A DNA stretch of 64,000 bases, from positions 9,004,001 to 9,068,000 of the forward strand of contig OX387201.1 of NCBI GenBank assembly GCA_947561715.1, read 5' to 3'. The notes under the pieces were generated by a model. That model saw nothing but the letters and a program-made list of their open reading frames with translations. It searched no databases and was not told the origin of the DNA. This stretch comes from Ascidia mentula. Its lineage: Eukaryota; Chordata; Ascidiacea; Phlebobranchia; Ascidiidae. Each line of letters opens with the position of its first letter. Within the stretch, counting starts at the first letter, position 1. A program made the position numbers and the translations under genes. This document shows positions 1 through 64,000 of the stretch, one piece after another.

Positions 1-3000
1 TCATCTTGCATCCCAAGCCGAAGGAACCGGTCGGACAAGCTGTTGACGACAAAAGTTGCGTCATTACCGGTGCTACGGCCAAATTGTTTGTCGTCGGAAG
101 AGATTAGGAACATGCTTGAAACAAGTTGCAATATCTGTCATGACCTTTTTGTGAACATGAAAAATTTGTGCATTTGGCATTTGAACATGGTTGGCCGAGC
201 GATAAGACTTGTATTAGGTAACAGGCGGCCATCCGAGGTTGCGCGGCGCGTCAACATACCTTCGCTACAAGTGGGGCCTGTGTAACCTGACGTACACATG
301 CAAGCACCGGTTATAGACTGACAGTGAGCTCCGTTGTCGCAAGTACATTCAAGTGCACAGTTGGCTCCGTATCTTCCGCTGGTGCAAGCTGAAATCAAGA
401 GAAACATTATATAACTGAACGCTTGGGTGCGTCTATATTAAAGTGTGTGTTTACTAACCCTGGCGACATTCGGATCCAGTGAATCCTGGAGCACAAGAAC
501 ATTGCCCGCTTCTCGGGTCGCATTGGGAGTTGGCTCCGCATGAGCAAATTCGTTCGCAGTTTTCGCCGAAACGACCAGGAAGGCAAACTGCATACGTCAA
601 CATGTCAATTATAATCAGGAAAATTTTCTTTTTATTACTGTGTTGTTTTATAACATACCGTTCTGGCAACCTGATCCTGTCATTCCTGGCGGACATGAGC
701 ATGCCCCAGTCACATGATGGCAGGGCTCACCGGCGGCGCACGTACATTTCTGAGCGCAGGTATCGCCAAAATATCCTGGATCAAAAGCAAGTGTCACAAT
801 ATCGCATCTCGTGACTAGCGCTCCATTGAAAGTTATTCGCTTCAGGGTGGGCAAAAACAAACACTCCGTTTCTCCTCACCTGCCAGACAGGGGCGGTCAC
901 AGCTGTTTCCTCTCCATCCAGGGTGGCACAGGCATCTACCGGTCACATGGTCACACCCGTTCGCATTTTCGCAGTTGCATTTCTCGGCGCACTGTTCGCC
1001 AAAGAAACCTGGCTCGCAAGCTGCAATACAAAGTATTTCCAGTGTAAAACAGGTCGATTGCCTTCCTTTGTATTGCGTGTATTAAAAGATTTGAGCTTCA
1101 AAGGTTGTAAATTACGCACATTCGCTGCAATCAGAGCCAACCCAACCCGGCCTGCAAGTGCATTCTCCAGTAGAAGGGTTGCAGGTTCCGCCGTTGTGAC
1201 AGGAGCAGAATGCTCCACATCCGTCGCCAAATGTTCCCACCGAGCACTCTATGATGCAAAATGTAAAGTAACAAACGTCCATCTCCAACCAATGTTGGCC
1301 GAGGCAACAACTTACCCATCTCGCAGCCAATGCCCATCCAACCGGATTCACAATGACAGCGACCGGTTGCAGGATCGCAACCCCTGGCATTGCGACAGGT
1401 GCAAGTTCTCTGACAGTTGGCACCAAAGTGACCCGGGCTGCATGCTAAAATGAAAAATTGTTGCTTAGTAACAAGAAGAAGGTATCAAAAAATTTGCGTC
1501 CTTACCTCTGTCGCAACGAGCGCCAGTAAAACCAAGCCCACAGATGCAACGTCCAGAGACGTGGTCGCATTTCGCTCCATTGGAACATTCACATTGGTTC
1601 GCGCAGTTTGCCCCCCACGTGTTTGAGTCGCAACCTACCGCAACATAAAGGTTATTGAATAACCTGAGATGTACGAAATGTTTTCAACAGTTAGACTTAC
1701 GTTGATTGCAGTTGTCCCCGACCCAGCCAGGCGGGCACGAGCATTCTCCGGTTATGTGGTTGCATTCGGCCCCATTTCCACACATGCAAGTATCGCGACA
1801 CTCGAGGCCGTAATACCCGTCGGGACAAGCTATAAATGAAACGACATTTCAATTTTTTTCTTCCAGCAGCATCTCGGCCATTTTGTATGTCACTAATTAA
1901 CTTACGGCGGTCACAGAAGGTGTTTCTCCATCCAGCGATGCAGGTACACGCCCCACTCACGTGATCACACTGCGCGCCGTTCTCGCAAAGACATTCCTGT
2001 TGGCACTGAGGTCCGTATGAGCCAGGTGGGCAAGCTGCCACGAACAAGGTTTTTTAAAGTAAGCACAGGAAACACCCAATTGATCGTCATTGATTGAAAA
2101 CTTACTTTCATCGCAGCGGCGTCCTTTCCAGCCTGACGCGCAGTTGCATTCACCACCTACGGGGTCACATGGCTCTCCGTTCTCGCAGTCGCATCGTTGA
2201 GCGCAGTTCTGTCCCCAGTACCCAAGTCCGCACGCTTAAACGGCAAAAATAAGTTGAAATGTATTGAATTCGTTTACGTCACACATCTGGCCTGTGCCTG
2301 CCCTTACTTTTTTGGCAGTTTCTTCCAGCATACCCAGGATTGCATGAACACGAGCCGTCCACAGGGTTGCACTCACCATTTCCGCAGTTGCATCGATTGC
2401 GGCATTGAATACCGTAACGTGTTCTGGGACAACCTGGTAAGACAATGCCAGGTCACTATCACACGTAGCTAGGCTGCGAAAACTCTTGTGCTGGTGTGCA
2501 CAGTTAGTTTGAAACTTACGGTCGGCACAGAGTATTCCAACGTAGCCAGCGCGACATTCACACACACCAGTTTGTTTGTTGCATTGTCCGTTGTTCAAAC
2601 AATGGCATGTGTTTGCGCAGTCCTGGCCCCACAAATTTCCCGAACAGTCTGAAAGAAAATGCATTTGCTTGAAAATTTCCGAAAGATTGGATTTACCTCA
2701 TGTATTTATGAGTTAATGACGCACTATGTAATGACATGTATACCTTCTTCACATGTGGAACCTGTCTTCCCGGGCCCACAAAGACAATCTCCAGTCACTC
2801 TGTTACATTGACTGCCACGAGCACAGCTGCACACTTCCAAACAGCTGACACCCCAAGTCCCAGCGTTACATTCTGCGTGGAAAAAATTTAATCAAACATC
2901 CATTCGCAAAGTTAATAACTGCAGACATTGGGAAAATCATTCACTGTAACATGACACCACCGGCAACAAATCGTTAAACTCCAACGTGACTCGCTGTGCC

Positions 3001-6000
3001 ACACAGGTGAGGGCAATGAATTGGTGCAAACAGCGTGAAAGGAGAATATTTTCTCTGTGGGTTGCAGTGGAATGTTAATGCTGTATTACAACTCCGTTTA
3101 AAATATCTTGTCTCTTTACTTATCCCAATAAACCTTCACTGTTAAAAGCCTTTCAAGCAACTGAAACAAATGACAACCATTCCTCTTAAACAATTAACCC
3201 CGCAACGCCGTCTTGACCCTAGAACCGGGTTAAAGTTTTGGGGTTCGATGCCTCGTTAACTTCTGTGTACTGTAATGCTTTATATAGCGATGGGCGATCA
3301 TGGCTGATATATGCTTACCTTGTGTGCAGTTAGCTCCCTTAAATCCAGCAGGGCAGTCTCGTTGGCAAGAACCGGTTATATGATCGCATTCAACACCTTC
3401 TTCGCACCTACACCGTTTCGAGCATCCCCCTCCATATGTTCCTTGCGCACAAACTGCAGTAAAAGAAACAGACTTGAAATGTCGGTTGGCTATGGGACAA
3501 AAAAAATATTAGTACATATCCATTGTTGGGCTGTTCGTGGCGTAACAATACAAACAGAATACGCAATGTAAGTTTTTGCTTTTCCAGTGAAAGGGTAAGA
3601 CTGAAAGTGTTATTGTATTTGAAAACGTAACAAAGGAGAAGTTGAACGTTCTCAAGTTAATTCATTGTTTCAGCAAGCATTGTTTGTTTTGTCATAATTA
3701 CCAGATTCACAAGTTTCGCCTGTGTATCCTGGCTTGCATTTGCATGTTCCAGTCTTTTTGTTGCAACTTCTTGTGTGGCGTTTGTTGCATCTGCACTCGT
3801 TCAAACAACCCAACCCAAACGACCATCGTGGACAAGCTGCCAACGAATGCAAGTATTCAAATAAACTTATTTTATTTTGACATCGGTCACTGGTTATGTT
3901 GAAGATTGTTATAAGTATGAGTACAACTTTTTTGCAATCTTTATCTTTGGTATATTGATGCTTACATTTGTGACATTTTCTTCCGTAACGTCCCGGCGCA
4001 CAAAAGCAAATTCCGAATGTTCTGTGGCATCGGGCTCCGCGGCAGCTGCAAGCCCTGTTGCACTGATTTCCGTAATAACCGACAGGACAGCCTGCAAGAG
4101 AAATGATATGACTTGGTATTTCTCAACTTACACTTTACACCTAAGGGATTTGGCGCTTTTGAAATTGCGCTTAGATGGATTTATCACAAATTGCGTCAAA
4201 ACTGATACGGATGGTATATTAATAGCATTTACTAAAGGGCTTTTCTGTGAAGCACTATAAGCTTCAAAAGCATTGCTAAGGGAATAATACATTTGCATCA
4301 TACAAACCCCAGCGGAATTTTTTAAGTCGTTTATGAGTCAAAGGAAAGTTAAATTAAGAATGTAGGTCAACTACTAAAGGGCAGTGTGACTTATCAAATA
4401 AAGCCGGGAAAAAGGGCGACGCCGTCCAGCGGAAATCGTCTTTTATCCGCATCAAAACCGAACAGACCAGGAATGCGTGTTTTATCAACAGAGACCGCTT
4501 TAAGACTTGAGCTGTCCTTTTAAAGCAGCAAAAATGCCCAACTCGCCACCTGTCCATTTCCGATGTCGAAACGTAAGGCTTAAGTGTGCGTTAAACAGTC
4601 TAGTTTTTGTGTGTCGACATTTTGGTTGGTCCTTACGCCTGAACATGGCTCAATGAAGATTTAATGGTGTACAATTTTTCGTCATATGGTTTGTCCGTAA
4701 AAGTCATTACAAAATGAACACTTTAAAAACTATCTACGCGATGAAGTATATTATGAAACTGTGTTACTTACCATCCTCACAGTGGACTCCAATGACTCCA
4801 GGTGGACAAGTGCAATGGCCTGTTTTAGGGTCACAGACGCCGTCATTTTGGCAAGTGCAGGTTTCCAAACAATCCTGACCGAATTTTCCTTTCGGGCAAG
4901 CTACAAAAAATCAAAGACTTAGATATATGACATCAGATGGTTCGTGCATTGGCAACTTCTGCAGAAATTGTATGTTTGCAGACCACCCAGAGAAAAAATA
5001 CACAGTACACATACACAAATAGCAAATAACCACTGCACAAAACATTACTGTCATTTGTGGATTGGGTTTTACTTACTTTCATTGCACAACATGCCAGTGG
5101 TTCCAAGGTCGCATTGGCAACCACTTCCTTGTTCGTTGCACCTTCCACCAGTACAGTCAGAACACTGGTGTCCGCATCCGTACCCAAAACGTCCGGGCTC
5201 GCATCTAGAAATAGCCATATTTTAATGGGAAACCGAAACAATCGTTCAAGACAATCTGCACTATATCTGCTATTACTTCATAAACTGTATTTTATCAATC
5301 TGTTCAATCTTTGGTTGTTTAAAATTACCTTATGACAATGTGTAAAGCCCCAAGATCGCTGCTGTGGTCGTCGATACGTCGGATCTCCGGTTGGAAACGA
5401 ATCACAGGCGCAATGCGGACGGCTGGTTGATCGTTGAGAATCGCTACATAATGACACAGGATAAGAACGATGCAACAAGCTGTATTTATTTGGGAAACAC
5501 TGTCTCACCATTGCAAGAATGCAAGTTGTCGTCAAGCATAAAGCCACCTGCGCATGCGCACTGGTACGAGCCAGCACTGTTCACGCACCGTTGATCACAG
5601 CCTCCGTTGTTGTTCAAGCACTCGTTAACATCTGTAAAATATGCGTCGTGTAAATAGTTTCAAGGTGCTTCCATTCAAGACGTTCAAGTGGCAGGCTTTT
5701 TCGAGAACCCGAAGAGTTCCCTTTTTAGACATTAAAAAGGCGTGGCCAACCTCTGATAGCATGAGATGCCAATCTTAAGCCCGTATGGGTCAAGCTATTG
5801 AAAAACGTGGAGACATTGCTCATGTAAATACGCGAAGTTGTCGCTGTTTTCATTCAAGCGCGACGCGTATCGTGTTGTGATGACAAGAGGTCACTCATCC
5901 GTGACCTCACTAAAGCTGCCAATCACACCGTGCAGGTCACGGCGGAGCCCAAGAATTCTCTACTTACCGAGGCAGCCGCAAGCGTCCGGGGCAAGTTTAA

Positions 6001-9000
6001 ATCCTTCCCTGCAACTACATTCGTATCCGCCCGGAGTATTGGCGCAAGCCTGTTCGCAGCATCTTGTTCCATCGCTGCACTCGTTCTGGTCTGTGGGCAA
6101 CAGAATAATAATAATTTTACACTCATTACAAGTGCTTTTGCGTGAACAAGAAGGGAATTGATGTTGAATGTAGATGTTCTAACACGAGCTTTTACGATGG
6201 ACCGTTGTTGATTTAAAGGGCACCACCGTCGAGATTTGCACAAACAAACTGATATATTAAATGCGGAAATGTGTGCAATGCTGAAACATGTTTTGAGCTC
6301 GTTTGGATCCAAGCAGGCCAAGCGGACAATCGTTTAATAAACGACTTTACCTGTGCAACTCTTCTGATCAGCCTCCAACTGATATCCGCTATTGCAACTG
6401 CATACGATCCTTCCCAAATCCTCGATACAAACATGCATGCAACCACCGTTCATTGCCGAACAAGACTTGATCACTTCCATTTCGATACCTGCAACCAGAT
6501 TGTGATTGGTAGACGTCAGTTTACTGTTGGATATTTGCCCAAATTTCTCGACATTGACGATACTCAAATGAGCTGTAGCGGTACAACCTCTGCCAATAAT
6601 GTACAGATCGTAGAGGTCCTACAGTTTGTTTTTAGAAGTTCTAATAATGTGGTAGGCGATTGAAATGATGGCCTGCTTTTCTACATATTAAGGCAAGTAA
6701 ACTCAAGCCATTTGATGTTTCGGTATACCTGACCTTAACTGGTAACCCTAGGGCGATTCGATCAAGCCGAACTACAAATCCGCAAGATTTAAATCTGCAT
6801 AACATCTGCGGTCAAAGTCGCCGTGAAATTTTAGGCGCGGAATTGCGACCAACGCTCGACGACTTGCGTTTCGTCGCGACGATCAAACGCTTCAGAACAA
6901 GCGATTTGCAGACGAAGCGACCTTACCTGCAAGATTGCATCGGTAAACAGTGATGTACTGTAACCCCGATCAGGGTGGAAACACATCGCAGTGTTGTTTT
7001 CGATGGTAATCTGAGGTAATTAGCATAGCTCGGGCCGCGCCTCTAGCCTTAACAACAGGCAAACTTCGCGTGCGTGACAGACTGCAAGGGTGTGTACTTT
7101 TGCATGTAATTAGGCCGCCAAGGTGAAATGGAGACGGGATAAAAGAAACCTCAATGAACTTACGGTAGCAGGTCTTTTCGTCCGTGCCGAGCTCGTAACC
7201 CGGGTTGCAAACGCACGTGTAAGATCCGATCGTGTTGAGGCAGGTGTGGGAGCAACCTCCCAAGTTCACACCACATTCGTCGATATCTGGATAAAACGCA
7301 CGAGAGATTAAAAGTTTGTGTTTTATTGGGGTATTTACCAAAGACGAAAAAGATGGCGCTCACCTTCACAGGTACGATTGTCGGCCCCAAGACGGAAGCC
7401 TTCGAAGCAGGAACATTGAGCAACAAACCCCACGGCGATACAGTTGTGGTTGCAACCGCCGTTGTTGGTTTCGCACGGATCAGCAACTACGTTCAAAACA
7501 AAGCGGTAAAGTTTTTATCTCCATTTTAACTGCCGGTAGTTGTTTTTTGGTTCAGTTGGTCCAAGGGTTAGTTTCAGATTCAAATACTTTGCCTCGGGAC
7601 AGTGGCTAAACTTACATAAACGATGATGCTTCTTTCGTATTTCTAAATTATTTAATGCAAGTTGCATAACAAGTTTAAATACGGCCCTTGTCAACAACAA
7701 AGTATGCGCAGTGCTTTAATACCCATGGCCTACCGTTTTGGAAACACGGAACTTTTTGGACAAGAAGTCTGCTTTACTATGCGAGGAAAGGTTACAAAGC
7801 CTGTGTCTTATTGAAGAAAAGCACTTTGGTTAAAATTGTCTGCATTTTTGTGGAAAAAATATGTGCTCAGTCTGGTCGTTAGGTTGCTATCGTTGGGAGC
7901 GATGATTTTTATCGGCAATTTTCTACAGTTCACGGCTTACCGCACTTCTAGTTTCTTTTCTTCGCCTATTCCGCACAATGTACCAATCTAAATGTTTTCA
8001 CGGCGCAATTGGATATTCCGAACAATTTTCTGTGAAGTATTTTCTCACGGTGGACTTATCGGCACCCACAAATCTTACCGTCGCAGGTTCGTCCGTTCGG
8101 GTTCAACACGTAGCCTTGTTCGCAGCGACAAAAGTACCGGCCGTTTGTGCCTTGCGGCTCACAGATCTGCTCGCATCCTCCGTTGCGGATCTCACACATG
8201 TTTGTAGCTGAAACAAACACGAACAGTGGTGTTATGGAGCGTAGTTTGGCGAACGAAGATTATGTTGCCATCAGGCGAAGATGAATTGTGGCAAAACGCT
8301 CAAGATTAGCAGACAACGGGCGCGTGGTCTTTCTGTTTCGCCGTAAATCGTGATCGATTGAGTTCATGAAGAGCTATCGAGTAGCCTGACATTAAACCAT
8401 GCTGTGTAAAGAAATTGTACGGTAGACTCGGCCTTTTCTCCGCCTGTTGCGTCAACTGGAAACCGTAAAATTTGGCATAGCCGTGTTTGGTACTCACGTA
8501 TGCACGTCTTCTCATCTACGAGTAATCGGTGACCTTCGTTGCATTCACAATAGTGGCCTCCCTCAATGTTGACACACTTTTGAGCACAGCCGCCGTTGTG
8601 GTTTGCACATTCGTCGTCGTCTGCAGACAATTCAATATTTGAAGAATTGGTAAAAGTAAATTCAAAAAATGGACTTGTTTATTGTTGGGCGATCGGACAA
8701 AATAAATAGCTGCTACGTTTTATACAACGACGTTCGGTTAAAGCAGGTTTACAACTCACTTGTTCATAAAACGAAATAGTGAATGTCCTTTTTTGTGTAT
8801 TATTATCAAGGTTTTTGTTTTGTAAACGATCATTGACGTAAAGCCTTATGTCCTTATTCTGTATCAGTCACTCGCCGGCAACTGATAAACTGTCAACGTC
8901 AGTTATTTGATCTGAGCAGCACCACGCTATTTAATTGCCCTTATCGTCCCACTTGGAAGCGATTTGCGCCTTGTGGTTGCGAAGAAGAGCAGATATATAT

Positions 9001-11628
9001 AAAATATCGCCCTGGTTTGTTTTTCCCATGTGATGCGGGCTCTCAAGCGCCTGAGCGTCGACCAGAGATCGCCTGTCACTCCGCATCGGCCAGACGATAA
9101 ACAGAGACTTTCGGCCCAGCGACATTGTTTGAGTATCGCGCTGATTACATTCTTTTCCACTTGAATCAGTGACGCGCACGGGCGACGCGATCGAGTCTGC
9201 TTCTGACTGTATGAAGATGGTGCAAGTGATAATGCCTCAAGTGGTTCCATCTTACACAGTTTCGCTGCAATCGTGCAGCCGGGTTCATTGCGGCGCCCAT
9301 TTTCGCGAGGTCGCGTTAGCCGCAGTCACTTTGAAGGCTATTTGCGGTCGGCGCGCGGGACGACAGGGTAGACGTGCTTAGGGTAATAACGGGGTCGGCG
9401 AGCGGCGTTGAGTGAAAGTCAATCGTCAATTACCTGTTGAGCTAGTCGCTCCGCTAGTTCGGGAGAAAACCCACGCGTCTTGAACAGCGGAGAAACATAA
9501 CTCCGCCAATATCTCCTTTCGCTCTACAGAAGCCGGTTCCCACGAGAGCAAGCAATGAGGCTGTTTTAAACCGCGACACTTTTCAAACTAAACGAGCTCT
9601 CGCCGACGACAGCGACTTAGTCGGGAGGGAGGCGTCGTTTCCCCAATACACTCCCGGACAAATCCTGTCCATAAGAACCGCCAAGGACGCTGGGAACGGA
9701 TTAAGAGAGCCGGTGTTTACTCGTGATCGCTGCTGGGAAAACAGTTCGCATTCCTTGGACTTCATTTCACGTCGGTTCGGCCCACGCGAAAACGTGATAT
9801 TCAGTAACATCCCAAGTCACGCGATACCACTAAAATTGGTGTGAATCTTGAAGGCGCGTCTACCCCAGCTGATCAAAATTAGTATTCACAAGAACACTGT
9901 CCAAACACGACCAGTTGACCATGGCGGTTACGAAAACAGGGCACGGGCCCGAAACTTTGCCACGGGCAGCGTGATTTAAGGGCGCGGCCGTGACGCCGAA
10001 GGTCATGTTTTGTAATTACTGCGACACGAATTCGCACTCTTTCCTGGGTCCGGGCCCCATCGTGGAAAATGGCAGGTTCCACGCACGAAGTCACAATTTG
10101 CGACTCGGGACGATTGAAGCGGTCCATCCCTAGCTAAAAGGTGGACTTGTTCGTCTGCGGAGATGCGTAAGTAAGTTTGGTGGGAGCCACTTCAATTTAC
10201 AGCTCTAATGACTGTTTTTAGTCGGGCGACGCTTACAACCTCAAGGGATGCAGCTCCAACTTTGGAACCTTTTTCAAGTTGACTCACGTGCACTAGTTTT
10301 GATTGCTTCACTGAGTAATTAACATGGAACACGATTGCGAGCGCACTGGTTCAAAGGTCCTATTCAGTACGTCAACTGCAAAGCAAACAGCATTAACGTG
10401 TTTTTGATCTGGGGAACACACGTAAACGCGTTAACTGCGCCACAAAGAGCTTCAGTGGTGCAGGTTTGACGTTCGAGGCTCCGTCTTCGGGGAATAGGGG
10501 GTGAGACGACCGGGCAGATTTGAAAGCAACGGTTTCCGCCCCTGCACTGTATGACCCGTGGCTTGCATGGTACCAATCGCCGTAGTTATGCGCCGGGACG
10601 GTTCGTGTTGCAATATGTATGAGCTCATTACATGGCTCATAGCAATCACATGAAATCAAATTGTCTCATCCTGATATATGGGTGGCTTGGTAGATGGCCA
10701 CGTTTAAACGAAGATGACAGCGAAAGTGTCTTACGAGTGCTTGACGCTTCGTACGCGTTTTGAACGTTAAACGTACGATAATAAGCGCAATCGCGAAAGT
10801 GGTGAACCATCGCCCAACATTTTCACACGAGTACCCGGTGGAAGATTATTGTCCAACGCGGCAATTATCCAGGTCGTGATTGATGCATGAGAAAGGAAGA
10901 CCAAAATGGGACCTCCGACACTCGCAACCACTTTACTGGAAATCCTTATTGGGACGAGGTGCTCACGCATTATCTCCGTATGTCCACTGGAACCCAATCC
11001 GATGTGGCCACAAGCGAAACGACAACTGGACCCTAGTCGGCCTTTTGCACCCCCGAAATTGGCGATTCGGATCGGTTTTCACCCGTCAAAGGTAACAGAC
11101 ATCGGCGTTTCTAATCTCAACACAAACAAGTTTTCGGAGTGGCGAAACGCGGCGCGCGGAAGGGGGAGGGGGAAATCGCTCGCGTTCCCAGACAAAGGTT
11201 TTTACTCGGGGTCGCAACGGCCGCATGTTTGCACCTCGCCACTAAAGCAGTGGGTGGTTGTGTTTAACAACTGCCCGACACAAAGCCGGGCAGTCGTATT
11301 TATGCCACACATACCGACGCATGTCCTCTGATCGGCCGAAAGATGGTATCCCTTCCTACACTTGCAGAAGAAACCGCCAAATGTGTTGCAGCACATCTGG
11401 GTGCATCCGCCGTTGTTGGTCGCGCACTCGTTTAGATCTGCAATAAAATACGATTAGATACAAATATTCGAATTTCAATCTTTTTTTCATGCATTTTATA
11501 TCGCTTACTGCTGAAATTTTTTATTTATTGTGTGATAAACACAATTCACAAATATGCTTACCATCAACCAAATTTACGAACTCACCAAGAACTAACACTA
11601 AAACAATGCTCAATTTACTTTGCCACAT
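1..11628 (-). CDS. MEGF6-like multiple-EGF secreted protein (3' end outside window)
   Basis: Secreted or extracellular-matrix protein made almost wholly of EGF repeats; function in this animal is not known. Coding exons, 5' to 3' on the minus strand: 11562-11628 (ATG at 11628; signal peptide [19 protein letters not shown]), then calcium-type EGF exons 11315-11437, 8498-8620, 8079-8207, 7364-7486, 7164-7286, 6351-6488, 5968-6090 and 5509-5631 (DLNEC, DDDEC, DIDEC, DQNEC, DVNEC starts), a cysteine-free linker 5329-5443, then MEGF/laminin-type eight-cysteine EGF exons 5077-5204, 4772-4900, 3966-4091, 3702-3836, 3319-3453, 2744-2872, 2520-2648, 2308-2433, 2106-2234, 1906-2034, 1701-1829, 1506-1634, 1316-1444, 1120-1248, 880-1020, 659-775, 459-587, 260-388 and 1-39 (cut). 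All junctions are GT-AG and nearly all phase 1. The order (calcium EGFs, then many MEGF repeats) resembles vertebrate MEGF6, but no EMI domain is visible. MEGF10/11 or another EGF-rich protein cannot be excluded. Confidence 0.92.
8621..11314 (-). other. 2.7 kb intron of the MEGF6-like gene
   Basis: Lies between the first and second calcium-type EGF exons. I see no cysteine-rich exon, RNA gene or repeat in it. It is rich in CpG compared with introns elsewhere in the window, so open frames on both strands are longer than usual without looking like protein. Confidence 0.7.
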
Positions 11629-14600
11629 GGCAATCTTAATCGGACGTACAAGGCACGTTTAAACGTTGTACTAATATCCGATTTGCCAGTAAGACACAGG
11701 CGTGGTGTGGGCGCGCCTAATCATCCATACGTCATGTGCATGTTAAATGGTACATACCGACTCATGTGAAACAACCAGATTACGATTAACAAGGATTTCG
11801 AATCATACTTTTCGTTTAATTCGCATTGAGTACAATTATAACGCCAATAAAAAACGCTAATCGTAAGCAACTAAACTGGTGTCTACGTTAGATCTAAGAA
11901 CGATTTGGGATCAATGAAAAAAATACATAAATTTTGATGTGCCTAAAAAAACGTTTTGCTGGTTGGTAAAAGTGTTTTGTCAAAACCGCAATATTCAATG
12001 AATAAAAAATTGTAATGAGTCACCGTTTAAAAATCGTTCGGAATATCGCCTACAGTTACACGTTGCCCCGTGTTTAGTTTTCGAACATCGACAACTCTAG
12101 TTACACTACTCCGACAAAGGGTTGAGTGGGTCGCAACGTTACGGGTTGGCTGGGAGGAATTCTCTCGCCGAGGCCGTGACATTGCCGGGTCGCACTCGGC
12201 AGATCAAACGCAACCAGAAGCAACGAACTTTCGCACGCAAAGCAATGACACGTGACACCTGTTGCGCGAATGGTTGCCGGGCATTCGGGCAAGACCCCAG
12301 CGGCGCGACGTGTCGAAGGAAAGGTATTGCCGTTTTCGTTCGATGCCAGTGAAAGCTCGGCGGGGAATCGGCTCGTCGCTCCGGGCAACGTTTCTTACCA
12401 TATTGGGTAAGACACGCGTCGGTTTTACGCCTTACCCAGAACCTTTTACGGGTCGATGGGGTTTGCTGTTTGTCTCAAACCATTCCTCCATGCCATTAAG
12501 CAATTTTCAGTTTTAATTTATACATCAACACCAGTCCGCGGAAGTATAACGCCCCGTGAAACGTGTCATCTCCATGGCCATTATGTAACGAGCGGATCGC
12601 ACCTACCTAACATACCTTTATGGCAACTGCACTTACACATTTCTATTAGTTAAAGGTTTATGGCAGATACAGTATGTCTCTCACAGAATGTGACACGAAA
12701 ACTTCGCTTGGAAAATTAACCAAGTTGTATCTTTTTCTTTCGGTACAGTAAAGAAACGAAACTGTGTTGTTTACATTTTATCCGAATTCGTTTGACCTCC
12801 TCGTGTCAAGGTTGGTTTCCAACTCGACCTTAGCGCAAATTATATCGCTCAAGGTCAACGTACCCCGACGGGACGCATCGGGGCCTTCACCCTTCGTGCA
12901 ATTCGGAAACCGACAACGGGAAGGTGGTGCCCGCCTTCGAGAGTACACTGATACGCGAATCGTGCGCTTAAAGCAGCGTGAATAAATATGTCAGGAGCTG
13001 TACTCCACCGGCGCCATACATTCAATTTATTTAGGCCCTCGACCCATTGGCAACACAATGACTGTGACGTTCGAAGGGACAAGGTGAATGACGTAGGTGT
13101 ACGTCACGATGCAATAGGGAATAAAAAGTAGCCTAAGGTCGCCGTAGGCTATCCGGCACCGGTGCTCCCCGGCGACATTTTCAAAGCGCCCTCTCGCACA
13201 GCTTGGTCACGGGGTTTAATTGCTCGTTCCTGTACAGCAAAGTGCCACCAAAACATGTAAATATTACCAGCTGCAACAGTTTTCGCGTTGCCTGCCGCGG
13301 CTTGTGTTAGGGACAAGAAAAACGGGGCAGTACGGGGCGACATTTCATGTTTATTGAAACCACGCAAGGTCAAGTGCGAATCTGTTTACTCCAACTCCAA
13401 ACAGAATCCGAGTGAAGAGCGGCGAAAGTGTGATTACCCTTAACACGCTGCCCTTATATGTCAAAAAAATTTGTAAATCTAGCGCTTGTTTACCGACTGC
13501 TAGGGCAGAAATACATTTTCCGAAATAAAAACCTCACGTCTCGTTACGGCGTTTCCTGGTAATGAAGGCTGACACCTACAGCTTGAAAGAAATTTTATTC
13601 GCCTTACTTAGAATAGGCAACGAGCCGCAAACAATGGACACTGGAATGCAAGGGAGTTCATGTGAATAACAAATTGACGTTCCTACCAGTTTTTGCAGCC
13701 TAGACCTCAGGTCACGTAAAGTATACAGGCGTGGTCCCGCAAAGGGTGAAATGAAAATCTGTTGCTCGGCTTATACAAATGTAGCCTGTTGGTCGGGGCA
13801 ATATGTTGTAGACAATGCGGAGGAGTCGTGCTCGAAGTCACAATGAAAAAGGCGACCCGTCCGACCGGCGGCAATCCCCAGGACACGCGACGCTATGAAT
13901 TGTTCGACAAACAACTCCCCTTATGCCGGCGACATAACGGACCGATTTGAGCAAACTTGAACGACTATGGCGGTTATTGAGGAATTTACGGTCGACGGTG
14001 GCGTCTTTGCTGTCGTCGTGGTCGCGCCAACATACATCAGGCTATTTTTAACCGAAAACTCAAATATGAGTAATAATTTCTTTGTTTGGCCGTGCTGCGG
14101 TGAACAAACGATGACAGCCACAAGAGCAGTTGCCTTGCCCATTACATCATACAGTAGTTGTAAAGTCGGTCCTTGGACAAATACAACACTATTGGATCGG
14201 TGACCATTTTACGCACGAGTGTTCGCAACTGCCCGCGATGACTGTTTGTTAAAAAGGCGGTCGTAGCTTATTGCGTCACCAGGAATTTTGGGTTGCGCAA
14301 ATTAATCAGTTGCTACTAACAAAAAATACAATATTGTGTGTAACCAGGCGTGGCATTCGCGGTGGTGTGTGACATGTATTAAGGGCGTCAAAGGGTTGCC
14401 AAGCGACCAGTAAAGACACTCTATAGCGACATAAAAGTTTCGAAGTTGGTGGCAATCTTAGAAAGAAAAAACTAGAATGGAATTGTTGGCAAAAACAGCG
14501 ATTCTGAGAGCAGACGATAGCCTACGAGATAACCCACTATGGTGACGCAGCGTTTGGCTAAATGAGCCCAAGTCGAGAGGTTGGGCGTGGGCCGGGCAAA

Positions 14601-15282
14601 GTCCGTTATCTGGCACCAACGCTCATGCGACCTTGGAAGATAACACAGCCTATTCTGCAATGATAATCATTTTTCAGGACAAGACCGCGATGTCAAACCT
14701 TCTCCACTCCCGGGCGCTGGTGTGAATAACACGAAGTAACACTCCGCAGTGGAAATTGACCTAAAGTGTTCAGAACTGAAAGCATGTGCACTTAGGAATT
14801 AAAAAAGCACTAAAACCACGGGAATGGGGATGGCATGGGGTTAAAAGGGCATGACAGGGGGATATCAAACCTTCAACATAATTGTTGGACAGATTCCTAT
14901 GCGCAAAAAAAGGGCAAGTCTGTAAACAAAGCCCACTGGCGAAGAAAAATGGTAAACTCGACGGGGCGGTTTGGTCTCGGATGGCATGAATTGTTGATCA
15001 TCGATCATTCGTCAAAGGGTGGTTCAATACCCGGCGACAGACCCTATAAGCTTTCCACAACAGACATGCGAGGCTTGGCGGTTTGCGATTGAATTTGGTT
15101 CAAATTTACTTAAGCGGCCCGTGCCGTAGAGACACCGGTATACATTTCAGTGTTGTCAAAAACCACATTGCACAGCGTTTTGAACAGGATTCATAACGTA
15201 CGAAGGAAAATGCACAAATTCCTGTGCTAATCTTTCGACAGACGTGGCTATATTATCAAAGAAACCAAATCATGCATCTTAC
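11629..15282. other. Region upstream of the MEGF6-like signal exon; no gene seen
   Basis: Holds the promoter side of the 11628 start and, if the exons at 15.3-15.9 kb belong to the same gene, a 3.8 kb first intron. I searched both strands for EGF-type cysteine spacing and found none. AT-rich near 11.5-12.0 kb, CpG-rich from about 12.1 to 15.2 kb. Confidence 0.6.
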
Positions 15283-15870
15283 CGCGTTCGCATCGAGCAC
15301 CAGTAAATCCGCCCGAGCATTGGCACATTTGGGTGGCCGAGTCTTGGCATCGACCGCCGTTGAAACAAACACCGTACGAGCATTGAGCTGTAACGAATCG
15401 CGCCGAATGGCGATGGTTAATACAGCGCGCTCATTAAACATACTTATCAGGCGCTCCCGCGAAAACCTGAACCTCGGATGATTAGGTTTTTGCGACGCCG
15501 CCGTCGACTTCTGCGGGGATGCAGCAAAAATCGACGGGAAAGTACAGAAGTGAGGCGGCGCACTGAGGAGCCGCATCACCCTGGAAAAAATGCTATCTAC
15601 GTGCAAACCTGTAGCCCATCGCCTGTGCCGTGTTAGAAGATGTGAACTTGATGCCTGCGAGTAGGGCGCATGGGGAACGCCGTCGTCGGTACCGTGTTGG
15701 TACGGATCATCTTCAAGATAGTACTGAGAAATGTCTCGGCCGCAATGTGCTTCACCCACGTTAAGCGGATGCAAATTGCCGTATGACGGAAGATGCTCCC
15801 GCTGGGCTAAACTCCTCCCACCCAAGGTTAACAAAACTAACAAGCAGCTCTGCAGCCACGCAAAATGCAT
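15283..15870 (-). CDS. Second signal-peptide exon plus one EGF exon (alternative start of the MEGF6-like gene, or a separate EGF gene)
   Basis: Exon 15756-15870 starts at ATG 15870 and gives 38 codons plus one base, beginning MHFAWLQSCLLVLLTLGG, a good signal peptide; its donor reads G|GTGAAG. Exon 15283-15387 (105 bases) encodes one six-cysteine EGF repeat (CSYGVCFNGGRC ... CQCSGGFTGARC) and ends with donor G|GTAAG. Both junctions are phase 1. The next minus-strand exon with an acceptor is 11315-11437, also phase 1, so a transcript from here could skip the 11562-11628 exon and join the MEGF6-like body in frame. That join is inference; the other possibility is a small independent gene whose further exons I failed to see. 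A longer unspliced frame runs through both exons but in the wrong frame for the EGF. Confidence 0.6.
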
Positions 15871-18800
15871 GCTTGATGATTGTTGTAAATTCGGCCAGTC
15901 GCTATGTTCGCTAGCCTACGAATGATATCTGCAAGTAGCAAACGTAATGTAAGGTTACCACTCATTCGCCAAGCAGCAATCGCAATGTCCTGACCACTCA
16001 TTCGCCAGTTACCTTACGATACATCTGACTATTCCACTGTCGATTGGGCCGTTTTGTAGCGAAAATCTGCTGTGTCCGCGATAAAAAACAATTCGTTGCA
16101 AAATCTTGAAAAACCGCGGAGCCAGACAAAGGATTAACCCGGTAGTGTTTTGATTTCTACCGATAACCTCTCCTTTGAAACCTAAATAGCCGGCTCGGCC
16201 GCTACTTAACGGGTTAGGGTTTTCATCGATCCGTTTTCCTTAGACGAAGTGGAACTCCACGGGGTCGAGATTTCGGCGCACAAAAAGCAACTATACAACT
16301 CCCGACAAAGGAGCGCCCCGCTAAAGGGGCTTTCAATAACACTCTTGACGAGTCTTATTCCGTCGTCGACACGAATGCAAACTTATACCGTTGCGCACCA
16401 CCCATTAGTCAGCTGGTGGAAAGACCGTTCTCGCAAGGTAAAGAACTTCCCAAAGCTAAACAAAGGCGCCTTCACATCTTTACAAACGCGGCCGTCTTTG
16501 TTCGCTGCAAATCAACAATCAGAGCCTTGCACGTTGCAATGTCAGCCTTTATCAAGAAGTTTGGAGCGCACAAGTTTGCTCAGGCTCTTCTTCACCGCGA
16601 ACCCGGGAGACGGGGGGGCGGTCTTTGTCTTGCATATCGCGAACCCGATAAAGAGTGCATGTCCCGCTGAGACGTGAATGTATTCCCACAGCCTTGGCTA
16701 TCTCCGCTAGCCACGGAAGATATTTGTTAGCGCTTGACGAGTCATTGGCCTGTCATTGGTACGTTTAAGGACCACGGTGGGGCGCCCTGGGGAATAGGAG
16801 TAAGCAACTTGGCATGCAGTAGACTAAGTGGAAACCAGCGGACAGGTATGGAATCGTGAGCTACTTGTTTATGGTCTGTCTGGAGTGGGGATTTAAAGCT
16901 CTCTGCCATGAAGAAATTTTACCGTTGACATTGTTTCCACCTGATACGCAGAGATATTCGTCATGATTATGGGTGTTAGAAAGGTGAATGGACTGTTTAC
17001 ATGCACAAGTCAGCAATAATCTCAGTGTCAGCACGCTTGGTGTTTATCACGAAGGGCATGTTTTTTGCTAACAGTGTACGTCATCGATTGATTGTCCGTC
17101 GGCCGAAGGGTAATCGCTTCGTAACATGAATATCTGACTGTCGGCGGAAGGGCAATGACGTGCGATTTACTGCCGTCGATCGGTTTACCTTGCAACCAAC
17201 AAGGTTTATTACCTCTCGTCAGCGCAGTTCCTTTCTCCTGCGAGCGGGAAGCGCTGAGCCCCAAAACAAGCGGCGTCTGGTTTAAGACACGAAAACAGGA
17301 CAGTGGTTTATTTGCTCGGCAGACTTCACTGACAATCCACATTGCGCAGCAGAGCGTTCTGCGGCCCGTCGAGGCAATTTACGGCCCGTTTTATCGAAAA
17401 TCGTTCGAAGCCGAGTTCGTTTCCAGGACCATCCGCACGGCGACGTCACTGCCCCCGAGACGATCGTTAAAAGAGCGGAAGCAAATATTTTCGACGGAGC
17501 AAGGTTGTATATTATTATGGAGTGTATTCAGGTTCGAACAACAAGGACGCTGCGGTAGTTTCGGCGCCAAGCAGAAAATATGCGAATTAGGATTAGTCCG
17601 AAGTCACTTCTCCTGTTTTTTCCACAACTCACGTACTTCGCCCCCACAGTCAATTCATCGACGTCACACACGTTTTGACTGCACCGCTGAGGTACGTGCC
17701 ACCGCAAGCATCACTGAAGAGTACGGGCTTATTCGATACTGACGAAAATCACTAATCGACAATTTGTCGTGACGTATGCGTCTGACAATCCGCCTCAAAG
17801 TGCGCGAGGAAATTTTATTCACGACGCGGAAAGGTGCGCAGTGTGCCTTCGCCGAAAAAACTTTCGCCTCTCGAAATAAGCGGCGACGGCCTGGGGGACG
17901 AGGAGGGAGTGAGAGAGTAAACTCCTTTTGTAGTGGAGCGGATTCGGCGTACAATCGCTGCGCGATCTCGACGCGGCGAGTGTTGCTTTGTGCACTGACG
18001 AAGTGCGGAGACAAGACAGGAAACCGAGCAACGCACATTGCTGCGAGTCGGGATTTTGTCATATGCAGGGTTGTGTTATCAACCCACTTTCCATGCCCCG
18101 GCGTCGCGAAGACTGTGGCAAATGCAAGCCTCATATTTGCAGATGCATTAATAAAACATCCGTCAAAGCTTAGATATCCATAGTTTGGGGTTATGGGGAT
18201 TTCCCGAAACAAAACGACTGTTTCTCTTAGACCCTGGGCAGAAGTGAAAATGTCATCCATTGCACCTTCAAAAGTAGTGATCAAAAGTGTCAGCGTTCCA
18301 TACAAGCCAAACGTTGCCCTTCCATAATGGTGTCAACATCTTAAACTGGTGTCAACCAAACATTAAAGCACTAACAAAATCATAATGGTACACAAGCGCT
18401 GGGGCGCCGCATTTATTTAGGTGGCTTAAACAGAAGCCAGAGGTCGAGTTACAAATCACCCGGACCAGCCCGATAGCTCAGCCCGACAGAGATCTTCGAG
18501 TCTGAACGAAAATTATGGGTCAATAGAGCAAGGTTAATCCGGCACTTCCAAAAATCAAATCGTTGACCGGAGGTCTGACATTTCTTTCTGGATTGAGATT
18601 ATGTAGCACCGTGGGACGGGGTAACCCCAGCAACAAGGGGTGATGTATTGGGTGATCAATAAAGATAGAATATGCCGTCGGGTGTAAGCTGCCTAATTTA
18701 TTTCAACAAGGCACAAAGGTGTCAATGTCGTTTAACTAGGCTTTACAAAAAAGCAATTATCTATCTGGCTCTGGACGAAAGCATTTAGTTGCTAAGTCGT

Positions 18801-21800
18801 GTATTATATTAACGGCCTGTTTTTTGGACTTACTATAGTCGATATTGTTCAATGAAAGCACGGCTGCAAATGCAAACCAACGTTGATTATCTTGCGACTG
18901 GGACCTTGTACTCGGTACCTAAGGGCACATTACTCTTGCGTGTGGAGAAAACAAAGCGGTGGGCTACTACGTCACGCGGCGTAATCAAACAAGCCTCATT
19001 GCGTCTGAGCTACCTGGTCGACATGCGCGGATAAACCGAAAAAAACAAGAGACTTACAGTGTTTTGGTAAGACGATTACCAGGCCTGGGTGAATATGGGT
19101 CCACAAATCGATGAATCACTGCCACAAGAGGCAGTTCCAGGACAACGCACGCTTTGTTGCCTTGTTTTGCACTGGGCTAAGCGTCAGAGAGCCTCGGTAC
19201 GCTAGTGAGTAATACTCTATGTAACGTAAACAGCTTCGGGGCAAGTTTTACGGCGACAGTAAAGTGCATTCATCCACCGCTAAGGTCGTCGTGTAGCTGA
19301 ATAGGTTACTCATCATAAAAGGGTGATTCTGTCGTATTTGGTCCACAATCGGGTATTGTAATGGTTGCCGTGTGTTTTTTACATGCAGTTTTTCCAGTTG
19401 GCAAACACCAAGTCGGTTGTGTTTTTGCTTCTATCCCAAACGGCCAGATGTCAATCAAGTCGCGAGCGAAATTCACATAAAGAGATTCGCGTGCGAAACG
19501 CGTGGGGTGACAGAAGGCAGAACCGCCCTTATCAAAATAACGACAAGGGAGCATTCAGAGCGCGTGGCATGTCGCAACGAACTCGCCGGCGACTGGGACA
19601 CGCTTGTTACTCCCCTTAATCGCCCGGCTCCGAAACAAGGACAGAGCTGGTCTGCCGAGCCACCCTGCAGGGGCATCACGACCCGGAAACCGGGCTTAAA
19701 CCTTGGTGAAGAGCTTGCGACAGGATTCGAGTTTTGTGCTTGTGTAGGCGAATCTCTATTAAAAGCGGGACCTCTCGTCGTGACAAAGAGCAACAATCAA
19801 GAGTCCATTTGTCAAGTTTGTTTGTTTGCGGATGTGGCGCGACAGCGACGTGCACACCTGCTACACGCGCTTTATCGAAGCCACAAATTAGCGCCTTGCG
19901 CATTACCCAGTCCTTATCCCCCCTTTGCTGTGTACAGATTGCCATCAAATATGCAGTCGCGGTTTGTGCGTACATTAGCAATGCAAATGTCATCGGCCCA
20001 CCAGTGGGGACGCGGTAAGGTCTGTTTGCAGACCAATTTGTTTGGTTTTCTTTCGACACACACATCACACGCAACAGCTGACGTTATCACAGTGCAGCAG
20101 TTGCCTATCGCCTCCCAATGTGGTAGTTTTACGGCGACTAGCATCCGGCCCGCAGCAGGTGGTAAAGTTGACACAAGGATTATTGCCAGTAAAACGTTTT
20201 GAAATCTAAATAGGTCGTTTTAGGGCGATGGGCTGAGATGGAAAGAAAGTAACACAAAAAAGAAATTACTTTTCCCCATGCGCGGGGCTACTTTTCATAG
20301 CACAGAAAGTCAACGTCCAATAGTTCATTGAACTTGATAGTAAGAATCGTGGCATAACAAAAAAATTTAAAGGTAAAGTAAGTACTAAATATTGGTCTAT
20401 GGGACGGTGAATGAGCAATAGCTTCCGTTTTGGTGGAGTATTGGCATATCAAAGGAATTTTCTCCACCCAGGTTATATAAAGCCAATTTTTCCGATATCC
20501 GGTTGCGTAATTGTATACGAAGTCCAAAAGTTCGAGTAACCGCAAAACCCAAATTTTTGTGGAATTTAGAAAATTTTTTTGGTGCTTATTGCTCTTTACC
20601 AATTGACAAAGAATCTTTTGTCACCGTCCCGATATTTAGGCTTACAATAAAGACACAAATCTAGGTGAACAATAAAAATATGGTAGCAAAATCTTAAAGT
20701 TTAATATCGTGGGTATAAAAATGTCTTTCGAATCCAAATTAAGGTATTTTTATACATGTAATGATTATATACGCTATATGTAACCAAAGCCTTAACGGCG
20801 AAAACCTCAAACTTACGATGATTGCAGCCTACTTCGTTGTTCAGTTGAATCCATCCAGCACAACACTTGGGCCTTGTGGAACGTTTCGATTCGTACGCGG
20901 TACGATAGGTTGTGTAATAAGCAGTCCTGCGTTGTAAAAGTAAGTATCAATCTGATCTGTGGCTTTATTGTGGCAGCCACCCACTACGTCAAACACAACA
21001 CAAATGACAAGATTTTTCAGCAGATAGGCAGAGTGTTCAAGAACCTATGCTTGACTCATTGTCAAACGACATTCTTGTGTGTCAGTTGACTGAAGATGTT
21101 TGCCACAGGTTAAAGTCAAGTTGTCATGTAAACGTCTTTACCTTCGTTCGTAGCCAACGCACCACCGTCGATTGTCACAGCTTTGCTTCCAAACTTTCAC
21201 CAGACGCGTGAACGCTTTCACGCAAGGCTGAACGGATCGTACTACCTTGACCGCCTCCTCTTCACAAACATTTGGTCTAAAAACCAGGATATATATATAA
21301 GCATTATGAATACGGTCGGACTATGATAAGGTTTTGCTTGACTACCAACAACCTATTGACGCGGTAAATTGGGGTTTCATGTGGGTGAGCAATACATGTG
21401 GTCACGTGGAGGTTGAAAGCGGTTTAATACGAATCTAAGTACAATACACAATGGCGTGCGGTGCGAAATCTGCTTCCTGTCAAGTTGTTACATGGGGGTG
21501 TGAGCAGAGGCCAAACAGCTGCGCGACAAGCACAATGGCGCCCTGTTCCATGCGCGGCAGCAAATATCCGATACAGGCGACAAACGGTGGACGTCTCGGT
21601 CATCAACTAGTCGACTAGGAATTGATAAGTGCTAATCGTAGAGCGATAACAAAACAAGGGAGGACACTCAAGATTACGCGACAGGCATCTACTCCTGTGT
21701 CCAGCTGACCGAGACCCGCCGGTGCTTTCAACAGCCCGAGCGCCAGAAACGTTTTGTCGTCAAGAGGTTTAAGCCTGACGGCCACTTACGCTATTCCGCG

Positions 21801-24800
21801 ATCGACTCTTCAGGTCACAAAGCCTGGAGAAATGAACTAGATTGCGGCTATCGCAGTGTGCTGGTCGCGCGATACACAACCTTGTTTTCGCCTACGCAGT
21901 GAATATACTTACTGTCCCATGCGCAGGGTCGTCGAGGGGTGCTCTTTTTTCGTATCCGTGCCCGTTACCAACGCGCCGAAAAGCAATAATTGAGCCAAAG
22001 CGGGCATGTATTGCTTGAGTTTCATGTTGTCCGTTGCCTGTTTCACAATTCCAGCGGCAAAATTGTTTTTTTTGTCCGGCGGTGAAGTGTTGTTGCTTGA
22101 CTAGGTACTAATCCGCCGTTGGTGCTGAGGCGTCCTCGTTAAATCTCTCCTGCAACCGTTCCTACGTTCAGCCCAAAATTCGAGAACAGCGACTTGCAGG
22201 TTCCACAGACAGATTAAATCAGGGTTCCTGTAGCGGATTCCTGCGTCCCAAAGTATAATTTAAATTACATGGAAACAAGTCATACATTTATTAAAAATCT
22301 TATCCTTGTGTCTTTGAATAGGCCTGCATTTTTTCATATATATCTGTTAATGGATTGCGCAGCTTCTACCTACGGTCTGATCTTACCTAAAACGTGTTGC
22401 GCCTACTGTACTAAGCCTTATCTCCAGGCTCCCAAAAAGAATCGATTGTTGATCTAAGAGTCGCTTTGGCAACATTAACATACGTTCCTTTGTTACACTC
22501 CGCATTTGGCAATGACGTAATAGTCTCCTTTCTTCGTTCCTAGGCAAAACTAATATTGCGACCGCAAAAATCGCCGCCGGTTTCTTACGTCACAATCACT
22601 ACAAGTAATAACGTTTCGAGCAACTTAGTACACGTGACTGGGACCCGTCCCCGGGCGCCGACCGAACGCTGGTGCTAATTGATATCAAACGAACGATAAA
22701 GCTAACACTGATCAGCCGCACACACATAACATCCGAACTCGGTCAGCTGCCAGTTACCCAAGCAAACGTCATCTACTCTTAGAAGGACGCAGCTGATTAT
22801 GATCATTACCAAGTTCGACGCTTATGTTTAAGTGGCAAAGCCTCTTCCTGGCTCAAGCCGTAATTTCCGATCTGGAAAGCGTGTGATCGCCGATAATCAG
22901 CGTCATTAGACGGTTGAAAAGGCGGCAGGTATAGCCACTATATTGTACGTAATACATCTAGTTATGCTGGTTTCTGGCTTGGTCTTGAACCAAACCTCTT
23001 TCACTTTCAATTTAATTTCAGTGGTTTTTCCCAAACACCTACAAATCCTCACTTTATTGCCTTTTTTTAAAAATTTACGTTTGTGACTATAAATAACTTT
23101 CCTCCATTGTCATTGACCTCGGCATAACACGCCACTGTCTGTTCTGCCCCATAAAGCAGCTGACTTTACAGTCGGGGCAAACAGCGGACTTCGCACACAG
23201 CCAGCAAAAAGTCTATTTGCTGGCGAAACTGCAAACACGGACCATCTACCTGCTCATAACGTTTTTAGCGCGTTTCGATTGACGAGAACAATTTGGACCA
23301 AGTTTATGCAAGGTTTTAATATTGGTTTCGGGAAAATTATTAACTTCAACCTCACTCGTTGCCGACACAAACACATCGGACCGACTGTCGGCAGACGTAC
23401 TGTCAAAGTTCACTGAAAGACTCGTAAGTGAGCCATGTCGCCCAAACACGCCTTTGCTTTGTCATGAAACAAGTAGATCTATAGTATACAACTGTACTGC
23501 ACAATGCTTTAAAATATTTAACGATTTTAAGCCAGATATTTTAGTATTAGACATTTACGAATCTATAGTATTGGCTATTTCAATTTCGCATGGTTCGTTT
23601 TGACAAATTTCGTTTCCCTGGATAGCTGAAAGTATAAACACAGCTGCGACAGCCTGCTAATGAACTCAACTCACTGTGGGATGATAACTTTAAGTCGAAT
23701 TCTGATTTAGGGTGCGAACCGCTTTAGCGAAAGCGCTCTATTTAAATATAGCTTTTGCTAAATTGTATCCAACTCCTGCTGACGTAAATCTCTGCTCATT
23801 TTCAATGGTTTAATTTCGACGGCGTCCGGCGATTTATAAAACCAAGTGCCATGCGAGGTCTTCTCATTTTAAAGAGTGCAGCATGTCCTTCCTGATATTT
23901 CGATGACTGCATTTGGTGCAAACAGAAATCACGCTATTGAAACTTTTCCAAAATCGCGATGCTCCTTTCCGAGCCGCCGCTATCAGCCCTTTGCCTGGCG
24001 GTTAAGGTGCGCGAAATACTATGTGTCGACCTTTGTTTACTGTGCGCTTTGTCGTCGGGAAAAAAATACGCTGTTCGAGGCGCAAGAAAAAAAACGCATT
24101 TTTCGCATTCGTGTTACAATAGGTATGTCTGGGTCGCTCGCTTATAGGCAGCATGGTCGAGGCGGACACACCTTAAGTTTTAGAATGATGGTCAACAGTC
24201 GCTTGAATCAATATTCCCGCACATAGTTGATGGCGGTCCCTTTATAGAACCTTCCAGACTCCTATTTTGAGAAAGGGATTAAACGATGACTAGACAAGAT
24301 GAAGCCAAAATCGCTGCGAGACGTGAACATGGTTATGACTTGCGGCAGCCCGGGAATCGGCGTTAAAACCTCTGGGAATAATGATTGTGTTCTTTTATTG
24401 GGGCGCATCCGGTAATGAAACCAGCATAGTGCCTTATGGTACTGGAATAAGTTCTTTGTCGACTAACTTGTATGTCAGAGCGTACAACTACTTCCTATAC
24501 ATTAACAATGAAAGTGCACAATCAATATCTCCATTACAAAAATATATAATTTTTTGTATTACCAAATACATTAATATTTATGATAATAACGTAGCACATT
24601 TGGTAACCACTGCCTGTTTTTTACAAATTAATGATGTCATTTAGTTTTTGTATTTGCCGAATAATTTACATTAGAGCGTAATTTAAATCCGAACTGTTGC
24701 TACGTCCTAGTATATTGGTTTCGGAATGATTTGCTTCGCTTCTATTTGATTAACCAAACGTTTTTTAAAAAAAATTTTTGATATCACTACGCCACCTGGT

Positions 24801-25687
24801 GCACCAGAAGTTCGAAGTGTTCGGACCAAATTTCCGGCGACCTTTGTTAATTTGTTCCGCAAACCTCAAATAATGTGCAAGTGACGTTCATCTTTCGTTA
24901 GGAACTATACGTACGTACTAACAAACCAAATGAATTTGTCAATCGAAAAACATATTAGTGCTATTCGAATACTGCAAATGTATCAGTGGTTCTCAACTTT
25001 TTTGTCTTAACGGATCTATTTTAGTGTCATTGTGGTCGCGGACCCCTAGAGATTTTTCGAAATATCAGATCCTACTGTCACTGACACAAAGGGATAAGAA
25101 ACAATTTATTGCCTGGCCCACATAACTATAAACTGCATGGTTCTTGGAATATTTTCCATTCTTTTCTCTTGCGTAAAGTATCGAAAAACTGAAATAATCA
25201 TGTACGCACACTTTTGACTAAATTCATGCAGAAATGCAAAGTCAAAATTACTTTTGGCCTGGGGAATCTACTTGACATTTTGTCTCGAAAATCTTAGTTT
25301 CGCACCCCATGGTCGCTAATTTCATCATACGAGATGTGTTGCCCAATAGCTAATTACATAACAGGATCGCATGGTTATGATGGATTATGCTGTGTAGATT
25401 CAATGTCGGATATCGAAATTCTACATTGCTTAATTTGATTTTTACACCAGACAACAAACCACGAAAAATTCGCACAAAAATATAATTCAATTTGTCAAAT
25501 TTCACAAGCCGACAAATTATTTGTTTTGTAATGCTTCAAGTACAAATGTGTGTATCACACGCAATATATTATATTACAATAAGCGATGGTTGCATTGAGC
25601 AAAGTTAACTGTTTCTTAAGCAGTCTTAATAGCGAAAAACAAATCCCAATCAAGATACATAGAATCACAATTCGAGAATTTCAATTT
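15871..25687. other. 9.8 kb gene-poor intergenic stretch
   Basis: No recognisable coding exon on either strand. Base composition is balanced and CpG-rich to about 22 kb, then more AT-rich. Long open frames occur (for example 19372-20202 plus, 17664-18305 minus) but several frames on both strands are open at once and the translations have no recognisable domain, so I do not call them genes. A weak tRNA-like patch (18468-18545) and a hAT terminus-like fragment (24984) are noted separately. Confidence 0.6.
24984..25065 (+). mobile_element. hAT-type transposon end fragment
   Basis: Begins CAGTGGTTCTCAACTTTTTT and continues through a GCGGACCCCTAGAG-like segment, which matches the terminal-inverted-repeat style of Charlie-like hAT elements. 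I could not find the partner end or a target duplication within about 600 bases, so this is probably a decayed end of a non-autonomous copy. Confidence 0.4.
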
Positions 25688-28559
25688 CTACTCGGAATAT
25701 CTGAGGGAAACCCTTCCCTCCCCAACATTCATGCCAACGGGGCCAACATGGCGTACAAGAAACTCAACAACGCATCCAGGACCTTCAAATTTTGGGTTGG
25801 GCACTGACAAGCAATGCACTCGATATCGACCGGTGTATGACCGATCAAGTAGCAAGAACTCCGGCTCCAAGGCGCCACCTAGCTGCTGAGCATTTTCGAT
25901 CTGGCGGTCCGAAGTGAGACGATGCAATACCTCGCTGTATATTGTTCCAGCGGGTATGTTTTCAAAGTGCAAAGAGCAACTTAAGTGGAAAAGCTTCTTT
26001 GTCGCTTCGTCCCACGTCCAGTCAACCAACTTGCACGTGACCGGCGTGACGATCACGTGCGGTTGCTTAGGAACGTGCCTTCCGGACAAGATTTCTAAAA
26101 ATGCTACACGCGTGATATGATTGCCTGCTATAGCTGAGAGGGACATGGCATGAAACGGCGTGGGATGTTTCACGCACATGCTTTTGATGCTGCAAGTATC
26201 TACAAGGGGAGTAATTGTAAACTTTCCAAACTTCTGATCTCTTGTTTCAAAAGAGAATCTACAATCTCCAGCGTCTGTCCCAAGTTGAAGAACAGGCAAA
26301 GGGGATTTTTTCCACTCTTTGGCATTGATGGTCAGGTAACCGTCTGCCGAAGATGCGACGTGAAGCTCAAATAGCGGTGCGAGCTCTTGTTTGCTGCTCT
26401 CATCCGATTCAATTCCAACTCTTGGTAACTGCCTCTGACTGTCTGGAGGTATCTGTACAGCAATATAATTCCCAGCCTCCGACACTGATAGAGACAAATT
26501 GTCGCCGGTCAACTGTGGCATGCATTCCTGCCAGTTAAGGCAGTACCAGTGTCTGCCACGCACGCCGCCCGGGTCTCGCTTGGATCCATATCCAGGGCAG
26601 AAACTGGTAGAAAGGAGGTCAGCTGCTTGCAGGGGATAGTTGGGTGTCAAGTCTCGAAGAAGCTTCCAGAAACGCTCATTGTCGGTCGCGAATTTTTCGG
26701 GACCGAACTCTTCATAAACCCAACCCGGAGCAAAAATGGCAGCTGACAGTCCGTGCCTGAAGAGTATAGGCATGAGGTTAACAACAAAAGGTGTGAATGT
26801 TTAACACGGTTTATCTTATACCGTCTGGCGACGACCAACGCTTTGGAAGTGTTGTAGCCGCCACCGCCGAAAACGCCCCTCCCGAAAACATCGATTCCCA
26901 CATATACTTTTGCAGGATTGCCGGAAGCTTTTTTGGACATTTCTAGTTGTTTCTCGCTCCACGCGTAGTTGAGAAATATGCCATCAGTGACGTCATAAAA
27001 GCATCTAAGTCGAGTAAACGAACAAACAAAGTAATCGAAATAAACTTACATACATATTCTGCAAATGTGGAAAGACAGGGAAAAGAGAATTAATGATGAT
27101 GACCGACCTGTTTTTTTCGTTGAGCTCGTTTTGCCACACTAGTTTTCCATCGCACGTGACGCTGTCATACCATATTACTTTCGAGTGTTCGTCATGCAAA
27201 TGCATCTTTTCGGTGAGGTATTGAACGAAGTTAACCAACGCTTGAACTTTCGTAAGCTGAAAACAAATTTTAACTTAAATATTGGGAGCTACATAATAAC
27301 ATTGCTTACGTACAATTGCAAAAAAGAATAACTTAGAGTAGGATGCTTGATAAACGTTTTAAGTCGTGATTGGGTTTGTTGGCCTACATCCATAGAAAAT
27401 GCAATGGCAACGAAACGTATTGTTTCATCATTTCCTCCACGCTTGCAAATGAAGTTACATTTGCACAGCGGCAAAGCCGTTCTGGCAATTGTTCAAATGA
27501 CAAAAGTTATGTTTCCTCATATCTATTCTCTACCAACCTAATTTGTATGCAATGGAAAAGCGAGACTAAAACGTTTACCATTCCATATGTTTATCAGATG
27601 ATTAACCAACCTCAACTGGACACTCAAAGTTCATCAACCATCCATCAAAACCATAAAACTTTGCGATTTCCACAAGTCGGTCTGCAGTTGCTTTCCAGAT
27701 AGCTTCAGTGGATAGAAATGCTCTGCATCTATTAATGCACAAGACAAACTGCTTTTTTGTATTGAATAGAAGCGGCAATGCATCAGTTTCAGTATCAGTT
27801 TTGAACAGTAAGCTACTTCCAGATATAATGTTGTGCCTTATGAGCACACATCCATACATTTCTTGCAAAACAGATAAACATAATAAAATTTTCGGTGCAT
27901 AGATGAAACAAATAATTCTGAATGGAAATAGCACAGCCAGAAATTTAAAAGGATGTTGCAAACATACTAAACAATATTTAATCAATTTTAAAGATACTTG
28001 TTACCTTTTGGCCCCATCCGACGATTCCAGTATCAAAGTTCCTAGAACAGTCACACCATTTCGATGAGCCGCATTTGTCCATACTACTGGAGGAATAGTG
28101 ACAAAGTGGTGACTGAAATAAACAAATATGTCGATGCCGCTCCAATATTGAATGTGATATCCAACTGGTTTTTCTGATATTGCTCCTTGAACAAACCTGT
28201 TCAAAACCAAATAAACAGATATGGCTGTTACGCTACACAAAAAAGTTTCAACAACTATGCAACACATAGTAAGACCAGGAAACTAATACAAGGTAGACTA
28301 CTTGCCTGTCTTCAACATATCCTCCCATCATGTCATGGCATACTAATGTTCTTACAGCATCTGGTTTTATAACCTTAGGATTGTGAGGTACTCTTGCCAC
28401 ACTGTATGATTGGCCTTTATCAAGGGGATCATTTGGTTCCCAACCATAAAGCTCATCCAAAGTTTTAAGTGGCAAAGTTACGGGGAGACCCGCCTCAACA
28501 CTTCTCCCGGTAAATTCAGGACCCTTTTTCAAATCCACTACAATAGTTTGCTGTGCCAT
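25688..28559 (-). CDS. ENGASE: Cytosolic endo-beta-N-acetylglucosaminidase (GH85)
   Basis: Cuts the chitobiose core of free N-glycans in the cytosol during glycoprotein turnover. Six coding exons: 28306-28559, 28005-28196, 27607-27722, 27108-27246, 26822-27004 and 25688-26756, about 650 residues (human about 743). Recognised by HDMMGGYVEDRFVQG, DIFVYFSHHFVTIPP, FDGWLMNFEC, WYDSVTCDGKLVWQNELN and HGLSAAIFAPGWVYE, all GH85 hallmarks. The Asn-x-Glu pair of the family's catalytic site is present as N180-F-E182 (family knowledge plus alignment by eye). The first intron has a GC donor (AG|GCAAGT), which is the only choice that keeps frame and homology. Start chosen at ATG 28559, one base after a splice acceptor; an in-frame ATG at 28583 lies upstream of that acceptor. 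No signal peptide, as expected for a cytosolic enzyme. It follows PIGP so closely that an operon is likely. Confidence 0.97.
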
Positions 28560-28589
28560 GGCTTTTGAAATTAAGCAATGCAATTTATA
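28560..28589 (-). promoter_or_regulatory. Intercistronic gap with probable spliced-leader trans-splice acceptor
   Basis: Between the PIGP stop (28592-28590) and the ENGASE ATG (28559) lie only 30 bases. They end in a splice acceptor (TTTCAAAAG|C) one base before the ATG. No intron could fit here, and no promoter is evident, so the acceptor is best explained as a trans-splice site. Short or absent intercistronic spacing with spliced-leader addition is established for ascidian operons; that this pair is one is inference. Confidence 0.6.
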
Positions 28590-29560
28590 CTAACGGTTGA
28601 AAGTCACTGTAAAGCCTTCCCCGGATTTCAGTTGACTGAATTTTGGCACTTTGTATTCTTTTACCGGTGGAACTGAATAAGAGGCAATTTGCTCTTTATA
28701 ACTCTTTTGGTGCTTGGTCAAGTCGTTTAAATAAGAATATTCCCGTATTTCATCTGTTCGAAAAGTCACCATGAGTTAATGTCGAGGTTGTTTGGGTGCA
28801 AAAGCAACTTACCAGCAAGGGCAAATGAATTCACCAAATTCAGAAAGAAATAAAACACAAGAAATGCAATGAATGCAAATGATAAAAGAGCAGGAATCGC
28901 AACTGCCCAGTACCTAAAAAATAAGCTAAATGTATACAGCATTACATTACACAATCCCAGCATTTGATTTAAAGCCAAACTAACATATTTAACAGCAACA
29001 AATATGTATTGAGTATAAATAGACTGGCCCATATTGCTATTAACACTGTCATGTTAAAGACGTTTCGACAAAAACTTATATTGATGGAGCTCTACCAATC
29101 GCGTCAGTCAAACTGATGATGACAAAAGTTTTTGTCGAAACGTCTTTAACATGACAGTGTTAATAGCAATATGGGCCAGTCTATTTATACTCAGCATTAT
29201 GAGAAAACCCGTGAGTTGTGTTCCTAAATATGTATTATTTTGCATAGATTTTATTAACATTTAAAGTAAAATTGGCGGTTTTAAATTTGCATTTAAAGTA
29301 TGATTAAATTATATATGCTTGTACAAACATACTTGGATGGCAAGTAGGTAACTCCAACTACTTGCAGAAGATGATCAGGAGTGTACGACCAAAGCAAAAA
29401 AACTCCTGCAAAGCAAATCAATATCGGATTCTTGAAAACATGGCATTGGTTTCACATTTAAGAAGAAAAAAATCTTACCAAATAAAACAAAGCTTGTTAA
29501 ATAAAGAACAAAACCATAGAGTGCTCGTTCAGGAGTGGGGGCTGGACTGTGTTCTGGCAT
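28590..29560 (-). CDS. PIGP: GPI-GlcNAc transferase subunit P
   Basis: Small membrane subunit of the complex that adds GlcNAc to phosphatidylinositol at the ER, the first step of GPI-anchor synthesis. Exons 29479-29560, 29333-29405, 28813-28913 and 28590-28753 give 139 residues, close to the vertebrate size (about 134-158). It starts MPEHSPAPTPERALYGFVLY, the conserved PIGP N-terminus, has a first membrane segment, then TYLPSKYWAVAIP and a second membrane segment (about residues 55-80), and a short polar tail. All exon phases agree. An intron at 28914-29332 carries a large inverted repeat. It is the upstream partner of ENGASE on the same strand. Confidence 0.95.
29011..29192. repeat. Perfect 67-bp inverted repeat with 48-bp spacer (MITE-like)
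   Basis: Arms 29011-29077 and 29126-29192 are exact reverse complements (GAGTATAAATAGACTGGCCC ... and its complement). It sits inside the second PIGP intron. The spacer plus inner right arm contain CTGATGA followed by a GACAAAA/TTTTGTC hairpin and GAAAC, which resembles a hammerhead-ribozyme core. Perfect arms suggest a recent insertion or strong conversion between arms. I see no clear target duplication, so the family is unknown. Confidence 0.9.
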
Positions 29561-31035
29561 TTGGTTACATTTGATAAACTCAAGTAACAGTGTTGCACTG
29601 CCTAAGAAACTAGCATATATGCTAACATTTAGCAACAAAACCAGCAGCAGTTACGAGAGTACAAGATGCGGGTCTAGTGCGGAAACGTACTTATATATGT
29701 TCCGAAAGTGGGGGAACTCCCAAAAATGTCACCACAAAGGTTGAGGCAAGCTGTAACTACACAAAAAATACGTCATTGTGACGTCACAGTCCGAAGTAAC
29801 ACGCACTGGCATAGTTAGCATCCGAGTATCGGCAAAAGGTAAAGCTGCAATGAAACTGGTCTGTGCTTTAACAATGAAACGAAACCTATTTCAAGGGTTA
29901 GGGGAGTGAGGTTAAAATTAATAGTCTGACACCCGTATCCATAAATAGTTTAGTTTCAGCTCAGTTTATATTAAACCATGCTGTATAAGTGAAAAATTAT
30001 ATGGCTGTTGTTCGTTGCTATTGTGCCGTACGGCATAAAATGCTCTTACGCGAGAACCGCAAATAGGAGAGGGCATATGCGTTGTTTTAATCTTTTCTCA
30101 ATGCCGAATGTATAAGGATTCCGGTTTATGTCGCAAGACACTGCGTCGTTGTATTTTTTATCGCAATGTGAGAACGTAAATTTGGTTGGACTAACATGTA
30201 CCAAGTTCTGATTTATGTTATTAGCGCTTTGCATTATTACGCAGTGCAGATCTAAAAAGACAGACAACTTTGGGAGAAGATATATGAACGCTTGATTTGT
30301 TTCTAAACAAATGCCGACACGAACCAGGCGAGTTATTTCTCACGCAATATGTTATTTTTATTCTAGTATCTGCAGTGGCAACGTTATTTTTAAATTGAAA
30401 TGAAATAAAACATTTTGCAGCGATTGCCTCCAAGCATTTAAAATGAAACCTTGCATTGTTTCTTTAAAATCAAGAATGCACACCATTCCAAGCAATTCTA
30501 GAATATCATTTCAACAGTCAATTAAGTCTGATAGGAGATGGCGCTCCTAATTGTTGATCATAAAAGGTATCTCTTGCGCACTCTAGCGGTACAAGTCCGC
30601 CAGCAGTGTATTTATGAAAGTACAACAGTCTTCTTTGCCACTCCAGCAAACGCAAATGCGAATCTATTATCTTTAGCAGTTACCTCAGAAGAATAACTCC
30701 AAACTAGTTGACAAACTTTCCCAAATTAATATAAGTGGCCTGCTTAATTCCCTAGTAACGTATTTCTAAGAACAACATTAAAACAACAGTTATTTACAGC
30801 AGATAAACTAATATCTTTATTAAAGTATTAAGTGCAATATGCAATGTTTAAAGAGCATAGAAGAACATGCATAAATTCATAAGAACTAATTCAACCTGTG
30901 CTAATAAACAACAAAATAGTACAACATATACACAATGCGAAAGTTTATATCGAACCCTGAGCACTACGAAATCACATCTGCACTGTGGAGACTATATGGG
31001 ACGAAACAGTGTGTGCCCATCTGTCAAAGCGAATT
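29561..31035. other. Intergenic region between PIGP start and P450 end
   Basis: AT-rich, no exon recognised. It must hold the promoter of the PIGP-ENGASE unit and the 3' UTR of the P450. A TTTATT (AATAAA on the minus strand) at 30816-30821, about 215 bases past the P450 stop, is a candidate poly(A) signal. Confidence 0.55.
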
Positions 31036-33435
31036 CTAACGCATTTTCATGACAAATTTGTAAGGGTAAGGCGAAGTGATAATTCCAGGTGCCCCTTTCA
31101 TCGTTGGCGTTGGTTGTTTAGTATTGCCGAGCACGCGGAACTTCTGAAGGATCGAAACAAGAAAAAGGAACATTTCCTTCCGAGCCAAACTTTCGCCCAA
31201 ACAACTACGAGGACCAATTGAAAAGGCCAGAACCTTGTCCGATTTGACATATCGACCTTCACTGTCGAGGTGTCTTTCTGGATCAAATCTCTGCGGATCT
31301 GGCCAGTGGTTTGGGTCGTTGTGAACGCTCCAAAAATTAGCTAAAACCTATTGCAAGTAGTAAGGAGTAATCAGTTCGAGCATCTTAATTGGGCACATGT
31401 TTTTTGCTAACCTGTGTGTTCTTGGGTATGCAGTAGCCCATAAAGGAAACCTCTTCAGCTGTGGCATGTGGAACACCTAACGGCACAACTGTCGCCGTGC
31501 GTAGGACTTCTTGAATAAACGCTTTGGTGTAAGGGAGATCAGCCGATAAGGAAACTTTGCCATCTGAACCTGATTAAAACGGCATAGATTTCAAATTATC
31601 CCAACCAAGGGCAAAAAATGTTACCAATGACATCGTCAATTTCTTTGTGGATTCTTTCCTGGACATTTGGGTATTTAACCAAATACAAACACATCCACCG
31701 AATAGAACTTGTAGTTGTGTCAACACCAGCAGAAATAAGATCCTTCAAGTAGTATATAAGCTGTTTCATCTGCAAATAATGTTGGGGTAAGTATAATAAA
31801 AACAGCTATTCATTGAAGTCCTACATACAGTAAACCCTGGAGTGTTCTTCTTGTGCTCCATCAAAAACAGATCAACAAAGTCTTGTGGCTCATTAAAATT
31901 ATTATTTTTGATATGTTGATTTATAATTTCCATGCATAGTTCTGGTAAGAAAAGAAGACGTGAGAAAAGAATTAAACATCAATAAAATGAACAGCCTTAT
32001 CATACCATTGGCAATTTTCATTCCTTCTTTCATCCTGTTAAATTGGCCCCTTATTGGTGGCAAAAACCGGACCCATGGAAACATGGAAATTGCAAAGAAA
32101 ACATAGGCAGCAGTCCGTATGCTGAACAAAGAACAATGCAACACTTAAAATGAGCCTGAAAACTACAAACAGGTACCAAACAAAATGATCAATTACTAAT
32201 AAATTAACAATATAATCACACCTTTTAACCGACTCATGTATGTAGTTCAGCAGTTTCTCATTTTGTTGTTTATCACAATATTCCTTCATTACAATGTCTG
32301 TTAAAACGTTGGCAACTGCTACCAACAAGTCATCCTAAGTGCATTAAATAAATGTTATGCTTTTTGAAACAAACACCGTGCATTCACTATTTTTTAGGCA
32401 ATCACTTATTTCTGTAGTTAAATTTTTGCATTATCCATTATTTGTTTGGAAAGATTAACAGAAAAACTGTCTCTTGTTTCAGAATTTATAATTTTGAATT
32501 TGTGAGTGTTGCACTGACTATCAATAAAAGTGGAATTTATTCAGTTAAATGTCTTTGTGATCATTGCCATGACGAAGGACATCTGTACATAATATTGCCA
32601 AAAAGGCAATTTAGTTTATTAGGTAGACCTTCTATGGTGGCACATTATGTGGGCATTTACATTCAGAACACAGAGTTTGATTATAATCTTCAGCATATTA
32701 CATTGAGGATTGTACGCATATGATTTAAACAAAAGTTACTAATTTAGAAAATATAACTAACCTCAAGTATGAAAGGTTGCTCATTTTTTCCCTTTAGTTT
32801 AAACAATAATATTTCAATTTCCTTGAGGATTTTTGTTTCTATGGATTCTTCACCAAAACCTTTCCTAAAAGCACATATAAGGTTTCAACATCTTTACAAA
32901 TAATGACCAAACAAATTTATAACACAACTTTTCAGTAACAATACATTACCCAGATAAAGCACGAGCTCCAAAGTTTTTTTGAACTTTCCAAACACTGTAT
33001 GGGTGGAGAAATATTATTCCTTGACCACCTTCACAGCTAACGTTTGAAAAGAAGGTGTGGTATCGATTAGAAAATGGAATTGCCTGCACCACAAATGCCT
33101 AAGAAATGTTTTCATAGTATTATATTGTTGTAAGTTTAGGCCATTTAACACACAACCTGGTTAATAGCCTCAAAGCTATTTAAGATTAAAGTGGGGTTTG
33201 ACCCAATTTTGGTGTATATGATTGGTCCAAAGGTCTTTGACCACTTTGAAAAAGTTTGTTCAGGGTGTTGGCTGAGATAGGGAATGCATCCCAGAAAGGG
33301 AAACCCAAAAGGACCTGGAGGAAGTTTGCTGCGTTTCTGTGACAGGTGTGTTAAGAAAATATAAGCAACTGTTGCAACAATAATAAAGGCCAAAGTTGGG
33401 GTAAAGTTATCAGTAAAATAACACATCTCCCACAT
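31036..33435 (-). CDS. Cytochrome P450, clan 2 (CYP2-like)
   Basis: Membrane-bound haem monooxygenase; substrate unknown. Nine exons: 33157-33435, 32950-33098, 32762-32864, 32222-32334, 32006-32121, 31829-31941, 31625-31769, 31412-31569 and 31036-31347, giving about 495 residues, normal for a microsomal P450. Seen: N-terminal membrane anchor followed by the proline hinge LPPGPFGFPFLG, I-helix DLISAGVDTTTSS with the oxygen-activating threonine, K-helix EVLR (ExxR), FDPERH, and the haem loop FSIGPRSCLGESLARKE with the ligand Cys near residue 441. All catalytic signatures are intact. ATG at 33435 is used; an in-frame ATG at 33426 is also possible. The clan assignment rests on the hinge and I-helix style; the family number cannot be given without a tree. 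Confidence 0.96.
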
Positions 33436-33597
33436 TGTTTTGTAGTCTTCCTAAATTGTCCATACCAACTGCCTTAAAAGTGATTAAAAGAATGATTCAA
33501 TTTGAAATAACTAGATTGACAAACATTTGTAAACTTCACCAAAATTGTAAAAACACTACAACAGAAGCAAATATTGTATTTTACTATTTCTTGGGCT

Positions 33598-34710
33598 CTG
33601 GGTTTTTTTTTTCACCAAAAAATTTGTGTCAAATGACCAAAATGACAGTAAAAATTTAGGACATTTTCAAATTTATTTTGGTCATTTGCGATATAACAAA
33701 AAGAAATAAGGAAACGCATTGTTTATTAACAACAACTTTGCAACATAAACAAACGCAACACATCAAAGACACAATACTACGCATCGGATTTATAGCGCAA
33801 TCGTTTCGCGCTACTTGACCATTGCGCATATGCACTGTCGTAGTTAAATTCTTTAAACGATAATGCGTTAAGCCTCAAACGCATAAGTGTGTCGGCGGTG
33901 CAACACTGCAAACGGTTTCTTATTGGGGTTTTTAAGCGTGTTAATAGGCTAAACCCCCTTTCAACAGTTGCGTTTTCCGCATTAAAAACAAGTAACACAT
34001 TTGCAATTACTGAAAGATTTGGCCAATCTTCATCCCGTGTAGCAATTATTTTAAGCACTTTGCGCCAGTCATCTTCTGTTTGGCAATTGCGCATTACTTC
34101 AAATTTAAAGTTTGACCATTCTGATTCGATATCATTTTGTTGTAATTTATAAAATGCCGCCAAAGCTCTGATGCTATTATTGCCATATGATATAATGCCA
34201 TCAGAGTTCTCCGGAAAATCCTTGCAACGTGGATTGGCCTGTGCCAGATACAACTTTAGCTCTTTTTCTAGGTTGTTCTTCGCGCTCCATTATTCACTGA
34301 GTTATGTGGTATTGCGATCGTTCACAAAAATGTAAGCAACTTTCAAGAGTAGACTTGTTTATATAGGCAATACGCTGCGTTTGTTTAATTAAAAAAAACA
34401 AATGAAGGACAATAATCCCTATTGTTAACAAACCATGCAACTGTAACCGTATTCTTATCGCACAAAAGTCGCAAAACCCGCGTCCTGCTGGGTGTTATCG
34501 ACCGTCGGCCGCTCGAAAACGATTCGCCGGGAGTCACAAAAGCGACGTCCGGGGCAACACAAAGGGAATTTTCGCCTACCGATGAGACGCTCGAATAATG
34601 TACCAGTCAATTTCCTTTCGGACATTGTGTCCGAAACGGCTTTTGTTTTTTGTGTCATTTACAAAAAAAATGTGTCAATGACCGACAAATGACACAAAAA
34701 AAAAACCCAG
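33598..34710 (-). mobile_element. hAT DNA transposon, internally deleted, with perfect target duplication
   Basis: The 1113-bp element has terminal inverted repeats CTGGGTTTTTTTTTT at 33598 and its complement ending at 34710. It is flanked by a perfect 8-bp duplication CTTGGGCT (33590-33597 and 34711-34718), the hAT hallmark. Inside, on the minus strand, is only the C-terminal part of a transposase, so the element is a deletion derivative that would need an enzyme supplied from elsewhere. Perfect duplication and clean ends suggest recent insertion, into the gap between the P450 5' end and the Kv4 3' end. Confidence 0.88.
33777..34253 (-). pseudogene. hAT transposase C-terminal dimerisation domain (truncated)
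   Basis: A 158-residue open frame containing EDWPNLSVIANVLLVFNAEN, then ATVERGFSLL and TPIRNRLQ, the hAT dimerisation motif near the C-terminus of these transposases (ZNF862/KIAA1586-like lineage). The BED finger and the catalytic part are absent from the element. The frame is intact to its stop, in line with a young copy. Confidence 0.88.
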
Positions 34711-34718
34711 CTTGGGCT

Positions 34719-36904
34719 TAACATCACCACAATTTTCCCTCCCAGGTCAGTCTTACAGAAGCGATTTCCGACCACGTCACGCCCCATTTCACTGGAAACG
34801 TAAGGGAAAAAATATTTGCCAGGGGTCCTTCCAGAACCGACCGAGGACCAGTGTCGGTACTTGAGGCATCCGTGCGTTCAGGGAGAACAACTCGACCCAT
34901 AATATAAGGTAAGGATGCCACACGCTTCATGCACGCATCTCCAAAAACAGATCTAGAAGCTGAAGTGTGTGAAACCCCTCCCCCCCCCCCCCCGTTATTT
35001 GCCACAAGGCCAGTCTATGAAAACACTATCTACGTCAAAGCGACCCATAGTCTAAAAAGGTTGGGGATCTTTGCTGTACCCTACATATTTTTGGTTGACA
35101 AACTGACTAGTTTAGCCCATAATTGTTCACGTAGGCTAATTTGCAAAACAAGGTTGTGCGAGCGTTACAATTGTTTCTATTAGCGTTGCACACACAAAAG
35201 CTTAACTATAACTTAACAAAGTTGTGAATGCGCCCTACTCTAATACGCAATAGTCGGCATAGTGATCCAAATGATCTCGCTTAATGAAATTAAGGCCCAC
35301 TAGCATGATAATTAGGCAACGCACAGAAACCGTCGCTATCAAATACTGACGTAGAAAACGCATGCGCCAATTCGTATTGAATAGTACAAAACCACACTTT
35401 TGGTTAATTGGCGAGGAACGCGGACAATTTGCCGCGGATAGGCTACTTAATATTAATCTTGCTTAAATAATATGATTTATTCAGGTAACTTCAGAATATT
35501 ATGCATGAAGTTGGATGGCCAGACCGCGATTCTCAGTTTAACAAACACGTATGGAAAAAGGTTTCCACTAACCCCCTTCGAAGTTTATGTGAACTCTGCA
35601 CATAAAAATCGATGAGAGTTGCAAATTTGTCCGTTCATTTGCGGACTATATGACCCCACGGGGATGCATTTCACTAATAAGCAATTATGCAGAGAGAAAG
35701 GTTTCGGAAAATGAAAAATTAAAAGTTACAAGCCATTGCAGGCTAATTGTCCTGATGAAGGTTATGTCGTTCCAAATGCTGTTTAAAAAGATAAGTTATA
35801 TATTGAACAATGTTTATTAAAGATGTACAAAACCGTCAGTTATGTTCTGAAACAATGTTGTTGTTTTGCACAATCTATTGTTGGTGTCTCCAAGGCCGCT
35901 GCATTATTTCCTCATTGCGTATTTGCCTTCGCAGCAACCAATGACGACAGAAAAAGATTGGCGGACTAAAACAATTCTCTAAATCGGGTCTGAAATTGAT
36001 GAATCAGGAACAGGAATCATATCTTCGGGTCGCTGGTCGATATTTTATTTGTACATCAATTTTCTCTTGAACCGCGCGCACGGCTTGAAACATAGTTAAA
36101 TATATATTCTGCACAAGGTAAGTTTCGCAGAAAACAATGACACAGTATCGATGGAGAGGACAATTCGCGCGAAAGTGTTTCAGATCACACAACACACGAA
36201 AACGCCGTATGATGTATATAAATGAAAGAAGTATGTTACTTCAAAACACAGGGGTTTTACGATTTTACAGGATAGACCTTTACAGATTCCAAAGAATTCA
36301 CAGCGGGATGTAATATTTTATTTTTGCCGAGTGAAACCATGATTAAAATCGAAACTACCAGGCGAGGCGCAAAACTTAAAGAGAACGAAAATCCTTTGCG
36401 TGTACGGATCGAACTTCATTTCACAGTTTGTTGCCCTCACTCGGTTTAATCTAACTTCGTGCCGATTTCAATACGATGTCACGGGTTGGGCAGGACTTAA
36501 TTACAACTTTTTTACAGTTGACCCTGTTGACGTTATGAAGACAAATTTGTCAGGGGCAACCAGCGCGCGACTAACGCAGTTTGCTTTACCAGATCTTTTC
36601 TTAGACACACTATTGCACTTTAATTTCAACAAAGTCGATGACCTTGTCGATATACGAAGACGCGATCAGGCCATCGGTGCGAATATCACACAGATACGAC
36701 ACGGCGCGTGCAAGCAAACGTACATCTTTTCACCACATTTTTTGAGGATACGCACGATAACCAAACGCGTTAACGCCCCTGTCAGCACTACATGACAGGG
36801 GTATTTTATCGCAGTTCATTTGCCTTGGAGCGACTACACTCCAACGAACACAAACAAGGGCGTGTTTTTTGAGGATGGAACAGCTGGCGCGTGTGTGTCG
36901 TGCG
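34719..36904. other. Intergenic region downstream of Kv4
   Basis: No recognised gene. Contains a run of 14 C at 34980-34993 and an unrecognised minus-strand frame (34724-35005, 93 codons) whose start depends on that homopolymer, so I do not call it a gene. The rest is AT-rich and should include the Kv4 3' UTR. Confidence 0.55.
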
Positions 36905-39900
36905 TTACAAAGAAGAAATCTTGAGAACACCGGATTTCGAAGAATCGCAATTGTTGCCACTCTTCGCGCTTGGTAGAGTGCTTCGCTTTTCCTGCGCATT
37001 TCCAAAACGGTTTTTTACTTCGTCTCCTTGCCTCACCCGCACGATTTGTCCGTCCGTCGATGCAGCGTAGACCATGGGACAGTCACGCGCTTCATTGTAA
37101 CTGGGCGGATCTGATTTCCTCTGGCAAGTCGCGCTTACTGTAAATGGCTTAGAATGAGCACGGTCGTAACCGTAACTCTTCGGCGTGCCACTTTCATTCG
37201 GCGAAATAGCGTTAGGCAGACGGAGGTCATCATCGCTCCTGCACTTGTAATAGTCCAATGAAGATGACCCCCCGCTGACGCCTGACGTGGATGATGATGC
37301 GTCTGAGGACCCTAACGGCGTCATGGGTACATTTAAAGTGTCGCCGATCTTTTGCTCTTTGAAGATGTCCTGATAGTTTTCGGTGGAACAGGGGTTGTAG
37401 GCGGGTTGAGGAGAAATGAGGCCACTGTCCGCCTGCGTCACAATGGTAGGGACGGATGGATGTTGGCATGGCTCATCGGTATCGCTGTCAACGTCATCGA
37501 TCGAAGGAAATCCGTGCGTGGCTGTCGTATACACAATGACGGATTCCGCTTTGGACGGTTTGCTGTTCTTCCACGACGACAGAGTTGCAGGTGGTGACCT
37601 GGGGATCCTGGCTCTACATAAATTGATTTGGTTGGTTGAGTTCGTATTGAATGATATGCGACGACGAGCAAAAATGACCAAGTTAAGGGTTGCGTATTAG
37701 AAATGTGATAAGATATTAACATTCCCAAATATAACGAATAAACAAATCATTTTTTATTTAATTTGAAAACAAAATATCGTGCCAGCAAACAAGTGTATGG
37801 GTTGTTGTATAGTCTGATATTTTGGACTGCTTAATTTAGCATGACTGTAGCGTGTTGCCTTAAATTTCTCACCACAGGAACCAAGTCTACTTTTTTGTAG
37901 CCTTTCTAGAAACATGATGTAAGTCTGTTTCCGTGTGTTTACCATGCGTCAATGCAAATGCAATGGGGCTTTACCACGGAAAAATGCGCCGGGGCTAACT
38001 CATGTTGGCCCAGATTTGAATGAAATCCGATCGGTCGCCAGCAGTACGCGGTAAACGATATATGCCCACCTGCCACTGCTGCTGTTGTTGCTCGAGTTAA
38101 ATTGCGTCACTTCAGAGCTCTTTATCTGACTTTCCTGCCTGCTGCTCGTTGTCGGCAAAGTGTTTTGGTGATTTTGTGACACGGAGCTCGCATGCTGGGA
38201 AATAGCCGACCTGGCCGAGATCAGAGAATCGGTTTCTTGATTGCTGTCCGTTTTGTGGCCAATAGTAATAGCCGCCGTCGGATTAGCCACGTCTCCATCC
38301 ACAATGTCGTGATTCTGCATGCAAAGGCAAAATCGATAGAACCTAAATCACAGAACGCGAAAAGTAAAACCGCAGGTTAAATGAGAACAACAGCATCGTC
38401 GATATTTAAATTGGTTTCGGGATCAGACAGACTTCTTTCTGTTGCAGCCAATCGAACAAGGCTTTATGGCGGGTATAGCACCACTCATGCCTTTTTCGTG
38501 TGGCAAGGAATTAAAATTGAAAAATTTCTTAATTTGTTGTCCAGTGTCAGAATTTAATGGCCAATATGCATTTAAACTCGGTTCTTTGCATATAGTGTGC
38601 GCAGTATAATTCTCTAGAACGGCAAATTTGTTTTTGTTTTGTCGCCAACAAATCACAAAAGCTATATCTTTATCTCTACCACCGCGTAACCTTTCGCCAA
38701 TAGTCGTTCAAGTGCACACTAGTTTTTATAACTGTCGTGGGACCCATACCGTGGTCTTTTCGAGACAATTGAGCAAATGGAAGTGGTCGCGCTCAAAGCT
38801 GTTGTTATTGGAATTGCTGGAACTGCTGCTGGTACCACAGTCGCTCTGTAAAGAATAGTTGATCAGTTTAAAACACGCAAAAACCCAGTGTTGTTTAGGC
38901 TAAGAGCAATTGCTTTTTTATCTCTTTCAAACAACAAAAAATATATTTTCAAAGAAACAAATTTTGTTTACACAGCTCTTATACTACGATAAAGCAATAT
39001 ATTTTATTTCTTGTTAAAGGGTCCTTGTGTGAGCATTTCGTGCACAAATTACAAGTTGCATTTGTTTCATTGAAGTACTACTTGATAAAGATACTACTTA
39101 CCGTTTGAATTTTATTCCCATCAAAACCGGGGTCTAGCTTCTTATGGAAGTGGTTGATAACTCCGGAGTGCTTACCGGCCCGTATTCGCGCCAGACGAGC
39201 TCTCTGCAAATAAAAACAGTTGTTTACAGCGCACAACAAATGAATAGATTCATTGCGTGAGCCTGCTTCTCAATAAAACGCGTAAATGTCATCTCACAAA
39301 CAGGAAAGACGTTTAAAGTATATAGTGATGTCCCGCCCATTGCATATTGCAAATTTGACAAAAAGGTTTCAAGGTGACAGTAATCAACACCCTTTGGAGA
39401 CATAAATTAAGCTACCTGGACATAATGCCGCGTTGTGACTGGTCCATATACAAGGGTACAATGAGCGGGCGTGTTCATTAAAGGCGTTAAAAGCCTTGTC
39501 GAAATTTAATAATTCAGTGCCCTGTCACCCTCACCATTCTACATTTTGCAGAGGCAAGGAGCCGACTTCCGCACAAGATAAGCAACTTGAAACCATTGAT
39601 TTTGCCCCGGAATCGCTAATTGGCCGCGCCCGTTGTCGAAAAACACATCAAAGTTTTGTGACCTTTGCAAGCGCAGATATATACGGTTCATGAGCACGTG
39701 ATCACTCGGTTCATGAGCACGTGATCACTCGCTTTATGAGCACGTGATCAAGTGTACATTCGGTTTGTTACCTTTTGGGCGCGCCGCTTGTCCTGCCGTT
39801 GACTCTGACTGTAGATTCGACCGAAGTTGCTGACGATGACTGGGACAGGAAGGGCGATTACCAGCACACCACTGAGCGAGCAAACACTCCCGAAAATCTT

Positions 39901-42900
39901 GCCCGCTATTGTACGCGGAACCATGTCTCCATATCTGCGGCGAGCAAAACAAACTGAGTAAATGAAGGGAAGGGATTCGGCGGCGGGGCTATCTACGTAT
40001 TATATTTCCGCATTGCAGGTTCTGTGTAACCCGACCAGTGCACAGTGAGGTAAAATAGCACGCAGAAATACTTTTGCATTCGCCAAAAAGCTTACCCGAG
40101 TGTTGTCATGGTGACAATCGTGTACCAAAATGCCGAAGGAATGCTGGTGAAATTCGTTCCTTCCATACCCTTCTCGGCGTAGAACATCACAGTGGCGAAG
40201 ATGATGATGGCCATTGTGAGTGAGAACAGCAAAAATCCCAACTCACTGGCGCAGCTCTTCAGAGTGTAGCCAAGTATGCGCAGCCCTTGCGAGTGACGCG
40301 AGAACTTGAAGATGCGGAAGACGCGGAAAACGCGCAGCGTCACAAAGGCGCCGCTCACGTCTTCGTTATCGGTAATGATGAGTCCGATGTAATAGGGCAA
40401 GATGGCAACCACGTCGATAATACTCATTACCGAACGCAGAAATTTGCACCGGTTTGGCGCTGCAAATAGCCTTAGAAAGTATTCGACCGTGAAGATCATA
40501 ACACACGCTGTATCGAGACAGAAGAAAATTAACTGGTAGCGCTCTCCGCACGGCAAATCTTCAACCGAACCGGGCTTCGGTCCACACGACACCGTCTCCA
40601 CAATGTTAGCAAAAACTGAAACAGCAATGAAAAAGCCAGTAACGTAATAAAAGACCAACGCCGGAGTGCTTGTGTGCGGATTCTCGAATGCACGCCACAT
40701 GCGCTTTCGAAGCGACGTCGGGGCGGTAGGAACTATTTTGCTGGCAGGCGCTGGAGCACCGCCATTTTCGGCTGTGCCGTCTGCTGGCACACTATCGTCC
40801 ATCAAGCGTTCGTCGTGCTCCCGCTTGCGGTCGCGGTAATCTTCGTAGCAACAGTCGGCAATCATTTCTGGCATGATACCAAAGAACGCAAGCTCGTCTT
40901 CGATTGTGGTGATGCACTCTGTGCGCGGGAAATGCATCTTTCCGGTTCGGTAAAAGCAAAGGATGTGACGGAAAATCTCCGGGTCACGGTCGAAGAAATA
41001 CTCGTTCGTTTCCTCGTTGTAGAAGAACTCCTTTTCCCGACTGCCGAGCATCGTATCAGGAAACTTTTCAAGCGTGTTCCTCCACGCCTGGAATCGGCGA
41101 CCGCTCACGTTCAGTGACACGACCTCGTCTTTCTTTCGACGATGGCTTAGCGGCATAGGGGGTAAGTCACCGGATGCAACCGGCACCCAACCTTAAAACA
41201 ATCACACATATTAGTCGGGTGCGTACAACAAGAAGTCGTATCACACCGACTCCCTAAAATCTAAATTCAAACGTTTTGGTTATACTTTTAACCATTTCGT
41301 TTGTAAAAATACATTTGGTATGGTCTTGAGCCATGTCAGCCTGGCTGTAACAAACTTCTGATAGCCGTGAACTACATAAAACAACACATGAGAAGGGATA
41401 GTGTGTTTAGGCCTTTTGTAATCAAACAGTGGATCAGATATAGTTTATTTTATAATTTGAAACCGAACATTTCAGATTAAAGTGGACTGGTTTATACATA
41501 CATTTTTTCTTTGTTTGTAAACAACCAGCTGACTTCGACCTGAAACGTTCTTTTTCTAATTATTAATTTCCTTTCCTTATAAATTGTTGTCGCTGGTAGA
41601 AAGACACATTGCTCATTGGAAGGTCAGATTCTGGTTAAGTTAAGGCACCAGTCTTAGATAGTTTTACGATTGTTTATGTTCTGCTGTTCATCCGTGGCAC
41701 AACAAATCAAAGTCGGGAGAACTTTTTACACCACTGTGAAGGGCAAGTGAACCAAACTGTTGAATAATTAACCGTTGCCTCTGCACTTTGCGCTACAAAC
41801 ACCGTTGAACGTAATAAACATTGCGTAATGACCGTCGCTGGTGACATAAGTTCAACGACCAACGCTAAGCACCGGAAGGTCGTCTAGCGCAACAAAAGGC
41901 TCCGATGAAGACGCAGGCGCTTTGTACGATTGCATTGTTCGTTGTGCAATACGAGTTCTGCTTACGCATGTGCGCGTTGTCGTTTGTCAATGCAGTTTAA
42001 TAACGACGCCCGTCGTATGAGTCCCTTAGGAATCATCAACTTGGATCGAGCGATGATCTGCGCCGCGATGAACAGATGCACCCAGCAAATAGCCTTCTAA
42101 AAGCTTCGCAGCAATCTCCCAACACTGCGCAAAGGGGAATATTGCAACCTCGCCATAACCTTGGCACGAAATCTGTAATGTGGCGCCTATAAGTACCGAC
42201 AACGCTATATAACCCCGTGAAAATCAGCCGTGAAGCAGAAATAGCATCACCACGAAACAGTTCAAGTTAAAAGCCAGGCGTGTGGTTAAGGCCGGTGGCC
42301 TATTTGTTTTTCCCGGAAGACCGAAGTCTCTGCGCGACTGGTAGAGCGTCGATATCTAAATCCTCTGTCAAAATCCAAATGCCAAATGTGAAGGTTCGGT
42401 TCATAAATAATGCAAGACTCTTCACAATGCTAATTATTTAGTCATTACTGTGGCTGCTCGGCCGTACGGGCATTGTGACGGGTCCCCTCTCAAGTTTAAA
42501 TGTAAACAACTCATTTTTCAACCGCGTCTTGTACCATTTGCAAACATACATTTTTCTTTTTTTTCATGACGTTCTGCGACGGTTGCGCATGTTCGAACTT
42601 AAATATGGAGTTGTGTGAGAAACAGAACGCAAGCGTCTTGTATAAAACCACTACATACTGTTTACGAGCATTGCAAAAGTGGGTATAAGCTGAAAGGCTG
42701 TTTTCATTTGAGGAATTCACTTACCGTTATCACCAAAGTCGTCCGACCCCGGAGTTCCAAAATCAAACGACTGTCCAAAAGATCTTATCATACTTTGAAA
42801 ATGGATTGGTATGGCATAGCCAAACTAAAAAGCGATCATTTCAGCAAAGAATTGCATGTGTTTATTGTTTAAGTGCATTATTAAAACTACATATTAAACG

Positions 42901-45580
42901 ATGGTTTAGAAACAACTGACTATAATCCTGTAAGATTTTAATGCAATTTTCACTGGACAGAAGTTGCAAGTGACTTCGTGACTACATCTTGTTTCGGTTC
43001 CAAAATATCACGAGACAGAGCCAAAGAAAATACGCAAAAAGGATTGGCGCCGATTTCATCCCGGCATCAACGATACCCACTGGCTATATTTGTACCAGGG
43101 CTGTCTTCGGCGATTTACGTCACCCAAAAATTTCTCCATCAAACTAAAAAACTCGTCTGGCGGAAAGCTTTCTGACTCCTGGGATCGATTCGATTAACAC
43201 TCGCCCCTAAAATAGCTCAGAGACTTTCGAAACGGCGAATGCTGGAAAAATTCGGCACTCAATTGTCCTTGCCTCCAGTGCGACTGCTCGATACTGTTCG
43301 ATACTCCGTTCGAAGGAAAAAGCTTCTAAAGCCTTGTAAGTCGCTATGACAAGGGATTAAACCACTTCAGCTGATGCCAAAAAAATGTCGTTGATTTACC
43401 GCTAACATGGTCTGTCAAATGTTCCAGGTTCAGTGTATCCACAGAGGACAACAATACGCTTCGGATCGTTTAAAATTGGATTTTCCAGTTAATTGACACC
43501 AGTAAGGCGAGAAATCTATACCGCAAGTCATGGGCCTCATGTGTATTGATCGCTTTATATTAAGCCGCATTAAATTGTGGTGCTGCGTCCACTGCTGTCT
43601 TCAGGTGATTCACAGAATAATCGCATATTTTTTAATTGTCAATTAATCGACGCCATGTAAAAATGTTGTCAATCGTAGTGCATATTAATCACAGGGATAT
43701 ATAGGCATGCTTTTATTGGGTAGAGTATGAGATTTACTCCGATAGTATTGGAATTGTGCAAGTCTAAATTATCCAAACTAGATTTTTGTTTGGTAAAATA
43801 GTTTATAGGGGCATTTTGTCGGCGGCAATATAATAACTTCTATTTCAAACATATTCCGGAAACTCAAAACAGCGTAACAGACGATCAGCGTCAGTATGAT
43901 CTTTTATAAAAACAGAAATGTCAATTTCGCCTGGTGGCATCCTTACCGTCCTAATTTATTAGATACGTAAAAAACAGATCCGTCAACACCAATCTGCACA
44001 GGCTAATTCCTGGATTGCTTTATGACAATTTTTCTTATTCTTTATAAGTTTTTCTCTTTTTAATTGTTTGGCGCTTTATTTTTTGGCAATTTTATCGTAA
44101 CTTGACAAAGGAGACAATATTGCTATTGCAGGCCTTTATTAAAAGGTGTGCATTGCCTCTGTTAAACCGGGCCAATTTCGGCGAGCGAAATACTGACGTA
44201 TTCATGAAATGGATGCGAATTACCAAGTCACCGTCACTTAGTGCGTCTTTTCCGGGTAAAAGTTGGTCCAAGCCTCAGAAACTCGGCGACTCCACATAGA
44301 CCGTCATTAATAATTTAAGTCGGGGCCCTACGACAAAGGTGCGACCTCTTATTGGGCGTATATGGGGTGCTGAAATGGGGACATTAGGAGCAACGGGCAA
44401 GAAACCTGCCGACGTGACCCATTGGCTACTCCGACTCGCTGGTTCTCATCCGTTGCTGCTAATGTCCCCATTTCAACACCCCATATACATGTCCTCATCC
44501 AGTTTAATGCTGCATTTTTGGACGCATAAAAATCATACAAGTTTGCTCCCTCGACGCAATGTTGACCAAGTCCACAATTTAACCCCTAGCGGTTTGGAGA
44601 ATAAGGGGGTGTCGTCTAATAATTATATAAATGACTCAGAAAGCAGGTAAACTTGTTCTCAACGACTCCGGTATGTAGGCGGACTATAAAAAGATTATCT
44701 ACCCCTATATCGAACCCGGCAAGGACGAATGCGGCAACGAGATAACTAAGAATAGACCATGTTATTATATCACCATATAAATATAACGCGATTGACAGCG
44801 ACGGGAAGGTATGCACAGGCGACCTACGAACAGGAGCGGTTCTGAGCTGGAGTGAATTGCAGAAGTTGCTGGACAATAAATCGATCTCAAATTGCACGGG
44901 ACAGCGAAACCATCGCGCAGCAGTACTAAATTATTCAGCAACGTTCTAATCCGAATTTGCTGCTGTGTTTCGTCCCACTTCGGCGACATTGGCATTTACA
45001 CTTGTTAACCTTCCATTCGACTGTGTTCAGTAACACGACCTGATTAACGTTTTGGCGCCTAAACGCAAAGGTTCCTGTTGCCAGCTCCCAGACAGGGTGG
45101 TATGGCCGCAAAAAGTTGACTGCGATGAATTATTCAAGGTTAATCGACGGTTTAAACGACCTGTGTCCCTAGACGGTAGTGATAATGTACTGTAACCCTA
45201 CGCCAGATACAGGAAACGTAGACAGGTGACAGCGAAGCCATCCTGTGGTAACAGGTTGTCGGTGTACACATAATCGCACCCCACTACAAAAAAGCACCTG
45301 TTTCGCCATGGAACGTCATTTTTCGTTTGGAAAATACCATGGAAAATATGGGCTTTAAACTAAGTATCGTACATACGCGGTAACGCGAACCATTAGAAGA
45401 AACACAAATGCAGATTGAAGATGACGTACATAGATACTTGCATGTCGTCTTTTTAAAAAATGCCGTTTTTTAAATAATGCTCCATAACGTAACACCAAAA
45501 ATGTACACACATATAGTATTATTCTCACCTATTGCTGCTGCTCTGGCAAAAGGCAACCACGCTGCAACTGAAGTGGCCAT
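36905..45580 (-). CDS. Voltage-gated potassium channel, Kv4/Shal class
   Basis: Plasma-membrane A-type potassium channel subunit. Exons: 45529-45580, 40096-41191, 39772-39934, 39102-39203, 38750-38845, 38070-38314 and 36905-37613; about 820 residues. The first exon encodes [17 protein letters not shown] and the next continues GWVPVASG, the KChIP-binding N-terminus of vertebrate Kv4. Then a T1 tetramerisation domain ([10 protein letters not shown] to CCYEDYRDR), S1-S3, an S4 with arginines every third residue ([20 protein letters not shown]), and the selectivity filter TTLGYGD (about 380-386), split by an intron inside the Gly codon. The cytoplasmic tail keeps [18 protein letters not shown], matching vertebrate Kv4, but is far longer and Ser/Asn-rich (vertebrate Kv4 about 630-655 residues); it ends KISSL, similar to the vertebrate VSAL end. 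All phases agree. Confidence 0.97.
39684..39752. repeat. Three tandem 23-bp copies, each with a CACGTG E-box
   Basis: Copies at 39684-39706, 39707-39729 and 39730-39752 share TGAGCACGTGATCA. They lie in the Kv4 intron just 3' (in transcript sense) of the filter exon, about 20 bases from its donor. Three evenly spaced palindromic E-boxes could bind bHLH-zip factors, or could be a chance short minisatellite. Confidence 0.85.
41192..45528 (-). other. 4.3 kb first intron of Kv4
   Basis: Separates the 17-codon N-terminal exon from the T1 exon. Contains one inverted-repeat element (44358-44488) and otherwise no recognised exon or RNA gene. CpG-rich in its upstream part. Confidence 0.8.
44358..44488. 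repeat. Inverted-repeat (MITE-like) element in Kv4 intron 1
   Basis: Left arm starts GTATATGGGGTGCTGAAATG and the right arm ends with a near-perfect complement (CATTTCAACACCCCATATAC); arms are about 39 bases with a few mismatches and a spacer of about 53. TA flanks the TATGGGG ends, which would fit a Tc1/mariner-like target site, but this is weak evidence. Confidence 0.7.
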
Positions 45581-48500
45581 CACTGTTGAATTCTTGTTGT
45601 TCGACGGGGATAAGCTTAATCAGGACGATGTAATTGGTGTCTTCTTTTTATCAACAAATGGCGATGCAGTTGTACGAAGTCTAATACAGACGTTTTCAAA
45701 CCAAGGCCTTACACATGGCCCGATTGCTTCCTAAAGCGGTTTTGGTTGCTTGCGGCCTTCAATGCATCTGATTTCAGTCGTGGTAACAGATGGAGTAATG
45801 TTATTGCAATACCCTAGGCACCGAATTTTCATCGGATGCCATGCGATGTAACATTCAATCCACCTGTAAAAAACACACAGCAAATAAGACACACGGAAAA
45901 ACCGGGAGTAAATACCCCCCCCAAAAAAAAAAAAAATTAATGGAGGTTACTTTCACCGCTGTTGTATCTTATAGGCAAGCAACAATAGACCGTCTTCCGG
46001 ATAACAACAGTTCACAGGGGTGACGGTGGCTTATCTCCATAGTTGCATAAGTAAAAGACAATGCTACGGTAGTTGGAAACGGCAAATGTTGCCATGTCGA
46101 GGGCGTAAACTGCCTATACAGAGAAGCTTTGATACGGAACGCCCTCGCAATCCCAGACGATGACTGGTTAAGCCTACTGAATTGACTGCCAATAATTGAA
46201 TTAGTCTCTAATGCGCGCAAACAACGTAACGGCAACTGGCAGATTCCAATCCCTGCTTGTCAGTCGAGTCTGCTGATCTGATCCCATAGTGACAGTCCAC
46301 CTCTTAGTGAACCGCATGCTACGGAAGAACCTGTTCAAACTGTTGGTTTTGTCTCACCTACAGTATATTTTTCTCAGATCGCGTAAATAAAGAGGTAACT
46401 GCGCTGTACAATGGTTCAGTTTCAAGCACCGGGGTTTATGAGAAAAGGTTTATAGCCAGTTTTCACATTTGTTTGGTAAATCTTAAGAAACTGGAGAACC
46501 GAAACGCAGCAAACAACGGAACGATCGAGCAATACGCAATTCTCTTTGGTAGGACTGTGTTCTTGTGACCTCTATATACTAACTTGACCTACAGGCCTAC
46601 ACCTCTGGACTTGAAGTAATTAAATTTCCTGACCGAGGTCTTTGGCGCCGCGGGTTCAAGCACTGCCAGTCTCTATGACATAGGTAACATGCCTAATAGA
46701 TAATACAGCAGCTGCAACCCGTCCCGGAGCGAAGAAAAGCTACTAAACTGCGCCGGTGTATTAATAATTCAATAAATCTCAGTTTCTCACATTTTCTATC
46801 TCGCAAAACTCGAAACAAGAGATGGGCAAAGAAGAAGGCCGTGATTTGTTACGGCTACGACGAGCGGGTCGAACAAAATGATTGCAAGCGAAAGGAAAAG
46901 AATCCCGCAAGCAACTAATCAAGACATGCGACCCGCTACCGTCTCCTATATCGTTGCTGAGTGTCAAAGGGCCGAAGCCAAATGCAACTGCGCCCAGTAA
47001 TTTCCCCGCCATCGATCTGTGCTAGATTTCTAATAGAGGCACCAAGCGAGGAGCCAGCAATGCACATGAACCTGTCGATGGCACGTCGCTTTGTACAGCT
47101 CTTGGCGACGCCGCAGTAAACGTTCAACCAATATTTTTTCAAACTTTCGCATCACACAAGCTTACATATCCAAATAATTGCTGGTAAAATGTATGAAATC
47201 ACTTCATTAATCTATTTCATCCAGCTACTGCTGACGGCTCACAAACTGCAGGTATTGAAAGCGCCGGTTTACAACAGATATTAAAAATCACGTTCGTTCT
47301 GCGCGTTAAGTTAAGTAACCTGTGTCTTCACGTCGCGCACGCTGGTTATCTCGACTGCGTCTATTGTATAGCGAACATCGGTACGCTGGAGCGCGTAAGG
47401 CACAAAGCGTAGAAGAAAGAACAAGGGCATCGGGCCTAAGCAAGTTCGGCACGTGTGCTCACTCACCCTGAACAATACAGCGCCGTCCGTGTGTGCGTAG
47501 CCGCTAAAACGGCAAAGTCGGTGAGCATCTCTCGCTCCACTAAACAGAAAGCAGATTTTCTCGCTCGCTCCACAGCGAATGCCTTGAACTTGCAAAGCGT
47601 CAAACTAGCTTGGCTTAATGTTAACTCGCAGAGCAGTAACGCCTGCCGCGTCGTCAACATTGTTACATCTTTATCTTCGACGGACAAAACTGTGAACTTG
47701 ACCGAGAGAAACGTCGCGACGCACAGCAGACACGGGACGCATTTTGATTGGGACGCATCTCGAAAGCAACTTTGATTCGCAACGAAAAAGGCCCGATCGT
47801 AATTACAGACGTACTCCCAGGGGAGGGCGTTAGTTGTACCCGAAGGTATTGGTTTTCCATTTCGCGGAGTATTCGCGCCTTCAACAGGTAGCAGGCCCTG
47901 ACCCGGGCATGCAACAACGCAAATAAGTCCCCGCACGCCCCATTAACGAAAAGGTCCGGCGCTAAGACGAAGATGGAGCGACATCTCTGCAAAGCGATGC
48001 GTCCGGTGGTAAGCAAAAATGGATCGATGCCATTCTCTGGTTATTAAATCGGAGAGCTCATTCCACCTTTGATGTGAACGGCATATTTTTAGGCCTGTCG
48101 CAATCCAAAGCATCTGGTGCAGATCTCTTTAAATGAAAGAAACATTTGGATGAAGTAGGATTACGTGCTTTTATATAACCCACCCTTCACGCTCACGCTT
48201 GTTTTCATCTAGTGTGGTATTACAGCGGGGGCAGTCGCACCACATACACTCACTGGCAAACGCCATTATCCCACAGCGAAATCTTCCGCGTCGTAGATGT
48301 TTGTTCTTAATATTGTCACAATTTTATCTCTGTCAGAAAAGTTGCAGGAAACATGTTCGCGCAAGGATACTGGACGAATCCCTTCCTTTGAAACACACAT
48401 AAATATTTCATGGGTTCTCCCCCATACGAGATTTAATTTGCATTAAATTCAACGGTAATTCCTGCTCACGCGCGAGCACGAGGTTCTAAATTATGCAGAA

Positions 48501-49928
48501 TTACACGACATTGTTTGCAAGCACCACATGCCAAGTGGTAACGGGGATCTCGGCTCGAACCGCCAATTTCCGTTTTGCGTTTCTAATTGACCTGGTTTGC
48601 AACTGATTCTCTATTAACGCTATTCTTTTTCTGTAATGTAATCTTTCTTCAGAGAATGTACGTGGAATTGCGAACAACCTCTCTCTCAATGTCAAATGGA
48701 AGTTGGTTTGGAGGGACAGCTACTAGTATTGGTTGGGTTGTGGCATTTTATACAAAACCAGCCGACCCTTATCTTCATGCTATTGTCAACGAACTTTTGT
48801 GTTATTTTAGCTTGGAGGATATCCACGCGACACGAATAAAAACACAGGTTTCAACAACAGACCGACGCATTCCGCACAAACGCTAACAACACACATGACT
48901 CACGACAAAATACAGCACCATTCATTGAGAAATGTTGCACAAATAAATTAAAAAAGAATCAAATAAAAGTCACAAATTAGGAACACATGGTTTTCTGGGT
49001 TTGTTTTTTACATGTCAGTGCATAAACACGGTAAGTACAAGATAACTCATATCTCCCATAATCTTTACCCGGAGTCCTTGCTTTTGCATACTGCCTCATG
49101 AGTTTCATTGGCATATATCATAAAAATAAATTCACAGTAGCACTAAGGACTGGGAGAGCAACACCAGTATTACTTTCTTCGATCGAAATGCTTTCCAAAT
49201 CCATCATAATCAACTCCAAATTAAGACGGCGACAAAAACGAAAAATCCGATTTGTAGTATTCTATACTCGGTTAAGCGAATCGGGCTGACCCACAGGTAC
49301 AGATGAGAGCGGCAAATTGGGAACAAGAGACGCGCATGAACTTGTTGAAGAAATCAATAGCCATCAAAAGGAAGATCGCTTGTTCAATGCAGCGTACAAG
49401 GGAATGTCTCTTCGTTGCACAGAAAACCATTTGTTGACCTAAGCCAGGCGAGCAAAAAGCACCATTTTCTTGCCAATGTCGTCGCTCTTTGCGAGATCGT
49501 CATTAACTGAAAAGTCGCTCATATCGTATTGTCTCGTCAGGATCAATTGATTTTCGATGCGCATGAAAAGACTTAGCGTGGTCTTCTGGCTCTCTGCTTT
49601 GCTTTTACAGCCAGATTAAATTGAACGGTTTCTTGTGTTCTATCCAAGCAGGGTTAGTTAACTCGGCGATTGGGCGCGAAGAAAACATCAAACGTAGTCA
49701 TCTTATTAAAACCAATATCAACCTCATAAGAGGCAGCTTATTAGGAACAGAACAAACTCCTTAAAACTTCCGAAGGGACTGAAGACAAACACGGCGGATT
49801 TGCGAATGCTTTTAGAAATAGCTTTGAATGTCCAAGGTCCAATCATAAACTTCTTTGTTCATGAAATATTGGCCAATCGTTAATAATTTGTTTTCAAAGA
49901 TTTTACATCGATCGTTAAGGAGTCTTAA
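45581..49928. other. 4.3 kb intergenic region, Kv4 promoter side
   Basis: Lies upstream of the Kv4 start and downstream of the oxidase stop. No exon, tRNA or transposon recognised. Contains a C9/A13-type homopolymer pair near 45917-45938. CpG-rich between about 47.3 and 48.1 kb. Confidence 0.55.
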
Positions 49929-52900
49929 TTACAACCGATGGTTATCTGGCGCCACCATGCGATTGTACTCTTTGCCGAACACGCGCCGCCAGTAGTCATT
50001 GAAAAACATTCCAGTCGGGTCACACTGACTTCTGATTTCCATGAACCGGTCAAAGTCAGGGTACATTCTCCTAAAATCGTCTGCTTTAACCTACGCAAAT
50101 TGGAAGTGGAAATTTTTAATTTTTTTGCTGCAACAATTGTTTTTTAAAAAACGGTGATATATGTTCAATACAAAAGTTGTAAACTGTTTTTTTTTGGTTA
50201 CAAACAAATAGTTTTGGTATATTTCTTTTAGTTTAATTAAATGCAGAAATTTAATTTGAATACGAGTCAATTTGAATAAAACACAAACATATTATTTCGT
50301 GGCGCATTTATTCGATCTGAGTATCGGTGTGTACCTTATGGGCTTTCGCCCAGTGCGGTTTTCCTCCGTATTCAGTCACAAGTTTCTCGAAAAATGTCCA
50401 CCATTCTTCGTGAGGGACAAATTTTCCGTAAGGTCTGGGAAGTAAAGCACAATGACTGTATAGAAGTGATTTTCAACCGGGGGCTCGCGGAACCCCTCGG
50501 GGTCCCCAGAGAGTTGTAACGGGGTTCAAGGTAACTTTAGGACATGCGTGTTTCGCAACATATTTTCGGTTTTCTAAATTACCATCGAAACGCGATATTG
50601 CGATGTTATGTGACAAACAAAAATCATTCTGAAGCGGCACCTCGTACGTAAACCTCAGCAGCGTTAAGTACATTTCGATAAACCCAAAGGTGCTCGCGAT
50701 TACCCTGACGTCACCAAACGGGGTTCGCCAGGACAAAAAGATTGAGAACAGCTGGTCTATAGTTTTGCACCAGTTGCATTTTCAGAACGTGCCTTTTTTG
50801 AAGTAAACATAATTTTCTAAACCAAAACTGACGTTTATATTTGTGGCAGAGAACAAGGTTGGTATTTTAACGCAGTTTATGGCGCTGCATACGAACCTGT
50901 ACGAAATGATTCCGATAAACGTGACGTCTTCGCGACCGGACGGAGCAAGCATTATTCCATCCTTTTTGACAAAACGGACTTCGACGGGAAAATGTGCCTA
51001 AAACCGTTTAAACCAAACATTTTTACATGCTGACAAAACATTTGAAGCATCATTTGTACAATTGGAACACATGGGTCGCGATATTTATAAATACGTTATG
51101 AAAGAAGTTCACGTAGGAATTGTGTCAGTAAGTTTGAGGGCTCTATGCACCCCCGGAACAATATGTTTAAATAAGCTTAGAAAAGTGCGCTCGACGCAAT
51201 CGGAAAACCGGAAAAATGTAAATCATCACGATTATACGGTGGTGAGTTGAGTTGTTTTCAACAAAACAAACTGTACGTTTCGGCCATAACGATATCTGCT
51301 ACCTACTAGTCTGGGAATATATGTGAATAAACTTTTCGATAGGATAAAGTCACAAAGGCAAACTTGATGTTTCAGCAAAAGTTTCAATGTTTTAAACTTA
51401 GAGGCCAAAAGGATGCGTTTAAACAACCTATTGACTGGAACTGGTGTATCCATATGGTAACATGCCTCGCGGCCCGTTGGTTTGGAAGCACTATCTTTAA
51501 CTTTTTAAAGCCAGATGTTACAAATATTACGCAGTGTTGCAGTGGTTCAGTATAGTGGTTTATATGCGTATGGGAATACGACGGCAAACCATTTCCTAGT
51601 AATTGTAGGTGGAGGAAATAATCAATGAATAAAGCAATGGGGAGTACGCAGGACTCAAAAATACTGCTCTCTTTAATACAAGTCGCACACAATTTCAACA
51701 CGATTAGAGGGACGATATCTTTTCATTGAAAGTGCTCCACGTTGGGCTCAAACGTTAGAATATCGCAATATGACCAAATCAGTAAATGTAAAAATTATGA
51801 CGCCAAGTCTACACACAAACCTTTACAGTAGGGTGGGCGTTCAACCAATCTCTCATTTTGCGAAGTACAGTGGCCGTTTGACGTCGGGGTATCGCCCATT
51901 CAGTAACATATTGCTTAAACAAACAATCGAAATTGAACACACGGTCACTTCTGCGCACACATTCTGATGAACCTGCAATGTAACTTCTGACAGTAAAAAA
52001 TAGGAGTTTGCCACAACTGCAAGCGGTACATATGGAGTATAGCCTAAAAGATGGTGATGTATTTATATTAAGGCTCCTTTACCGGCATGTGAAAGTTTGA
52101 AGAAAAAGCGATTGATGAAGGGAACTAAACATGGAAAAAAGGTGGAAAACCACAAAAAAAGTTCGAGAACATAATGCCCAACAAACGTTGACCAAAACCA
52201 ACTTCCAGTTTCCAAAAGTGATCTCTTTGTTCTGTTTACTTTAATGTTTGCAACATATTCTGCAGTAAAAAAAGCATGATTAATCATTATAGACAACTAT
52301 TAAACGAGGCATCGCACCTGTGTGGGGAAACCAAATAAATTTAAAATGTTCTGATTGGAAAATTAGTGAATCCAGGTCAATAAGTGTGTCCTCAAGAATC
52401 CCACTTTCCTTTTTTTCATGCAGGTTAAATGCAGGTTCACACTGTGAAGGCAAAAAGTTATGTTACAAGAAGTGAATAAAAAGTTAAATTCAAATCAATT
52501 GTATTTTGCATAAAAAATATTATGTGGATAACCCATAAACCAATTTCTATGACTGCAAAAATTGCTAAAAAAAACAGCAAATTACTTGCACTTTTACTGT
52601 CAATATTATTCCCAGAAGACCAAGGTGACAACAAAGTGCTTTGAACAACTCAGAATCTGCATGTTTTGAACAGTGGACAATTGAACCTACATTAAGCAAA
52701 CAAATACTGTGTAAGACAATGGCACAACTGGTAAACAAAACCTCAGATACCATCAGCTTTCATAAAGGTAATCTCAAGCACACAGGATGCAAATGATCCA
52801 AAGTTGCCTCCAGTTCCGTGTGTTCCAGTTCCGATAATACCACCTAGACTTTGACCAGACACTGCACCCAAATTGCTGAATGCCATTCCATTGCTTGGAA

Positions 52901-54212
52901 GGACATGTTGGTTGAGATACTCAATAGTCACGCCTGAATAAAAAAGTCACAGAAAAAATATGTTATTGGTATGTGTCAATGTAAAATAGAAATTAGAAAA
53001 GAATCGCATGTCAACAAACAGAAGATACAAGGGTCATAATTTGTGTCACAAATTATGTAAATTATAACACAAAAAGACCTTGTGTCTAAACACAGTTTAT
53101 TTAATGAAAACATGTCTCGCTAAAAACAGTATCGGCCAAACATAAATGCTGCTAGTGCCAACTACCTCTAAACCACTTAGAGCAACAATGGCAGGTGACC
53201 TACTTGTGTGATATAACTCTGTGTATGCAGGCATGCATTGCTAGTTTAGATAAAATGTCAGTATTATCCAAACACATCAGTATGGTATATATTGTCACAC
53301 TTTGATGCAAACCAGTGATTTCATACTTGCCACAATATCAATTGCATGTGATGTACACTCACAACTTGAACAAACCTGACTCTGCGGTAACTCTGCAGTT
53401 CTTGGGGTCAACGTCTATTATTCGGTTAAACAATTTTGTTGATATCATATACTGGTTGGTGCAAGCAATATCTGATGGAGACAATCCCCCACCAACAAAT
53501 TTGACCTGAAATAGTAATTAAATAGTTACAGTTATTTTATATACTGTGCAGTGATTGGTCTGGGTATGCATATATCCCACTTTTTTTCCATTGCGTTTTG
53601 CCTTTCGCAAGATAATTCTCAAATCATCAACTGTGGTTGGCTCAAAATAGAATTCCGGTGTGCATGAATATGTTCCAGACCAGTTTGAAAAGTTATGATT
53701 TTGGAAAGTTTTGCAGTGTGCCTTACAATTCTCTTTCTTCATTTCAGTTAAATATTGTTGAACCTAAAATAAAGTCTAATGGGGTGATAAAATGAGATAA
53801 AACGAAAAAATCCATTGTTAAATGATCAAGCAACAGAACTTTATTTTCAATGTAACTGACCAGCACAAAAAAACAACCTACATTCATTTTCGTGATTGAA
53901 TGTTAGTTACATTAAAAATAACTTTATACCTGGCAACAACAGCAAAATTTACAATATTTTAGTTTTAAAATTATAAAGCAAATATCATAAATGTAGTCCT
54001 AATGATAACATTTGTTTAGCGTATTAGGTGAATCGAAGAAAAGATAATTTAACCAGCAACGAATTAAAATTAAAGTATGAACATATTTATTAAAAAAAAA
54101 GAAAAATTGTAGCACGATTAACATAAAAGTGCACCGTGAATGCATTAATAGCAAACAATACAAATTTCTCTACCATGCGACTGGTCAGACAACCGCCTTT
54201 ATCAATTACCAT
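49929..54212 (-). CDS. GULO: L-gulonolactone oxidase (vitamin C synthesis)
   Basis: Flavoenzyme that makes the last step of ascorbate synthesis, normally in the ER membrane. Eleven exons: 54174-54212, 53581-53763, 53376-53505, 52751-52933, 52586-52686, 52318-52441, 52083-52259, 51821-51963, 50897-50997, 50335-50434 and 49929-50090; 480 residues (rat 440). Seen: FAD-binding domain NWSGTYSCTPE ... KKVKFVGGGLSPSDIACT, SNLGAVSGQSLGGIIGTGTH, substrate domain with WFPHTEYV, a hydrophobic segment GHYVLELFLWFSTFFPCL, VEVRFV, GGKPHWAKAH (conserved HWAK, about 421-424) and DPTGMFFNDYWRRVFG at the end. The residue after GGG, which is His and carries covalent FAD in rat GULO, is Leu82 (codon TTG). Everything else looks intact. 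The first exon (MVIDKGGCLTSRM) is the least certain; the second exon has its own in-frame Met as an alternative start. Introns carry a small hAT-like insertion. Confidence 0.96.
50464..50754. mobile_element. Non-autonomous hAT-like element in a GULO intron
   Basis: Ends AAGTGATTTTCAACC and GATTGAGAACAGCTG form imperfect inverted repeats of hAT style. Flanks CTGTATAG (50456-50463) and GTCTATAG (50755-50762) match at six of eight positions, a worn 8-bp target duplication. No coding capacity. It starts just beyond the acceptor side of the exon 50335-50434. Confidence 0.6.
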
Positions 54213-54481
54213 GTCTAGAAACGAGTTCACTGAACTTTGTTTTGACATGTAAATGCAGTTCGGCCTTCTTCTTATTGGGTATTTCCCGAAATAGTGAATT
54301 TAACTTTACGTAACGATGATTTGCAATATTATTTTTGTGTCATGTCATAGTGGCTCTAGTTTCGTGTTAAAAATTAAATCGAGTTAACTTTTAAGTAATT
54401 ATTACTAAGTCAAAATGATTTTAACACGATTATTTGACATATTCTTTTATGTTGTCGGTCGTACATCCGCATTACCTAGAA

Positions 54482-54937
54482 CAGGGTTTCTCACACTAGT
54501 GTGCCGCGAAAGTTTCGTCAACTAACAATAAGGCCGGGTCCACACTCACGCTTTGCGCCGGCGGATTCTTTGTTTGTTTCATTATACGCCGGCGTGCGGG
54601 CGTACGCTCGGGACATTGAAACAAACAAAGAATCCGCCGACGCAAAGCGTGAGTGTGGACCCGGCCTAAGTTATGAAATATTTCGTTATACGTTGTATAA
54701 AGGCGCAAATATGAGATCAACCGCTTTAAGGTAATACATACAAACGTTTGTATTTTACCACTTTATAATTATTACTGAAATAGCGCTCTTTTGGAAACGT
54801 ACGACCTAAAAGTTACTATTGTGAATAGTGATGTCCCAACTCCCAATAAAGTGGATTGGGCCCTAAAATTTGGTGCCCTGCTAACAAATGCTGGGGATCA
54901 AAGTGTGCCGTGACTCCAAAAACTTTGAAAGCCACTG
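54482..54937. mobile_element. Non-autonomous hAT element carrying a nested MITE
   Basis: Left end CAGGGTTTCTCACACTAGTG and right end AAACTTTGAAAGCCACTG are imperfect inverted repeats of the Charlie-like hAT type; TGTGCCG occurs near both ends. Flanks ACCTAGAA (54474-54481) and ACCAAGAA (54938-54945) match at seven of eight positions. No transposase frame. A separate 135-bp element sits inside it at 54532-54666. Confidence 0.72.
54532..54666. mobile_element. PIF/Harbinger-like MITE
   Basis: Starts GGCCGGGTCCACACTCACG and ends with its exact complement; arms of roughly 55-58 bases nearly fill the element. It is flanked by TAA on both sides (54529-54531 and 54667-54669), the 3-bp target duplication of the PIF/Harbinger superfamily. 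Being inside the hAT element, it inserted later. Confidence 0.8.
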
Positions 54938-55051
54938 ACCAAGAATGTGGAACGGAAAGTTTGAAATCAGAAATATATACACAGTAAACTAATTATAATT
55001 AAAAAAAATGTAAAAAATTAGCCGAAAAGGGCCACATGGATGTCATATGAA

Positions 55052-57044
55052 CAGTCTTCTAGCTGCACCACCCGGATGTTATTTAAAATAGTCCTCTAGC
55101 TCCACCACGCGGATGTTATTTAAAATAGTCCTCTAGCTCCACCACGCGGATGTTATTTAAAATAATCCTCTAGCTCTACCACGCGGATGCTATTTAAAAT
55201 AGTCCTCTAGCTCTACCACGCGGATGGTATTTAAAATAGTCCTCTAGCTCCACCACCCGGATGCTATTTAAAAAAGTCCTCTAGCTCTACCACGCGGATG
55301 GTATTTAAAATAGTCCTCTAGCTCTACCACGCGGATGCTATTTAAAATAGTCCTCTAGCTATACCACGCGGATGCTATTTAAAATAGTCCTCTAGCTCTA
55401 CCACGCGGATGCTGTTTAAAATAGTCCTCTAGCTCCACCACGCGGATGGTATTTAAAATAGTCCTCTAGCTCTACCACGCGGATGCTATTTAAAATAGTC
55501 CTCTAGCTATACCACCCGGATGGTATTTAAAATAGTCCTCTAGCTCTACCACGCGGATGCTATTTAAAATAGTCCTCTAGCTCTACCACGCGGATGGTAT
55601 TTAAAATAGTCCTCTAGCTCTACCACGCGGATGGTATTTAAAATAGTCCTCTAGCTCCACCACGCGGATGTTATTTAAAATAATCCTCTAGCTCTACCAC
55701 GCGGATGCTATTTAAAATAGTCCTCTAGCTCTACCACGCGGATGGTATTTAAAATAGTCCTCTAGCTCCACCACCCGGATGCTATTTAAAAAAGTCCTCT
55801 AGCTCTACCACGCGGATGGTATTTAAAATAGTCCTCTAGCTCTACCACGCGGATGCTATTTAAAATAGTCCTCTAGCTATACCACGCGGATGGTATTTAA
55901 AATAGTCCTCTAGCTCTACCACGCGGATGCTGTTTAAAATAGTCCTCTAGCTCCACCACGCGGATGGTATTTAAAATAGTCCTCTAGCTCTACCACGCGG
56001 ATGCTATTTAAAATAGTCCTCTAGCTATACCACCCGGATGGTATTTAAAATAGTCCTCTAGCTCTACCACGCGGATGCTATTTAAAATAGTCCTCTAGCT
56101 CTACCACGCGGATGGTATTTAAAATAGTCCTCTAGCTCTACCACGCGGATGCTATTTAAAATAGTCCTCTAGCTCTACCACCCGGATGGTATTTAAAATA
56201 GTCCTCTAGCTCTACCACGCGGATGCTATTTAAAATAGTCCTCTAGCTCTACCACCCGGATGGTATTTAAAATAGTCCTCTAGCTCTACCACGCGGATGC
56301 TATTTAAAATAGTCCTCTAGCTCTACCACGCGGATGGTATTTAAAATAGTCCTCTAGCTATACCACGCGGATGGTATTTAAAATAGTCCTCTAGCTATAC
56401 CACGCGGATGGTATTTAAAATAGTCCTCTAGCTCTACCACGCGGATGGTATTTAAAATAGTCCTCTAGCTATACCACGCGGATGGTATTTAAAATAGTCC
56501 TCTAGCTCTACCACGCGGATGCTATTTAACATAGTCCTCTAGCTATACCACCCGGATGGTATTTAAAATAGTCCTCTAGCTCTACCACGCGGATGCTATT
56601 TAAAATAGTCCTCTAGCTCTACCACGCGGATGGTATTTAAAATAGTCCTCTAGCTCTACCACGCGGATGCTATTTAAAATAGTCCTCTAGCTCTACCACC
56701 CGGATGGTATTTAAAATAGTCCTCTAGCTCTACCACGCGGATGCTATTTAAAATAGTCCTCTAGCTCTACCACCCGGATGGTATTTAAAATAGTCCTCTA
56801 GCTCTACCACGCGGATGGTATTTAAAATAGTCCTCTAGCTCTACCACGCGGATGGTATTTAAAATAGTCCTCTAGCTATACCACGCGGATGGTATTTAAA
56901 ATAGTCCTCTAGCTCCACCACGCGGATGCTATTTAAAATAGTCCTTTAGCTCTACCACCCGGATGGTATTTAAAATAGTCCTCTAGTTCCACCACGCGGA
57001 TGCTATTTAAAATAGTCCTCTAGCTCCACCACGCGGATGCTATT
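55052..57044. repeat. 37-bp minisatellite, about 54 copies, with higher-order repeat
   Basis: Unit length is exactly 37 (GGATG at 55074, 55111 and so on). The core reads CCTCTAGCTCTACCACGCGG followed by an ATG-x-TATTTAAAATAGT part, with variants at a few fixed sites (CTCTAC/CTCCAC/CTATAC, GCG/CCC, GGT/GCT/GTT). Rare variants recur 518 bases apart (14 units): AATAATCC at 55161 and 55679, TTTAAAAAAGTCC at 55267 and 55785, which shows that a block of about 13-14 units was duplicated whole. It lies between the GULO 5' end and the PRC1 3' side, and ends directly on a short LDL-A-like coding segment. Confidence 0.98.
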
Positions 57045-57143
57045 TTAACGACACTTGCTTTTATCAGGTGCGTCGTCGCAGTCAATTATTCCGTCACAAA
57101 CATGTTTCCAATCGATGGAAATCTTGCCATCACTATAGCAGTA
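57045..57143 (-). pseudogene. Orphan LDL-receptor class A-like coding fragment
   Basis: Reading minus strand, 32 codons and a stop give WKHVCDGIIDCDDAPDKSKC preceded by YCYSDGKISID. CDGxxDCxD...C is the diagnostic calcium-binding half of LDL-A modules. The usual cysteine in the GxCI part is Ser here. Upstream the frame meets a stop, so if real it is an exon beginning at the acceptor TATAG (57129 side) with a partner exon I cannot identify. The stop codon falls exactly where the minisatellite begins. It may be a last exon of a small unrecognised gene or a relic cut by the repeat expansion. Confidence 0.45.
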
Positions 57144-57824
57144 GTTTTAGCTCTGCATACCTAGGAATGTTGGTTGCCTACAGGTTGTATGCTGAATCCC
57201 ATCAAGAGATAAACACATATGTGTACAATCACTGCTATATTGCCACTTGTGTTTCAAATTGTCATGTCACATCACATTATTAGAGGTTTTCGCTCATACG
57301 TGTCGTATGTGATGACCACATTTCCTTGTTTAAGAGAGTAAGAGATATGTATATTCGGAAAACACTTCTCAGTGCTCATATATGGGCATAATCATAAGTT
57401 GTGAATCACTGCGACTATACCGTGGGAAAAGGGACAACGCAGTGGCAAAGTAATTGTTTTTCGAACCAATTGAACAAAAGTTTCCTGACCTCAAACTTTT
57501 CTAGTCTTACTATAACAAACTACAAAACACAAAAAGATTTTTGAATCAATTCTTGAAATCGCTTTCCTATACATTTTGGCTCTAACCTTTTCGCTGATAT
57601 AACCATTACATCGGCAACAAAAGTCACATTTATTCTCTCCTGTCACACATGGCAACAAAGCAGACCCAACGTGGTATAATCTTATCTGATGCAGTAAATC
57701 TTCCGTTGCCAGATCGGTCCTTTATTTTAACTCAGTATATTGCTTTTCACTCAGTATAGAAGTTTTTTGGTGCATTCTCGAAAGATGGCGAAAAAAAATC
57801 GCTTTCAAGACGACGAAATGCATG
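57144..57824. other. PRC1 3' flank, partner of the LDL-A-like fragment not found
   Basis: Contains the PRC1 3' UTR. A 99-base minus-strand segment (57587-57685) has splice-like borders, is open in phase 0 and is cysteine-rich (NKCDFCCRCNG), so it could be another exon of the gene that owns the LDL-A-like fragment, but its phase does not obviously join and I do not call it. Confidence 0.4.
57721..57726 (-). terminator. Candidate poly(A) signal of PRC1
   Basis: AATAAA on the minus strand, about 100 bases after the PRC1 stop codon at 57827-57825. Spacing fits a short tunicate 3' UTR. Confidence 0.5.
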
Positions 57825-60800
57825 TTAATGATGCAGACCAATAGCACTGCTTCGTGTGTATGGCTCCTCCTTTACAATTGCAAACAACCCTTGATCGAAC
57901 TGATGAGCTTCGGGTAAACGACTGTCTTCCAACTCTCGAATGTGCTGCTGGTTTCGTAAAGTTTCGCTGAAATCGGGCAAATTTGACGCATTCCACTGGC
58001 CCTCTTGATTTTGTTTGTCCTTCAAATATGAACAAGGTTGAAGTGCTAATAATAATCTGGTATTGTGTCGAGTTTGTCATGGAATTGTTGTTACCATGCA
58101 CGATCATTCAACTCTACGGTTAGGAATGTATGGTACCGCAATATTGGATGCTAGCCATTTTTTCTTAATGATGAATTTTTGCAACTTTTATACCTGCGCG
58201 TATAGACATTGCTTTATTTTGAGAAGTCCTACGCGTATTTGTATGCGATTAAATCACATGATTAAGGTTTTCATCATAACAATAACAATGTATTTTTGCA
58301 TACATCCCAACTAGTTACAACTAACTTCTGTTTCCACTTGAATTTGTGGAAGGTTTCTGACAAGATTTCGGCGTGGTTCTGGGTTGGGACGCGCCACCCC
58401 ACTTGGAAGTTTAAGCTTAAATCTGCCTGCACCAAAACAGAATGTTAAAGTCGACAGACAAACAAGAACTGTTTCTTTATTTGCAAAAACAGTTTTACTT
58501 GTTTTTTGAGGTTTGTCCTGGCGCACATCGTGAACTTGAAGGGCGCAGGTCAGGTTGCTCAAGGACTTTGAACGCCTTCTCAACTTTCTCTGTTTGAAAT
58601 TATCATTCGTCACCTGGCTCCGAGTTTCTATACAGTCAGTGGTTTTCGGCACTGCAAAAAGTGTGTAAAAACATGAAGTTGAACAACTTGACTTTCGCTA
58701 TTCAATTTCATTGGCTATATGTGTATAAAGGTGTTCACATCACTTGTCAAGACACTGTTTTTGCTTCATAGGGTCACTACCAAACTATCCACGGACAAAA
58801 AAACAACAAGGTCCCACGCCCATGTTGCCAAAAAGACTAAAAATATCTTGTTCTGTAGTATATGTTAGGTTTATCTGGGCGGTAAAAACTAACGCCCATG
58901 TTTACCTTGTATTTTTTTGGCGTCTTTCTTTTGGACCCTACGACCTGGGAAAGTACCGAATCTGCTCGTGACCGTCGACTTAATGGGAGATGCACGTATT
59001 GCGCCCCAGGGCGTCATATACCCCCCAGTTGTGCTCTTATCTGAGGCCGACGTGGATACACTTGACTCGTTGGCGCTGCTTCTTGTATCGTACTTAACAC
59101 GCTTGCCACAAGTCTTCGGATTCTTCTGAGGATTTGAGCTCCCGTACCTCATTTCTTCCTCAGTTTCCTGCTTGCGTTTCAAGTTCCGCTTGTTGTGTTT
59201 GTCGTCCTTCAATTCCTCCAGCAGTTTCCATTGATGGTTGAAGAACTCGTGAAGCGGAAGTCCGTTAGCGTGAAACTCAGTGTCTACATTCAATAATAAG
59301 ATGATATATGTTATGGCAGTTCAGTGAATATTATGGCTCTTTTTGCACAAATACCAAATATTTTTAGACTCAGGAATGTAGGGTATAATGATGGTGCGGA
59401 AATGGTCGCTCACCTGACGTGGATGTGGTTTCCAACCATATTTTTGCAGTATCGAAAACACTTTTTTCGATTTTAATAATTTTCTTTCTCAACTGCTTCC
59501 GCTCTTTTTCTTCCAACAAAAGCTTGCCGCCTTTTTAACACAAACCTTAGTAATAAACTAGGTAATCAATGAGATTATGCAAACTCTAATATGCGACGAC
59601 GTAAATGTTTAGGACGAGCGTATACATTATACCTCGGTTTCGCAAACGGTTCGGATCATTCGTTTTGACTTCGAGTTCGGTTATCCTGTCAAAAGCTTCT
59701 TTCCAAGCATTCAGTTTCTTCACGACGTGGTCTCTGTCTCTCAACAGAATTCGGGCGTCTTTGATTTGCGATTCCAACCGGAGTAGAACTTCTTCTCGGT
59801 CCACTTGATTCTATACGTGGGTGGAAAAGATATATACGGCAATGTAGACCGACTTTCGGACAAATTGCAATGAAATTTTAAGATAAAATCGATATCACAA
59901 ACCATTACGACTTGCACCACTTGCTCCTCGTCGCTGGAATCCAGCAAGAAGCCTTCTAGTCTCAGATCGTGTAAAGTTTTATTGGCTTTCGCTGTCAATT
60001 GGGAAATGTTGGCACTCCAAACCGACTGTAATTTTGATTTCTCCTGTTTGAGCAATTGCATTTCAGCCGTGGATATCTGGAATGAACGATCGACTAAACA
60101 AATCAAATTCCCACTTGTAAAAAGTGAAATATATGTCCTTTTCTACACAAACATGTGCTTAACCGCTCTTGCTGGTCTTGCTACAACTGAACATATGCTT
60201 TAACTTCTATTTATATACAAAGCACGTTTAATTACGTTTGCTTATACATATAAAAGTAATTATTAACCCATTTAACTATAAATATTTTACTTTTTTACTT
60301 GGTCAAGAAAATTGAAATATTTCCTCCGGAACTGTGTTGTTTCGACGATGTCCACATCCAACTTGTTCCACAAATCTTCGATGTCGCAAACAATTTGTCG
60401 GGCAACCGAAACTTGGTACTGCATTTCAATTGTCTCCTCGAAATGTTTAATTTTCTGTAGATTTTCCTCGGAAAGAGCAAAGGGCGGCTCCTCGCTTTTA
60501 ACAACTAAACAAATGAATTCGCTCGGGTCGAAACCGATTTCGTCAAGTTTTTTGCAGATTTTTACTCGGAGCAAAGTGTATTCCTGCAATCTAAAACGAA
60601 CAAATCAATTAAATTGTATCTAAAATGAACACAGATTTCATTCAAAAAGCATACACTTATCGTCGTGTCTATTTCATTGTATTTAGTTACGTTATAACAA
60701 AGCCTTGTTAACACAAAACCTATACAACCAAATTGTCCCGCATGTATATGAGGTATTAGGGATGTGGGCTGAATGATTCGTACCTTTGTTCTGCTTGGGC

Positions 60801-61631
60801 AAGCATTTTGCGGTTTCGTTCACTGACCAGCTTAATTTTCTCATCTAAAGTCGCATTGATGAAAATTGAGGCGATGGACAGAGGTTTGCAGTTAAGCCGA
60901 ATGCACAGTCGATCCTCCTCCGCCAAAAGCGATTCTAGGGCTTGTTTTTTCAATTTTTTCATTTCGTGCAGTCTGAGCACTTCCTTCCTGGCATTTTTCT
61001 CCTATTGCAATATACGTAACAGTTTATTGCACTTTTTCGGTTTTTTGCACATACCAATTCACAACAGAAAAACTATCTCGATCTAAACAAACACAGGTTA
61101 AAGAAGCAATTGCTTTTACACATACTTACTCTGAGATACAAGCTTCCCGCCCGCATTCCGGGTACGCTCACACAACTCGCCTCAAGCAGGACTGACGTTT
61201 CGGTGCAATCTTGGTTTAAACCTAATTCTTTCCGCAAAGAAAATATCTCCTCTTTGAAACGGTTGTAGTTTTCTTGTACAGTTTGCTTCAAGTGTTCCTC
61301 CTCGTCCAACATATTTTCCATGAGGTCGACAATGTGTTCGCAAACCTTGTCGCTTCTTTGGGCCACCTGGCATGTCCAAATTGTAGGCCTATCACCTTCT
61401 TTTTAACTCTTAAGCGATTTTTGCAGCAGGCTATCTTTTAAATACTGGGTTTGGGTTATGTTCTGATAACAAAGTGGTTTATGCAAACCTGGATATCTAA
61501 AGTAAAGTATTAAGCATATTTACCTGCTGTTCCGATATTCCAAGATCGTTCCAAACATCTTCAAGTTTGTTTAAATAACTTTTTATGATGTTGTGAATGG
61601 ACAGTTCGATCGGCTGAGTTCGGCGAGACAT
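57825..61631 (-). CDS. PRC1/Ase1/MAP65-family microtubule bundler
   Basis: Cross-links antiparallel microtubules in the spindle midzone during cytokinesis. Exons: 61524-61631, 61130-61366, 60784-61001, 60299-60590, 59903-60076 (donor could also be at 59909), 59633-59810, 59414-59530, 58906-59283, 58499-58651, 58326-58426 and 57825-58019; about 716 residues (human PRC1 about 620). The N-terminal two-thirds are charged coiled coil (KLEDVWNDLG, DEEEHLKQTVQENYNRFKEE, KKLDEIGFDPSEF). The family's microtubule-binding signature appears as NDPNRLRNRGGKLLLEEKER across the 59633/59530 junction. The C-terminal part is basic and Ser/Thr-rich (TPWGAIRASPIKS), as in PRC1 where CDK sites lie. The 72-base intron 58427-58498 is a multiple of three without a stop, so retention would add 24 residues. 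Orthology to PRC1 is by signature and domain order; the gene is the only such family member here. Confidence 0.92.
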
Positions 61632-62644
61632 TTTTCACTTAAACACACCCACGTCAACAAACAACTTTTTGCAAAACAACGTTGCTGCATGTGTTGAAAG
61701 GTTCAATCCAAAGAGACTGTTTTTTAGGTGTTAGTTGCGACGTCGACTACAGATAACACCAATTCCAGATAAGAGAGAATTAGAGTGTTTCGAAAAAGAC
61801 GGTTCAACATGTTTTGGTGCTGTTATGAGTCACGAAAGGTAATGGATCACCTGGTGTAAAAATTTACGCTCAGTTTTCTTAAATTCTTGCGTTTGGTTTC
61901 TTGTATGTGATCCATTTTTTATCGGTGCACGGGCTGCTCTTGTATTGAAACAACGCATAACAAAATCGCCTCGACAAGCAACTAAGTTTTTTTTTAATAA
62001 ATGCAATTATTCTTTTCTAAATGGTCCAGAATAATAAAAATTTTCAATTTAAAATGCGTCATCAGCTATTTTGTTTTTAAAATAAATTTTGTAACCACCA
62101 TCGGCAGCAAAGAAAATACAAGGTCGTCGGTATCCATAACAACAAGTGCAGCAATTGTGTTTCTAATTGACTGGTGTCTGCAAACAAAAGTCTACTTGAG
62201 TAGATCAACTGCGTTAATTAATTGGAAGGTAAACTAGTTCGAACCAATATAAAAACACGTTTCAAATCTACTTCACGTATTTTGTTAAGCGGACTTTTGA
62301 CCAGTCAGTTGCGACTTGTGGTTGCTGTACCAGAGATTTTTCAATTTACGCGGAGGATTTTTGGGTGAACACTAATTTTGCGGATAATGCTCGGTCTAAC
62401 CAACGTTATTGGTTGATTATCTGCGCGACATGCCTAAAAAAATTTTAATGTGTTTATGTCCTCCACGCAACTTTTTTTCCATTCTGGTAGCTGTGGAGTT
62501 ATTAGCCTACCTACTTTACATAGGCTATGATTGTAAATATAAATTAGGGAAAATAAATATATTATTGTGTTTAGAATGCATTGTTATTAGTATAGTGTTA
62601 AATGAAACTGTAGAGTCACATCAACTTGCTTCTAAAAGTACAAA
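61632..62644. other. Divergent intergenic region between PRC1 and creatine kinase
   Basis: About 1 kb, AT-rich, with the two start codons pointing away from each other. It should hold both promoters. The open frame at 62409-62657 ends inside the creatine kinase start region and has no recognisable homology. An AAAAG acceptor-like site just before the kinase ATG (TTCTAAAAG|TACAAA) could be a spliced-leader acceptor. Confidence 0.5.
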
Positions 62645-64000
62645 ATGGGTTGCGTAAATAGTAAAAATGGTAAGTTAATTGTGATTTTATGCTAAAATTT
62701 TGCTCCATTACTAATTACTTTTATTTCAAACCACAGGGGTTACAATTACATCATCAAGGTTGGTTTTATTACATCTTTGTTTAACTGCTTGTGTAAATAT
62801 GTTTACTATATTTTGATTTTTGCAGCAAATTGGGATCTAACTATCCTGATCTCACCAAGCACAACAACCATATGGCAAAATGCCTTACTCCGAAACTGTA
62901 CAATGAACTGTGTTCGAAGGTGACTGCCTCTGGGGTTACCCTAGAACACTGCATCCAAACTGGTTCGTAATTTTAATGATTATGTATGAACAAGTTGTAT
63001 ACAAAGATATGACCACAAAATTTTGTATACGTTTACTTTCAGGTGTTGACAATCCTGGCCATCCATTTATTATGACTGTGGGTGCGGTTGCTGGTGATGA
63101 AGAGTCTTACAAACTATTTGCTCCATTGTTTGACAAGATTATAAGTGCCCGACATGGAGGATATGGTAAATATACAACTATGACAATATATAACATACTA
63201 AAAATATAATAAACTGACATAATGTGTTGTATTGAATTTAGATAAGAAGCAACTTCACAAAACGGACCTAAATCCCGAGCATTTGATTGGTGGTGATAAC
63301 TTAGACCCTAACTATGTTTTGTCATCACGAGTAAGAACTGGCCGCAGCATTACTGGATATGCTTTGCCTCCTTGCTGCAATCGTGCAGACCGGCGTGAGG
63401 TACATAAAAAATAGCTGCAGAAAAAGCTTGATATGTTTGTTATAAATTGAAAATGCACTGTTTATATATGCAACAAACATTTAAAAATGTAAAGAATTTT
63501 TTAGGATTTGTATTTTCTTCAAATAAAAGTTCTGTGAGCTACTTGTTTTCACCTACCAAACTTAACGTACTTTATTGTAAAGGTGGAAAAAATCCTTTGC
63601 GAGGCCCTGGATTCTCTTGATGGACCTTTCAAGGGACAGTATTATCCCTTGACTGGCATGACCGACGAAACACAGGAAAAGTTAATTGCAGACCATTTCC
63701 TCTTCGATAAACCAGTTTCTCCACTTCTGCTTGCTTCAAGAATGGCCCGTGATTGGCCAGAAAGCAGAGGAATCTGGTAAATGGAAATTGACTAATTTGG
63801 ATGATCTGCTTTAAACTTATTCATTGTATAATCAGGCACAACCAGGAGAAGAACTTCCTTGTCTGGGTGAACGAGGAAGATCACAGTCGTGTGATCTCAA
63901 TGGAAAAGGGTGGAAACATGAGGAGGGTGTTTACTCGCTTCTGTGAGGGCCTGAAAAAGGTGGAGGATGCCATCACTGCTAACGGTTCTGGATTTATGTG
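62645..64000 (+). CDS. Creatine kinase with predicted acylated N-terminus (3' end outside window)
   Basis: Transfers phosphate between ATP and creatine. Exons seen: 62645-62669, 62737-62758 (22-bp microexon), 62826-62962, 63043-63165, 63242-63399, 63583-63776 and 63836 onward; about 264 residues are in the window. The N-terminal all-helical domain ([40 protein letters not shown]) and the start of the catalytic domain with ATP-binding arginines ([13 protein letters not shown]), [20 protein letters not shown] and [17 protein letters not shown] match animal creatine kinases closely; the active-site Cys lies beyond the window. The first exon encodes MGCVNSKN: Gly2, Cys3 and Ser6 fit N-myristoylation plus palmitoylation, as known for sea-urchin flagellar creatine kinase. 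No mitochondrial presequence. Start chosen because the acylation motif needs this Met. Confidence 0.97.

Follow-up and report, generated by a model that had tools for sequence, protein, structure and literature searches.

In the 64,000-nt stretch of Ascidia mentula DNA analysed here (the window), PIGP and ENGASE lie one behind the other on the minus strand, with only 30 nt between the stop codon of the first and the ATG of the second. Both genes are intact, and we are confident, though short of certain, that they form a two-gene ascidian operon that is resolved by leader trans-splicing. This reading is supported by the gene geometry, by the presence in this genome of the exact Ciona leader and of tandem arrays that contain it, and by the adjacency of URM1 and CHERP, together with the single-copy state of ENGASE and with the ~1.48 kb and the TATATAAG found upstream of PIGP. 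An earlier note on this DNA had proposed a two-gene tunicate operon with a possible functional pairing of its members; the evidence from geometry, leader, arrays and URM1-CHERP speaks for the operon, whereas the functional pairing was not borne out.

The spliced model of PIGP is complete, with 4 exons encoding 139 aa (Table 1). Residues 12-116 of the 139 matched Pfam PIG-P (PF08510) with an E value of 1.2e-24 (86.9 bits against a curated cut-off of 39.3) and the match extends into the last exon, whereas a PDB sequence search with PIGP gave no match up to E 1. The next gene upstream on the same strand encodes a P450 and ends near position 31039, ~1.48 kb before the PIGP start, and TATATAAG is located ~130 nt upstream of the PIGP ATG. 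Because of this space and this sequence, PIGP appears to head a transcription unit. Upstream of the P450 gene, an open frame at 33780-34289 (minus strand) showed a match to the hAT transposase C-terminal domain (E 0.00094) that stayed under the cut-off (19.4 against 21.4 bits). The genome searched was the 195.8-Mb assembly in 79 contigs. The published assembly kaAscMent1.1 comprises 197.0 Mb and 9 chromosomes with a QV of 64.9 (PMC11109543), and at this quality the PIGP stop codon is unlikely to result from a base error. The same paper names ERR10378036, a poly(A) RNA-seq run of Ascidia mentula.

Intron 2 of PIGP contains an inverted-repeat element (29010-29239) with many relatives, represented by at least 110 matching pieces genome-wide when both strands and its own locus are counted. 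The letters CTGATGA...GAAA in this element, and also in the leader-tagged repeats described below, resembled what we take to be a hammerhead motif. The hammerhead ribozyme was rejected as a candidate in both cases: an Rfam search of 28900-29300 matched no hammerhead up to E 1, and microRNA families only far below their gathering scores, and a search of 12 loci, five of which belong to the 10 leader-edged ones, matched no hammerhead up to E 0.1.

The ENGASE model is likewise complete (6 exons, 654 aa after splicing). The protein matched Pfam Glyco_hydro_85 (PF03644) over profile positions 1-300 of 302 (E 6.4e-93; 312 bits against a cut-off of 22.2), and a match to the ENGASE1 C-terminal Ig-like domain remained below the cut-off. 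Its closest solved relatives are endo-beta-N-acetylglucosaminidases (3fhq, E 1.6e-24), and the N-x-E pair, whose Asn and Glu are presumably the catalytic residues of GH85, is preserved in the alignment with 3fhq. ENGASE is present as a single copy; all six genome matches were at its own locus, and no retrocopy of its mRNA, which might have carried the leader, was seen among them. Intron 1 (28305-28197, minus strand) is a GC-AG intron with the donor CAG/GCAAGT, a class that accounts for 0.53% in Ciona (PMC4122922).

Table 1. PIGP, ENGASE and the sequence between them, in window positions. AGs other than the candidate acceptor are named by their first exon base; their scores are those of the 8-site and 11-site matrices, in this order.
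Feature	Position	Strand	Remarks
PIGP exon 1	29479..29560	-	ATG at 29560; spliced model, Pfam PIG-P
PIGP exon 2	29333..29405	-	spliced model, Pfam PIG-P
PIGP exon 3	28813..28913	-	donor CTG/GTAAGT; its phase would allow an in-frame joint with the AG preceding ENGASE
PIGP exon 4	28590..28753	-	TAG stop 28592-28590; PIG-P match to residue 116 ends inside this exon
Stop-to-start gap	28560..28589	-	frame common to both genes, without further stop
TATAAA hexamer	28584..28589	-	~20 nt ahead of the AG; may be a variant poly(A) signal or a TATA-like box
Candidate leader trans-splice acceptor AG	28562..28563	-	weak score; followed by CC, then ATG
AG	28589	-	-3.5, -5.4
AG	28606	-	-2.0, 1.7
AG	28615	-	-2.4, -3.1
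AG	28635	-	-5.3, -4.9
AG	28672	-	2.3, -0.7
ENGASE exon 1	28306..28559	-	ATG 28559-28557, GCCATGG context; followed by GC-AG intron
ENGASE exon 2	28005..28196	-	spliced model
ENGASE exon 3	27611..27728	-	holds Asn and Glu of the GH85 N-x-E motif
ENGASE exon 4	27108..27256	-	spliced model
ENGASE exon 5	26822..27004	-	spliced model
ENGASE exon 6	25688..26756	-	stop included

The distance of 30 bases given in the earlier note was confirmed, and a single in-frame TAG separates the two genes, the 10 codons that follow it being open up to the ENGASE ATG. Other statements about the gap had to be corrected. The acceptor had been placed one base before the ATG, with the leader joined at 28560; its AG is followed by CC and hence lies two bases before the ATG, so that the join would be at 28561. 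It had also been stated that the gap has no room for a poly(A) signal, which is partly right: AATAAA and ATTAAA are absent from it, but a TATAAA begins at 28589. On the minus strand between 29560 and 25400 the two common hexamers occurred only at 29255 (PIGP intron 2) and as ATTAAA at 27982 (ENGASE intron 2), and neither was found in the 387 nt scanned past the ENGASE stop. Since ENGASE itself lacks them, their absence from the gap is weak evidence. The PIGP 3' UTR, with 28 nt at most, would be very short, which argues against the operon. Finally, the exclusion of a cis-intron does not hold strictly, because the donor of PIGP exon 3 could reach the AG in frame through a 251-nt intron. A short cis-intron across the PIGP stop was considered and rejected: three of the eight GT sites of exon 4 would keep the frame when joined at 28561, with intron lengths of 141, 75 and 33 nt; by eye none of them is a good donor, and the better-looking CCG/GTAAAA would shift the frame.

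The strength of the candidate acceptor was assessed with two position weight matrices. In the matrix built from the 8 cis acceptors of PIGP and ENGASE, the AG at 28562 scored 0.4, whereas the training sites (which were not left out) had scores of 6.0-13.3, and 29% of the 3358 minus-strand AGs equalled or beat it. When three P450 sites were added (11 acceptors), its score was -0.8 and 39% of the AGs equalled or beat it. An acceptor this weak counts against the operon; however, true sites that were left out span -5.1 to 9.1 in the 11-site matrix, which therefore has little power, and the AG is neither supported nor excluded by its score. Both matrices rest on 8-11 sites and they rank the nearby AGs differently. 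There is no ATG within 28672-28560, so that a leader added at any of the AGs listed in Table 1 would leave the ENGASE ATG as the first one. For trans-spliced genes outside operons in Ciona, the average number of acceptor sites is three to four, many of the minor sites being located at 50 bp or less from the major one (PMC11155486).

The 16-nt spliced leader of Ciona, ATTCTATTTGAATAAG (PMC7986045), was found in 2157 exact copies in this genome (1091 + 1066), whereas the reversed control gave 0. Among the 100 copies listed, 54 are located at C1:15.24-15.30 Mb in four groups with 719/720-bp spacing, and the array continues with 4 more copies in L057. In the 21 distinct array copies read (8 in L017 and 14 in L057, one being common to both), the leader is in every case directly followed by a GT donor (GTAAGC); GTAAGCATCACGCCCTGCTTGGGC with a short hairpin (GCCC/GGGC) and a T-run come after it. 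The units of the L017 array are nearly uniform, with 99.4-100% identity to the first unit in six of six. From their sequence, the 719/720-bp tandem repeats are candidate leader-RNA genes. Thus, this organism has the spliced leader in 2157 exact copies and, in the tandem arrays with their GT donor, predicted genes for the leader RNA. A search of one literature collection for trans-splicing in Ascidia returned only a Botryllus ontology, judged by title.

Leader copies were also found at the edges of, and inside, repeats. The first 30 of the 2157 exact matches listed, all on C1 (L020-L049), were surveyed, and at 10 of them (L026, L030, L032, L034, L035, L036, L038, L043, L044 and L046) the similarity to other loci starts at the leader, with an offset of 0 or -1, and extends only downstream. 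The leader-edged match is short in L038, L043 and L046 (<35 nt including the leader). At 15 of the 30 loci the similarity runs across both sides, and 5 have no in-register partner. The leader-edged repeats have the look of leader-spliced RNAs copied back into the genome by reverse transcription, which would make them a genomic record of trans-splicing. The exact leader followed by GT occurs inside several repeat families as well (L018; also L009-L016); in L018, the copies at 560 and 7303 share their 60-nt flanks at a distance of 6743 bp, an arrangement that resembles the paired LTRs of a retrotransposon. The leader exon and a donor-like GT thus placed seem to belong to the sequence of some of the elements themselves.

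As control, the Ciona operon that contains DTL, URM1 and CHERP (PMC2760879) was looked for in this genome. URM1 was identified with an E value of 2.9e-36, and a CHERP-like gene is present 262 nt past its stop on the same strand (Surp module, E 2.8e-17; CHERP-like start by eye). One of the two published joints of the operon is therefore preserved here. Inspection by eye of the 9.9 kb read upstream of URM1 showed no DTL, and a phytochelatin-synthase gene (Pfam E 3.3e-15) lies there, indicating that the content of the operon is not fully conserved. The URM1-CHERP distance is far longer than the 30 nt between PIGP and ENGASE and, if measured from stop to start, exceeds the 100-bp operon rule, which counts against the operon reading.

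The working definition of an operon in Ciona is that of genes on the same strand with a gap below 100 bp (PMC2760879), and PIGP and ENGASE, as same-strand neighbours 30 nt apart, fall within it. That account reports 1,310 operons with 2,909 genes, of a total of 15,254, and 72% of the downstream genes (1,158/1,599) have 5'-full-length ESTs (PMC2760879). From leader-bearing Ciona genes and an inferred 84-bp cut-off 1,172 operons were obtained, of which 1,100 (94%) were in reference operons that were themselves distance-defined (PMC7986045). At the Ciona rate, and assuming an equal gene number in 196 Mb, we estimate ~0.4 operons per 64-kb window, so that one operon here is unsurprising. A Pfam search with 20 longer ORFs of the window gave no further close same-strand pair; most of these ORFs were unmatched and the search is not a gene census.

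Elsewhere in the window, the stretch 39826-39938 (minus strand) matched the Rfam family K_chan_RES, a potassium channel RNA-editing signal, with 75.7 bits against a gathering score of 51. The match adjoins an ORF at 40095-41192 (minus strand) with BTB_2 and Ion_trans domains, and one frame of the stretch reads as protein (18 letters). The match may mean that a Kv1 editing hairpin is conserved in this ascidian, or may reflect mere coding conservation.

In the proposed operon, a single promoter upstream of PIGP, in the ~1.48-kb space after the P450 gene, would make one pre-mRNA. Cleavage and polyadenylation of the PIGP mRNA would take place within the 30-nt gap or close to it, perhaps by means of the TATAAA, and the downstream piece would receive the 16-nt leader at an AG near the ENGASE ATG, either that at 28562 or one of those within ~110 nt upstream. 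Addition of the leader would then yield a separate ENGASE mRNA. The same arrangement might instead consist of two tightly packed transcription units, with ENGASE driven from a promoter inside PIGP, be it in the last exon, in the introns or at the TATAAAT of the gap, and PIGP transcripts ending within ENGASE. The TATAAAT does begin 30 nt upstream of the ENGASE ATG, but a TATA-driven start 25-30 nt downstream of it would be expected to hit the ATG itself; and although the ATTAAA in ENGASE intron 2 makes an overlapping PIGP 3' end possible, the precedent from Ciona is strongly in favour of an operon when the distance is 30 nt. Separate units are consequently regarded as unlikely.

PIGP exon 3 could also be spliced in cis to the AG before ENGASE, giving a minor mRNA in which PIGP 1-85 (exons 1-3) is fused to an ENGASE that would be tethered to the ER. 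The exon-3 donor is in the right phase for this and the joint would read ...NSFALAAMAQQTIVV..., without a stop in the stretch translated, and the three GT sites of exon 4 mentioned above are in frame too. However, in-frame joining has a chance of 1/3, exon 4 bears PIG-P sequence, and its own acceptor is the better one, with a score of 3.0 when left out and of 10.6 when included in training, whereas the AG at 28562 scored -0.8. We consider such a fusion very unlikely, and it is even less probable that the AG has a dual use, as leader acceptor for a cytosolic ENGASE and as cis acceptor for an ER-anchored PIGP(1-85)-ENGASE; if this were true, leader use would decide between soluble and membrane-bound ENGASE. 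The least credible alternative is one mRNA from which both proteins are translated, either because ribosomes read through the one TAG or because they reinitiate. The TAG and ENGASE share a frame that stays open over the intervening codons, but this would happen by chance in an estimated ~1/5 of cases, and bicistronic translation should be unneeded in an animal with a leader system. The operon with leader trans-splicing is therefore preferred. The single in-frame TAG has a practical consequence for annotation, since a gene caller could fuse PIGP and ENGASE across it.

Nothing was found to support the functional link between PIGP and ENGASE suggested earlier. The pathways of the two enzymes are separate; in the literature collection searched, no paper combined ENGASE with Ciona, and the only one with both PIGP and ENGASE concerns mouse implantation, judged by title. 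That a GPI-synthesis subunit lies beside a free-glycan hydrolase calls for no functional explanation, and the pairing is most likely incidental. Hence, a link of GPI synthesis to free-glycan breakdown should not be founded on this gene pair.

Like PIGP-ENGASE, the spliced-leader operons of Ciona intestinalis join same-strand genes with nearly no intercistronic DNA (PMC2760879), and the leader sequence of 16 nt and the URM1-CHERP pair are common to Ciona and this genome. Ciona operons are supported by ESTs and leader reads, whereas PIGP-ENGASE is proposed here from the genome sequence, and the pair is not met in the available text of the Ciona operon account (PMC2760879). Compared with Ciona operons, the 3' UTR of PIGP would be exceptionally short. 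Oikopleura dioica, also a tunicate, differs in having another leader, whereas this genome carries that of Ciona. The spliced-leader operons of Oikopleura have gaps of tens of bases, with a median of 31 bp (PMC7986045). In Caenorhabditis elegans, SL1-dependent operons are rare and have been likened to the Ciona operons without intercistronic region (PMC7986045), but this animal belongs to a different phylum and has a different leader, with a dedicated SL2 besides. PIGP-ENGASE is thus very probably an example of an established kind of operon and not a new kind. As an operon, it would be one more likely case, in Ascidia, of the system established in Ciona, whose leader is preserved letter for letter in this Ascidia genome.
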